From Paramacrobiotus metropolitanus (Eukaryota; Tardigrada; Eutardigrada; Parachela; Macrobiotidae), in the NCBI RefSeq assembly GCF_019649055.1, contig NW_026570285.1, forward strand, positions 124,001 through 188,000: a stretch of DNA of 64,000 nt, given 5' to 3'. Positions within the stretch are counted from its first letter, which is position 1. The number at the start of each line of letters is the position of its first letter. Under the pieces are notes generated by a model. The model was not told the origin of the DNA, ran no database searches, and was given only the letters and a program-made list of their open reading frames with translations. Shown here piece by piece: positions 1 to 64,000 of the stretch. The translations under genes were made by a program, and so were the position numbers.

Positions 1-65
1 ACAAATCTATACCGAAGAAATATTCAGAACAAAACACGCAGAACTTCCGTCATTCCACCATCGTC

Positions 66-821
66 TCACATGATGGTGCACAAAGGCCTCTCACGGCTGT
101 CCCCATGATCTCGCAAATGAGCTCGCACTTTCTTCCAAGAAGCTTCCACGGTAGCTGGGCTTCCGCGGTTCAGGAACGCCATAGAAATAAACCCAATGTC
201 CACAATTTGATGGCCCATTCCTCGAACAGCTTCTTCTCAGGATCTATACTTAAACGATACCTTACCCGTTCGGGGTAGTATACGGCGCACGTGCTTATAA
301 ACACGAACCGCTGGCAGTTTTTCCCTTTATTGTACCCCAGATGTGTCAAAATCTGACGAATTTCGCAGGACCGTGGGTGATTATTGGTCAACGGGGACGA
401 TGACGTAAACGGCATCGACCTGCATGGGTACAGCGCCCATCCGGTTGCGAGTGAATTTCAACACCCTGCTCGCGTCCCAATCTGTGTCGCACAGACCAAC
501 GGTGTCCGCCACCATAATATTTCGCTTTCGGGGCGTCGCCATGGAGGTATTGAAAATGTCCGTTTCACCGCGGAGGAAGGCGATTCCCGGTGTGGTATGT
601 TCAACGTCGACCTGAGCATCACAAAGATCCAGATTAAAGAGAGTGTTGATCACTCGCGATTGGCTGGTCCCCACTGGTCCGATTATGACCACATTGTATG
701 TGTTTTCGGCACGATCCAGAAGCAAATCCATTTGACGGAAGACAATGTGATCGAAACTAAACGGATACATGCGCTCGCGTTTCGTTAGATCCGTTTTATA
801 ATGCTGAATATCAACCGGCAA
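66..821 (-). pseudogene. LRAT-GTPase family, decayed GTPase half (copy A)
   Basis: The minus strand encodes the GTPase half of the family whose best copy is at 39499-40731. Shared landmarks are RMYPFSFDHIVFR, NVVIIGPVG, TTPGIAFLRGE, DTVGLCDTDWD and NCQRF. The P-loop reads GPVGTSQS instead of GPTGTGKS, so the lysine that binds nucleotide phosphates is gone. The reading frame stops after VDAVYVIVPVDQ (about 381) and resumes in another frame, and shifts again near 180. The family C-terminus, ending ERPLCTIM, finishes with TGA at 66-68. No LRAT half is visible upstream on this strand. The sequence just upstream (821 on) may be an intron acceptor, since TTGATTAG precedes the first codons. I read it as a pseudogene; the family assignment is firm. 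Confidence 0.75.
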
Positions 822-1013
822 AGTCTAATCAAATTAATTATGCACAGCATAATATTCTACATGTTACAGTAACTATTTTTTTATAAAAGTTAATACTGTT
901 TTAGCGAAAGCGCAGCTGGTATTCGGCAATGGCAGGACATAATGCTGTCTGTGCACTATGTACCATTATACATTATACTGATTATAGTACCTTTATAATG
1001 ATACTGTAGCGAT
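821..1013. repeat. Direct repeat, copy 1 of 2
   Basis: About 190 bp that recurs at 1371-1556 in the same orientation, with scattered substitutions and small indels. Both copies open with AAGTCTAATCAAATTAATTA and contain CGCAGCTGGTATTCGGCAAT. Copy 1 abuts the first codons of the decayed GTPase copy, so the repeat probably duplicates that gene's upstream or intronic DNA. Confidence 0.85.
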
Positions 1014-1133
1014 AGAATTTGTACAACGTGTAAGACCACCAGTTTCGAATAGTAATGGTCATTTAACATCAGTGATTGGTTGTTGTTTTACTGCATTATG
1101 ATTCATAACGTCTGATAACGATTCTCCACATTT

Positions 1134-1370
1134 CTATGGAATTTTTAGCGGCTTCCTCTCGATGTGTAGAATTTTCACTTTAGTCTTGGAACGCTTGGTT
1201 CTCTTGCCGCTACTCTTGCCTGAATTCTTGCTGATTCTCTTGCAATAAGAAACCTTGCTATGCGTGCGTTGTGATTGCGTATGTGATTGCGTATGCGTAT
1301 GTGATTGTGATTGCGTATGTGATTGTGATTGTAAAACCTTGCTATGCGTAGTTGTGATTGGGTTGCTCCG
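1134..1370. repeat. Low-complexity spacer with a GT/GA-rich minisatellite
   Basis: Between the two direct repeats. Positions 1261-1345 are built from variants of GCGTATGTGATT and GTGATTGTGATT. The open frame through it (His/Ser/Gln/Thr-rich on the minus strand) looks like translated repeat, not a gene. Confidence 0.6.
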
Positions 1371-1556
1371 AAGTCTAATCAAATTAATTATGCACAGCTC
1401 AGTATTCCACATGTTACAGTAACTATTTTTTTTATAAAAGTGATTACTGTGCGAGCGAAAGCGCAGCTGGTATTCGGCAATGGCAGGACATAATGCTGTC
1501 TGTGCACTATGTACTTTTATACATTATAGTACCTTTATAATAATACTATTGCAGCG
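1371..1556. repeat. Direct repeat, copy 2 of 2
   Basis: Second copy of the repeat at 821-1013, same orientation, starting 550 bp downstream. Its right end differs by a short deletion relative to copy 1. Confidence 0.85.
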
Positions 1557-1634
1557 CTTGGATGTCGCAATGGTAAGGAACTCATCTAACAATGGGAGGC
1601 ATTTCTCGCGGACTCCTTCATCGTATTCCACATC

Positions 1635-1826
1635 ATGGCGAGTAACGTTAGGCCAATTCTTTTGCTCGTTTTTTACATATTTAGTCTCGCTGCCCTGCCG
1701 TACTACAGTATATCCAACAAATTACCCATTTTGCGGCAAGTGATTCCCAACATAGCAATGTTGAATGTTGTATACGATTCACATCCAAGACGACCCAGAC
1801 TAGCAGAAAATTCAAAATCCCAATAA
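1635..1826 (+). CDS. Possible small secreted peptide (63 aa)
   Basis: The ATG-initiated frame begins MASNVRPILLLVFYIFSLAA, a good signal-peptide shape (basic residue, about 14 hydrophobic residues, then small residues). A tail of about 38 residues follows, with the dibasic stretch HPRRPRL. The stop lies inside an AATAAA polyadenylation signal at 1822-1827, so the 3' end would be extremely short. No homologue is recognised. The signal-like start plus a poly(A) signal is suggestive only; a chance ORF is possible. No intron is needed. Confidence 0.35.
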   Translation: MASNVRPILLLVFYIFSLAALPYYSISNKLPILRQVIPNIAMLNVVYDSHPRRPRLAENSKSQ

Positions 1827-1849
1827 AACTGTAAACAATATTGGGCAAA

Positions 1850-2213
1850 CAGTTTTTAGTTTAAGTAGGCTTTAGAAACACTCATTCTTCAGAAGGTCAA
1901 GTACGGAGTACTTGACTGTACACTTTACCTCTTCAGCTCTACTTGTAAAAAGTGTTTGGGCCTTTCGTGCCTCCCCTCTCCCCTGCAATAACAAAATGAG
2001 CAAAGAGGAACACAGTCATTATGAACAAAATGACATAATAGCCTGGGCTTAGCCTACCTTGAATCACACGGACAGGCGGATCACCGCACGGCGAACAGCA
2101 GACCGGAGCTAGGGAAGTGCAGGAATGTGGATTGTCATGATTGGTTGCAGTAGAACGTAATTACGTTTCTAAGCAGGGCGCAATCCGAGGGAAACCGAGA
2201 AACGGCTGAAAAA
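1850..2213. other. Intergenic, nothing recognised
   Basis: No reading frame, repeat or motif that I can support. Confidence 0.5.
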
Positions 2214-2214
2214 G

Positions 2215-2285
2215 GCGCCGATGGGGGAATCGAACCCCGGCTACGTCGTTAGATCCGCGTAGGCAGTACCACTGCACCACGGCGC
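2215..2285 (-). tRNA. tRNA-like gene, anticodon unclear
   Basis: On the minus strand: an A box (TGGTGCAGTGG), a B box (GGTTCGATTCC), an acceptor stem of at least six pairs (GCGCC against GGCGC), a D stem GCAG/CTGC and a 71-nt length. The anticodon region does not give a normal 5-bp stem with a 7-nt loop and U33. The best stem is CTACG/CGTAG, closing a 12-nt loop that contains GATCTAA. It may be a diverged tRNA, a tRNA pseudogene or the head of a tRNA-derived SINE. Confidence 0.55.
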
Positions 2286-2289
2286 TATA

Positions 2290-2836
2290 CGTTGAAATCG
2301 TTTGAAAGATTTTGTCGCTGTACGTGAGCCGCTTCTCCGCTCACACGTTCATAGAACCGTTTCATAATACGGTTCTATGAACGCTACAGTACTAGTTTTA
2401 TGTGTACTTTTTGTCAAGTTAGCACTAATAGTACTTCTAGTAGTACTAATTAGCACTAATAACTCTTCAGTGTACGCTCCGAAGCTCATTCAGACAGGAC
2501 TGACACGTGTTCTAAATTTGTGGAAAGTTTTTTGTGAATATAAGTATAACCTTTGTAGCAATATCCTAATTCTCCTACCTGACATAGCGTACCGTTGTGG
2601 CATAGTTACTGTTTTAGTGTCCAAAGCATTGAAGTCTAGCGCATAGAGTTGAACAGGAACTGGAAAATTCGAGGTTCGAGCGAGAGGTATAAACAATCCT
2701 AATAGGTTAAGCGTTATGTGTTTTGCTAAATTCTGTTTTTAAATGTAAGTACGTTTCAATTGCAAACTTTCAGTACTAGTACTGTATTTGAATCTGTTCT
2801 GCAGAACCGTAACCACGAGAACCTGATCGCTACCGC
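2290..2836. other. Intergenic with a short inverted repeat
   Basis: Holds a perfect 11-bp inverted repeat (CATAGAACCGT at 2350-2360 and its complement at 2369-2379, 8-nt loop). A hydrophobic 89-codon frame (2377-2646) starts inside its right arm. That frame has no recognisable motif, so I do not call it a gene. Confidence 0.4.
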
Positions 2837-2960
2837 ATGAACCATCGCAAAATGTGCAGCTACGCTTCCAAAGTTGGGAACTACGCTTCGGCAAGCTGCT
2901 CGTTCGCACTACTAGACGATTTAACGTGGAAGCGGAAAAAAGACCTGGAACAAGCACACT

Positions 2961-3328
2961 GTGATGAGTGTGAAGTATATCCCTATCCGCCATGCCAATC
3001 TACCGTCCCTGGCGAATTTCAAGGATGGCGAGCTGATTTATCTGGATTGCACCGAGAGCAAGCACATGGCCCAGGAGTACGTAACCAACGGCCTCTACAT
3101 CCTGGAATTCGGATCCGCGGATAGCAGCATCTACACAGCGCGGGTGGTCATCCATATGTTCCCCGTGAGCGACATCCCACCCGTCCGGCGAATAAAACAT
3201 ACTGCAGACCGATGGACGAGGCCATGCGCAATCGCATGCGGCATGTACTGGGGATGTGCAGTTGCTCGCTGTGTTTTAGAAACTGTGCGCACGTGGCGAA
3301 CTACGTGTTCCAGGTGTTACGACCGTGG
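2961..3328 (+). pseudogene. LRAT-GTPase family, decayed LRAT half (copy B, part 1)
   Basis: Matches the N-terminal half of the 39499-40731 protein: ANLPSLANFKDGELIYLD against ANLPLLANFKNGTDIYLD, then VTNGLYILEFG. In a second frame it gives MDEAMRNR and RNCAHVANYVF against RNCEHVANYVF. A frameshift lies near 3190, and the E of the NCEH box is A. The match stops at 3328, exactly where an LTR begins. The family's GTPase half resumes at 4601 on the same strand, so the two parts are one gene split by a retroelement. Confidence in family identity is high. Confidence 0.75.
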
Positions 3329-3752
3329 TGTTGACAAGTGGACGGCGGCTACCATGGTTTAATTAATTGCCAATGTGCATGGTCTGCGTGCTCGTTAGTA
3401 CGAGTATTAATTATGACCATATGTGTGCAGATATTTATATCTTTACCGTATCGTTCTATCTCTGTAAGATCGCTGACTGCTGGTCAAGTGGGAATAATGA
3501 GGCAGGATGAATGTGGCCTGCAGATGTGGTTAATGTGAAACACAGTGATGGGATTGGTGCATGTGTTTTTCTAGCTTTGTGGCTGTATGCGAATATGAGC
3601 AATTCAGCATATTGATGTGGTATATAGTTGATGCAACTGTGGGAAGGCGGCACAGTTGTCAGAGTGCAACTGTCATGATGTGGAATAAAAGTTAAGCTTT
3701 TTCCCTTAGTGTACGTTACGGTGGTAGACGTAGTACATTAAGGGTTTTATCA
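3329..3752 (+). mobile_element. LTR of a retrotransposon inserted in the LRAT-GTPase pseudogene
   Basis: A 424-bp segment that starts TGTTGACAAG and ends GGTTTTATCA (TG...CA). It holds an AATAAA near 3684 and is followed after two bases by a tRNA primer-binding sequence. Its left edge coincides with the break in the surrounding LRAT-like pseudogene. No second LTR is visible in the window, so the element is truncated. The ends are inferred from TG/CA and the primer site. Confidence 0.55.
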
Positions 3753-3754
3753 TT

Positions 3755-3767
3755 TGGTGCCGAAACC
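3755..3767 (+). other. Primer-binding site of the LTR element
   Basis: TGGTGCCGAAACC, two bases after the LTR end. It begins with TGG, the complement of the tRNA CCA tail, and resembles primer sites of Ty3/gypsy and BEL/Pao elements. Confidence 0.6.
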
Positions 3768-4360
3768 GTGCTATATTGTTGCAATATTGGGATAATATCC
3801 GACAATATAATGGGTGAGGAGGAAAAGGTCATCGTTGTTGGAACGGTGAGCCGTGGAGTTTCATATTGTTGGATATTGGGACAATACCTGACAGTATAAC
3901 AGGCGAGGAGGAAAAGGTCATCGTTTTGGATACGATGAACCGTGTTGTGGGATATTGTTGGTATATTGGGATAATATCTGACAATATAACTGGAGGAGAA
4001 GAAGGTCACCGTTGTGGGAACGGTGGGCCGAGTTGCTGGATATTGTTGAGATATTGGGAAATATCTGACAATATAGCGGAAGGAGAAAATCAGCGCTGTG
4101 GGAACGGGTAGCCGTGCTGTTGGATATTGTTGGGATATTGGGATAATATCCAACATTATAAGAACGGTCGTACCTGTGGAAACGTGAACCGTTTTGTTTG
4201 ATGTTGTTGAGATATTGGGATAATATCCGACAAGAAAGGCAGAGGTCACCGCTGTGAATACGGTGGACTGTGGAATTATATATTGTTGGAATATTGGGTA
4301 TTTCTGACAATATAATGGGTGACAAGGATAAGGTCACCGCTGTGGAAGCAGCCGGTGTGA
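3764..4360 (+). repeat. Seven diverged tandem repeats in the retroelement leader
   Basis: About seven head-to-tail units of about 76-100 bp, beginning near 3764, 3865, 3950, 4038, 4122, 4200 and 4279. Each has GATATTGTTGNGATATTGGG, then ATAATATCCGACAATATAA, then a GA-rich block and GGTCACCG with ACGGTG. The last unit runs in frame into the gag-like ORF. Early units also contain an ATGGG start followed by similar codons, so the repeat unit covers the 5' leader plus the start of the ORF. Confidence 0.8.
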
Positions 4361-4599
4361 AGTACACAGTGAATGTGAACTCTCGCCAGTTAGCGAAAGA
4401 GTTTACGGATTTGAAATTGGCCAGCGACACCAAGCCACCGTTGTTTAGCGGGGAAGCTAAAGAAGTGGTGGAGGAATGGTGCCGGCAATTTCAGCGTATA
4501 GGCAATGCACTTGAGTGGACGGATGCTGTCTTGCTGAAGCAGGCGCCGATAGACGCCGGAATAGCCTGCAGATGGATGCGCAGAGCGATGACCTGCTGA
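4315..4599 (+). CDS. Truncated retrotransposon gag-like fragment
   Basis: About 94 codons from the ATG in the last tandem unit. The segment KPPLFSGEAKEVVEEWCRQF, followed by W.D..LL..AP, matches the start of Ty3/gypsy-type gag domains (a substrate glycine, then EW..QF). The frame ends at 4599, and the host-family GTPase sequence restarts at 4601. The rest of gag, all of pol and the 3' LTR are therefore missing. It would have made the structural protein of a retrotransposon particle; it is now a fragment. Confidence 0.55.
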   Translation: MGDKDKVTAVEAAGVKYTVNVNSRQLAKEFTDLKLASDTKPPLFSGEAKEVVEEWCRQFQRIGNALEWTDAVLLKQAPIDAGIACRWMRRAMTC

Positions 4600-4600
4600 T

Positions 4601-4991
4601 CATGTATTTCCGTACCAGCGAACATATTGTCTGCAGTCGCGTGAATCGTATTTCGACTATGAAAGAACAACTAGAATGTTCTGGTGGTGGGACCAACAGG
4701 TGCCGGCAAATCGCGACTGATTAGCATGCTGTTCAACCTCAACATCTGCGGCTCGCGATCCACTCATCAAAGTGTGACACAAGGGATTGCCTTTGTATGG
4801 GGTCAAGCCAAGATCTCCATCTCCTTGAACACCCATCAAAAAGGAGCGCTAGCGGAAAGAAGGTACGGTACTGCTGTTCTCCAAGAAATGTTATCGAACA
4901 GGAGATCATGTATACGGGATTTATATCAGAGATGTCGCTGAACGATATGACTAGAGCCCATGTGAAGGCTGCCTGGAAGACTGGACGGTAG
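4601..4991 (+). pseudogene. LRAT-GTPase family, decayed GTPase half (copy B, part 2)
   Basis: Resumes the family after the retroelement: MYFRTSEHIV (against MYSFISDHIV), FDYE, then a frame with an in-frame TAG before NVLVVGPTGAGKSRLISML. That P-loop is intact (GPTGAGKS). QGIAF and a THQK segment follow, and then, in another frame, FISEMSLN and AAW, matching the family's C-terminal part. The centre of the domain (the DxxG region) is missing. At least three frame changes and one stop make it a pseudogene. Confidence 0.75.
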
Positions 4992-6195
4992 CCAGCGTAT
5001 TGCGCTGGAGGAATCGGGGTGCACCATCTTGTGAGATGTTTGGGCAGGTGGTTGATATTGGTGCGGCATGTTTTCATTCGTTCGAGTATCGTTCATCATA
5101 GCGTCATAATAAGCGTAATCTACGTTACTCTGTTGTTGTTGTATAACGGAAATCTTGTTGCTAATGTAGAATACTTGCTTGACAATTCTGATTATAGGGG
5201 CATAACGTTTAAATTGATTGTTGTAGTGCAGTTTACAATGTTATTTTGTAAATAATTTCCGATGGCCTTTTTTTAGTTATCGTTGTATTGACTTGTGTCA
5301 CGGTTTCCAGACTTTCCACTTTCGTGCTTCGTATAATAAGCAACAATGACTGGCTTCCTGTACTTATAGATTTATTTCGTGATATTTGAGCGCGAGTCAC
5401 ATTTCTTCCACCAATAAACCACCGAGACGGCAGGTACACGGATCCGGACTGCAGCGAGCATTAGGATAAGCCGGGCCGGTGTCCGAGTCGCAAGGTGTCA
5501 GCTTGGAATAGCGATATAACACGTACCTACGAGGTGGACAATCTGCAGCAAAATCAACCCAACGAATCTTTTAGTCTTTTACGTTGTCCCGGCGAAAGTG
5601 TAAATACAGTATTTCATGCTTGTATGCTTACTGGATAGAATTCCACTGGTGTCCGAGACTGCTGCAGCTATGATGCCATCCATGTTAGGCAAATTAGTAC
5701 CACTGTGCGATGCATAGCGTTGTCGGTGCTCGTAGCACGGAAGGCGGAGTTTGGCAAAATAATTATGTACAATTTTACCGGTAATTTGTGGCAAAAGGGT
5801 GAAAGTTTTACGGCCAATGCCACATACCGGTACCGCATTTTTCAGTTTTTTCGAAAGCATAAGGAAACTGCCATTCGGGTTTGCTGCCAACAAAACTTCG
5901 TAAACACAAATCGGTACGTGAAAAAAGTATTCAAATAGGAAACGCTTTTAGACTGAGTAAGAAAACCGCTTTGCAAGCAGGAATATATGAACATTTCCTA
6001 CTTCAGAAGTCTCGATTACTTGCGCTGGGTACAATCAGACAAACATACACTACATTTGCAGTTTATCCGTGATTCAGTAAAATGTAATCATAAGTCACCA
6101 GAAGTAATTACAAATCTTTTTCCTGTTGTGCATAGCCGGATACTAGTCCTGCTGCGAAAAAAAGTAATAAATTAAGACACATGTAGTTTTTTGTG
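4992..6195. other. Unrecognised region, possibly retroelement-derived
   Basis: No supported gene. Positions 5405-5560 are GC-richer than the flanks and begin with an AATAAACC motif, reminiscent of the end of an LTR, but no paired repeat is present. The frames at 5705-6175 have no recognisable motif. Confidence 0.35.
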
Positions 6196-6420
6196 CATAA
6201 TGCCGGGATAAGTAAGGACTGGTAACGTGTGTCACGTGTGTAACTTGGCAACGTGCGGGCTCATCTGCGCTCCGAATGGTCAAAACAACCATACGGCACG
6301 TTTACACGATACCGCGTTGAACAGCTCCGTTTTTTTTGAAAACGCGTGCTTATCTCTGTGAATCATAACCCACGGCAATAGCGCGCTGCACTAACCATAT
6401 ACCAGCCTCCGAGAAAAGAT
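6196..6420. repeat. Diverged dispersed repeat, copy 1
   Basis: Shares an ordered series of blocks with 7735-7975, same orientation: CATAATGC, GACTGGT.ACGTGTGTCA, CTCCGAATGGTCAAAACAAC, CATAC.GCACGT, GATACCGCG and GAATCATAAC. Probably an old transposon or solo terminal repeat; no ends are resolved. Confidence 0.65.
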
Positions 6421-7140
6421 AAATAGCATAAATTGCATTAGACTGCATATTCAACAAATTACAATCATGTGTTCATAGAATGGGGAAACCGACTGTCTTC
6501 ATTCTTGACTCTTGAGAATGCAAGGGCATCCTCCATTATTAATAGACTAGCTGAGCCCCAACAAGACTGCGCGGAATTAATTAACTTACTTTGAGTTACG
6601 GTAAGTCATTTAGCTCTTTTTCCTTAATTATTAAGTAATTAACAAAAAATGCGTACACCAAACCCGAGAAAAAGCTACATAATACGCACACACATTTGTT
6701 TGTCTTTCGCGTGACCTTTGGGTCAGGGGCATTCCTGGTGAACTACGTAGTAAGTACTTAAATATTTGTGAATTGTAATATTCAGGGTTCAGCCACTCGG
6801 GTAACGGCTTTTTGTGCAATTTTTGGAAGCTGATAAAAATGGTTTCCCAATCCAGCTGATTCCTTCGTTGGACGGGAGCCCGTTCAGTTTCGATGGACAG
6901 ACCACTTAGCCGTTGCCCGCTTCTGCCGTCACTTTATTGAGTTCATCGTTAATTTAAAGGTTTCAGAGGAATTTGGTGTTACTGGCGGCAAGGAAACCAT
7001 TCACGGACTAAGTCCACACATACTGGACATTAATATGATTATTCCACACAAACTCTTAATATGGTTATTTCTAAATACATACATTATACAGTACATACAT
7101 TGTTCTAAATACATACATTATTTTATTAAATACATTCTTC
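6421..7140. other. AT-rich intergenic DNA
   Basis: No gene or repeat supported. Positions 7070-7135 carry short repeats of ACATACATTAT type. Confidence 0.4.
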
Positions 7141-7152
7141 TTGGGAAGTGCG

Positions 7153-7277
7153 CCTTCGACTTGCTGGCCGAAGCGATGGATTCGGCCGACTGTGATATTC
7201 GCGTGGAATCGTGCTGGGCGACGTACACTGATAATGCCGATGATCCGCTGCGCTACGATCTCATTCATAACTCATAA
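7153..7277 (+). other. Orphan exon-like segment
   Basis: A 41-codon stretch, GC-richer than its AT-rich flanks, reads CAFDLLAEAMDSADCDIRVE and on to DPLRYDLIHNS before a stop. The composition contrast and acidic, Cys-containing translation look like a coding exon, but no splice partner or family is recognised. It may be the last exon of a gene whose other exons are lost. Confidence 0.3.
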
Positions 7278-7734
7278 GGGATGAGACATTCATTTTGAAG
7301 TTTTCTTACCTAATCACAGTATGGTCAAGTAGCCGCTTAATACTTTGTTCCGTGCTGTACTTCGGACCTTCGGAAATGCACATTATCGGCACATTATTAC
7401 GAATTTACAATATTTGCATATTATTGTTGTTTTCTGCATGCATTACGGATATATGCGTCTCGTTTTTACAGGTTTCCACAATGAGCCGCACTATTGCCAC
7501 CATTGGACAAGTTTCTAATTACATGTACCAGTACGGAGAACAGATAGTAATAATTACCAGTTGATGGCGTACTAGTCTTTCAATATAATAGTCTCACAAA
7601 ATGTTAGCCATACGCTGTCTTCCAGTCGAGCACAACGTCTCGGAACCTGTAGAGCTTGGATAATCTGGCGGATGTGAATGCCGTCCGGTAAGACTCAGAC
7701 ATTCCCGTATGTTTCCAATGCCACTTGTTTTGTT

Positions 7735-7975
7735 CCGCATAATGCGCAGTAGATAACGACTGGTGACGTGTGTCATCACGATCCGGAGCTTATGTGTCAT
7801 CACGATCCGGAGCTTGTCTACCTAGGCTCCGAATGGTCAAAACAACCATACCGCACGTACTGTATTCAAGATACCGCGCTGCGCTAACTCCACCGTTCTT
7901 ATATCTACGAATCATAACTTATGCACCATAGTGCGACTGCGCTGCACTGGCCGACTTTCCTGTAACTAAGGGGAG
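7735..7975. repeat. Diverged dispersed repeat, copy 2 (with internal 24-bp duplication)
   Basis: Second copy of the 6196-6420 repeat. Inside it, 24 bp containing CATCACGATCCGGAGCTT is tandemly duplicated (7769-7792 and 7793-7816); copy 1 lacks the duplication. Confidence 0.65.
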
Positions 7976-8107
7976 AAGCCAGACAGCCAATCAGGTGTGG
8001 CTAGCAGCAAAAAATGGCTACATGCCTTAATTCATGCTAGTGTCAGAGCGGCATCCGCTCTCTATAGGATCGTTCGATAGAATATTTCAATACATTTTGT
8101 ATGCTTT

Positions 8108-8178
8108 GCCGATAGCCTAGTGGTGCCTCTCTCGGCCTTAGAGTATGGAGGTTGTGGGTTCGATTCCCTCAATCGGCA
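8108..8178 (+). tRNA. tRNA-like gene with Pol III terminator, anticodon unclear
   Basis: A 71-nt segment with A box TAGCCTAGTGG, B box GGTTCGATTCC and acceptor GCCGAT pairing with ATCGGC. The stem TCTC/GAGA-type CTCT...AGAG encloses the 7-nt loop CGGCCTT, which would present GCC but without U33. The D stem is weak and the T stem has one mismatch. The T6 run at 8181-8186 would stop Pol III. Most likely a tRNA pseudogene or an unusual tRNA. Confidence 0.6.
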
Positions 8179-8180
8179 GA

Positions 8181-8186
8181 TTTTTT
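8181..8186 (+). terminator. Pol III T-run terminator
   Basis: TTTTTT two bases after the tRNA-like gene. Confidence 0.6.
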
Positions 8187-8425
8187 GCGAGTGTCTGTGC
8201 GAGCCTAGCCCAGCCCTTTCACTAGTTCAAGTTGTTATACGCGTACGAACTACGAACAAAGCGTTACATTCGCAACCACATTCAACGATTCCTGGTATCG
8301 GTCAGTGCGAATTTTCCAACAGTGTTATACTGACGATTATACTCGTATTGTCCTAATATCTGTATTACTAGTACTGTCTTTATTGTTTTATGACTTTTAT
8401 CACTCTTTTTCATTTCCACGGTGGA

Positions 8426-8472
8426 AGAAAATCTCGATTAATTTATCCAGATAAATTAAACCGAGATTTTCT
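8426..8472. repeat. Near-perfect 21-bp hairpin
   Basis: Arms 8426-8436 with 8462-8472 (AGAAAATCTCG and complement), and 8438-8447 with 8450-8459 (TTAATTTATC and complement), closed by a 2-nt loop. Function unknown. Confidence 0.8.
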
Positions 8473-8565
8473 GGTTGTAGTTTTCTGTTTGTGTAGTTCT
8501 TTTCATTATTTTGTGTATCAGATGTGACCGATAAAAAGCCACGATCTCACTCCCATAATCTCATA

Positions 8566-8677
8566 ATGGGCTGCTTTTTTGTGGCTGTCGGGCTTATTGT
8601 GCTGGAGCTGGTCTGGCTTTTCCCAGCCCGTCGTACTTGTCCGGTACAAAAAGGAGTCGATGGCAATGTGGAGAAAC
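8566..8677 (+). CDS. Signal-peptide first exon of an unidentified gene
   Basis: The ATG opens MGCFFVAVGLIVLELVWLFP, a strong hydrophobic leader, followed by ARRTCPVQKGV and an exact donor (AAAC|GTAAGT at 8677/8678). A GC-rich stretch at about 8755-8930 downstream could hold a second exon, with a frame reading YWSHKDHCARWEPLHFLPYQ, but the junction is not resolved. The product is unknown; it would be secreted or membrane-anchored. Confidence 0.4.
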
Positions 8678-8934
8678 GTAAGTTTTCTGCGATTTAGGTG
8701 GGATATCTTCGACAGTTTTAGATTAATGCTTCGTAAGCCTTTCTGTCGAACTGCGAGATCTTTCCGCTGGCGGCACTTTGAACTTCCGGCTCCCACGGCG
8801 GCATCTACTGGTCACACAAGGACCATTGTGCTCGTTGGGAGCCGTTGCACTTCCTGCCGTATCAACTGGGAGGCAGAAAAGTTGACGGGCTTTCGGTTCT
8901 TCAGTCTTCGGTGATAACGAATTTTACTTTTTAT

Positions 8935-9865
8935 ACTAGTTAATAGTTATGATTATGCAGTTAGGATACACCATCATACCAGTTGCGTAAAACCGGACAA
9001 GAAGTGCAGTACGATTAGCAAGTATACATATACCGATACGACGTGCTTTTTTCATGAATAAAATGTGGCGCAAATTGTGCGGACGGCTGTAGCTATAGTG
9101 GTACTAAGTACTCTTTACCGATAACAAATTCTCGACGTTCTTAAAACTTCCGAAAATGGAAATATAGCGAGTTACTCAGACAGCATCTACAAACAAAGGC
9201 GGTCGAATAAGAGTCTGTAAATGTAACGTGTACATAACCTGCATAATAGCAAATTCTGTCTAAAAGCGCAAATGACAAATCGTATAATATGCAAAAGTGT
9301 GATATTTACACAAAGGGTTTCTATATAACGCTAGTATGAAGTTTCTTCCCCCCCCCAAAGTAGTTTTTTGAGAAAAACGAGAAAAACGAAAACAAACAAA
9401 CTAAGATCAAGGATATTCATAATAAAGAAATTCATAATTTTCTAAAATTATTTTTGTTAAATTTCTTGCAAACAAAATTCACAATAATTACGTCGGAGAT
9501 ATGGTCAATCGGACGATGTGCGTCCATGTCAGCATGTAGATGACCACCGGTCAGACATACAAAAAAACCCGTATTTTGCCATAAAATGCGTAAAATATCC
9601 TTTAATTGTTGTTTACATTCTTAGGGATGAACGCAGCTGTCCAGCATGTAGCGCAAGGCCAAGTGACCAGTGGCCAATTTCTTAAACCCAGTTATTGCAT
9701 GACTGGAAATGCTAAAATAAAGGGAATTAAGCTCAGTTTATTGTCAGCGAGCATAATTTGTCCATTCTTGCTAGGGGACCACTGACCAAAAGAGTTTGCA
9801 CAAGAAAAATTCGAAAAATAATGAAGAAAATTGAAAAAATTCCAAAAAATTGGAGAATTTAAAAA
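8935..9865. other. AT-rich intergenic DNA with a C10 run
   Basis: No coding frame of note. A homopolymer C run lies near 9349-9358. AT-rich, A-tract-rich sequence precedes the 3' end of the minus-strand gene. Confidence 0.4.
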
Positions 9866-9868
9866 AAA

Positions 9869-12659
9869 TTATCCTAAACGCTTCAAAAATTCGCTTCGGT
9901 GATCCAGCAGCACGTGCGGTGAAATTTGCTTTCTCAAGTAGTCCCTTCTGTCGCTAGAGATTCCTTGTGTGGGCAATATTTTGAGAGGTGATACAATCAT
10001 TTGGGCGGCCGGAACGTCTAAAATTAATAAAAGCATAATCATTTCTACTTTTTTAACAGAAATAATTAGCACTTATTACTTTTCTTTACGCGCTTTTGCC
10101 GAGTAGTAATGTTTTACATCTTCAGTTTCGTTGGCTCATCCTGCAGTCTTGTTCGTAACTCTGCAATCACTTCACCATCCGCGTTTTTCGTAAACGTAAA
10201 ATGAAACACCTTTTGAATTCCGACAATCGCATGGTATTTGCTGTCCAAGTTGGTTTTCCAGTCTTTCCATTCCCATGGGAATTTTTCGCTTCTGTTGGGC
10301 ACACCGTAAGCAAAGGCTTTGCAATTCGTTATCGACTGGCCAATTTCCAGGAGATGGGATGTGAGACTGCTTTCGTTACGAAGAAACTTTTTTTAAATAA
10401 TCCAAAAAATCGGTCGGGCGTGAATTTAGTGTGTCCGACAGGCATGAAATGGACTTCAACCGATTCATAAAACCCAGAGTTTACGAGGTCCGCAAAATAC
10501 CCCATTGTAAACCGGTTTTTATTTTGTCCACCGCAGTTGTCGCAGTAGAATATCGCTTTTTTTCGTTGAAACTGTAGTTCTTAAGTTGGTGATCTAGCAT
10601 CGAAATGACCGCGTTCGGTCCATGGGACTCCTTTCCGCTTTCTTTAATGCACTGGCTTTCGTCGAATATGTAATAAGAATTATCCTGGCTGGATTCGCAA
10701 ACGATGGCAAACAGATGCACCCGCAAACAAACTGAAAAAATAAATATTGAAGCTGGTTAATTAATATTATAATAACAGTATGAAAATTGCTTTTTTAACC
10801 CTTTTTCACACAAATTGTAACATTTACAAAATTTTCGTACCTAAGAAGTACAGCGGCCCGACCTGCTCCGGATAGTTAGGGATAGAGACCGATTGCGCAA
10901 AATCAAACGAGTAAACTGCTGTGGAGGACTCTACAAGTTCAGGATAACGCTGCCCTCCAGCACGCTGTGGCGGTCGAAATGGACGACACTGTCCCAAATA
11001 AGTTTGTTGTAGTGTGCACGCTCCTCCTGAACAAGATCCAAATGGTCCCGCCACTCCTGAGACTTTTGCAGTTTGTCTTCATCGGTAGCTTTTGCGAACC
11101 TCAATCCGTCACGAAGGGTAACACAGGTGTTACACAAATCAGTTCTCGGCGTCATAACTTTCGCCCAGACATTTCTGCAAATTAGTAAATTAAGATGAGT
11201 TATAAAGTAGAAAGTGACGAATGAGCATATCAAAAATATTATTACAAAAATTGTTGAATGTTTTATAACCATAATATTTTCAAGATATTTACCGAAAAGA
11301 TTGTAGTGAAGCATAGCTTTCATTTGCTGCGACGGCGCATTTCACGTAGTCTTTCCACATCAGTTTTTTCTGTGTGTGTGCGGGTAGATAGATTTTAGGG
11401 ACAGCCTTCACACCTCGCGGTGGCGCCGGCATCGGATAGCCGTACTTCTCTCCCTTCTCTTGCAGATAGATCCGGATACGGCTTACGACAACTTCTGGTA
11501 GATGGTTGTTGCTTGTCTTGCTGCACAACCCGTGCTTCGGTGCAACCAACCCTTCTGTTGAAAAGTGGAATTTCAGATTGTCAAGCTGGGTGCGGCCACA
11601 GTCGTAGATTGTACGGAACGCGGGCAGGCATAAGTTCTGTCCTGAATCAAACGGCATTCGCTGCATTTTTTCCCTCTTATCATTCCCAGGTCGTTCCCAT
11701 AAAGTGACTGCAAATTAGTGGTTGTAAGAAGAACGTCTGAATAGTACACACCTTAAGTAGCAATAGAGCAGAAAATAATGATTATTTAAGCAGTGAATCT
11801 CGAGCATTTATTTTTAATACTCGGAGAAATTTTTATTACTTACTTGCACTAGAAAGTTTTCCCATCAAAAAAAGTTGCCTTTGCTTATTCCCCAAATTAA
11901 AATACTGCTGCTGGTGGCGCTCTAAAATTTCCTTCGGGATCTTCTGCAGACACATTTGTTTGCAGCAGGGTTTAAGGAAAGAAGTTTGGAGCTTTTCGGC
12001 AGCTTTTTGGCTGGTTTTGGTCTTTTCCTTTGCGGGTGTGACGGTGGCGGCCGGGGACGGGCTTGCGGTGAAGTGCACCATCTCATCCCAGAAAGCCTCG
12101 TGTGGTTCGTTTTCGATCAAAGAAACGTTGAGCTCTATTATAAAAATCAGAAACCTCAATGGTAAATAAAGATTTATCAGAACAACTATTATAGTCTGAT
12201 TAGCAGTCTAAATAACGAAATAGCTAATTTGTCAATAACAGCACACAGAGCTTAAGGTTCTTTGCGTTATAGTATACTGTGTTAGTGGCGTTTCTTTATA
12301 GGTATCAACAATAATTTTTGCAAAAATTATTTGTTATTATAAGTATATACATCACTCGCTAAATTAAAGTTAATTTCTACGGTGCGGAATGTACCATCTG
12401 AGGCCTGTGAAGTGGAGGGAGGCTGCACAGCAGCCGGAGGTCCCTGTGTCATGGCTGGGGTTTCCTCCGCAGAGTCGCCTTCATCCTCCTGCTCCAGACT
12501 GCTACTCAGGTCCCCGTCAAACAGGTTTGACATGCCATCCGTGTCGCAGATATCAGACACATCCAGATTCGTGCTGCTCTCAGTATAGGGCAAAAGCTCC
12601 TCTCGTTCATTCTCCTCGAAAATGTTTTGCAGCAGCTGACGCGCTGTGAATTTGGCCAT
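9869..12659 (-). CDS. Seven-exon gene of a multi-copy invertebrate family (DUF7869-like), with frameshifts
   Basis: Exons (minus): 12659-about 12353, about 12132-11844, 11707-11293, 11174-10841, 10731 to about 10109, 10018-9869. Four junctions use clear GT-AG sites and keep frame, e.g. GCAA|GTAAGT joining TTGCAG|TCACT. Motifs: LPAFRTIYDCG, YGYPMPAPPRG, TPRTDLCNTCVTLRDGL (Cys pair), YSFDFAQSVSIP, HGPNAVISMLDH, FYCDNCGGQNKNRF, VGHTKFTPDRFFGLFKKK and FPWEWKDWK. I associate this order with a multi-copy family in marine invertebrates, probably transposon-derived (DDE-like); the family name is from memory. The conserved text changes frame three times: in exon 4 (about 10950), at an A7 run (about 10560) and at another A7 run (about 10390). 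The exon 6/7 frame is unresolved. An acidic N-terminus (residues 15-80) precedes the conserved part. It is either a recent pseudogene or an intact gene with sequencing indels. Confidence 0.7.
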
Positions 12660-13012
12660 TTGCCACCAATAATCAAGTAAAAACTAGTAACTAAAAGTGT
12701 TAGAACTTGTATAAATAGTATAAACAAATAAAACAAACCATTGCGCATGCAAACAAACGAAACGCTGCCGTCCGCAAAAATTTACAGCAAGTTTATATTC
12801 ACACTGCTGTTGTTGCGCTGCACAAAGAAAAACAGGGTGATTGCGCAATTTTGGACACTGTACGGCCTACGGTTGACCAAACTGACAACCGACACCACAG
12901 GGTGGTAGAGCACTATTTTCTCTATAGTACTAGCGGTGGTCCCCCCCGAACCATATTTTGCTCTGTGTAAAATGCTTTTGCACTTATGCTGGTTTCTACT
13001 TGTGTCTTATTA

Positions 13013-13065
13013 AAACGTATTAATAAATAAATTAAATTTAATTTAATTTATTTATTAATACGTTT
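13013..13065. repeat. Perfect 25-bp palindrome
   Basis: Arms 13013-13037 and 13041-13065 are exact reverse complements (starting AAACGTATTAATAAATAAAT), separated by 3 nt. AT-rich and likely to extrude as a cruciform. Confidence 0.9.
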
Positions 13066-13191
13066 GATACTAGCATTAGCAAAATAGTCGTGCTAAGATG
13101 CAAGACTGCACGTTGAAATAGATGGATAACCGAAATGCTAAATCCGGCAAGCAGCCGATGAATCGCTGAAAGATCAGTTGACTGTAATTTA

Positions 13192-13742
13192 TAGGGATGG
13201 CAAGACTTCACTAGACTTCACTCTGCTTCACTAAAACTTCGTCAAAGCTTTTAGTCACCAAAATTCACTTCACTAAAAGTCAAGTGACTAAAATTTACTT
13301 AACTAAAGTTTTGAGTCGTTAACCGTTGTTAACTTTGACTAAATATAAATATTTATTTTCTTCAAAATCAGTATTTGCAGAAAGTTTCATGAGGAATCGC
13401 ACTAGTTTTATACAGAATAAAGATACTGCATTGGAAATCCGTTCGGAAAATGATAATTGCACGCTGTTTTGGCCCAGTCAGGCTGAAATTAGCGACTTGT
13501 GGACTGGTTGGGCTCAGCTTCCGATGGTCTGCGCATTAAAATTCTCTCCTTTTTGCACTTTCGAGCCCTGACGAGCCAATTTATGGAAATCGGGTTAAAT
13601 CGCTTCACCAAAACTTTTAGTGACTAAAATCGACTTCACTTGTTTTAGTCTCCAAAATTTACTAAACTAAAACCTTTAGTTTCGCAAATTTTAGTGACGG
13701 TTAACGACTAATTAGTTGACTAAAAAAATTTTGCCACCCCTA
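13192..13742. mobile_element. Non-autonomous hAT-type element (MITE), 551 bp
   Basis: Starts TAGGGATGGCAA and ends with the complement of TAGGGGTGGCAA (12-bp terminal inverted repeats, one mismatch). It is flanked by exact 8-bp target duplications GTAATTTA at 13184-13191 and 13743-13750. Eight-base duplications and this terminus are typical of hAT elements. Subterminal regions are packed with CTTCACTAAAA, AGTGACTAAAA and similar motifs, probable transposase-binding repeats. No transposase ORF; the frame at 13326-13571 is not recognisable. Confidence 0.88.
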
Positions 13743-13822
13743 GTAATTTATGGTACATACTACTAGTATATAGCACGTACTACGACTTACGAGTAGTGAT
13801 AGAATTAGCCTCCGCAGCTCCA

Positions 13823-15068
13823 GTGCATTTTAACGATGTTCCATATGAATCACAGCATTTGTTTCTCACAGTCAATCGCATTTTGAATGAAGCGAAACTG
13901 CGAAACGGCACGGGCACCATGTACCTGCAGGATTATGGGCGTGGCCCCTCTTCTATGGGGTACCCCGTCCCGGATTTTCTGCCGGACACTGAGATCATTC
14001 GAGCCCCAGAAGGTGGCACTCTGCTCATTCCCTGCAACAACAGCCACAACACCAACAAGCAGGTGCGTATGGGCATTATATAGACTTTCAATATCGACCA
14101 GTTTGTTTTGATTCAAGATTCAGGGCGATTTACAAAGCGTCTTGCCGGAAGGTCTAATAAGTGATAACGGCAGCTTAATTTCGCAGTAATTCGACATGCC
14201 GCAATTTCATTAGAAGAGAGTAATTTGGAGAAATTTTAGCTACTAGAAGTCTATTATTTAGCGCAATTTTTGAGTACAAATACCGGCCTGTTTTGTTGCA
14301 GTTCATATTTCACTGCACATTCATATTGTCGTTGCACATTCATCTTGTCGCTATAATCAAGCTTATTAATTTGCAAAAATTGTCGGCACTGTACAGGTGT
14401 CCCACCTTGCGATTCCGCCGGCATTCACATACAACGGTATTCTGGTCACTGTTCCCGCTGACGGCATAAAGAGAGAACCGTTTGATGAAGTGAACTACTG
14501 CTGCAATTGTACGGAAGAATTCAGTGCCGGAGACCGTCGTGTACCACGCAAGTGGCTGGTGCCCGAGTACGATCCGGCCACCGGGGCGTTTTCCATCGCG
14601 TTAGTGAACTTCTCCTACGTCTACACCGGCCTGTACGAGTGTCTGCACTCCAACGGCAGCCAGCGGGTGGTGACGCAGCGCTATTGGGTCAGTGCCACTC
14701 TTTTCCGCCACAACGTTTTCAATCCGCCCATGAAGAACGTAACCGTGCTCTACGGTGAACCAGCGGCGATGGTCTGCCCGGTGCGCTTCAATTTCCTCCC
14801 CGGATACCTCATTACCCGCTTCCTGTGGCGCAAGGGAAGCGTGCTCTTACTGGTCGAGTCTATCCCCGGGATGAAGGGTAAAGCCGTGTCACCGTATGGC
14901 TTTAGAGGAGAATTTACGTTTGGTATGAAAGAGCCCTGTCTGTGCAACGCGACGATGAGGTTCGACAGCGTTACGTATGAAGACGCCGGTCTGTACGAAT
15001 GCTGGTTTCGCATTAACGACCGTCTAGATGAATGGATCGCTCAAGAAGCGTACTTGCACGTAATTTAA
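13823..15068 (+). CDS. Secreted two-domain Ig-like protein (copy 1)
   Basis: Two exons, 13823-14062 and 14397-15068, joined in frame (AAGCAG|GTGCGT and GTACAG|GTGTCC). The protein carries two Ig-like C-terminal strand motifs, YTGLYECLHSNGS and YEDAGLYECW, with partner cysteines (YCCNC, AMVCPV, CLCNAT) and several N-glycosylation sites (NGTG, NFSY, NVTV, NATM). It ends DEWIAQEAYLHVI. This suggests an extracellular binding or recognition protein; the ligand is unknown. An inverted paralogue is at 21433-22758. The codon at the position where the paralogue has ATG is GTG here (13823), so either the start lies in an unseen upstream exon (signal peptide) or it is lost. Exon 2 is uninterrupted. Confidence 0.75.
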
Positions 15069-15077
15069 AAGCAAAGG

Positions 15078-15627
15078 GCTTCAACTCGGCGCGCGATTCG
15101 CTGGCCGCACATAGTATCATTAGATTCCTTGGAATTTGAGGAATATGTTATCTGCAAAAGGTTTCTCCCAAGCAGTGAGCTGAAGTTGCAAAACTTCGAA
15201 GAACCCAGCAAGGTAAAGATGGTTAAAAGCAAGTCTTGACGTCAGCCTGCGATGGTCGCAATCACACAATGCGGCGCTGCGTCTGTACAGCTGTTTCGTA
15301 CGTATGGACGTGCGATGACTCTCACAAAAATTCACAGCTCAATAGATCCCGCTGACAATAAGCGGTGTAGCGGTGAGCAGCGAACACAGATGTGATCTAT
15401 CACACGCGCTAATGATTAGGCAACGTAAGATTATGCGTGGAGTTGATGAGCATCGCAAGCTGACGTTTTGACATCAATTAGCCATCTTTACCTTGCTGGG
15501 TTCTTCGAAGTTTTGCGACTTCAGTTTATTGCTTGGGAGAAACCTTTTGCATGATAACATATTCCTCAAATTCCAAGGAATCTAATGATACTATGTGCGG
15601 CCAGTGAATCGCGCGCCGTGTTGAAGC
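15078..15627. mobile_element. Foldback (long inverted repeat) element
   Basis: Arms 15078-15254 and 15451-15627 are inverted copies (about 177 bp, about 90% identical by eye), beginning GCTTCAAC.CGGCGCGCGATTC. They enclose about 196 bp of unique sequence. The paralogous Ig gene at 21433 has the same downstream sequence (TTAGCGGTTTAGCAG onward, 21190-21425, matching 15665-15890) without this insert. The paralogue therefore gives an approximate empty site and supports a true insertion just after the stop codon. Confidence 0.85.
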
Positions 15628-15894
15628 TGTTTACTCGTTAAATCAACAACGATAGGCGCTATATCTACTAACGATTTAGCGGTTTAGCAGCTGACTTTGC
15701 AGCTCTTCTCTGTGGTAGTTTTATTTTTTACTCTGGAATAGCTTGAGGATTTATGTTTGATTTGAGCTATGGTTTTCAGGAATAGTCAGAGCTTTGATTT
15801 TGGAAAATGTGATAGCGCGTATCTCTGGTTAATGGTTTTCACGTTACATTCCAGTGGCTTTTCCCTTATGAAATGGATTATGTTGTTCTCCATA

Positions 15895-16790
15895 CGCACC
15901 GATTTAGTATCGTGTTTCGTACACGATAATGTTATAAAAATTCCATTTAAAAAATTATCGTCAGAATCTTGCTTGTGCAATGTAGAATGTAGAGTTTCCT
16001 GGCGTTTCCAATCCAAGCTTGTACGGCTGATTGTCTGTACCGATATTAAGAACCGCGATTTTGGACGATACGTACCGACCCATTTTCCTTAATTGTCAAC
16101 AACTTGATTTGAGCAAAATACGCAATTTGGTTGTACAACTTATGCGTATTACAGTACGGTAGTAAGGCGACCTTTGCAACAGCCGATTACAGAATGATAT
16201 TCTGTACGTACCTACAGAATGATATTCTGCACGTACCGGCACCGGCAGAACGTGTGGACGCTGTGTTCAAGTACCATGTGTAAATCAATCGCGATTATGT
16301 GGTTCTTTGGAATGTTCTCGTCGAATGTATTTTATTGTATTAAACTATTTACTTTTTCAATTGATATGGGTGTATTTGGTACTCTTGTTTAGGTTCTAGG
16401 TGCTCTTTTTAAGCTATCTGAAAATGTTGTTTTAAGATTTTGTAAAATTCAAATTTTCAGGCAGTTTTTTTATCATAATTCTTTTTCTAAGTTTAGAAGT
16501 TCAAATTTAAACAAAAGTTGCTGACGCGGCTAACATATAATGGTGCTGGTTGAATTATTATTTACAGTTTTTAACTCCGCTGAATTGTTTTCAGGGCAAA
16601 ATTGTATATAATCATAATTTCTTTATAAATAATCGGTGTAACTCTTCGTAATAATTGTCGCGGAATTTGTTGTTAAATTGTACGGTTGTAATACGTGAGA
16701 AATATGAGAAGGACAGCCCTCCAACCCGGTGGAGCCCACGGCCACTGCATAGGTCATTCGTCGATGGCGTACAGTCGGGCGCGCGTATAA
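15895..16790. other. Unrecognised region upstream of the pogo element
   Basis: The first part (to about 15930) is still homologous to the flank of the second Ig gene. The rest has no supported gene. A tandem TACAGAATGATATTCTG-type duplication lies at 16188-16230. Confidence 0.4.
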
Positions 16791-16794
16791 TATA

Positions 16795-18766
16795 CTGTAG
16801 CCGCGCGATGAAGTGGCTCCACTGTTAGATCCGGGCGCTGCCTTTCCCTCGTCGGGCACTGAGCACGGTGCTTACCGCCAACGGGCAGCGCACACGTAAA
16901 GCTTATTTTTATTAATTTTATTTTAGTACTCTTTTACTCTGGTAGACCGTTTTCTATCTCACAGGTATTATCACTCTCTAAAATACTATCACTGAATAAA
17001 CTAATCTCCATTTCAGAATCGCTTTCATCAAGTACTAGTAAATTTTCCTTATCCATTCCAGAGCTCTCATACTCATTTTCAGAGCTCTCATGATCACGTT
17101 CTCGGTCATCATTCTTAAGCACCTGAGCAGCGAAAACGATTTACGGACAAGATCTGGGGTTACGCTTTGCCATGCACGAGAGATCATATCCAGGAAGTCT
17201 TGGCGCCCTGGCTTCTTCAGATATCCCGATTTTGTTACTTCATGATGAGTTGCTCGCCAAAGCTGATATTCGCTACGAAAAGAGGCCTTCATTGCTTTGT
17301 TAACGCTGACATCAAGCGGCTGATAATCGCCTGTGCGACCAGCAGGCACGAAGATTTGCTCGACATTTCGTTCTCTAAGTAGGAGCTCCGATGGTTCTTT
17401 TTTGTGGACAGGTGCTTGGTCTCGAACTAAAACACGCTTTTGCGTATCTTCTGGAAATGTATACTTTATCCAGTCCAGATCCATCTCCTCCGTCCACCAA
17501 GTAGAATAAGAGCTCTCAACAAAAATATTAGAAGGAACTTTCAGCTTGTTCATTATCCCTTCTGACAGCTTCCCATTCTTTCCCCCCTTTAGCACCACTA
17601 CAGCGGGATATTTTCCACCATCCGCACGGATCGTTAAAGACACAGTTATTCCTTCTTTTTCGCCAGGAGGCTGTTTAACAGTTACCTACAAAGCCGTCCA
17701 CAGTCAGCTTTCTAGAGGAACCACCCCCCCGCTGGTTCCCAGGGGCACCCCAAAAACCACAACAAACCAGACTCGTAAAATTAATAAAAATATCAGAGCT
17801 CTCACAATTATCATAGCTTTTGTTATAAATATTTGCAATGAAGTGAATAAAAGCTATACAATTACTTCTTTCACTCCAATGGGAGAAAGTGTTTTCGGTT
17901 TCGGCGCTACAAGGCGAATCATCGTCTGATCGAAATTGAATACGCGGTCAGCGGGAGTTTCATCCAGAACGATGGAATTGTGCAAGCGGAGAAAATACTC
18001 CAGCTCTTCTTCCTGTTTTTTAGAAAATGGTCAGAGCTCTGATTTCTAATGTTAAAAAAATTCAGCTTACCAGATCTTCTTCTGTAAATTCAGACTTGCG
18101 AGCATGTTGAGTTGGGACACGGTATCGCAGGCACTTTCTCTTCAAAAAGCTAGTAAGCCAACCGTCTGAAGCCTTGAAGGTTGGAGCTCCTTCCACCTGG
18201 GCTAACTCTAGCGCTCTTTTTTTCAGCTCCAGACGCGTCACAATCAGACCCTTCTTCCGCTCGGCCAGGAGAAATTCGTACAAAGCGTCCTCTATGTCAG
18301 AGTGGTCCGGCTTTCGCTTGTGTTTCTGCTTCCGAAGAGGCTCGTTCTTCCTCAACCTGCTGCAGGTAGACTGGCTGCTTTCAAGAACACGCAAGTAGAT
18401 AATTAATTAAAATTTAATTGTACCTTTTCCAGCGTGTGAAAGTTCTCCACGGAACTCCGATATTATTTGCGTAACTCCGTGCGCTCACATCAGCGGCAGC
18501 AAAACCGATCAGAAATGCTCGAATCTGTTCCTCTGTATAACTACGCTGCTTTCGGCCCATTACGACAAATTAGAGCTCTGATTTAAATGCTATCCACAGC
18601 CGAAATGCAATTATTCACTTTAAAATGGAAAAAAAACCCGTTAAATTGATTGAAAATCAAAAATGCAGCAGAAATTCAATTTTTTATTCAAATCAGCGTA
18701 TGTATATACGTCGTGCCTTTTCTCGTACACCAGACTCTGTGGAGCCACTTCATCCCGCGGCTACAG
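16795..18766. mobile_element. pogo/Tigger-type DNA transposon, 1972 bp
   Basis: Terminal inverted repeats of about 28 bp (CTGTAGCCGCG[C/G]GATGAAG... at 16795 and its complement ending at 18766, one mismatch), each bordered by the TA target duplication (16793-16794, 18767-18768). It encloses a minus-strand transposase with HTH, CENP-B-like and DDE parts. The 8-bp palindrome AGAGCTCT occurs six times inside it (17060, 17081, 17509, 17795, 18033, 18572), and I noticed no copy outside it. Confidence 0.9.
16934..18560 (-). CDS. pogo/Tigger-like transposase with introns
   Basis: Exons (minus): 18560-18424, 18377-18071, 18012-17866 and 17670 to about 16934. All three junctions have GT-AG sites and preserve frame. 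Exon 1 is a psq-type helix-turn-helix (MGRKQRSYTEEQIRAFL...YANNIGVPWRTFTRW). Exon 2 has the CENP-B-like second HTH (ASDGWLTSFLKRK). Exon 3 carries the first catalytic Asp (FNFDQTMIR). Exon 4 carries the second (VLVRDQAPVH) and third (GRTGDYQPLDVSVNK). Near 17110-17130 the text moves to another frame, which encodes an acidic Ser/Glu tail ending NGLPE at 16934. This is a probable indel unless the alternative frame ending IRKIY at 17035 is used. The protein would bind the element's ends and cut and paste it. Confidence 0.82.
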
Positions 18767-18769
18767 TAC

Positions 18770-20000
18770 TTCCACCGTGGCTGCATTTTCTCTCGCGCTC
18801 TCTATGCTAGACGGAGTTTATAGCGGTTGCTACAACTTTGTGGCTACGTGCTATCCCCTCCCCCGATGCACAAATGCTAGTCTGTTCGCATAAACTCGTC
18901 GCCAGCTTGGTGCCCTTCTAGCTGATAGCAAGAAAGTAGCCAGTTCACAGCGGCTTGCTACGACTAGAAGGCACCCGCCCGGTGTGACCGTAGAAGGCAA
19001 CCGCCCACAGTAACGGCAGGTAGCAACAGCAGCGCCCGCCCACCGCTACGGCAGCGGACAACCTCTTATGGTGGCGGGTTACTTGACTATGGCAAGCCGA
19101 CATTAGGTATATGGCAAGCCGACATTAAATACATTATGGCAAGGCGTACTCGTAATATTGCTTTTTTCTGGAAATTATTTTAATCCGCTTTTAACTTTTT
19201 AATTTATTGTACATGTGAAACATTTTTTATTTATTTGATTTGTTTCAAGATTTCATCTTCAAAATCTAAATTGAAATCGTTGCAAATTTTAATTTTGAAA
19301 TTTCAAGTTTAGTTGTAAGTTGAAATTATCAAAAAAAATTTAAGTTCCAATTTGAACTTGAATTTTAAAAAAAATACAGTTTAACTTTCAAATTTAATTT
19401 AAAAGTTAAAAAAATTGAATTTTAAATTTAAAAAGTTTCATAACATGATCGTGTTTGTTAATTCAAACTTAGTTTCAAACTTTTTAATGGTTATGGTGTA
19501 CTGTATCGAATTTTTCCGCATTATCTGCGAAGTTGGTATATGGATTAGCAACCTCAAGAGGTTACTACATGGCTTAGCCATAGTCCTTACGAGCTAGCAA
19601 TCTACAGAGAGTGTAGTCACGAGTCGGTCACTCACGACTACCAATAGCATCGTCTGTTTATGCAGACATTTGCGCTACGTAGTCGGTGCTACATAGCCAG
19701 CTACGTAGCAGTAGTCAGCCAGCATAAACTCATTTTGTGGAACTACTTGCTAGTTGCTACCAAAACGGCTACGGGCGACCACGCCTGCGAAAATGGTAGC
19801 AAGTCGTCAGGTCCGATAAACTGCCTCCTAAACTCGGCACAACATCGCACAAAGTATGACACACTGTCGGCCTTAGCTCAAATTCTTCTTGCGGGGCCGG
19901 ACACAACCGACTGCCTATCCGATCCCATCGTTGTACTTGGGCCAGCTCGGCCAAGTCGGCGCAAACTTTTTTCTTCCTACGTGTTGGAAATTTATACAAC
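18770..20000. other. Intergenic, AT-rich block at 19190-19460
   Basis: No gene supported. Positions 19190-19460 are low-complexity A/T with repeated AAATTTTAATTT-like words. Positions 19080-19135 hold two copies of ATGGCAAGCCGACATTA. Confidence 0.4.
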
Positions 20001-20001
20001 T

Positions 20002-20042
20002 CTGTTAGTGTTGCGTACATGCCGGTTATGCAACACTAACAG
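20002..20042. repeat. Perfect 12-bp inverted repeat
   Basis: CTGTTAGTGTTG (20002-20013) and its complement (20031-20042), 17-nt loop. A second inverted pair (CAAAGCGTGA at about 20079 and TCACGCTTTG at about 20125) follows. Confidence 0.85.
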
Positions 20043-20139
20043 TTTTTTCTCCGTCCCGGAAGCACAATAATATGTATCACAAAGCGTGATCCGATCACTT
20101 CGCTCGGTAGTCTGCATGCTCGTGTCACGCTTTGATTTT

Positions 20140-21185
20140 TCACAGTTGTTGCCTGTCAGTGCTGTCACCGGCACACGGTTAATCTGGATAATTAATTTCA
20201 TGTTTTATTATTAATATACGGGCACCGAAATGCGTAATTCGTACTTGCAGGATAAGAACGTTCTCATTGATAAAATTTGTTCCGCTTTAGAAAAACAGTA
20301 TATAAATTGAATATGTTAAAATACCAGTTAGAACAATTCAGATAAAAAGTGGACCAAAATTGGAAAAAATAAATTAGAGAAAATTATAAATAAATTATAT
20401 AAAAATTATGTACAGTATAATGTATATTTATTATAAGTCCTGTGAAATACTGTAGCCAGTAGGCCCCGTACGGTACTAGCAGCAGGGCAACACTCAATGC
20501 TGCAGTGCCGCAAAACGCCGATCGCTGTCCGCTGAAAGTTTGCTGGCATTTTTACAAGATGATAGCAAAATTTCTATTTAATTTCATTTCATAAATCAAC
20601 GCGCAATGCCATAGTTGAAGTTATTGTGTCAGTTGGAAAGTCGGCGTTGTTGTCTATGCAAAAATTGCATAGAGAACATTTACTTCTGTATTAATTCTTA
20701 CTGCTGTATCGAGCCGCCATTAAGCTCCATATCAGCATTCAGCGGTACGTTTTCTTCGAGTACATTGCAGTCTAACTCACTACATGCCCTACACTATGTA
20801 GGATCTCTCACTGCTGACAAACTTGATCTCTTTGCTTAAGGTACCTAGCTTGAAATCGGTGCGGGACAATTTTAAATTTGAATCTTCATATATAATTTGC
20901 CTCTGTTTAATTTTTGTTAGAATCCGCGCTAAAGCAACAAATTCCACTACTAGATCGCTGTAAATTCTGTAATTAAATGATTTTAGTGGCTTTCAGTAAA
21001 TTCTTAACCAGCAAAGTTGAGCAAACAGAATTACCAATACTCTGTACATGTCCGGTCGGTTGACAAGATGAGTGCTAGATCATTTCAGGTTTGTACGTTT
21101 AATAATCTTACAGAAATCGTCTGGTCTGGTTCCGGTTCTGGTTCTGGTCAGAAATCGTGGGTTTAATATCGTCCGGTTCTATTAA
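20140..21185. other. Intergenic, nothing recognised
   Basis: Short CTGGTTCCGGTT-type repeat at 21120-21148. No supported gene. From about 21190 the sequence is the 3' flank shared with the other Ig gene. Confidence 0.4.
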
Positions 21186-21432
21186 TATATTTATTATACA
21201 TTTATCATACAGAACTCATTTCATACAGAAAAAAGCACTGGAAGGTAACTTAAATACCATCAACCGAGGCACGCGCTATGTCAGTTTCCAAAAATTAAAG
21301 CTCTGCCTATTCCAGAGAAGAAAAAATCTTAGCTCCAACAAAACTCCCAGACTCTTCCAGAGTACAAAAATAAAACTGCCAAAAACACAGCTGCATACGC
21401 AGCTGCTAAACCGCTAGCCTATCAATATTGGC

Positions 21433-22758
21433 TCAAATCACGTGCAAGTAAGCTTCTTGCACAATCCATTCGTCCAAACGATCGTTAATGCGCAACCAGC
21501 ATTCGTACAGACCGGCGTCTTCATACGTAACGCTGTCGAAGCTCATCGTCGCGTTGCACAGACAGGGCTCCGTCACACCCAGCGTAAAGTCTCCATCAAA
21601 ACCAGCCGGTTTGTGGGTTTTACCCTTCATCTCCGGGATAGAGTCGACCAGTAGGAGAAAGCTCCCTTTGCGCCAGAGAAAGCGGGTCATAAGGCGCCCT
21701 GGTAGGAAATCGAAGCGTACCGGGCAGACCATTGACGCTGGATGGCCGTATCGCGCGGTGACGTTCTTCATTGGTGGATTGAAGACGTTGTGACGGAATA
21801 AGGTCGCGCTGACCCAGTAGCGATGCGTCACCACCAGCTGGCTGCCGTTGGAATGCAAGCACTCGTACAGACCGGTGTAGACGTAGGAGAAGTTCTCTAA
21901 GGCGATGGAAAACGCAGCAGTTACCAAATCGTACTCGGGCACAAGCCACCGGCGTGGTATCTGACGGTTCCCGGCAGTGGCGGCAATGAATTCTTTCGTA
22001 CAGTTGCAGCAATAATTCACTTCATTGTGCGGTTCCTTGTTTATGCCGTCCGCGGGAACAGCGACCAGAATTCCGTTGTATGTGAATGCCGGCGGAATCG
22101 CGATGTGGGATACCTGTAAACTACCGACAATTTTACTAATAAGCTAAATTTTACTAATAAGCTAACTGCACAGCAGACGGCTCGAATTCATGTGATGTGT
22201 CGAATGATTCACTAATAAGCTTGATCGCAACGACAAAATGAATGTTCAGTAATTGCGACAAAACAAAACCGGTCTGTTCAGTCGAAAAATTGCTTTCATC
22301 AGCTCAGTGCGCTGATTGATTCTTGGCTTCTACGGTAGAAACTACAATTGTTCAATTTGGCCTCTCCTTATCGAAGCACGGGCATATCGAATTACTGCTA
22401 AATAAGGCTGTCGCTATCAAACATTCGTGCACGACGCTTGGTAAGTAACTGCGTCCTGAACCCTGAGTCGAGACAAGCTGATGGATGTTGGAAGCCTTTA
22501 ATGTCCTATACACACCTGCGTGTTTTTGGTGTTGTGGCTGTTGTTGCAGGGAATGAGCAGTGTGCCGCCTTCTGGCGCTCGAATGATCTCAGTGTTCGGC
22601 GGAAAATCCGCGGTGGGATACCCTTCGGAAGAGGGGCCCCGGCCATAGTCCTGCAGGTACATGGTCCCCGTGCCATTACGCTGCTTCGCATCATTCAGTA
22701 TTTGATTTACTACGACAAACAAATGATATGATTCATATGGAACATTGTGAAAACGCAT
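21433..22758 (-). CDS. Secreted two-domain Ig-like protein (copy 2)
   Basis: Exons (minus) 22758-22516 and 22113-21433, joined in frame at CAG|GTGTGT and TTTACAG|GTATCC. This is the same intron position and phase as copy 1. The protein is strongly similar to copy 1 throughout: TMYLQDYGRGPSS, APEGGTLLIPCNNSHNT, IPPAFTYNGILV, VYTGLYECLHSNGSQ, FRHNVFNPPMKNV, YEDAGLYECWLRINDRLDEW, ending YLHVI. Here the frame has a normal ATG (MRFHNVPYES) at 22758, but no signal peptide follows, so an upstream exon is likely. Copy 2 has three extra residues (AATAGN region) relative to copy 1. The two genes lie tail to tail, about 6.4 kb apart. Confidence 0.8.
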
Positions 22759-22759
22759 T

Positions 22760-24805
22760 GGAGGATCGCAAATGCGTAACAGTCAACCGATCTTTCAGCG
22801 CTTCATCCCATCGGCTTCTCTCATCTACAGATTGTACCAAGCAAGACTTAGCGGGTATTTTCTAAAGAATACAAAAGTTCCTGATTTAATGTCAGCTATA
22901 GTTCTTCTGTTTTTATTCTGCTTCCTGGCCCTCAAGAACAGTATTTTCACGACCACAATCACACAAAGCTTCCGCATGGTAAATCAAATTACAGTACGAT
23001 CGAGCTTGATTAAGTTGGTCGTCGACTCAGGATAAAAAACTTGGATAAAATAATTTTAGCAGGTTTTTCCGGTTATTATCCGTTGATATTTGAAAAGCTG
23101 AAAACGGTAAACCATAACGGTAAACCATTTTCAAGACCTGGCTGCTGATGCAGCGTCACTCACTGACATCAGGTGTGTTACACAATGCGGAGAGACTGGT
23201 TTTGATCTTATAGCGGTTAAAGAAGCCTTTTAGCATGAGACCCTACAGGGTAATCAGCTGATGGTGGGCAAAGCAGCAAACCATGACTGCCAAACCATCT
23301 TTTCTTTATTTCTTGATACCCTTACTAAAAAGTTCCATCCAGTGCCTACCCGGTAGCAAGACAAGTTCATGCTTTTTTGACTCAAGCGAAGGCTCGACGT
23401 AGCGATGCTGCAGGTGTTAAGTCCTCATATTCCACTACTGCACGACGCAGAAGACTGCAAAAGATGTCCCACCTAAACCGCAGATAGCTTACGTTTTGCG
23501 GCATTGAGTCCTTCTTGTACCGGACAAGTGTGACTGGCTGAGAACAGGCTCCAGCACTGGCTCCAGCACGACAAGCCCAGCAGCCGCAAGAAAACAGCCC
23601 ATGATCGAGGATTAAACTGGTATCAAACAGGTATGGACATTTAAATGATAAAGATATAAAAGAATAAAAACTGAAACGTGGGGTATATAATCGTACAACA
23701 ACGTCGGAAAAATCCCTCTGGCAGGAATCAAGATTCGTTGCAATGCCGTTCCCGAAAGGAATGCTTTCTTCATACGCTTGTCGAAGCTAGAAGTAAACAA
23801 GGGCAGTGGCCAGAAACAAAATGACATAATTATGTACGAGCCAGATAATTTCCGAAAATATTTTCGGCAAATTTGCCGAATGCTTGTTTCGGCAGCGGTC
23901 ATTCCGCATGCGATTAAACAATGTCAGCTACGACTACGAGTACAATTTTGTCCAGATTTCCCACAATTTTTTCAGCCAGCAATGCCAGCCGAAATATCTT
24001 CCACAGCCAACAATACTGACGTTGATCCGAAGGCTGGCGGAACATCCAAGTTTCTGCTGCAGCTTGGTTTTTGCTTGGAAATTGCACTTATAGTAAGTAT
24101 TACAAAGAAGTTTTAATATCTCGCCGTTAGCAGGCATGGATTAGTTATGATCACGTATATTTATATAGTGATTTCCTTATTTTCTTGTTCCGCTCGGATA
24201 AAGTCGCAGAATTCAGGTGAGGTGGTATGCATTATTGCCTTACCAGAACCTTTGCTTCTTTCTCGTCGATTTAAGATTTTTGATGGTGTATAGGTTTGTG
24301 CTGTCTTTCCTTTTTTAATCGTTACTACAGTACTACGGTGCGCGTTGCATTACTGTTAATTTATAAATGTTTGGAATGGTACAGTATATTAGTTAGTCTT
24401 TCTGGCTGCTGATGTCAATCTCTGGCGTCGTACTTCGAAGATAGGCATTTCCAACGTGTTTCTGCAATACTTGTATCGACAGGATAATCGCGTAAGACAA
24501 CACGTTGTAATAAACCCAATGAACGGATTAAGCGTAAGAATGTGAAGTATGTACATAACAGCATTTCCGGCAGTGTTGCATGGTTACGAACTTACGATGT
24601 ACACTTCTACGAGTATACGTACGTATACTACGTTGTTAGCAGAGTACAGACAACGATTCCGGAAGTAATGTGGACGATCGAACGTTCTTTTACCGTGTTT
24701 TTGTAAGTTTTTTTACCAGTATATCAGCCTTCTTTCAGGCATGAGTGTCATTGTTGTTTTTTCGAACAGCTCACTGCAAGTCTGCAAGTACTAGTTAGGT
24801 ACAGT
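22760..24805. other. Unrecognised region between the Ig and protease-homologue genes
   Basis: No domain recognised. The frames at 22772-23035 and 23778-24116 contain hydrophobic stretches but no start/splice context that I can support. Confidence 0.35.
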
Positions 24806-24808
24806 ACC

Positions 24809-27800
24809 ATGCACTGCATGTTGTCTTTTCTCTGCCTTCTTGGCCTCGTGTATGATTCGCACTGCATGTTTTGGCGGAAACTCACCCGCGAACAATGGGA
24901 TGCACTCATCAGCCAATCCACAACCGGCACTGGATCCCACCTTAACACCAACCGGCTGCAAAATAACTTCCGTTTTTTCCCGGAAAAGACGGCGCTACGA
25001 GCTACCATCACTAAAGCGTGTGGACTTCCAGGCGGAAACAATCCCGACCCTTTTGGATTATCCGCGCAGTTCACCACAAAAGGCAACAAGATTTCGGATA
25101 TGGAGATACCGGGAAAGGAAGGAGCTCTAGGAGCAATTCGTCGTAGATGGCATTTGGGAGAAACAGCGCCGGCCCCGAGAATTGTCGGAGGAGCGGATAC
25201 CAGCACAGCCGTTGCTTGTTGGCAGGTAACGAACGTGAACACAAAACTATAACGCCAACAAACCGTACACTGAATGCAACGTTATTGCGTGAAAATATGT
25301 ACACGTAATTTCTACCGTATCAGCACGGCGACAACCATTAATTCACGGGTTACGCCAAACTCCATACTACGGCGGCATCGCCACACTAGTTATGCTTTAT
25401 ATGCATTTGGCATGGCTGATGCATGCCAAATATCGGTTCAGATTATACAGTAAATTATCCATATATGAACTATAAAATGTTAACCCTTCTCCTTTATAAT
25501 TACCCTAATACTGAAAAGATCATTTGTCGTTGTGATAGACGTAGTGCAGTGGCGATCGTTACAACTCGTAATGAAACTTTTGCGCTAAATACCGTAATTA
25601 TCGAATTTGAAGCCCCCCCAAAATACAAGCCCCCCCCGTAATTAGAGCCCACCCTAAGGTCGTTTGAAAGTTATAAGCCTTCCCCCCCCCCCGAAACAGA
25701 GGCCCATGGGCTTAATTAAATACCGTAAAGCCCATATTAAAAAATGCCAAAAAGCTGGTTTGAAAAATTGAATCCCCCTCCCTAAATACAAGCCTATGCC
25801 CGTAATTGGAGCCCACCCCGTGGGTCATTTGAAATATTTGTAACCCTGGGCTTCTAATTCGATAATTATGGTACATGCTAAGTGTACCTTTACGGTAAAT
25901 ATTACGGGACAAGCTTTGTGCAGTCGCTTTCGGTACGGTTTTAAGCTGTTTTTCTGATCGTTTTCCTTCTGCCGTATTTCGGCGAAACTGAGCATACAAT
26001 GCCGATAGTATGGGTGCATGATTTCAAAAATGCATTGCAGGCGTTCATTATGCCGAACACAGCAAGCGCAGCTGAAAGTATACGAGGACATTTGGGTGCT
26101 GTGAACATACCCTGCACGATTAGGCTGCGATGAACAGCCGGCTAAATTAATGGCAGTCGATTGCCTCAACCGTGTATGCCATCCTGGGCGGCAAACCAGC
26201 CCGTAATGTTATTGGTCGCATCCACGGATTTTAAACAGATTTTCTCCATAGACTGGTATGCTAACTTCAGATGCGTGTCATTCTTGATTTTGAAAATGAA
26301 ACTGTTCAAGTCATATACCAAACGGCAGAAAATTATTTTCACGATTTTTGACACCAAACAAGTTGCAGTTTATGGCGAAAGACAAGTTATAGCTGTTTGA
26401 AGTTTCTCAGACACAGCATAGAATCGCCGCGTGGGACCCTTGATCGTGAATTGTATGCTAAGTCTACGAGAAAACTAAAATGGCTGTAACTTGTTTCATT
26501 TACCACAAACCACAACTTCTTTGGTCTCAAAATCGTGAAAATTAATTTTCTGTCGTTTGGTATATGACTTGAACAGTTTCACTTTCAAAATCAAGAATGA
26601 CACGCATCTGAAGTTAGCATGTAGTCTATGGAGAAAATCTGTTTTAAAATCCGTGGATGCGACTACTAACATTACGGGCTGGTTTTCAGCCGCCCAGATG
26701 GCATACACGGTTGAGGCAATCGATCATTAATTTAGCCGATTGTTCATCGCAGCCTAATCGTGCAGGGTACACAGCACCCAAATGTCCAGCGTACTATATA
26801 GATGCGGCGGTGTGATCATCGGCAGCCGAACCATCTTAACAGCCGCCCACTGCTTGCTGCATCGGACCACAAGGTAGAAGTGTCGAATTCCCGATATACC
26901 ATTAATCTGGAGAAATACTAAACTATTGCTAATAATTCTCCAGCGTTCCATTGCCGGTGAGTAGCATCCAGGTGGTCGTGGGTGCCGTGAACAGCGGCGC
27001 TCCGGCAACCAACGTCAACGATCCCACCGGTTGCGCCCAGACGTTCACCGCGGAATCACTCATTATACACCCGGCATACAACCACGAACTTAATGACAAC
27101 GACATCGCAATCATTACGCTGACGACGGCCATTAACGTCGATCAGAAACCATGCGCCTGCACACTGTGCTTCAGCGCACGCCAACCGACAGTCGGAGAGC
27201 AGTGCGCGGTGACAGGTGTCACGGTGTCTGCTCGATGTATGAAGCAACCACCCTTGGTGGCTGCTGGTATAGATTTCATGCATTTCCTCTGAAATTGATC
27301 AGTTTATTGCTTCCCTTTTCCCCTATTTTCTGTATTTTCCCCCTTTGGGCAATAAACTCTTCTTTTGTGGGAGACCCGTGGTCTTCCACATCCAGATTTA
27401 TCTGTATTTCGAGGGGGTGTTAGACCTTCCTCGTGACACAGGTTACGGCATAGAAATGGCTCTTTTGAATTTTACTGGTACGGCAAAAATGTCGCGGGCC
27501 AATTTTTGTGCCCCATTAATAACTTTGGGCGTCTTATTGTTGCAGTGCCTCGTCGAAATCCGGTGCCGTTGAAATGGGTTGCCCAAACCATTGTTAATCA
27601 GGGCGCCACGAACAAATGTCCGGCATTTCCAAACAGCGCAGGAGCAATCACCAATCTGACAATGAAGTTTTGTACACACGGTCCAGATGATCAAGGCCCG
27701 TGTCTTGGAGATGACGGTTGGTCTCTGGAGTTTTTTGCATTTTTATAACACCACGCGCAGTAATACCTCAGTAATACAATGATTCTTACTGTTTAAGTTA

Positions 27801-29385
27801 AGTTCAGTCGTTTAACGTCCGCACACAATCTGGGTAAGACCCAATCCGAGGCAGCAGACTCGTCATAATTAAAATACAACACAAAATATCGAACAACGAT
27901 AGGCAGAAAAAATAACACTCGTTCATATTTCCAACAACTGCACATGATCAGTATGATAAAACTTCTTAAGGGACTTCACTGTCTTCCAGTTAACATCATT
28001 TAAAGCCGTTTTAAATTTAGTCAAATTCCCGTAGGCTTCTGCCGGTAGGTATAAATCGTTCCATATCCTTGCCATCCGATAGGCGAAAGATTTATCCGAA
28101 GGTGGAAGTGTCAGACCGCAAAACGTCGTTATTCTAGAAAACTACTCTTTGTTATTCTACAAAACTCGGATGCGAATCTGAAAGTCAGATGCAGTGTTCA
28201 GAAACGCTGTTTATATGTTTAGGAAGTGCGCTAGTCTGCTGGGATCCGGCCAACAACGGCTACTATTTAGCAGGTCTCATTGCCATAGGCCCGGAACTTT
28301 GCGCCATAGGCTTGAGCGACTGGAGCGCCCAAAGCACTAAAGTAGCATTGTATTTGCAATGGATTGCTGACAATTCCGTATCCGGCGACGTCAACCTCCC
28401 CGCGAGCAGCATTGTCTCAACTCCAACCCCCGCCCCTTCCGAAACAACTAACAGCCCAATCACCGCCCCGGGCACGACCGAAGCATGCGGTATTCCCGGC
28501 AGCGGTCCGATTGATGCGTTCGGCATCGTCAGTCAAATGGAGTGTTGAAAGAAGTGATCCATTGAATGACCCGTATTTCGCAATCAAGAATCCTGTGTAA
28601 CTTTCTAAATGGCTCTAGTCAAAATTAATCGGATTTCGCTGCTAGTATAGGGACAAGTTGCTTATGGAACGGACTTGTATATACGCGTTGCTTATTTGCA
28701 GGTATCTTGACCTTGTCGAGCGCTATTGACCTGGCCACCAAACCGTGTGCGTGCGCCATATGTCTGACAAACCGAGTGCCCACCTTCAACGAAACGTGTA
28801 TCATGAGTGGTTACGGGACGGAGACCAACGGAAACCGTAAGTGACCAGTGTAATAATAGCTCCGGCAGTAATGTAATCCCTCGTCCGGTTTCCCTTTTTA
28901 GCCATTCGTAGTGCGGTACCCTTGAAATGGATTACGCAAAAAATCATCCCACAATCGAGCGTTTGCCCTAGATTCTGCTTCGGAAGTTCCTGTACCAATG
29001 TTAGCAACTACCTGTAAGATTTTATCATTTTGGCGGCAATCTATAGCAAACTACCGCTGCGGAGTTCGTAAGCGCTGGTGTCGCTTTCAGATGCAGCCAA
29101 GGTGCGACAGGCCAGGATCAGTGTATCGGTGACACTGGCGGCCCGTTGGCTTGCTACGATCCCACGCGTAACAACTATTATTTGGCCGGCGTTATTGCGT
29201 TCACCACGGAGACCTGCGGAGCCGGTCAAGGCGGACAGAGCGTGGAAGTGGCACTGTATTTGCCATGGATAGTGGCTAATGCCTGGCCGGGTGACGTTCA
29301 AGTAGAGGACAGTTCTGTTACAGTACCGACTGTTCCGTCAGTCGGAACGACCACATACTACAATTATGTATTTCTACAACAATAA
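24809..29385 (+). CDS. Secreted trypsin-fold protease homologue, damaged copy (SPH1)
   Basis: Exons: 24809-25225, about 26766-26873, 26944-27215, 27442-27477, 27546-27716, 28223-28548, 28702-28836, 28902-29013, 29091-29385. Signal peptide MHCMLSFLCLLGLVYDSHC, a propeptide, then RIVGGADTSTAVACWQ (activation-site form). LTAAHC keeps the catalytic His and DNDIAIITL the Asp. The serine site reads GDDG|GSALVC, so Ser195 is replaced by Asp: a non-catalytic homologue. A second trypsin-like domain is only partly present. Compared with SPH2, its first half is deleted after GIVSQMEC, which runs to a stop at 28548. The three last exons remain, with GDTGGPLACYD (Ser to Thr). No AG acceptor near exon 2 restores frame with exon 1, and the C-terminus is shifted. 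Probably a pseudogene or a truncated single-domain form. Confidence 0.75.
25592..25871. mobile_element. TA-flanked MITE with C-runs (280 bp)
   Basis: About 24-bp terminal inverted repeats (CCGTAATTATCGAATTTGAA... at the left, complement of CCATAATTATCGAATTAGAA... at the right) bounded by TA on both sides (25590-25591, 25872-25873). Internal C7-C11 runs and two copies of AAATACAAGCC...CGTAATT.GAGCCCACC. Sits in intron 1 of SPH1. Probably a Tc1/mariner-superfamily derivative. Confidence 0.75.
26086..26787. repeat. Long inverted repeat (about 315-bp arms) at the exon 2 boundary of SPH1
   Basis: Arms 26086-26400 and 26474-26787 are inverted copies with about 73 bp between them; similarity is high by eye. 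Shared blocks include CAGCACCCAAATGTCC, GCACGATTAGGCTGCGATGAACA and CAAGAATGACACGCATCTGA. The right arm extends into what should be the start of SPH1 exon 2. It is either a foldback transposon or an inverted local duplication. Confidence 0.85.
27216..27441 (+). mobile_element. Introner-like element: transposon that forms an intron
   Basis: 226 bp inserted inside a coding exon of SPH1. It begins GTGTCACG and its element part ends CGTGACAC (exact 8-bp inverted repeat, 27216-27223 and 27432-27439). The dinucleotide AG is duplicated at 27214-27215 and 27440-27441. Read as an intron it is GTGTCA...CACAG. Splicing gives GTGACA|GGTTAC, restoring A-V-T-G-Y-G, the exact sequence context of the uninterrupted paralogue at 44354-44366. 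Confidence 0.8.
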
Positions 29386-29399
29386 TATGGGCTAACAGA

Positions 29400-30085
29400 A
29401 GGAAAACAGGCAGTCACAGTCACAGATATAACCAAATGATCTGCAGCGGGTAGTTTATCCAGAAGTTGATTCAGCATTTATTCAGACTACTACAAATAAT
29501 TATGTCTGCATAGTACGTAATGTACTCTCTGTACGAGTATCTTTGTGAATTTCTGCGTTAACTTTTTTTATCCAGTTTAATATTCCGGTCGTTTGCTGCA
29601 TGTATTCCAATAATTCTATATTTATTGGAATTCCAATAATCAATAATCTGCATGTATTCCAATAATTCTTGTATTCCATTTACATATTCTATATTTTTTC
29701 CACTGTCTGCCTTTTAATGACATTGAACGTTTTCTATTCACCATCCACTTTGTACTTACACGTGATACGAGTACTTGTTAAATTTTAAAATCTGCTGAAT
29801 TGTCATTCGACAATCATGGTGTCCGACCCGAGATGCTTACACCAGTCTCGCCAATTGGTCATTCATCGCAAAATCCTCGTAAATAAACATTACAGCAGAC
29901 GTAACATATTCTGCGAATCCATGTAAAGGTCATTCAGACAGTGGGCATCTGTAATAAAAAAGACGAAAGTAGAAGCGCGCGGCATGATCTGTTTGTCAGA
30001 GCAGAAGGCTCTGCACTCAGGACAAAAGCCCCATCCGCCGTCTACCTGGTCTCAAGCTCACGCACAAATATCTTGATCTCAGCCA
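29400..30085. other. Intergenic with a short direct repeat
   Basis: CTGCATGTATTCCAATAATTC occurs twice (about 29597 and 29648), with an inverted TATTGGAATTCCAATA core between. No gene supported. Confidence 0.5.
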
Positions 30086-30089
30086 ACAA

Positions 30090-30165
30090 GCGATGGCACA
30101 GTGGCTGTGCTACGTGGAATGTGGATCACACTCGGTAGCCAGCGGTTCGATTCCGCTCCGTCGCC
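30090..30165 (+). tRNA. tRNA-like gene, anticodon unclear
   Basis: Acceptor stem GCGATGG/CCGTCGC (seven pairs, one wobble), A box TGGCACAGTGG, D stem CACA/TGTG, B box GGTTCGATTCC, a perfect 5-bp T stem AGCGG/CCGCT and a T5 terminator at 30167-30171. The anticodon arm is odd: the best stem is GAATG/CACTC with loop TGGATCA, which lacks U33, and extra bases sit before it. Confidence 0.62.
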
Positions 30166-30179
30166 ATTTTTCAGAATTT

Positions 30180-30690
30180 CCTAACATGAAATTCTTTCGC
30201 ACTTCATCTGGCCGCCCTCCCTTGGCTGAGATACCCACGGACAGCCGTGTTTATGGCAGCAACTGATATGTTATTTTAAATCGATTACGAGTAACGGTAT
30301 CATGGATTTAAGTCCTGAAAGACAGTCTTGAATTATAATTCTGTTTTTGACCGATTTGAACTACAAGTACAAATGTACAATTACCGCAAACATGCGATTT
30401 ATGGGCGTAAACTAACCATGGTCAGAGCAGGAAAGGCTACAGGTGTTAGTGCGCGCTGAAACAACTTGCATAATTACAGCCAAAATATTATTATATTAGT
30501 GCACGCGAAAATATAAAAGTGCAAGGAAAAAAATAAATAGATAGCCTGATATTTTCAGTGGTATTAGTCAACGACTAATAAAATTCCACGGTTATAACAT
30601 AGCCCGGTTGAAATGCTAGCTGTCGTAATAATTATGGAAGAAATCGGTAGAACAAGAACACAAATAACTCCCATTAAATTTACAGTTTAA
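30180..30690. other. Intergenic, nothing recognised
   Basis: No supported feature. Confidence 0.4.
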
Positions 30691-30694
30691 CACC

Positions 30695-31256
30695 TCACAT
30701 GAGGGTGCAGAAAGGCTTCTCGCGGTTGTCCCCATGTCGCACAAGCTCTTGCACTCTCATCCAGAAGCCTCTACCTTGGTTCGAGTGCGGTTGCTTAGTG
30801 ACGCCCCAGAGATAAATCCCGTGCGGCGAGCACACAATGTGCGGCCAAACGAGTCGGTTGAACAATAATTTCCTGGCCTTCTTAGGTAAACAGTCTTTCT
30901 TCATCTCGGTATAGTTTTCCGCACACGTGAACCCAAGCAGGAAGCACTGGCAATTTTTCTCTTGCATACTTGACATGCTTCAGAATTTGCAGAATATTTT
31001 GCATGAGCTTGTATATCGTAACTAATCAAAGGGTTCAAAGACGTACCCGGCATCGGCGTGCATAGAATCGGATTTCATCTGTCCGGCCACGAGCGAAATC
31101 TAGCACCCTCTTATCGTCCCAGTTAGTGCTACATAGACCAATGGCCTCCTTCACTACTGTACTGCGCCTAACTTTGATACGCGCTATGGAGTTGCTATGC
31201 AGGTTGGCTTTATCGCGGAAGAAGACGATTCCCGATGTTGTACCTCAGCAGGGCAC
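30695..31256 (-). pseudogene. LRAT-GTPase family, decayed GTPase half (copy C)
   Basis: From the 5' side (31256 downward) the minus strand reads TTSGIVFFRDKANLHSNSIA, then EAIGLCSTNWDDKRVLDFAR, matching TTPGIAFLRGEA and DIVGLCDTDWDVKRTLKF of the best copy. In another frame it reads KNCQCFLLGF, and the family C-terminus ends NREKPFCTLM at 30695. The DxxG aspartate is Glu, the P-loop and the LRAT half are absent, and a stop and a frameshift lie near 31030. It sits 1.3 kb after SPH1, convergent with it. The best copy sits after the third SPH copy in the same way. Confidence 0.7.
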
Positions 31257-31269
31257 ATTTTCCGGGTGT

Positions 31270-33950
31270 GAATTCAAAAATTCTCCTCTTTTGTAAAACG
31301 ATAGTATACTACGCAGTATGTTAAATGTTATTGTACCTGCAATGGTCGATAGTGGCCAAACAAAAATTAGGTGACTACGTACGTAGTATGCAAACTGCTA
31401 CTGTGCAATACTATAAATCTTTCGAAATTATTTTTGCGCGCATTACATTAGATGTTCATGTGCCCATGAACCGCTTCAGTTCTCTGGCACTGACCTGGCC
31501 AATGCCACCGCTGCCCAATTGTGAACTTGTAAAAATTCGTTCAGTTCAACAATACGTAAACAACGTTTTCTGTACGCATATATCTATATATCTTTATATG
31601 CTGCATACAATCTTACCGTCAGAAACGTATGTATGTGCCGTTTATTATGGACTCGTCATCGCATGTTCAGTTTCAATCAAGCTTGGTCGGTTTTAATTAA
31701 AGGAAATGTAGAGCACCCGATCTGTCTCTTAAACTGTCTCACGAAGACTGCCGTGCGAAAGTCGTTTTTCTGAGGTAGAATGTGAATTCAGTCGGGAGTT
31801 TTCATTAAGCTTGTTTGTATTTTTCGGAACCCTGCGGTAATGTACAGAAACTGAGTCTCTTCAAATAGAGGGAGATCATCTGTACATGCGCCGCAACACT
31901 CTCACGAACTGGAGCACTCTTATCCAGATCGAAATTTCCGCTTTCTAATTGCTACTATATCGTGTGAAATTATTTCACACGATCTAGATGAAAGCGGAAA
32001 TTCCGGTTACGTAATTTGGCTCACAGCCATAAGGTCACAGTTGGCGTGCTGCTGGATCGATGTACAGGCTTTTGGTGCAACTTGAGCTGAGTAATGAAAA
32101 CGTGCAGTATTCACGCAAACTAATTCATTGCGATCTACAAACATCAGCTGATCATTCGGCGGTGTTGTTAGCGGTATTTAAGATAGCATCCCATCCGTGC
32201 AGATTTGATCTGCCGATGTGGACGTGCACAGCCGACTCCGCGTGGAGCTATCGGAGATTTAAGCGCCCTTGATGGTCTTGCTTGATTCTTGATTCTCAAG
32301 TTTTCCTGAGGTACGGTCCACTCGTCACTGAATGAACCTTAATATCTAACCACAATTAAAAAAGCCAAAAAGCAAATCCCGCAAATTTATCAAGAATTAC
32401 ATGCAATATGGTGAAATTTATTTTTAAAGAATCTGGAGAAAGAACCCGAATTTGAAATACTCCATCCAGATTACAGTTTTAATAAGATAACCGCATGTAT
32501 TGTACTCTGTACAAGTACTTACATTTTATGGTATTCGATATTGATGCTATGAGCAAGCGATTTGTTATACTGTAGCTACTCCTAGTTACCGACTATCCAT
32601 CTGTACGGAACAATTATCAAAACATGCTTAATTGTAAGTAAATTAATCTGGTGGTAATTGTAAGCAGATTTGGCGCATTTTTGCAGCAAAACTATGAGCA
32701 CTAATCACCATAAATACAATACAGCGTGCACGAAATGCAGCAATAAACCACTTATGCAATCGCGCCACAAAACGTGGTACCTTGCTTTTATTAAAGATCA
32801 ATGAAATTCGTTTACTTATTGACGTGAACTGCATTTATTACGTAAATTCATGGCAAGTTAAGAGTCAACCCTCGGTTCCTATTGGCGTAAATATTGACAA
32901 TTATTAGACATCATCCGGTACACATAACAATCCGCGTGCGGAGGTGTACACTAATTAAAAACATTATACGAAGGACGTACCAAAAGTAAGTAACCGTTGC
33001 ATTTTAAACATTGAAAAAATATCCAAAATTGTTAGTGTCTCTCTTAATCTTAGGACGTGCATAAAAGTTTAAGAACGAGCAAAACTGAAGGCCGCCTGTT
33101 CTGGAATTGTAAGCTATACTCGATCATGATTTTTCAAGCGGCTGTGGACTGCAATTGAGTAAATTTTTCCAGCTTACAGTATTAGCGCTAGCTGACTGAA
33201 TTAGCAGTAATTTTATTTTTTGGCACAGCTTCTTTCCTAATGTTTCGGAGCTCTGGAGTTTTTTTGTTCCGTGTGGGTTGTTCAGTCATAAAACTAAAGC
33301 CGCAAAAACGAGTTCACGACGCCTGGCAGAACCCAGAGACCAAGGAAATTTGCTTAGAAAGCAGTTTTCGCTTCTATTATAAGCACTTTCCCATAATTTT
33401 AAAATGAATTTAAAAATTTTGAAATTCATTTTAAAATCGGAAAAAAATGCTATGGATCTAATACTGCAGTACACTTTCGACCTTATGACCATGTGTCTTT
33501 TGCAGCAAAGTTTCAAGAAGATCGGGTAATAACCAGACTTTTGGTACACAACCATCCATATGAACTTTTCACCCATTTTAGTACGCCATATCTCGGCAAC
33601 CGGATGTTGTGCGCGGAAACGGTTTTCAGAACAATGCATACAAAGCTATTTAGCTTTAGAATGACATAAAGTAAAACAAAAAAGTTATTCGAATTACGCG
33701 AAAGCGAAGGTTTTAGCTGTTTATCCCATTTTTGACATCATGTACCGGGCCATTTCTCTTAAGAATAACCGGCACGTGATTCTATACATACACGTAAGTG
33801 GGTTATCGATCCCGAGTCTTCTATCACGATTAATGAATCAGACCCGCTGGTGTCATCGGCGATCACCCACCGGAGTTCTGAAAGGCAAGTTCACTTCAGT
33901 GTAAGGATTCTGTAATATGAGAACATACTAAAAGGTATAAGACCGAGTAG
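31270..33950. other. Gene-poor region
   Basis: No recognisable gene. A 124-codon frame at 31325-31696 has no motif or ATG that I can support. Positions 33396-33411 and 33422-33437 form a perfect 16-bp AT-rich inverted repeat. Confidence 0.4.
31933..32002. repeat. Nested hairpin
   Basis: Outer arms 31933-31945 and 31990-32002 (AATTTCCGCTTTC and complement). Inner arms 31959-31970 and 31972-31983 (ATCGTGTGAAAT and complement) with a 1-nt loop. Confidence 0.85.
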
Positions 33951-34064
33951 TGCAGTCATCAGTTGTTGGGGCTGGGTTGATTCCAACCTCTGGCAAAATT
34001 TTTACGGCATACGAAGTATGTCAGTCTATATCTCACCACACGCTTGGCTCCGCTTTCAGCCCTG

Positions 34065-35206
34065 AGGTTATGTCCAAGCGACGGACGATAATGATATCGG
34101 TAAGCTCAAGTTTACCCTGTCCTACGCTGCAGAGCAATATATTCTTCTTCCAAAAAATACCTCATATTATCGCTCAAAGCGCAACCTTAGGGTTGCTGTG
34201 TCGTAGCCTTGTACAAGTAAGTGAGACACTGGTAGCGCAAAAAGTGGCTTTTAATGAAGACAGAAAACACCCAATTTCATCTGTTAACTGTTTGTCGATG
34301 CCATATTGTAAGTCTCTTGGCTAGAATAAGAAATCCGCAGTAATAGTCTAAAAATTTCGGAACATGATTAGTCGCATTCACGATTAGCTTGCTTAAAGGT
34401 ATCCTGACATTATCAAACGCAATTGACGTTGCCAACAAACCGTGTGCGTGCGCAATATGTCTGACAAACCGCGTGCCCGCATTTGGCGAGACATGTGTTA
34501 TGAGTGGCTACGGACTGCCAGTCAACGGAGATCGTAAGTGTTAGCTAAATTAATTCCTGCTGTTAGAACTTTAACCCGCAAGCAAGGCAACTTCAGCGGT
34601 TTCTTTCTTCTTCAGCCCTCAGTAACACACTACCAGTGCCACTGAGTTGGGTCACGCAGAAAATCATCCCACAATCGGACACAAGGTGCCCCAGATCCTG
34701 CGCTTCGTTATTCGTTCAGCTCCTGTATGAATGTCAGCAACTACCTGTGAGATAGTTATAACGGCACTAAATTTTAACTGTGAAGTAGTGTGGCAGCGCT
34801 TGCAATTATTTATTAATCGGGTGGCTATTGCCCAATAAATCAGTTATAACGGCACTATATTTAACACTATCACTGCCATATTGGCTTAGGCATTGGTGTC
34901 GCTGCTTTCAGTTGCAGCCAAGGCGTGGCAGGCCAGGATCATTGCTGGGGGTACATGGGTGGGCCGCTGGCTTGCTACGATCCCACACACAATATCTATT
35001 ATTTAGCCGGAGTCATTTCGGCCCTCCCAGACCCCTGCGGAACCGAAGTGGGCTCACAAAGCACGGAAGTGGCACGCTATTTGTCCTGGATAATGGCCAG
35101 TGCCTTGCCGGGCGATGTACAAGTGGAAAACGATGCTGTAACTGTATCGACTGTTCCTCCAGTGGAGACAACAACAAATTACGCCTCTTTGTACAACATG
35201 AGTTAG
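34065..35206 (+). pseudogene. Third protease-homologue copy, 3' exons only (SPH3)
   Basis: Recognisable pieces: a remnant ending TDDNDIG with its donor (GATATCG|GTAAGC, about 34065-34101), then 34399-34533 (GILTLS-type exon with KPCACAICLTNRVP), 34616-34746 and 34912-35206. These match SPH1 and SPH2 exons in order. The middle exon is 19 nt longer than in SPH1/SPH2 (131 against 112), which breaks frame. The serine site reads GYMGGPLACYD, so both the Asp before it and the Ser are lost. No 5' exons are found upstream. The 3' end (VEVARYL..WIMASALPGDV, then a Thr-rich tail) is well kept. Best read as a decayed duplicate. Confidence 0.7.
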
Positions 35207-35366
35207 ACAAAGGAAGACAACGTTATTGCTTGTGTGTAAATTAAATAACAGTTAAGAATTAGCGGTAGTTAAATTACCGCTGAATTCGTTTGCTTCCCTG
35301 TACCCTCATCCCTGTACTTTCCGGCACCGTTTCGCGCCGTGTGCAGTTGCCTGCGCGCAACGCTTC

Positions 35367-35966
35367 TTGCTGTTCATTTCTCACAACGGCTTTTACCTGT
35401 TGCTAGCTCGAGAATTGTTGCTCGAGAATCGCGCATTCTCCGTCTTCCTGGCCTACCGCGTCACGGTAGCTCCACAAGTAGCAACCGCCCTGGCCAAGTA
35501 TCAGGACCTGATTGCGGCGTATGTCGAGCGGGGGGTTCCGACCGCCCACTGGCTCGAATACGACCGGCAGTTTCGGTCCCTTATGACGAGCCATCCGCGC
35601 GAATATGACATGTGGGCCCGCCAGCACGACGACACTTACGCAGATTACATCCAGAACGCCGCTCCGGAGGAGGGCGCAAGTGACGGCGGCGGCGATCAAC
35701 GGTCCAAGAAGAATGCCGCCCCGACGGATAAATGTCGCAACTGCGGGGAGATGGGGCATTTCATCGCACACTGCCCGCGTCCCCGGAAAGGACAGGCCGG
35801 ATACAACCAGCCCTTTCGACCTGCCCCAGCAGTGGGGGGCGAAGTCTGCCGCAACTGGAACCAGTTCCGGTGTAGCGACCCATGCAGCCAAGGACGCTTG
35901 CACGCTTGCGGAAAGTGCCGCGACAAGGACCACCGGGCACCGCAGTGCAAGTCCGAGTCTCACTGA
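35367..35966 (+). CDS. gag-like protein of the DIRS-like element (5' end unclear)
   Basis: The open frame encodes a region with YQDLIAAYVERGVPTAHWLE and DMWARQHDD. A CCHC zinc knuckle follows (CRNCGEMGHFIAHC), then a second Cys-rich segment (CSDPCSQGR..HACGKC..DHRAPQC). It would bind template RNA and build the particle. No ATG is obvious at the 5' end, so the ORF may begin upstream, be spliced or be truncated. It overlaps the next ORF by about 360 nt in another frame. Confidence 0.65.
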   Translation: MLFISHNGFYLLLARELLLENRAFSVFLAYRVTVAPQVATALAKYQDLIAAYVERGVPTAHWLEYDRQFRSLMTSHPREYDMWARQHDDTYADYIQNAAPEEGASDGGGDQRSKKNAAPTDKCRNCGEMGHFIAHCPRPRKGQAGYNQPFRPAPAVGGEVCRNWNQFRCSDPCSQGRLHACGKCRDKDHRAPQCKSESH

Positions 35967-37647
35967 AAGTATAGCAGTGCCTGCAAACGCTCAGACGCCT
36001 CTGCGTGCTGATGCGTTTGAGAAACTGCTTGCCGATCATCCCGACGCCAGTTTATGTCGCTTTATCACCACAACCATACGGACTGGCGCCGATATCCGGT
36101 ACAGAGGACCTCAGTTTGCACGTCATACAAAGAATTTATTATCCGCACGGATCCACCACGACGCCCTGCAGCGTAGCATACAGATGGAAGTTGCCGCAGG
36201 ACACTCTGTGGGACCGTCTCCAAGACCTCCGCTGCCGTTCTTCGTGGTAAACGCACTCGGATGCCGACCAAAGAAGGACGGAGGCCACCGTACGATCCTG
36301 GACTTGTCGCAACCAGCCGGACTAAGCGTGAACGACCACATAGACGGCCGGGAAATGCCTCTTCAGTACTGCTCTGTCGACGATGCAGTGAAGCTGCTGA
36401 CGATCGCTGGTAAGGGAGCGCCAACGGGCAAGATGGACATCAAGTCCGCGTTCCGACTGATACCTGTCAGGAAAGCAGACTGGAACCTCCTCGGATATCA
36501 GCTCGACGGTAAGTACTACTTTGACGTAGTATTACCGTTTGGCTGCCGCTCAGCCCCTTATATTTTTGAGTTCTTTTCAACGGCGGTGCATTGGTGTGTA
36601 CAAAGACGCGCCCTCCTCAGCTCGCTACTCCACTACGTCGACGACTTTCTGTTCGTTGGCAAACCCGGGAGCGGAGAGTGCGAGTTACTGATGGTCTCCA
36701 TGCAGGAAGTGTGCAGCGAGCTCGGGGTTCCCCTAGCAGTCGACAAGACCGTAGGGCCCGCGACCCGGCTGACATTCCTGGGCATTGAACTTGACTCATA
36801 CGAGCAGACGCTGAGCCTCCCAGCCGGCAAGCTGGCGGAGATCCTGACCACCCTCAAGAGCTGGCGTGACAAGACCACCTGCACACTCCCGGAGCTACAG
36901 AGCCTCATCGGCACCCTGACGTTCGCGTCCAAATGCGTACCTTCCAGCCGGCTTTTCACTCGCAGGATGATACGTTTACTGGCAGAATCCCACGGGCGGC
37001 CTCGTGTGTCCATCAACACGGACTTCCGGCTCGATCTCGACTGGTGGAGGGACTTCCTGCCCCAATGGAACGGAACGGCCTCCTTCCTGCAGCCAGATTG
37101 GACAACTTCCGATGTGCTGCACCTCTACACAGACGCGTCCGCCACGCTGGGCCTGGGAGCCTACCTGAACGGCGAGTGGTTCCAGTCCAGGTGGCCGGAG
37201 TGGCTGTTGCAGGTCTCCCCTTCAATCGAGTACATGGAAATGGTTCCCATCCTGCTCGCCGTTATTGTTTGGGGGCAAAAGTTGCGCCGGAAGAAAGTTA
37301 TCTTCCACACCGACAACGCCGGCGCTGTGGAGGCATGGGCACGCTTGCGCTCCAGCAGCCCGAGTGTGCTCGATCTAATGCGGAGAATGACGTGGGCGGC
37401 GGCCGCTAATAACCTAACGTTGACGCTCAAGCACGTACCGGGCGTTGATAACGGTATCGCTGACGCGCTATCTCGGTTTCAGATGTCTCGGTTCAGAACA
37501 CTCGCGCCGGCAGCACTCAACACGTCTACGCCCCATCCGGACATCTTTCCCAGCCTGCAGGAAATATATCGCGCAGCGGTACCCTGCAGCAGCTCCTCAG
37601 CGCCCACATCTCCGGATCCTCCAGAGCCACGTACAAAGCCCCGATGA
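35605..37647 (+). CDS. Reverse transcriptase-RNase H of the DIRS-like element
   Basis: The first ~120 codons overlap gag and are probably non-functional. RT proper begins near 36000. Motifs: LGCRPKKDGGHRTILDLS, GKMDIKSAFRLIPV (first catalytic Asp), LPFGCRSAPYIFE and LLHYVDDFLFVG (YVDD, about residue 344), then the connection LTFLGIEL. RNase H: LYTDASATLGLGAYL, IEYMEMVPIL, VIFHTDNAGAVEAW and HVPGVDNGIADALSR, with all four carboxylates present. No frame break. It makes DNA from the element RNA. Its TGA overlaps the ATG of the recombinase ORF (ATGA). Confidence 0.85.
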   Translation: MTCGPASTTTLTQITSRTPLRRRAQVTAAAINGPRRMPPRRINVATAGRWGISSHTARVPGKDRPDTTSPFDLPQQWGAKSAATGTSSGVATHAAKDACTLAESAATRTTGHRSASPSLTESIAVPANAQTPLRADAFEKLLADHPDASLCRFITTTIRTGADIRYRGPQFARHTKNLLSARIHHDALQRSIQMEVAAGHSVGPSPRPPLPFFVVNALGCRPKKDGGHRTILDLSQPAGLSVNDHIDGREMPLQYCSVDDAVKLLTIAGKGAPTGKMDIKSAFRLIPVRKADWNLLGYQLDGKYYFDVVLPFGCRSAPYIFEFFSTAVHWCVQRRALLSSLLHYVDDFLFVGKPGSGECELLMVSMQEVCSELGVPLAVDKTVGPATRLTFLGIELDSYEQTLSLPAGKLAEILTTLKSWRDKTTCTLPELQSLIGTLTFASKCVPSSRLFTRRMIRLLAESHGRPRVSINTDFRLDLDWWRDFLPQWNGTASFLQPDWTTSDVLHLYTDASATLGLGAYLNGEWFQSRWPEWLLQVSPSIEYMEMVPILLAVIVWGQKLRRKKVIFHTDNAGAVEAWARLRSSSPSVLDLMRRMTWAAAANNLTLTLKHVPGVDNGIADALSRFQMSRFRTLAPAALNTSTPHPDIFPSLQEIYRAAVPCSSSSAPTSPDPPEPRTKPR

Positions 37648-38552
37648 CCCGCTTCGTACAGTTCTGCGCCGCAAATGGCTTTGCGTCACTGCCAGCCATC
37701 CCGTCTACTGTTGCCGCGTATGTAGCCTCCCTGTACGAGGAGAACGCAGCCTACCGAACCATGAAAGTATACCTCGCAGCGGTACACAACAGTCATCGGG
37801 AAGCCGGTCTGCTTAACCCTACCGCCGACGACTTGGTCGTGCGCGCGGTGAGCGGCTTCAAGAGACTGCGCGGACCGAACCCCGACACGCGGCTGCCCAT
37901 TACGCTTGACACGATGCGCACGCTGAAATCTCGCCTTACGACGCATGACAACGCCGAAGAAGCCACCATGATCTGGTGTGCCTTCTGTGTGGCGTTTTTC
38001 GGATTCCTACGTGTCAGCGAGATCGCTTCGAAGTCTAGCTGCACATTCGACACCGCCTCCACCCTTCTCCTCCGAGACGTGACGATCGCAGGCAACACTG
38101 CTGTCGTCTCCTTGAAACGCACCAAAACCGATCAGAGCGCTACAGGGACAAAGATAACGCTAACCGCCACCAATCGGTCCATCTGTCCAGTACGCGCCAT
38201 TGCGGACTTCCACCGCCTTCGGATCAAGCAGGGCGGCATCACCACTCCCTTCTTCCGTTACCAGAACGGGAAGTTCCTAACACGTGCGACTGTCGACCGG
38301 ATCCTGAAGACCCTGCTGTACGATCACCCGGACCGCGCGCGGATCAGCACACACAGCTTCCGCATCGGGGCGGCAACCGAGGCTGCGTCACAACGGCTAC
38401 CGAAGGAGATGATTCAGCGCGCCGGAAGATGGAAGAGCGACTGCGTTGAGCGTTATATCCGACCTGCTACCCTAACCGGACCGACTTTCTACGCAAAGAG
38501 GGTTTGTTTGGGGGCGAAGAAATCGGGCACAGGCGGAGGGTGCCGGCAGTGA
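37644..38552 (+). CDS. Tyrosine recombinase of the DIRS-like element
   Basis: 302 aa starting at the ATGA overlap. Catalytic residues of the family are visible: Arg in FFGFLRVSEIA, the HxxR box in ISTHSFRIGAATEAAS, the GRWKSD segment and the nucleophile Tyr in CVERYIRP. The N-terminal SAM-like core-binding region is present (TMKVYLAAVHNSHREAG). It would insert the circular element DNA by site-specific strand exchange. The frame is intact from start to stop, suggesting a young insertion. Confidence 0.85.
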   Translation: MTRFVQFCAANGFASLPAIPSTVAAYVASLYEENAAYRTMKVYLAAVHNSHREAGLLNPTADDLVVRAVSGFKRLRGPNPDTRLPITLDTMRTLKSRLTTHDNAEEATMIWCAFCVAFFGFLRVSEIASKSSCTFDTASTLLLRDVTIAGNTAVVSLKRTKTDQSATGTKITLTATNRSICPVRAIADFHRLRIKQGGITTPFFRYQNGKFLTRATVDRILKTLLYDHPDRARISTHSFRIGAATEAASQRLPKEMIQRAGRWKSDCVERYIRPATLTGPTFYAKRVCLGAKKSGTGGGCRQ

Positions 38553-38699
38553 GCTGTCTGTACCGGCAGGTAAGACTCTCAGCTGGAATTGCGCACCTCC
38601 GGCCATGCCGGTGACTTTCAACTCCACAAACCGCACGCCGAGTCGCCTCACACAGCGATACCACTTCAGAATTCGCGGATAATTTAATTACTGGGTACA

Positions 38700-39380
38700 G
38701 CTCATCATAACCCCTGATCAAGCCTTCGCAGGTTTGGCGTTACTATGTATAACTAAGATGTTTTGAGTCGCTTAACGTCGCAGTTCTTTGTTTGTTTGTA
38801 ATGTTTTTAGCTCATGCTGTATATTCCAAAGTTATATTACCTCATTTACAGGTTAAGCGAGATCCGTTGGTCATTATAGTTTTCTGGAAGAGACGGCAAA
38901 GGGTATATAAAGGTGTTCAAGGATGCTGTTAGATTGAGAGTTAGATACGAGTATAATTATTATGTATCAGAGGATCGTGATGGGTGGAGATAAGGGTAAC
39001 CAGTCGGACGCAGCCGCTACGTTCATATTTAACGTATATGCACTGGTTTATATATTATACAGTTTAGCGCTTCCCCTGACCGTTCCAGGACCTTACTTAT
39101 GGTCCATTTCTTAGCCAATCTTATTTTCTTAGTCCGTTTTTTAGCCGTATGTAGACTACACGGACAACAATGCAAATACCTGTCTATGGTAATCGTACGT
39201 ACACAACTATAACATCAGGGCAACAACAGGTTACTTGCTTTAGTTTATTATTCGAGAAGTCACTGAGTAGTAAGGACTCCCCATAGCAATAAGTCAATAA
39301 CGATACCCCATGAATAATACAATCTGCTTAATATCAAAACGATAACTCCAGCAACTGTCTTGACGGAAGAAAAAGGTTGA
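38700..39380. other. Intergenic, nothing recognised
   Basis: No gene or repeat that I can support. Confidence 0.4.
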
Positions 39381-39496
39381 ATAACACCTTATAAGATGGT
39401 GCATAAAGGCCTCTCAAGCGCGAAACGCTGGCAGTCGCCATGATGCTGCAAATGACCCCGCAACTCGTCCCAAGACGCTTCCAGGTTGGCCTTGGT

Positions 39497-39550
39497 ATTC
39501 AGAGACGTCTCCAGTAAGAATCGTCATTCAGAGACGTCTCCAGTAAGAAT
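39497..39550. repeat. 25-bp direct duplication in the 3' end of the LRAT-GTPase ORF
   Basis: 39497-39521 and 39526-39550 are identical 25-mers separated by 4 nt (29-bp period). The extra 29 nt shift the frame and create the early stop of the 410-aa ORF. Confidence 0.95.
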
Positions 39551-40731
39551 TCCGCATACACAATCTTCTGTCCAGGGTTTCGATTGGATTGTTGCGGAAA
39601 CAGTAACTGCGTAACTTCTTCACCCCAACGATTTTTCTCCGCATCCGTACAGTTTCCCGTACTGGAGCCGACGAACATGAACCGTTGGCAGTTATTTCCT
39701 TCGTGGTACTTCAGCCATGTCAGAAGTCGCTGTATATTTCGCACGACGGTGGTTGGAAGACGACTGGCATCCGTAGGGAGAACCACGTATACGGCATCAA
39801 CGTGCATGCAATTGCCATTCATCCGGCGGCGCATAAACTTCAGTGTCCTCTTTACGTCCCAGTCCGTATCGCACAGCCCAACGATATCCGTCACTACAAT
39901 ATTTCGCTTCTGATACGTCGCCATGGAGTTGTTGTACACGATGGCTTCACCGCGGAGGAATGCAATTCCCGGTGTTGTGCTTGTAACGTTTATTTCAGCG
40001 TCACAGAGATCCAGATTGAAGAGAGCGTTGATCAGTCGCGATTTGCCGGTTCCTGTTGGTCCGACTATAACCACATTGTACGTGTCCTCGGCATAATCCA
40101 GATGCAGATCCATGTGACGGAAGACGATATGATCGGAGATAAAAGAATACATGCGCTTGCAGTTGCCCAGATCCGGCGTGTAATACAGAATATCAGTTGG
40201 TGAAGTGTTGACCAACACACGTTTGCTACCCATCAGAAACGAGATGGTGTTCCAGATGAGTATACCGTGATTATCCTCGTCCATCTGCCGACTGTCCCAC
40301 TGCCCATGGAAAACATAATTCGCCACATGTTCACAGTTGCGCAGCAGCAGCGAGAAATTGCGCATTCCCAGAACATTGCGCTTACGATCACGCATGGCCT
40401 CGTCCATCTGTTTTCGCTGCGTAAAAAACACAGTACGCTTCCTTGTATTGATGTTCACCCGCGGGTGGCGAGCGTTGACACCTGGCCCGAACTCGAGGAA
40501 ATGTGTCCCATTTGTCACGAACCAATGCCGCAACTCTTTAACCACGCACCAGTTGGACAAATAATCCAGATAAATATCGGTACCGTTCTTGAAGTTAGCC
40601 AACAGCGGTAAATTGGCCTCGCGAACAGCGGCATCGTACTCCACAGTGTGATGCTCCCAGGACTTCTTTTCCTCTTCGAAATGATCGTACACTTCAGCAG
40701 GAATGGACAGAATTTCAATACAATTACCCAT
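39499..40731 (-). CDS. LRAT-like / GTPase fusion protein (best copy, D)
   Basis: A single-exon 410-aa ORF. N-terminal half: RHWFVTNGTHFLEFG (about residues 68-82) and LLRNCEHVANYVF (about 129-141). This is the His...NCEH pattern of the LRAT/H-REV107 fold, whose Cys acylates lipid in known members. C-terminal half: P-loop IVGPTGTGKSRLI (about 222-234), TTPGIAF as likely switch I and DIVGLCDTDWD as switch II (DxxG, about 282-285). No clear NKxD was found. It resembles AIG1/septin-like P-loop GTPases. No signal peptide or membrane segment is evident, so it is probably cytosolic. The last codons (DDSYWRRL) arise from a 25-bp duplication (39497-39550). Without it the frame would continue to about 39382, through a tail shared with copies A and C (ending ERPLCTIL). 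Function unknown; a lipid-modifying or membrane-remodelling role is inference. Confidence 0.8.
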   Translation of the reverse strand: MGNCIEILSIPAEVYDHFEEEKKSWEHHTVEYDAAVREANLPLLANFKNGTDIYLDYLSNWCVVKELRHWFVTNGTHFLEFGPGVNARHPRVNINTRKRTVFFTQRKQMDEAMRDRKRNVLGMRNFSLLLRNCEHVANYVFHGQWDSRQMDEDNHGILIWNTISFLMGSKRVLVNTSPTDILYYTPDLGNCKRMYSFISDHIVFRHMDLHLDYAEDTYNVVIVGPTGTGKSRLINALFNLDLCDAEINVTSTTPGIAFLRGEAIVYNNSMATYQKRNIVVTDIVGLCDTDWDVKRTLKFMRRRMNGNCMHVDAVYVVLPTDASRLPTTVVRNIQRLLTWLKYHEGNNCQRFMFVGSSTGNCTDAEKNRWGEEVTQLLFPQQSNRNPGQKIVYAEFLLETSLNDDSYWRRL

Positions 40732-41231
40732 GGCCGGCGCTCGTTGAAATCATAACGCGAATCGGGATTCCCTGCAAACACACGCCGCCTTAGACTGTGG
40801 AAAGGTTATCCGCAGCCGGCAATATGCGTCAGTTCCATAGCTTTGCCAACAAGTAGAAACCACGCCTTTTCTTTTATCTATGATACGAAATCAATAAAAA
40901 TGAAAGTTTTCTGGCATATCGCGTACACAGCGACTTCTTAGCTAACAATTATGGAAACTCACTTTTTGCCGTTGTTCAATAGGTAGAACTACAGCGTATG
41001 CTACTACAGTATATGGCCAAAGTTGATAAACTAGTGTTTACAGACGTTTTCGTTGGTTAAAAAAAATAAAATTTTCTTTCATTGTAAGCACTCATACGTG
41101 AAAATTAATACTACGATAACTGGTAATCAGTGACAGACACGGATATTCTGCTGAGTCTGCTCTAGCGGCGACTGCGCTGTGGCTGTAAAGATGGACTATG
41201 TAGGTATAGCTGAAAGTGTCATGGCGTTCTT

Positions 41232-41576
41232 CTAGTTCAATAAATATTCCAGGATATCCTTGCAATTGTCCACTACTCGTAGTGCAGAAATGTGATGTAG
41301 GCCGCACAGCTTAAACAAAGCCATCAGAATATACCAAGCCAGGAGACGATCATCTAAGTAGGTCACGTAGCTTCGCTGACTAGAAGGAAACGCTTCGCTG
41401 ACTAGAAGGAAACGCGAAACCAGCGTCCTTTGATAATTTGTGTAATTTATTCCGTAAGTAATTTTTGGTGCAAGATAGGCGGATGCGCTTGCTGTAAAAG
41501 TGATGCAAAACAGTGCGGCAGAACCGATGCGACCTTTTGAAAAAATTCGAAATGAACCAGGACCGTGATACCGCAT
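41232..41576 (-). CDS. Unidentified 114-aa ORF
   Basis: ATG start (MRYHGPGSFRIFSKG), hydrophobic near residues 18-35, and a C-terminal stretch LLAWYILMALFKLCGLHHIS. A 22-bp tandem duplication (41371-41414) lies within it and changes the frame across the repeat, so part of the predicted protein may be artefactual. Could be a fragment of a membrane protein. No family recognised. Confidence 0.25.
   Translation of the reverse strand: MRYHGPGSFRIFSKGRIGSAALFCITFTASASAYLAPKITYGINYTNYQRTLVSRFLLVSEAFPSSQRSYVTYLDDRLLAWYILMALFKLCGLHHISALRVVDNCKDILEYLLN
41371..41414. repeat. 22-bp tandem duplication
   Basis: CTTCGCTGACTAGAAGGAAA plus CG, present twice in tandem (41371-41392, 41393-41414). Confidence 0.95.
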
Positions 41577-41599
41577 GATCCGGAGAACTTCCTGTTCAT

Positions 41600-43130
41600 T
41601 CCGTTCATTGCTAGTATTGTCTTTTTAAATATTAATTGAAGTTATGCGGGTGCACATCGTAACGAATGGAAATTGGACGCAAGAAATTATTGAAAATTTG
41701 TAAGCTAAGACGTTTGATTCGGCCAAAGTACTTGTACCGGAAATTCGAACACGTTATACTGTATAAGGTTACCGTTAGAAAAAATTAAAAACCTCGAATT
41801 TTTGAATTTTTATCATTTCTATATGACTGTTTTCAACCGTGACTCCGTAGACTTGTATGCTACCTCAGCGGACTGCGGAGTAAGCGTTCCTGGTCTTATC
41901 TGGTTTCTTAGCTTGGTATGTTCTAATGGCTTTGGCTTAAACCACGGATAATACTTACTGAAGAATTATTTTTATTGTCTTTTTATTTTTATTGTCTTTA
42001 TTATTTTTATTGTCTTTATTTTTATTGTATTTTTATTGGTTGAGACTAGGTGCCGGTAGTGCCTCTTCGCGACAGTAAAACGGTTGCAGTAATACTGATT
42101 AGTGATTACTGAGAGCGTGTGGCTGAGTAAGCACCGTTGCGAGCATTAAGTAGCACACTAAGGAAACATAAGTGCAGACTATTCAATTCAATTCAAGTGC
42201 AGACTATTTTTGCATGCAGAAACATGCAAAAAATAGAATATAAAAACTATTAGATAGATAATAATGGTTAGTACATATAGTAGCTAACAAAATAACAGAA
42301 CAGGTTGGGAAGTGACATCAGACTGCTCATAAATCAAGATGCTGAAAAGTAATTAATAATCATTAACGAAAGACACGAAAAGTGACATACATTGTAATAA
42401 GTTTTTAGATCAAGAAGTATTATTAGGCTCGTTCCATTTTTAGCGCATTCGCAAGCCTTACAAAACGATTTGAAAAATTTATAGGAACAAATGGAAGAGA
42501 AACTTCATATTCTCCATTTTATAGAGACATACTGATAGTCTGATAGAGACATCGAGCAGCCGGAAACAGAAATGACCGCATCGCCGCGTGCCGCGCAAAG
42601 GCGGCTTATTTCTTTGAATAGCTTCCTTAGCCACGTTTATATCTCGAACTAGTAAAAATTATATACAATATAGGCCAGCAAATTTACTGCTCGGTTAAAA
42701 GCACGAGTAACGGAATGCATATTGAAAGCGGATCGCTGAAATTACTGTGTAAAAACCATTAATTTTGCTTGAAACGAATAAACAGTTTTTTATAGATTAC
42801 TGCGCTTGTGTTACAGACGTAATCCACTGCTAGCAGTGTGTCTGCAGCTTGAAACGTTCCCGGGTGATCTTTCAGTTTTCAACAAGTACACTAAAAAGTG
42901 TTGTTTTAACAGCGGAATGGCGTTGACAGTAAATCGTATAATTAGAGTGCTAGTTAAAAGAAATGCAGTGAACGGAATAAGATAATGGAAATGCGCTTGG
43001 TATTGTTGATTACGGTAAGCATTTCTGATTAACACAGCACAGAAACCGATTCCGGCAGCAAGGTTGACGGTCGAACGTTCTTCTAGCATCTTTTGTAAAT
43101 TCTCACCAGCATGATAACATTCTGTCAGGC
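41600..43130. other. Intergenic with TTTTTATTGTCT repeats
   Basis: Positions 41965-42035 are tandem variants of TTTTTATTGTCTTTA. Positions 42177-42215 contain a duplicated AAGTGCAGACTATT. No gene supported. Confidence 0.45.
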
Positions 43131-43175
43131 ATGAGTGTCGCGGCTGTCCGTTCGCACAATCGCTCTGCAAATACC

Positions 43176-46100
43176 ATGCACTACACGTTGTTCTTTCTCT
43201 GTCTGTTTAGCCTTGCACAGGATTCACATAGTATATTCCGGCGGAAAATCACCCGCGAACAATGGGATGCACTCTTCAGCCAATCCACACTTGGCACGGA
43301 ATCCCGCGTTAGCGTTAACCGGCTGCATAATGATTTCCGCTTCTTCCCGGAGAACAAGGTGCAGCGGACGGTCATCACGAAGCCATGTGGACATCCCGGC
43401 GGAAATAATTCCGATCCCTTTGGATTATCCACGCAGTTCGCCACAAAGGGCAATAAAATTTCCGTTGTCGAGGTATTGGGGACTGGCAGAGCGGCTGGGG
43501 TGATTCGCCGTAGAACGCTGTTAGGAGGAATACCGCCTCCAAGCCCGAGGATTGTCGGTGGAGCGGATACGAGCACATCCGTAGCTTGTTGGCAGGTAAC
43601 GAACGACAGAAAAGACTACGGTACGGTAGCGTTGTCATATCGTACACTGAAACAGCCGCTTCTTTGCGACATGTATAATAGGCACCGATGCAGGCCGGCA
43701 CCTATATCGTAGGTATGTGCTTATATATTTTAAGGGCGGTAACAATCGGACGATATTCGACATCTGAAAAATTTTGTAGTCCGGAATTTTCGTTTTACAG
43801 AAACACGTTAGCTTTTCTATCGTTTTTCATAAACTCGTAATTTTATGCCAATACCAAGTAAGCCAAAGTCTGTATATATTAAAAAAACTGTGTTGTAGGC
43901 TTTCATTGTGTCGAACACAACAACCGGTGTGCGACAGACATGCGGTGGTGTAATTATTGGTAGCCAGACCATCTTAACAGGCGCCCACTGTTTGCTGGAC
44001 CAAACTACAAGGTAAAAACCCGATATTTCCTACATATGTCATACGAATCAATAGGCAACAGGTGTCGCAAATGTTAAATCTTTTCAGAATTCCGTTGCCG
44101 GTAAGTAATATCCAGGTGGTCGTGGGTGCCGTGGACAGCGGCGCCCCGGCAACCAACGTCAACGATCCCACCGGTTGCGCCCAGACGTTCACTGCGGAAT
44201 CAGCCAGAATGCACCCGCAGTATAACGACGCGGTTAACGACAACGACGTCGGCATTATCACGCTGAGCACCGCCATTAACGTCGACCAGAAGCCGTGTAC
44301 CTGCACCTTGTGCTTCAGCACACGCCAGCCGGCAACCGGAGAGACATGCGCGGTGACCGGTTACGGTTTTGAGACGTTTGATTTTACTAGTACGTACGTT
44401 AGACGTGTTGCAGGTAGCTTGTGCGTTTCCTTTGCCGGGCCCTAAAATCAATGATATTTTGCGATTATATCTACACAATTGTTGCAGCGCCTCGAAATCC
44501 GATTCCGTTGAAATGGGTGGCCCAGACAGTTGTAAATCAGAGCGACACGAACATCTGTCCGGTATTCGTTAACAGCGCCGGAACAACCACCAACGTGACA
44601 CAAAACATTTGTACCAAGAGTCCAGTTGGTCAAGATCCCTGCCTTGGAGACGACGGTTCGTCGGCAAAATACAGTATTTCTAGGTTTGATGATAACACTT
44701 TTACGGGTATTAAGCCATTTGCCTGTTTGCTGAATATTAAGGCAGTTCTGAGTGCGGCCGGAAACTGAAGGCTTCATGACATAACCAATACTAATATTGT
44801 TTATGTTTACAGGAGGTGCTCTCGTCTGCTGGGATCCGACCAACAGTGTCCACTATTTAGCGGGACTCATTGCTTTTGGTTCGGAGACCTGCGCGCAAGG
44901 CTTCGGTGACCAGAACGTCAAAATAGCACTGTATCTGCAATGGATCGCTGACAATTCTCTATCCGGTGATGTCAATCTATCCCCGGGTACCACTGTCACC
45001 ACCGTCCCTCCGATAACAACCACCACCCCCGCCACCGTCCCGGTCACAGTTCCCACGGGCACGACGGAAGCCTGCGGTATTCCCGGCAATGGCCAGATTG
45101 ACCCATTCGGTATCGTCAGTTTACCTCGCATGTCCTTGGCTCCGTTCGATGAATTAAACCGGTTCCGCTCCGTCCGCCGTCGGCAGGGCCGTGATGTCGA
45201 AGCTGTCCTGGAGCCCCGCATTATCGGGGGAACAGACAGCACAGCCTCGGTGGTGTGTTGGCAGGCGTTTGTTGTAGTCGATCAGGGCAACGGACAGGAG
45301 ATCACTTGCGGAGGGGTCATCGTCGGATCGCGCACCATCCTCACGTCCGGCACGTGCATGGTGACCTCCAGCGGCGTGCCCATCTCCACTGCGTCGGCGT
45401 ACACGGTGACCGTGGGAGCAGTCGACAATAACGCTCCGGCTTCGAATGCGCAGGACACTACCGGGTGTGCGCAGACGTTTACTGTGCAAAGCGTTACGCT
45501 GCACCCGGGATATGTCTTCGCCACGGATGATAATGATATCGGTAAGCACGATTTCGGTCTTGGTATGCATTTTATGTAGGAGAGTATACCTCTTTTGCCA
45601 TGTAAGACTGTTTAAGGCGCCATTCATTTACTCCGGGTTCATATAAACGTACGCTTCTGGAAAGTTAAGCATTATAGCGAAAGGCAACGCATTTAGCGTA
45701 AAGCCGGTTTATCGTTGGGCTCCATTCCTCGTCTGCTTTGACGTTGAAATTTTGGTCGCCCGGTTATCGGTCTGACGGCAGAGAACGATGTGCTTAAGTC
45801 CTGCATTACAACTTCTAAAAATTTTCTGAATATGTTGTTGCCTATTGCCTACCTATGCAATTTTCTTTGCTTGAAGGTATCCTTACGCTATCAAGCGCCA
45901 TTGACCTTGCAAACAAACCGTGCGCGTGCGCCATATGCTTGACAAACCGCGTTCCGACCATCAGCGAGACATGTGTCATGAGTGGCTACGGAGTCGAAAC
46001 CAATGGAAACCGTAAGCGATCATTAGATCGATTCTGCTGTAATGAAATCCAGGCAGGATCACCGGTTATTTGTTTGCAGCCATCCGTAACGCAATACCCT

Positions 46101-46636
46101 TGAAATGGGTCACACAAAAAATCGTCCCACAATCAAGCAGCTGCTCCGTGTTCTGCGCGGGAAGCACGTGTACCAATGTCAGCAATTACCTGTAAGATTT
46201 TGGCGACAGTATCTGATAACTGTTTTACTATTGTTATTAGTATCGTATCGGTTGATTATCGGTGTTGTTGCGTTGCAGTTGCAGCCAAGGGGCGACCGGC
46301 CAGGATCAGTGTATCGGTGACAATGGCGGACCGTTGGCTTGCTACGACCCCACGCGTAACAACTACTATTTAGCCGGCGTTATTGCGTTCACCACGGAGA
46401 CCTGCGGAACCGGTCAGGGCGGACAGAGCGCGGAAGTAGCACTGTATTTGCCGTGGATCGTGGCCAATGCGCTGCCGGGCGATGTGCAAGTGGAAAGCGG
46501 TTCGGTAACCGTCCCGACCATCCCAACAATTCCAACTGTGCCAACAATTCCAACGGTCCCAACTGTGCCCACATTGCCGACTCTCCCACCAGTGGGAACG
46601 ACAACATACAACTATTTCTACAATAATATGGGCTAA
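43176..46636 (+). CDS. Secreted double trypsin-domain protease homologue (SPH2), intact
   Basis: Eight exons, all GT-AG and in frame: 43176-43595, 43899-44011, 44088-44389, 44488-44655, 44813-45541, 45877-46011, 46080-46191, 46279-46636 (2337 nt, 778 aa). Signal peptide MHYTLFFLCLFSLAQDSHS, then a propeptide. Domain 1 starts RIVGGADTSTSVACWQ, with LTGAHC (His57 kept), DNDVGIITL (Asp102 kept) and CLGDDGGALVC (Ser195 to Asp). After a Thr/Pro linker and RRRQGRD, domain 2 starts RIIGGTDSTASVVCWQ. It has LTSGTC (His57 to Thr), DDNDIGILTL (Asp kept) and CIGDNGGPLACYD (Ser195 to Asn). The C-terminal tail is a PTIPTVPTLP-type repeat. Both domains should be inactive as serine proteases, so a binding, cofactor or decoy role is likely. 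A poly(A) signal follows at 46787. Confidence 0.88.
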
Positions 46637-46786
46637 CGAAAGGAGAGAAAAAATATGTTGTATCTAAAAGGACTACTCGGGCAGTGTGCCTAAACCTACC
46701 GATATGTTACTATTTCTGTAAGCTATTTTAAATGATAATTTGTATTTTTTTGATAGAATTGCCTATCTTGTTGTCTCAGATCAAAA

Positions 46787-46792
46787 AATAAA
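46787..46792 (+). promoter_or_regulatory. Polyadenylation signal of SPH2
   Basis: AATAAA 150 bp after the stop codon. Confidence 0.55.
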
Positions 46793-46799
46793 ATTTCAC

Positions 46800-48830
46800 A
46801 TAATATTGCAACGGCAACTTCTAAGCTGCCACTAGTGGAGTGGTAGACGCTACCAAGCCTAACCTATTTTTATCCTATATTGCATGTAGTCGTACATCTG
46901 TAACATCCGATGTGCGATCGTTGTGTTGTACTCGTATATTCCGGTAATGGTTAAAAGCCGGGTGCAGCCGGAATTAAGCAATCATTAGTTGCACCAAGCC
47001 GCAGAACATCGGCGGCTCTCGCTCTCCCATCTTATTAAAGTCTATTTCATTTCATACTATGTATTCGTATCTCTTTACTAGTATATTGCATATACTCATA
47101 GTGTTACGTAAAGTAATGTTAGCAGCACGGGTGCTAACAGGAGTGGGTTACACACCCGTACCACGATAAAACGAGTTTTGATGGTTCGTCGGTGACCGTC
47201 GATGATGTTACGAGTTAGCAAATTACCCAAAAGTCAGTTATGCAATTGCGAACATGTTAACCGATACCGGCGCGATTGTCAAAGTGCACAAACATTTTTA
47301 ATCAGCTGAAAAGTCATTGAGGAAAAGCAAGGGCAAGGGCAAGAGCAAGAGCAGGAATGATTAATTTTCAGAACATTCAGACAATCTCAGAAGTCTAGAA
47401 AATCCACGTTAGAACTGGTCAGTTCGTACAAGTACACATTCTGATGTTTCCGGTGGAACTAGCACCAATGAGATGTACATCATCACTACAGATCTCATTT
47501 GAGATCTCATTTGTACGGCTACAATATCCACTTTGGAAGAGATACGAGTACATGTACTACATTTGTAAAATAAAGTTGTCCCAGCGTCATCTCTCTAGAG
47601 ATTTACGATGTCTGCGGTTATTACCAAATTTACATACGGTAATACGACTGAGAATCGGGCCAGTGCGTCATCAGATTTTATACTGGATGGAGATAGTTAG
47701 TTTTATATATCCTTCTGTATTGTTGGCATGCACATACAGATACGCCCTTTTCGGGTGCAATTTTGCATTAATGTTTAATCCTTTATGCAAGGTCACGCTT
47801 AAATATCAAACAAAATCTTATAAACGACAACCCGTATTTGAAATATTCATGTGTCCGACAATTTAAGCGTATACTCGGTATGTACAAACATGTATGTTTT
47901 CGTGTCATGTGCACGTGATACCGACTGACCACATTAATAACAATTTCACTACATCGTAGCACATATTCGCTCTCCTTGCTTATTGTTAGCATTCGATCAA
48001 ACTCGAGCACGCTACACTCCAGTAATAATTTTTATTTCATTTCATCGTTTGAGCTTAATACGTGATTCCCTTATAAGTATGTGGGATCCTTTTGCTCTTG
48101 CCTTTGGCTCTTTAATTACTCTAGTATTAGAGGTTAAGCTACTTACAGCGACTGCCGGATTATGTTGCAACTTGCAAGGAAATTGAAGAATCAAAAATCC
48201 AGAATCAGAAACGACAGAAACGGCGCTCAGAATCACCGATACTGTAGCTCCATGTCAGTGCACGTTTGCGCCCCCACGCCATTTTGATCTGGTGGTGTGG
48301 ATGCACGTCAGCACAGCCGCCTCCGGATGCTGTCAGCCTATTTCATTATTAAGGTATGTACAGATACATCGTATACTGCAACCACCTTTTTTCTTCTCAA
48401 GACTTGCATCGGATTATCACTTGTGCAAGCGTGGGACATAACAGCGGAAATCTTCTTGAAAAGACAAGTTTCTCCGTTTCCTGGTAAAGGTATTGCCATG
48501 GTTTGATAGATGTGTGTATTGCCATGGTTTGATAGATGTTCTCCATTTATTCGAACATACTTTCTTCTTTAGTTATTGGTTTCGAAGATTTTTTTCTATT
48601 TCTGCTTCGAGGGAGGTCTGAGGGGATCGTATCACAACTTGTGTGTAGCCTGATCTTAACTGCGTTCACCTTTCGCTGAGTGATAGCGAAAACATCGGAT
48701 CTGCTTAACCGTTCGTTTCTGCTAACATTTTTTCTATGGTGAGCGGATTTCTTTTACAAAAATTTATGAAAACACCTTTTCCTGCTGTGCAAAGCGTACC
48801 CGGTACATAAACGGTGGTTCACATAAGTAG
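46800..48830. other. Gene-poor region with short duplications
   Basis: No gene supported; the frame at 47444-47866 shows no motif. TATTGCCATGGTTTGATAGA with ATGT is tandemly duplicated (48491 and 48517, 26-bp period), and GAGATCTCATTT repeats at about 47488-47512. Confidence 0.45.
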
Positions 48831-48834
48831 TAAT

Positions 48835-49848
48835 ATGGATGCATATCATGGAAAGGATAATGCGACAGTTCTCGTCAACGCAACGTTAATCCACTCCTTT
48901 CAACCCAGTTGGACTCCATTAATAATCGCACAACTTCTTGTCATTTGCGCCGCGGCCCTGTTCAACTTTCTACTGCTTACGCTACAATTTCTCCCGCAAA
49001 CCCAAGTGACTGCATTTACCGTCTATCTCATCGCCATTTCCCTGGGTCACATTGCGTCTGCATCCCAGCTGGTTACAAGACCTGCGGGCTTGATCCACTA
49101 TATTACCGGAGTCTGGCCAGGAGGTCACATTCTCTGTGCAATCAATGCCTATTTCCACACGGTGCCCAGTATCATTCCGACACTGCTGCATGTCCTCATC
49201 GCTCTGAATCGTCTATGGGCCGTCAGATACCCGGTATCGTACCGTCAGCGCCACAACAGAAAGATAGCTATTCTACTGTGCCTCGGGGTGGTGGGCTACG
49301 TCCACGTTATTAAGCTCCCCGTCGTTTTCGTGGATTTCCTACGTAATCGTCCAGTACAAGAACCGACGCGTTGCAAAGCGATGATCGAAGATAGAATAGA
49401 ATGGCAACTGGCCGATTTCTTCCTCCACCGTGCAATTCCTCTTGTGATAATTGTTACTATTTACATCTACGTTATGATTAAGCGCTGGGAGAGAAGACGA
49501 GTCGGAGGACAAGAGGAATTTTATCAATCAGCGGATTATGTCGCACCCGTTAAACCAGCGATTGCGGAAGAACCCGCGGTTAATAAAGCGCTCGTTATGC
49601 CGGCTTCGAGGGAGGACGGCAGGCGACGTAAGGTTCGGCCGTACGTGGTTTTAACGTTGACTTCCATCAGTGTGCTGTTTTGCTGGACGCCCTCTGATAT
49701 TTACTGGGCGTTGGTGTTCCTGCGTGTGCCACCACCCAGCTGGGTACTAAGTGTGACAACGTTATCTTATACCGTACAAATGCTATTTGATCCCTTGATG
49801 TGGCTGGTCAGCAGTCAGGTATCACGCAAGCTACCTGCTGTCGCGTAG
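48835..49848 (+). CDS. Rhodopsin-class orphan GPCR, single exon
   Basis: 337 aa from ATG 48835. The N-terminus has two N-glycosylation sites (NATV, NATL). Seven hydrophobic segments are visible, beginning about LIIAQLLVICAAALFNFLLL, VTAFTVYLIAISLGHIASA, IIPTLLHVLIALNRLW, IAILLCLGVVGYV, LVIIVTIYIYVMI, YVVLTLTSISVLFCWTPSDI and LSYTVQMLFDPLMWLV. The TM3 end reads NRLWAVRYP instead of DRYxAIxxP, TM7 reads DPLMW instead of NPxxY, and TM2 lacks the usual LAxxD. CWTP in TM6 fits class A. Ligand unknown. AATAAA at 50015 would end the transcript. The longer frame upstream starts with a non-ATG codon. Confidence 0.85.
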   Translation: MDAYHGKDNATVLVNATLIHSFQPSWTPLIIAQLLVICAAALFNFLLLTLQFLPQTQVTAFTVYLIAISLGHIASASQLVTRPAGLIHYITGVWPGGHILCAINAYFHTVPSIIPTLLHVLIALNRLWAVRYPVSYRQRHNRKIAILLCLGVVGYVHVIKLPVVFVDFLRNRPVQEPTRCKAMIEDRIEWQLADFFLHRAIPLVIIVTIYIYVMIKRWERRRVGGQEEFYQSADYVAPVKPAIAEEPAVNKALVMPASREDGRRRKVRPYVVLTLTSISVLFCWTPSDIYWALVFLRVPPPSWVLSVTTLSYTVQMLFDPLMWLVSSQVSRKLPAVA

Positions 49849-50014
49849 ACGGGTCAAGGTCGTGGGTCTATCAGCGTTTCCAATGTTTATATGTCGTGTT
49901 TGCTTAGTGTTTCCTATGTTTCCAATTTTCCAGCGCTTTTAGGCAGTATATGCGCTGAAGATTTACGGAATGGAATCCACTCAGTAGACTTTGATCCACC
50001 GCTGTTGAAGTTTT

Positions 50015-50020
50015 AATAAA
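50015..50020 (+). promoter_or_regulatory. Polyadenylation signal of the GPCR gene
   Basis: AATAAA about 165 bp after the stop codon. Confidence 0.5.
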
Positions 50021-50029
50021 CAGGACGAG

Positions 50030-52905
50030 CAAATTCAATACTTCGACATCGGTCGCATTCCGGACATTTTATGGATTCGCGTACCACAAATCAGAGAACC
50101 GATCCATCCGGCGATGTTGCCATTAGAAAAATTGCTAATTTTTATTATCTCGTGTTCAAGCCTGTATACAAACAATAATTATTACGTGATCAAATTTTTT
50201 AAGTTTTTGTCAAGTGGAACAACGCGGATGATACCGTGTCTTTGGTGTCCGGTACGCCAAATCCATATTGCGAAAACGCCCCGAATACAAACCGCATCGG
50301 AGAAGGTTATTTATTTGTTAGTGCAACTGCTCGGGTCGGATTAGTTAATATTTAAGCCGAGGGTGTATATTCGAATCGCCACATCCTGAACCACCGACTA
50401 TATCAGCCACGTGAGCCAAATGGTAATTTCAGCTTCAGTTGCGTCTTTCTTTTTTTACGGGGCGATTTTATTACATCTCTAACCGAAGCCTGGAGGTCGG
50501 TGTTTTCTGGAATGCGCCGACGCTTTACTGACCCGTCTTATGACACATCATTTTAGGCCGAAAAAATTTTTATCCGTCGATTTTTTTGGAACAGCAGATC
50601 GATCATCATCTACAAGTTTCGGAATGACCATCTGTTGTACACCGACGAATTGCTGACGATGTTTTGTTCACCGACAAAAAACTTTCCACCCACAAAAGAG
50701 AAGTCCGGTATCTAAGACACTCTAAGAAACTCACTAATAAGTCCGTTACCTAAGACACTCTAAGAAACTCACTAATAAGTCCGGTACCTAAGACACTCCA
50801 AAAAACTCACTAATGGTAAGAAACCTAAAGAACGGTAAGAACTGCCAAGTGAGCATCGTTTGAACAAAATGGTTTTGGAAGAGCGCCACCGTCTGAAAAT
50901 TTTTTCGTGTCCCCGCTCACAAAACATAAAATCTTGTGCCATTTCATCCCTCTTTAAAACTTTTTTAACATTTTAACTGTTTTATTTAGCAAAACACGTT
51001 TTCTTTTCGGTAGAAAAATTTATGGACATGTTGCATGCGCTGAACGAGTTATGCAGTCATGACACATTGTGATTCTTCCAAAAATGCCGATTTTTTTGTA
51101 TTTTCGAGTATTTTCGGATAAAATGTTAACAGGGTGTACCCAGAAAATGCAGGTTTAAATTTAAAAGCTAACATACGTCACTTCAGAAACATACTGAACC
51201 AGGGCTTTCAGAGCTGGTTAGAAATTTGCTCTCAAAACGTTGTTTGCCGGTTTCATGAGAATTACTGTTCGAGTTTCTACATTCAGCGCACGAGCAACAC
51301 GTGCTAGAATCTGCGTTCCTTACGTCCGAGCAACCCTCATCAGCTTTATAAATAAGCTCTGTTAGTGGAATAGCACTTTTTAGTTTAAATCGTAATTTAG
51401 ATTTCGCTCTGACATCAGAACCCAGCCAGTTTTATAAAACAACTATAAAAAATTTCAGCCGTATGGTAGTTTTGACTTCACTTAACGCCATGTTGTTAAA
51501 AGCAATGCTCTTTCATGAAACTGATAATACATAAGTGTTGAGGGATTCACGTGCAGGCACCAACTATCAAGCATACCATTGATCCAGTTTCGTAATAAGT
51601 ACCATAGCTGTTGCTGTACTGTAATCCCACAGCATTTCTCCGGATATTATCAAAGCGTATCTTCCGGGATTATGTTTCGATCCCGTTTATTCTGAATCGA
51701 AACCCGAGATCTACATAGATTTCCGGTACAGACTCTTCCAGGAAATGCTTATATCGAGTTAAGCGGGATGTGCGCACTGTGGCGAGAATGCGTGCGCCGT
51801 ACCGGAAAACGTATGGCGGGGCAAACGTTATGTTATTTTTATTAATACGTCATTTTCATTTCATATTTATTTTCATCTTATTTGTGGGTTTTAAACAAGT
51901 GTTATGAATCCTGTTTCCACGAAAACAACATTGTGTCTGCTACACAATACATAAGTATTTTTCTGAAAGTCTCGCTTCACGGCAGTTTTCGTGCTCTTGT
52001 TTATTAGAACCAGCATAATGTTTGTTACTCGCCAGCTGTTTATTTGCTCCAGAATCGATTGCTCCACTTCCCGGTTTCTTATACAGTGCATAATGTACAG
52101 CTGCCACCTGTCAGCTCAACGGCGCCTGCTCATGATTATCATTGATTTTCTATTACCGTTTATTTTATCCATCGCAATATATCAGAGTGGCCGCAGTAAT
52201 TGTCCTTACTGTTATTGATCGGCCTTTGAAACAAAGCAGTTAATCTTACAGAGACGCTTCCGCTACACCTTCGTGGAATCGCAATCTGCAAATTATTTTC
52301 ATTTTTTATGTGCAGACAACACTTTCCAATCCTTACAATGCATCAGGAAAATCATCACTGTCTATGTTCTCTACCTAGGAAGTACTCGTAATAAAAGCCG
52401 ATTTTTAACGGTTCACAGAGAAATCACTGTTAATCATTTCACCAGCATGACACGACCAATTTTATTAGGCTAGCGAGAGCGTTAAGGAGTGACTGAGATG
52501 CATCTGTACAATCAACTGCCGGCAGCCGGCAAACCTATCGGCTCAATACAAAGGTCAACCTGGCTGCTCTCTTATTGTCGGCCCGCGCCGTGTACGTATC
52601 AATTATCCAGGCGGAATAATCACACAGGCTGTATGCGCTCCCAGCGGGTCAATATGTCTATAAGATCAGGATAAAACGATTCCAAAGAGAAACGCTGACT
52701 GTTCATTACCGACACACACACAGGTGTGTATTCTCTGGGGTTCATTTTTCAATAGCGTGTGTGGTGCGCGCGCGTGCCCTTCTCCGCGGAGCGCAGACAA
52801 CGGCTGCATGTCCGTCTTACGTAATTGATTTCCTATCCGATGCGACGGGTTATCTCGTTAATCACCGTCACAGTATCCAAATTGTCGCGGTTTCTACATG
52901 CAGCG
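50030..52905. other. Gene-poor region upstream of the guanylyl cyclase
   Basis: No supported gene. Contains the 38-bp triple tandem repeat (50701-50814). GC rises after about 52740, near the first cyclase exon. A CACACACACAGG run lies at 52711-52722. Confidence 0.4.
50701..50814. repeat. Three 38-bp tandem repeats
   Basis: Units 50701-50738, 50739-50776 and 50777-50814, built on CTAAGACACTCTAAGAAACT with few differences. Confidence 0.95.
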
Positions 52906-52910
52906 GGCAA

Positions 52911-55900
52911 ATGACCGCGCTACACTGTACGGTAGTACTGTGGATACTGTTGCCGTATTTGCAGAAGATTTCGGGGAAGAATTTAACGGTGTGTACCGTC
53001 ATTGAATCGGGGAATGATCAACTGGTATATAATTATCAGCGGGCGGCCGCGGCTATCGCCATGGCTATGGAGTTCGCCAACGAGCAGATCCTGCCAGCGG
53101 GGATCAGATTGGTCTTGAATTATAAAGATGGGGGAAAAGTGTGCGGTGCCAACAATATGGCCATTAAACGGGCACTGGACTGGATGCGCGAAGGTGTCGT
53201 ATGCAGTGTTTACCTGGGACCAGGTATATACACCATTCATTATTGTCTCTACTGTACAACTTTTTTGTTTGTTTTATTAGCGTAGTAGTATTTTATTAGT
53301 ATGTAGCAGAAATACTGGATTCAGTGAGGCTGGATTTGAAACAAGGCATCTTGTTTATTGAAAAAAAGAGTTTTTATTTTCCTTTTGTTTCTTCGTAACA
53401 GTTACGCGCTGTGTTGAAACAAATTTGCTGACGAAGTAGAACAGTTCAGCAAAGAACTGTTCTGCTTAGTGTTTATATTATTATCATTAAAGCTATCTTT
53501 TGCTACTTCCCTGGAATCGGTAGAGTACTTGCGTTGTATACTTATATATAAATACTGGAGTAATGTTTTTACAAAAATACATATATGGTATACCGCAGTA
53601 TTATACTGCCATGTTTGAAGCCTTGTGGAGTTGTGGGTATATTCCTGCTCGCTTTACAAAAATATAATCCCATAAAAAGCGATCAATACTAACGGGAAAA
53701 TTTCCTAATTACCATTTATCTGTACTGGGTGTTCTTTCCCGCGTAATTATTTTTCTTTCATGTGATTACTTCCTGAATTCCAGTTGCGGTGTAAACTGGG
53801 TATTGATGTCAAAGTAAAGATGTGTCTCTATTCAGTGTCTTCGGTTCGGTGGATTAGGGTGTAGTGTACCTACTCGTATTACAATATGTATACTTCCTGA
53901 TTATCACTGGTAAGTAAAATCAGCCATTTATAACTATACATTTAGGATATTGATGGGTGCATCATTTTAATATATATTCCACAAAGCCACCTAAATCTTC
54001 TGAAAATTAAATCCTATTGATGGAACAACAGGGATGGTAACGTTAAACGCATGATCCAAAGGATCTCAGCGGCATTAAAATAATGCCGTTTGTCTATCTG
54101 AGAAATTTATAGCTGCATTATCCGCTTTTAACCACGTTGTGCGGTTAAATATATTTTTGAATCTATAAATGATAAAAGCAGAGCTGGAGCATGCCGATGT
54201 CGATATCCTTTCTGCTAATTTCTTTATCCATTCAAACCGCGCACAAAAACAGAAGAGAGAAGCAGCTTACCAAACCAATCGACCTCGTAGGACGTGCGTA
54301 ATTAGCTCATTTTAGAGTGCTTCAAGTTTGTACCAGTAAAAAGATTTTGCGGTAAGAGTACGCAGTCTTTTTCACTCTCCCATCAAGCATACTTCTGATC
54401 AGTTGCATCGTCCCAAAGAACCTAACTGCAGTCCAGTGGTCCATATGTACGAGGCCTTATTTAATTGCAGGTTGTGATCGCGCCGTGGCGGATCTGTACA
54501 ACATCGCCGCGTACCAGAACATCCCGCTCATCGGCGTTCCTGCGTCCAACGTGGTCGGGTTAACGAAGCTCACGCACGACCAGATTCCGCTGCTCATCCG
54601 GCCGGCATACTCCTTCACGGACATTGCCCTAATGATCACTACTTTCCTGGACCAGTTTAATTACACGCACACGACGATCCTGACCGATCTGTCCAATGCC
54701 TTTTACGCCGATATCAGCGAGATGCTGACCGGACACTTTCACGATGTCCGACCGGACCTGTACGAGACGGCCTGCATGCATACCTTCAAGAGTAATGAGG
54801 ATAAAGCGGACAGGTACGATACGCTGCTAGAGGAAGCCCAACTGTGCTCCAGAGGTAAGTGATGTTAAAGATATATTTTCATCGATCCACGGAATATGTG
54901 ATTGATTTAATTGCTACTTTATTTCTTTAGTGATCCTGCTCCTGGGTAATTCGTCCATCATCAGACAATTGATGGTAACGTTGAAAAACAATAATCCATA
55001 AATGGAAGATCAAGAAATAAAATTTTCCACAGCCTTCAAACACTCGAATATTTCATAAGGTTAAAACACGAGTCGAAGCAAATATCTGTAAGCTATAAAA
55101 TACAATAGTCAGATATTGATTAAATTAAACTTATTCAAGCGAAAATTCGAAAACTAGAGTAATGGATTTGTTTAAACTCATTTCATTTTTTAGATTTGAA
55201 GTTACGTTTTAAAAATAATGTCTGAAACGCACCATATTTTTTACCAAAGTGTGTTGATTTATAGCTCGAAGCTCGTAGACTCCAGATGACCAACGGCGAT
55301 TACGTAAGTCCTGTCCTTCTAATCGTGCGCTAATTGTGTAAACTTTCTTGCTGAGCAGATCTTACCAATTAGGTCTACATTGCGATTGAGTTGTTTAAAA
55401 GCAATTTTTGGGGTGATTTCACATGGAGATTTAACGATCCATTAGACCGGGTAAGAGTACACCCAAGCAGAAATTTGTAAGCCAGTAAATTAGCTTTATT
55501 CGTCGGGGTATTACTTACAGGACACACAACTGGCCTACCGCTCCTTAGCAATTATTGGACTGTACGAAGAAAGCAATCTGGACTTTGTAGAATTCCAAAA
55601 GGAAGTCAAAAGGCGGGCGCGATCGCAGTACGGCTACAATTACGGCGCCTTTGAACAGGTCACAACTGCAGCATTAGCACCCAGATTACGTCCACTAAGA
55701 GCGCTTGACGGTAACCTTTACAGGTTGATCCAATCGTTGTCAGCTATTACGATGCGGTGATATTATACGGAAACGCCGTGGCGTCTGTGTTGTATGCTAA
55801 CGGCAGCTTATCGGATGGCAAGCAGCTAGCCAGTGCTATGAAGAACGTGTCTTTTAAAGGACCACTGGGCTATTCCATTCACATGAACGGTCATGGTGAC

Positions 55901-58900
55901 CGCACCCGCGCGTACTCCATCAAGGACCTCAGCCGCGATACTGAAAAATTTGAGGTTGGTTCTCCAATTTTTTTCCGTTGCAATTTTTGCTATCAAGCGT
56001 ATCATTTCGCGCAGAATGTCATCAGGATCGACTACGGTACGCAGGAATTAACATGGTTCGGGAAATTTGAATGGCCGGGCGGCAGTCTTCCGCCAGATCG
56101 ACCGTTCTGCGGGTTCGACGGAAAAGCGGCGGTTTGTCAACAGTGTAAGCCAGTGGATTCCAAATCCGTACACTGCATCGCGTGATGAATTTGTATGATT
56201 TCTAGCGTCTGCGATGAGTCCGGGTGGCATTGCCGGCATCGCTATCGGTTGTGTGCTGTTTATGGCAATATTATTGGGAGCAACGTATTTTGTGCTACGG
56301 TAAGCTAATCAAACAATATGCGTTTGTTTATCCTTATGACTGTCATTGACCTGGGCTGTGGTGTTCTGCAGCAGCAGCATGGCATTTACCGATCCGTACT
56401 GGTGGCGAATCCGTACCAACGACGTGCTGCTCTTCGGGGTGGCTAATGCCACCGAAATGTCACGGGCTAGTTTGCAGGTCTGTGTCACTTCCGCTCTGCC
56501 AAGTTTCCCGACACCCGCACACAGGGTTTACGAGAAAATCCATCAATACGGCACAGGAAGTACAAAATGTAATTACAGAAGTCGGCCATTAGTTCGAAAG
56601 ATATTTCCAGTAAACACTCCAGGACCACCATGATGTCCCAACATCCATATGGGATCCCGGCGACATACGATGGGATTGCTATATCCTTGCTGGAGTTGCC
56701 GAAGAAGCAGTATCGGCCGTCAAATCTGATGATTCAGCAAATGAACGAGGCAACGGCCAGATTAATGAGCACAAAAGAGGCATTTGCTTGAATATTGTGG
56801 TTTTGTGCAGATTCGCTTGCTGTCTCACCAAAACCTGCATCGTTTTGTCGGTTTGTGCTTGGACGAGCAGAACTTTGTGGATTTTATTGCCAATGAATTG
56901 TGCTCAAAAGGAACTTTGGACGATGTGCTGGATGATGAACACATCAAGTTGGATTGGTCGTTCAAGCATTCGCTTATACGCGATATTAGTGAGGTAACTT
57001 ATTTTCGGTAGTTTGCCTTTTCAGTCTTTCGGTAGCTTATTTTTGGTCTTTCTCAAAGTCATGCGGGCAGACACTACGTGTTTTTCTGCAGGGAATGCAG
57101 TATCTCCACAATTCCAGTGTTCAGTCACACGGTCACTTGTCCGCTCTGACCTGCGCAGTAGACAGTCGCTTTATGGTTAAGGTCACATCGTATGGCCTAA
57201 CGGGATTTACCGATCCTAAAGAACTCGTCGTGCCGCAGCCATCAGATACGGAGCGGGATTTTGCTCGATTGTTTTGGAGGGCGCCCGAATTTCTACGTTA
57301 TACGATGCCAATGAAAGGTTCACAGGTATGTACATTATAATTACTGTTATTCTTGCCCCAGCAATCAGTTTTGTTTTAACAACTTCCGTTATCATTTGCA
57401 GAAAGGTGAGACATTCGAGCAAGCTTTATTGCGTTGTGAATGGTTTGCTAACAAGAAGAGCCTGCAGGCGATGTGTACAGTTTTGCCATCATTCTCCAAC
57501 AAATCGTTCTGCGAAGTAGTCCGTTTTCATCGGCCACCCAGGATGCGGCGACGACTGTCGCGCAGTTTTCGCCAAAAGAAATTATCATGGAGGTACATCG
57601 AGGCCATACACTGTTCGGTTGATAGTAGAGCATTTTTGACAAACACTGATTTTGCTTGAAGGTCAAGCAAGGCAGTATACCTCCCTTCCGACCAATGGTC
57701 CCCAAAACGGCCTGCTCGATTGAGCTTTACCAGCTGATGGAACAGTGTTGGTCGGAGCACCCGCTCGAACGGCCGACATTCTCCAAAATACGAGAAACCA
57801 TTAAAAAGATTGCCGGTTCTGATAGCGGGAATATTGTGGAACATTTGCTCAACAGAATGGAACAGTATGCCAATAGTTTAGAAGCCCAGGTCGTGGAAAA
57901 AACACAGCAGTTCATGGAAGAGAAACGACGATCGGAAGAACTGCTTTGCCAGCTCTTGCCAAAGTACGTGTTTTTGCGGCAGCTATGTTGACAAATTCGG
58001 ATATCTGCAACCACTTACTACACGCTCAAAAGAAAACTGAATAAACTCGAACGAATTCTGTAATACAGAAGCGTCGCTGCAGCGTTGACTAAAGGTGAAA
58101 GCATCGGTCCTGAATCATTCGAAAGCGTCACCATCTACTTTAGCGACATTGTCCACTTCACAACCATCTCCGCGTCCATTTCGCCGATGGACGTGGTGAC
58201 GCTGTTAAACAATTTATACACATTATTTGACAGCATACTGGAGCATTTTGATGTGTACAAAGTGGAAACCATTGGTGATGCTTACATGGTAGGAAATCCT
58301 TTAGGAAAACAGTTGAATATTCAAATGAAATTTTTCTAAACGGACTCAGCAGATTCTGTACGATCTTACATGTGCTTAGGTTGCTAGCGGTCTTCCGATC
58401 CGCAACGGAAATAAACACGCCGGAGAGATCGCCAGCGTGGCGCTGCGCATCCAAGCCGGGATTGGGGCCTTCGTTATACCCAGTCGACCACACGAGAAAC
58501 TTCAAGTGCGCATTGGAATGCACTCAGGTAAAATGGGAATGGCACAAGTTTTGTATCTTTTTCTCTTCCTGATGCACTCTTTTCCCTAAGGACCCTGTGT
58601 TGCTGGAATCGTCGGACTAAAGATGCCTCGATACTGCTTGTAAGTCTGTTTTACGCTGGAAGTAAGCAACCAGTACACTGCATGACGTGGTGAATGTTGA
58701 TCTACAGATTTGGTGATACCGTCAACACGCTTCGCGGATGGAAACCACAGGAGAGCGTACGCATTATTTACAGTTCCTGCATCTTCTCTGGCTAACATAA
58801 CTTCTTTTTTCTTTTATTTCGTAGCAATGAAGATACAGATGTCCGAGCAGAGTCATGAGTTGCTAAACGACATCGGTGGTTACATCATGCAAGAGCGTGG

Positions 58901-59050
58901 CGAAATCGTGGTCAAGGTCTGCCGCCTAGAGTTTTCGTACGATCTCGCTGAACAAGTAACGCATACAAAGCCCTTGCTCGGTTACAGGGTAAGGGCACGA
59001 TGACGACGTACTGGCTGTTAAGCAAACTGGGATCCGCTGAGCGACTGTAA
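52911..59050 (+). CDS. Receptor (membrane) guanylyl cyclase
   Basis: About 22 exons: 52911-53223, 54471-54854, 54931-54974, 55265-55303, 55373-55450, 55521-55658, 55724-55954, 56015-56144, 56206-56299, 56372-56477, 56579 to about 56779, 56811-56993, 57092-57325, 57402-57405, 57468-57592, 57662-57963, 58069-58288, 58380-58527, 58591-58639, 58708-58756, 58826-58916, 58988-59050. Order: signal peptide, ANF-receptor-like ectodomain ([35 protein letters not shown]), one TM (exon 9), DPYWWRIR juxtamembrane, kinase-homology domain ([19 protein letters not shown]), coiled linker ([20 protein letters not shown]) and cyclase domain ([37 protein letters not shown]). Both metal Asp residues and the GTP-selecting Glu and Cys are present, so it should make cGMP. 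Two single-base frame breaks occur: near 56780-56795 (exon 11/12) and near 58731, in the FGDTVNT(A)SRMET motif. The ligand is unknown. Confidence 0.88.
57402..57405 (+). other. 4-nt microexon (AAAG) of the guanylyl cyclase
   Basis: Flanked by TTTGCAG on the left and GTGAGA on the right. It joins ...GGTTCACAG (57325) to GCGATGTG (57468) so that the protein reads S-Q-K-G-D-V-Y-S-F, a motif conserved across receptor cyclases. Skipping it would shift the frame. Confidence 0.75.
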
Positions 59051-59373
59051 AGCCATAGCCAATAGCTTCCGGGTGCTTCTGATACCCGAACCAGTTCTTC
59101 CGCATTTGCACGCCCAAGAACGCACCAAACATATCCGCCATCCACGAAATTTTAAGTAATAGTTCTGGTAGCGACGTAAGTCAGATTATTGTCTGTGAAA
59201 GAATGGCATGTTAATCGTAATGTGCGTACGTATTCAGTTAAAGGTCAATCTGATTTCGCATCCTTAAGTATTGGTTACATCGAATTATGAGCGATTCGTT
59301 GATGGCGGCAGCAATAGTGTACATGGTATTGCATAATAATTTTGAGTCAAACGAAAAGGTTGCACATGATCTT

Positions 59374-60789
59374 ATCAGATGGCGCTGGTTAAGCGCGCAT
59401 CGTCCATCGACGGAGGAGCAAAACGAACCCGGATGTAGGCTTTAATGCCGAAATCTGAACACACACCGCGCTTGCGCGCAAGCCAAACTAACTGTTCTCT
59501 GTAGGCAGCGCAGCTGCCTTACAGAGCCATCAAAACGCATGAAAATGCCCAGACAGGAAAAACCCAAAACCAACCAATGACAGAAGGGCTGAATCATAAG
59601 CCCGCCCTGACATCCCTGTACGGTCTAACACTGAGCTCCTGCGAAGTGCAGGTAAATGGCGTGATGCGCCGTAAAGAACAGTGGATACAGGGACCGGTAC
59701 GGTCCCTGTACTATGTATAATAGACTGTACTACCGGGTGGCTCGGTTCCAGTTCGGTCGGCTCACGTGGTCCGGTATGGGATCTGGTTCAGTCAGGTTTG
59801 GTCCGGCTCGGTCCAGGTTTGGTCGGCCTGGATCAGGTTCGGTTTAGGAGTGGTTCTCGGTCGGTTTGGCTCGGGTTCGGTCGGTCTGGTTCGGCTTCAC
59901 GCGGTCCAGTGCCTAGGTCAACGCACTGTCGCGACAGAATCCAGGGTCGGATGCGGAAATCGGTAGATTCCGCATTTTATCCGTCTGGAGAAAGGTCACC
60001 GTCTGGGAAAATCTCGCAGGGTTTGGGGCACAGGTACGGCCATGACCCTGCAAACACAAAATTACGCTGCTCCGGTGGGTAATTCCACTGCTCCGCCGGG
60101 GAAAGGTCGCTGTCCCAGGTAAGGCGGGCAGGGTTTTGGTGGGGTGAATTTCTCGGCGTGGTAATGGTGGTCGATCCGGCCGTGGGGATCGGGGTTGGCG
60201 TGGCTGTTGGTGGTGGTGAAGGGTCCGCAGGTTTCCTGCTGGTCCGGGTTCCGTCCACCGTCGGCATCCGTCATCGGTTCGGTGTGGCTGTGGGTTTGTC
60301 CGTCCATCGCTGCCCTTCTGGCTTGGCGACATCTCCATCCCCTTCTGGGAGAGGCAGTTCCTCCGCGTTCTGCGGGAGTGACGGCACAGCTCCGGCGACT
60401 GAGGGGAAATCCGGGGGAGCGGGATGAGCTCCGTACCCGGGGGTGGCACAGGACGCGATCACGCAATCTGGTCCACAACTCAGAGGTGGCCCGTGAGCGG
60501 GGCAAGCCCGCTGTGTAGCACACGATCGGCACCGTGGTCTGCTACCATATCAGATGGCGCTGGTTAAGCGCGCATCGTCCATCGACGGAGGAGCAAAACG
60601 AACCCGGATGTAGGCTTTAATGCCGAAATCTGAACACACACCGCGCTTGCGCGCAAGCCAAAAACCAACTGGTCTCTGTAGGCAGCGCAGCTGCCTTACA
60701 GAGCCATCAAAACGCATGAAAATGCCCAGACAGGAAAAAACCCAAACCAACCAATGACAGAAGGGCTGAATCATAAGCCCGCCCTGACA
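59374..60789. mobile_element. Small element with terminal direct repeats (TRIM-like)
   Basis: Direct repeats 59374-59612 and 60549-60789 (about 240 bp, nearly identical; start ATCAGATGGCGCTGG, end GCCCTGACA) flank about 936 bp. An exact 5-bp target duplication ATCTT lies at 59369-59373 and 60790-60794. No retroelement ORF. The internal part is GC-rich with many CGGTT words (59750-59900). The repeats contain the hairpin CTCTGTAGGCAGC...GCTGCCTTACAGAG. The size fits a terminal-repeat retrotransposon in miniature, but no TG start or clear primer site is seen. Confidence 0.75.
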
Positions 60790-60794
60790 ATCTT

Positions 60795-61340
60795 CCTTCT
60801 GAAATGGCACTTTGATGGCGACAAAAACCTTTAAGGTACATATCTAGTCTACTAAGAACTGCTTCATGCAGTTGTTTTCACACAAAGTAAAAGCTCAGAA
60901 AATAATTAAATGTATAACGGAAGGAACCGCAAAATGCCAGAACATTACGCATGACTACTTGTTTCGCGCGGTGGGCGTCGAGACGGTGGGACCATTTGGA
61001 CCGGAAGCATCTCGGATGTACAGTAACTGGGCATGATGATACGTCAGGAAACAGATGAGATACGTGCAAAAAGAGTATCCGCTCCAGCATCGAAATTCAA
61101 CGGGGAACGCGGCTGCCATTCTGAGAACCGCACTAGCTCCGGCTAATTTATCTTTAGATCAGATGTTCCCTGTAATTCGGCCGCCAGTTTCCGCTGTTTA
61201 TTGATGCTATGTGGTTTTGTTTGTTTGTTTGTTTGTTTAAATGAGCTTAATGTCTACAACAATCAGGGATGTCCTGCACGAGGTCATAGACTAACATGGG
61301 AGATAAGGCTATCGCATTACGAAAGCCTTACATTTAAAAA
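60795..61340. other. Intergenic with a TTTG microsatellite
   Basis: TTTG repeats at about 61216-61238. No gene supported. Confidence 0.4.
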
Positions 61341-61342
61341 CA

Positions 61343-64000
61343 TCACAAATATAGACAACATACAGTTTTACAGTAAACAGTAATGATCAACATGAAGTTG
61401 AAGGAAACGCTAGTCCATTTCAAATCCGCCCATTTAACCGTATCCAGGCAAGAATCAAAACTGTTAATGCGGTTGTATGATTCATGGGGCAGTCTGATCT
61501 CATTCCACAAGTGCGCCATTAGATAGGCAAGCTCCGTTCGCTGATGAACTTCCGTCCGTCCGAGGCGCACGTGTCCACGGGTTCCACTGCGTAGGGATGT
61601 TCATCAAGGACGTTATCTGACGTGTTCTGCCTGCAATACAAACGGCGGCAGCACCAAGTTTTTCCCGAAGTTTGAAAAATTTCTCCTCATAAGGTACAAG
61701 ACGGAACACCATCTTGTACATCAGAGCAGAGATTTTCGGATACGACAAAATAACAGGGACTTGTAACCCGCTTTTTTAACGTTTCGGCATACTCAAACTT
61801 GCAAGGTCCGAATCTGATACTTTTAAAAAATCGGTACTGGCAGTCTTCTAACTGATCAATCAGTAGCTTATGTTGGCAGAAAGCTACGGAACTGCCATAA
61901 TCGGCTATCGGTTTAACAAGGGAATCGTACAACTTCGTCCGAGCTGCACTGTTTTGATATGGAAACAGTGCGTTTAGGTAACGAATGCGTTTTTTTCATG
62001 CGGGTAGCTAGACTTTCGCTGTTACGTTTCCAGTTTAGATGTCGGTCTAGGTAGATACCTAGATACTTTGCATTGTCCAATACGGGGATATTTTCACTGT
62101 TTAACGTGTACACACTATCTGGCACTTTTATACGCTTTCTGGTGAATCTTACATGAGCGCTTTTCTTTGCATTGAAGTTTAGCTGGTGTTCAGCCGCATA
62201 TCTAGAAACAATGTCTAAAGCTGATTGAAACACCTGCTCGTCTTGAGGAGACTCAACTTTTTTTAGAAGGCATACATCATCAGCGAAAACAAATAATTCA
62301 CAGTCTTCTGGTAGATCCGGAATATCGTTCATGACACACAGATACATCTGAGGGCCTACCATCGACCCTTGTGGAACGCCGCTTGTTACTTCTCGAAGAG
62401 AAGACAGTTTACCGTTTACATTCACTGCCTGAAAACGACCTTGCAAATAGTCACTCAAAAGTTCCACGAGAGCTTCGTTTAAGTTCAGTTCACGAAGTTT
62501 GGTTATCACGGTGGAGTGGTCAACACGATCAAAAGCTTTACTGCAGTCTAGAAAACACAGTCAACATCTATACCACAGTCAATAAAGTTCATGACCTTTG
62601 CACAAGGATTTGATTTAGCAGTTCGGGTGAATGTTTTTACGATAACCAAATTGGAAGCTGCGAATAAGATTGTTAGATGTTAGATGATTCGTTAATCTAC
62701 CGTTAATTATTCGCTCGAAAACTTTAGATAACGGATGAAGACAGCTAACTGGCCTCCAGTTTTGGGTATCGTGAGATCACAGGACTGTTTTGGTACGGGG
62801 GTAACATAAGAAATTTTCCAACTGTTCGGAAATCGTCGTTCAGATATGCAACAATTGAACAAAATTTTAAGGGGAACAATTATTGCCGAACCACAGGTTC
62901 TAATGAGATGATTTGTCACAGTAAACGGTCCGCTACTTTTCGAAAGATCGACTGCTTTTAACGCTTCCCAGATGTCACATTCATTGACGAAATTTTCATT
63001 TGGTCCAGATTTCTTGCCCAACGCTGATGACAGACGGCAGTGTGACGGACACGGTAAAAGAGAGTCAAAATAGTGTGCGTTCAAAACTTCCGCTTTCTCT
63101 TCGTCGGTTATAGCAACTTTACCATCATGGTGCAGAATTGGCATGCCCTGTTTATCGACGCTTTTTCGTACATAAGACCAAAACTTTTTCGGGTCACTTC
63201 TGGAGGCTGTAGCAACATCCTGTAGTTGTCGATTCATAAACTTTCTCGTCATTAAATCACACTTCTTAGCATAGCTTTTCCAAGCTATTTTCAGTTTTTC
63301 CTTTCGCTCACCGACACCCGCCCTAACGTAACGCCTGTGTGCAGTATCTCTCGTTCTGATAGCTCGCTTTAGCGCAACAGGAAACGATATCGCGAATCGC
63401 TTCGGCTTTAGTTTTATTCTTTCAAAAAATGCCATAGCTTTGGTGACAATAACTTCCTCGATTTTGTCAGCCATTTCTGAAGAATTCATATTTTTTAATT
63501 CAATATTCCAGTTAGTTTGAAAAAGGTCATTTCGATAATTTGGGATATTTTCGGGCAGAAATTTCCACACAACTTTTTCTGGCTGCTTAAAAATGGATTT
63601 TGGAAGCAGAGCAACTATGGAGACGGCATGATGGTCATTTGTACTTGATGGCGGGCTTACCACATTTACAGCCTCAATATACCAGTTTGTTGGTACAATC
63701 GCTAAATCAAGAATGTTGCTATTTCTGGTAGGAATCGTAACAATCTGCTTGAAGTTACACTCTTTTAAAAGTTTCAGCAGACACTGACCGTGGAAAGTAG
63801 TTGACGTCAATTGCTGCCAATTAATTTTCGGGCAGTTAAAATCCCCGAGTAAGACAAACCGGCTTACATCGTTTTCGCAAAATTTTTCACTAATATGCTC
63901 CACAAACCGTGGTAACACTTCAGCAATCATATCAGGTGACCCATAAAATACGCCAACAATAATGTTGAATGTACTTATCTCAACCGCTACGAACTCAAAA
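61343..64000 (-). mobile_element. Non-LTR (LINE, jockey/CR1-like) retrotransposon, 5' end beyond window
   Basis: Minus-strand ORF2 remains. Frame 63930-62707: endonuclease end (RFVLLGDFNCPKINW, then NDHHAVS with the catalytic His) and the start of RT (SWKISYVTPVPK). Frame 62509-61913: RT core (TSGVPQGSMVGPQMYL, then ELFVFADDVCLL, i.e. FADD, then AKYLGIYLDRHLNW). Frame 61932-61687: YDSLVKPIADYGSSVAF. The frames are broken near 62700, 62530 and 61920, so this copy is dead. It normally encodes target-primed reverse transcription. The 3' end and tail are not resolved. Confidence 0.85.

Follow-up and report, generated by a model that had tools for sequence, protein, structure and literature searches.

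The window analyzed here, a stretch of 64,000 nucleotides of Paramacrobiotus metropolitanus (NW_026570285.1), contains two paralogous serine-protease-like genes, termed gene A (blocks 24809-29328) and gene B (about 43131-46640), with exon 3 of gene B matching the Pfam domain Trypsin. All gene A features described in the following lie on the forward strand. Its exon 1 block (24809-25225), which extends to RIVGGADTSTAVACWQ, is open and corresponds by homology to exon 1 of gene B; it is followed by the exon 2 block (26803-26871), which has a tentative acceptor. Exon 3, whose paralogous exon matches Pfam Trypsin, is split into a longer part (26945-27215) and a short remainder encoding YGIEMALLNFT (27442-27476). 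Further downstream lie the blocks of exon 4 (27548-27715), exon 5 (28225-28530) and exons 7, 8, and 9 (28704-28838, 28901-29014, and 29092-29328), each of the last three being open. Each of the nine blocks is open, 1749 coding bases in all; since the blocks were chosen as open stretches, this statement covers only the blocks themselves. Between exons 1 and 2, a segment of approximately 700 bp (26086-26787) matches its own reverse complement at 85% and thus constitutes a large palindrome. Elsewhere in the window, frames recognized by eye resemble a DIRS-type element (35367-38552, reverse transcriptase-like followed by tyrosine-recombinase-like) and, on the minus strand, a non-LTR retrotransposon with endonuclease and reverse transcriptase (61913-63930).

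The alignment of gene A to gene B halts at 28533/45120 and restarts at 28696/45871, and most of the paralogue's exon 6 is therefore absent from gene A (site 28531-28703). In the paralogues, this exon encodes the first half of a second protease-like domain; it is open in gene B and in paralogue E; paralogue D also has it, with a single in-frame stop. In gene A, the frame of exon 5 ends in a stop at 28546, which is bypassed if a weak donor immediately upstream (CA/GTCAAA; here and below, a slash within a motif marks a splice position) joins the exon to exon 7. As exon 6 is mostly missing and this stop is present, decay of gene A is possible regardless of the interruption in exon 3, and the gene may be decaying. 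Between genes A and B, dS was 0.71 and dN 0.155, with a dN/dS of 0.22 (576 codons). When paralogue D was included as third gene, the branch leading to gene A showed a dN of 0.084, a dS of 0.30 and a ratio of 0.28 over the shared blocks (D being without blocks 0 and 3). A third SPH copy (paralogue C; L042, C65:114500-120000) shares 95% identity with gene B in exon 3, but its exon 1 is split over two frames, implying that the SPH cluster holds decaying copies. Paralogue D (L043, C74:374000-380500), with the in-frame stop in exon 6, represents a fourth copy and is likewise a decaying one.

The sequence that interrupts exon 3 of gene A is a block of 226 bp (27216-27441), and direct reading confirmed that its first letters are GT and its last letters AG. 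A first-pass annotation had described it as a perfectly spliceable new intron created by a TIR transposon, with exact inverted ends of 8 bp and a 2-bp duplication of AG. According to our analysis, the borders have to be drawn differently. The repeat itself comprises 222 bp (27217-27438, forward strand) and its inverted ends are 7 bp long (TGTCACG and CGTGACA), the eighth base on each side belonging to a duplicated CAGG; correspondingly, the target site duplication amounts to 4 bp (27213-27216 and 27439-27442). The last G of the left copy opens the putative donor GT, and the AG of the right copy closes the putative intron (CAG/GTGTCA...GACACAG/G), which thus consists of the repeat plus one duplicate. 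When the block was removed in silico, the coding sequence read ...QCAVTGYGIEMALLNFT. The reported restoration of the reading frame is thus correct, but it is no evidence for splicing, as removing any insert together with one duplicate automatically restores the target. In unspliced read-through of gene A, translation would meet an in-frame stop at 27290, followed by a polyadenylation-like signal, AATAAA, in sense with the gene (27351-27356). In gene B, the paralogous exon 3 (44089-44384, forward strand) represents the empty site, and the earlier observation of a continuous exon around 44354-44366 was confirmed. A search with the 100-residue exon of gene B supports this picture: of the seven best matches, six extend at least to residue 94 with no stop on the way, whereas the window copy, ranking fourth, breaks off at residue 92, at the start of the repeat. 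The same intron is therefore not shared by these paralogues, and the proposal of a mobile element inserted into one paralogue, with the duplicated target giving the letters of the splice sites, is supported.

A family of small LTR retrotransposons

A genome search with the 222-bp repeat, as had been suggested along with the first description of the block, yielded at least 40 matches, the best other copy among the matches listed being 92% identical. Six of these 40 places are the ends of three two-LTR elements, 26 are two-ended solo copies and eight are truncated. The two-LTR elements, located at C1, C51, and C56, carry direct repeats; their LTR pairs are 100, 99.1, and 99.6% identical, the enclosed region amounts to about 1.4-1.5 kb and the outer 4-bp flanks match each other (GTAT, CCTG, and ATAT, respectively). 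In all three, the 5′ LTR is directly followed by AA-TGGCGCTCCTGG, which places the primer site TGGCGCTCCTGG two bases past the LTR, and directly before the 3′ LTR lies a stretch rich in purines that ends with GGGGCATG or GGGCATG. A pattern for a tRNA 3′ end pairing with the primer site was found at six identical places in the genome; a tRNA scan at three of them identified a tRNA-Asn gene at two and none at the third. This shorter pattern was used instead of a full-length tRNA pattern, which gave a single match to a hairpin-like repeat, the reversed control also giving one.

Of the 26 two-ended solo copies, 17 are flanked by a 4-bp duplication with all four bases identical, four by one with three and one by one with two identical bases; the remaining four could not be read by the duplication script and gave no exact match in a fixed-length reading. 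The family thus combines TG...CA ends and a constant 4-bp duplication (17 of 26 two-ended solos and all three pairs) with direct terminal repeats around an internal region, a primer site for a host tRNA and a polypurine tract, all of which are features of LTR retrotransposons. A duplication of 4 bp would fit the Ty3/Gypsy-like superfamily. An open frame of 340 residues inside the copy L008 gave no Pfam match up to E = 1. A sister subfamily with 41 genome matches shows the same primer site, purine tract and layout as the window subfamily, and several of its loci form pairs or tandem chains. At L073 (C93:71500-77500) and L074 (C95:55500-61500), small LTR elements are likewise arranged in chains in which adjoining units share one LTR.

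All these observations speak against the idea of a TIR DNA transposon, for which relatives with inverted repeats, but without direct repeats, primer site and purine tract would be expected. Instead, the relatives are pairs of direct repeats, with matching flanks outside each pair, and they contain a purine tract and a primer site for tRNA-Asn. Judged by its sequence and that of the three two-LTR relatives, which set its orientation and borders, the repeat in the window is a solo LTR of a small LTR retrotransposon, inserted in sense to gene A. Similarly, the assignment as an introner does not hold, since an introner family would be expected to occur as introns in numerous copies, with splice sites at the ends: among the 20 exact duplications of the subfamily (17 solo LTRs and three pairs), the intron-making form occurs once, namely in the window copy. 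That the block is nevertheless a TIR transposon of an introner family, as its short inverted ends, target duplication and GT...AG borders might suggest, is very improbable in view of these pairs and of the sister subfamily that is laid out alike.

Target duplications at intron-making sites

An element with TG...CA ends and a 4-bp duplication generates an exact GT...AG unit whenever the target is NAGG, AGGT or GGTN. In the window, the arrangement CAG/G-TG...CA-CAG/G provides both donor and acceptor because the LTR starts with TG and ends with CA and the target is CAGG. In sampled exons of genes A and B, 104 of 4051 4-mers (2.57%) allow such a unit. Among the 28 exact duplications of both subfamilies, a list that is without the four unread subfamily solos and the non-matching or unreadable sister loci, two fall into the intron-making class, both being CAGG. 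The chance of finding two or more among 28 is P = 0.16 at a frequency of 2.57% and P = 0.26 at 9/256. Since the class does not exceed chance, the intron-making geometry is not a property of the family; and as the block was picked for its geometry, the rarity of this geometry cannot be used as independent evidence. A preference of the element for CAGG was also considered and set aside for the same two of 28 cases. With respect to the sister subfamily, two of the seven loci labelled as solo had no matching duplication (zero and one of four bases, respectively), and the six two-LTR loci comprised three with exact outer matches, two with none and one that was unreadable. An imperfect duplication (CAGG and CTGG) is present at L099, and TA occupies the center of the duplication in 15 of the 28 exact cases. 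Among the 25 remaining two-ended solos of the window subfamily, 13 were scanned with their longest frames across the junction, and these gave no Pfam match above the cut-off.

The second CAGG duplication belongs to a solo LTR of the sister subfamily (C17:377793-377998; L091, C17:376300-379500), which is flanked by CAGG on both sides and by a BTB gene (Pfam BTB, E 2.4e-19). This gene was singled out through its CAGG, other LTR copies having been inspected less closely. By eye, the exon that ends in DVKMFPAHK is followed by a short intron, which closes with TTGCAG/G, and then by FALSISSDVFYTMFHG. Exon matches of several BTB paralogues start at the same residue 27 (e.g., C76:373551, C76:418644, C76:425403, and C68:371415), while the best match, C72:602471, crosses the site without an intron. 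As the paralogous exons start at this residue, the acceptor most likely predated the LTR, which would then most likely have landed on an existing CAG/G acceptor and duplicated CAG/G downstream. A segment copy of this insertion, in which the right part has been replaced, is found at C76:400200 (L109). Further down, the C17 gene shows an apparent one-base frame change (by eye). A query with the BTB domain gave at least 172 genome matches (150 of 877 candidates scored), many of them clustered (C76, C94, C133, C182, and C103), pointing to a large expansion of BTB genes. Taken together, the CAGG pair of SPH and BTB is suggestive of survivorship, without being proof of it.

Splice-site strength and rival explanations

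In order to judge the putative splice sites, a model was built from 28 introns of this genome, all belonging to eight CCT chaperonin genes and thus to one gene family. Of 32 examined gaps between exon matches, 31 contained a candidate intron, 28 a single one (those used), and one contained none; gaps at non-adjacent profile positions were left out, and a few of the introns used are one residue off the profile length. With a score of -0.1, the donor of the LTR (CAG/GTGTCA) lies below all 28 CCT donors (leave-one-out minimum 1.8) and below all 26 SPH donors, and 49% of all GT in the window (n = 3961) score equal or better. Its acceptor, with a score of 2.3, is below 26 of the 28 CCT acceptors, with 21% of 3430 AG scoring equal or better. 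According to the same model, stronger donors are found nearby at 26957, 27237, 27202, and 27267, and three AG within the LTR (27373, 27413, and 27272) outscore its acceptor. A second model from SPH introns, whose 26 donors and 25 acceptors were picked by eye, gave a similar impression: one of the donors and none of the acceptors score below the LTR sites, while 54% of GT and 52% of AG score equal or better. The length of 226 bp is within the range of the 28 CCT introns (58-490 bp). The designation "perfectly spliceable" is therefore apt for the exact geometry but not for the strength of the sites, which are weak compared to introns of the same genome. Use of the LTR as an intron appears possible.

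As for the age of the insertion, a tree with poor support gives the window LTR an end branch of 0.078 changes per site; this value bounds the age only from above, since change in the source element may be included. In a neutral simulation of 1749 coding bases, assuming 0.10 indels per change, the probability of observing no stop and no frameshift was 0.18 at 0.01, 0.035 at 0.02, and 0.0005 at 0.05 changes per site. Therefore, gene A cannot have been dead for long: unless the insert is young, some function must have been retained. The intact exons were also considered as proof of gene A function, a reading that was dropped because the age of the insertion is bounded from above only.

We consider it probable that the locus arose as follows. 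A small LTR retrotransposon would have inserted into exon 3 of one copy of the duplicated serine-protease-like gene, duplicating the 4-bp target CAGG, and recombination between its LTRs would later have deleted the middle and one LTR, a step suggested by the structure of the family. The donor GT is composed of the last target base and the first base of the LTR, and the acceptor AG lies inside the second target copy, so that excision of this exact but weak candidate intron would take precisely the LTR and one duplicate and leave the coding sequence unchanged. Because donor and acceptor are weak and the LTR carries AATAAA, splicing would probably be partial and leaky at most, with many transcripts ending or stopping within the LTR. 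Whether such leaky splicing keeps some function or the gene is plainly disrupted appears about equally likely.

Plain disruption, in which the LTR truncates transcript or protein, gene A is a young pseudogene and the GT...AG borders are coincidental, has close to an even chance. It is favored by the weak splice sites, by the in-frame stop at 27290 and the AATAAA in sense, by the loss of most of exon 6 with the frame stop at 28546, and by the fact that the intron-making class is no commoner than chance. A likely solo LTR in exon 1 of the Brassica gene Crr1a was, in the relevant passages of the report, accompanied by a truncated product and downstream transcript starts (PMC3559844). What disruption explains less well are the nine open blocks, given the low neutral probabilities at 0.02 and 0.05 changes per site and an LTR branch of 0.078. 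These open blocks, together with the exact geometry and frame, a dN/dS of about 0.2 and a length within the range of the CCT introns, would be accounted for by a completed intron gain, with the LTR being efficiently spliced as an exact 226-bp intron and gene A being fully functional. We regard this as rather unlikely, however, since the donor ranks below every CCT and SPH donor and is matched or exceeded by about half of the GT in the window, since stronger donors lie nearby and three internal AG outscore the LTR acceptor, and since most of exon 6 is absent. The least probable explanation is an ancestral intron that was lost from the other paralogues: nothing was found in its favor, the inserted repeat is dispersed in the genome and has a duplication of its own, and the six other best paralogous matches cross the site unbroken.

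Relation to known systems and implications

TRIMs are typically smaller than the internal part of the window family, which measures about 1.4-1.5 kb and in L008 includes the 340-residue open frame mentioned above. In other respects, the family resembles the animal TRIMs described in parts of two reports, which are also small, non-autonomous LTR retrotransposons (PMC3532108; PMC6934838). The SMART elements of grasses are similar as well in being very small LTR elements that occur as solo LTRs, are often genic and are sometimes associated with altered gene structure; they differ by their 5-bp duplications, by having no predicted protein and by genic copies residing mainly in introns, as far as the pertinent sections state (PMC3281118). 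Crr1a resembles the window locus in that a probable solo LTR, together with its target duplication, lies within a coding exon; the product there is truncated, however, and the passages concerned describe no exact intron (PMC3559844).

How a transposon that inserts into the proto-splice site AGGT can give rise to an intron by duplicating the splice sites has been outlined before (PMC3443670, relevant passages). The case presented here is alike insofar as donor and acceptor derive from the target duplication and the coding sequence is preserved when the insert is removed exactly. In the model set out in those passages, AGGT lies wholly within the duplicate, whereas in the window the last base of the target and the TG of the LTR together make up the donor, and splicing is putative. 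Families of introners, mainly derived from DNA transposons, also share splice sites with 4-bp duplications, the sites being common to element and short duplication and coding length remaining unchanged (PMC9860276, in part). In contrast to introners, which according to the same passages are present in many genic copies as introns, the window subfamily with its at least 40 matches has one such copy. In the literature on introns from LTRs or introners, as far as accessible in part and with subscription journals mostly outside the scope, no solo LTR acting as an exact intron was found to be described, which is not proof that none exists. The literature on tardigrades and intron gain yielded nothing of use.

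If the block in gene A is spliced, the mechanism by which an LTR retrotransposon gave rise to an intron could be read directly from the locus, a paralogue having preserved the empty site. If it is not, the lesson would be that frame restoration is automatic and that GT...AG borders need to be checked against splice-site strength and transcripts. Beyond this single locus, it is conceivable, though unlikely, that LTRs with TG...CA ends and 4-bp duplications act as ready-made intron makers at NAGG, AGGT or GGTN targets, and that genic copies such as the two CAGG cases (the exonic copy in SPH becoming an intron, that in BTB recreating an acceptor) have been retained for this reason. The rule of three 4-mer classes is testable in any annotated genome. 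If such retention has occurred, ordinary LTR retrotransposons would, by survivorship and not by carried splice sites, be a slow source of introns and moved acceptors in an animal.
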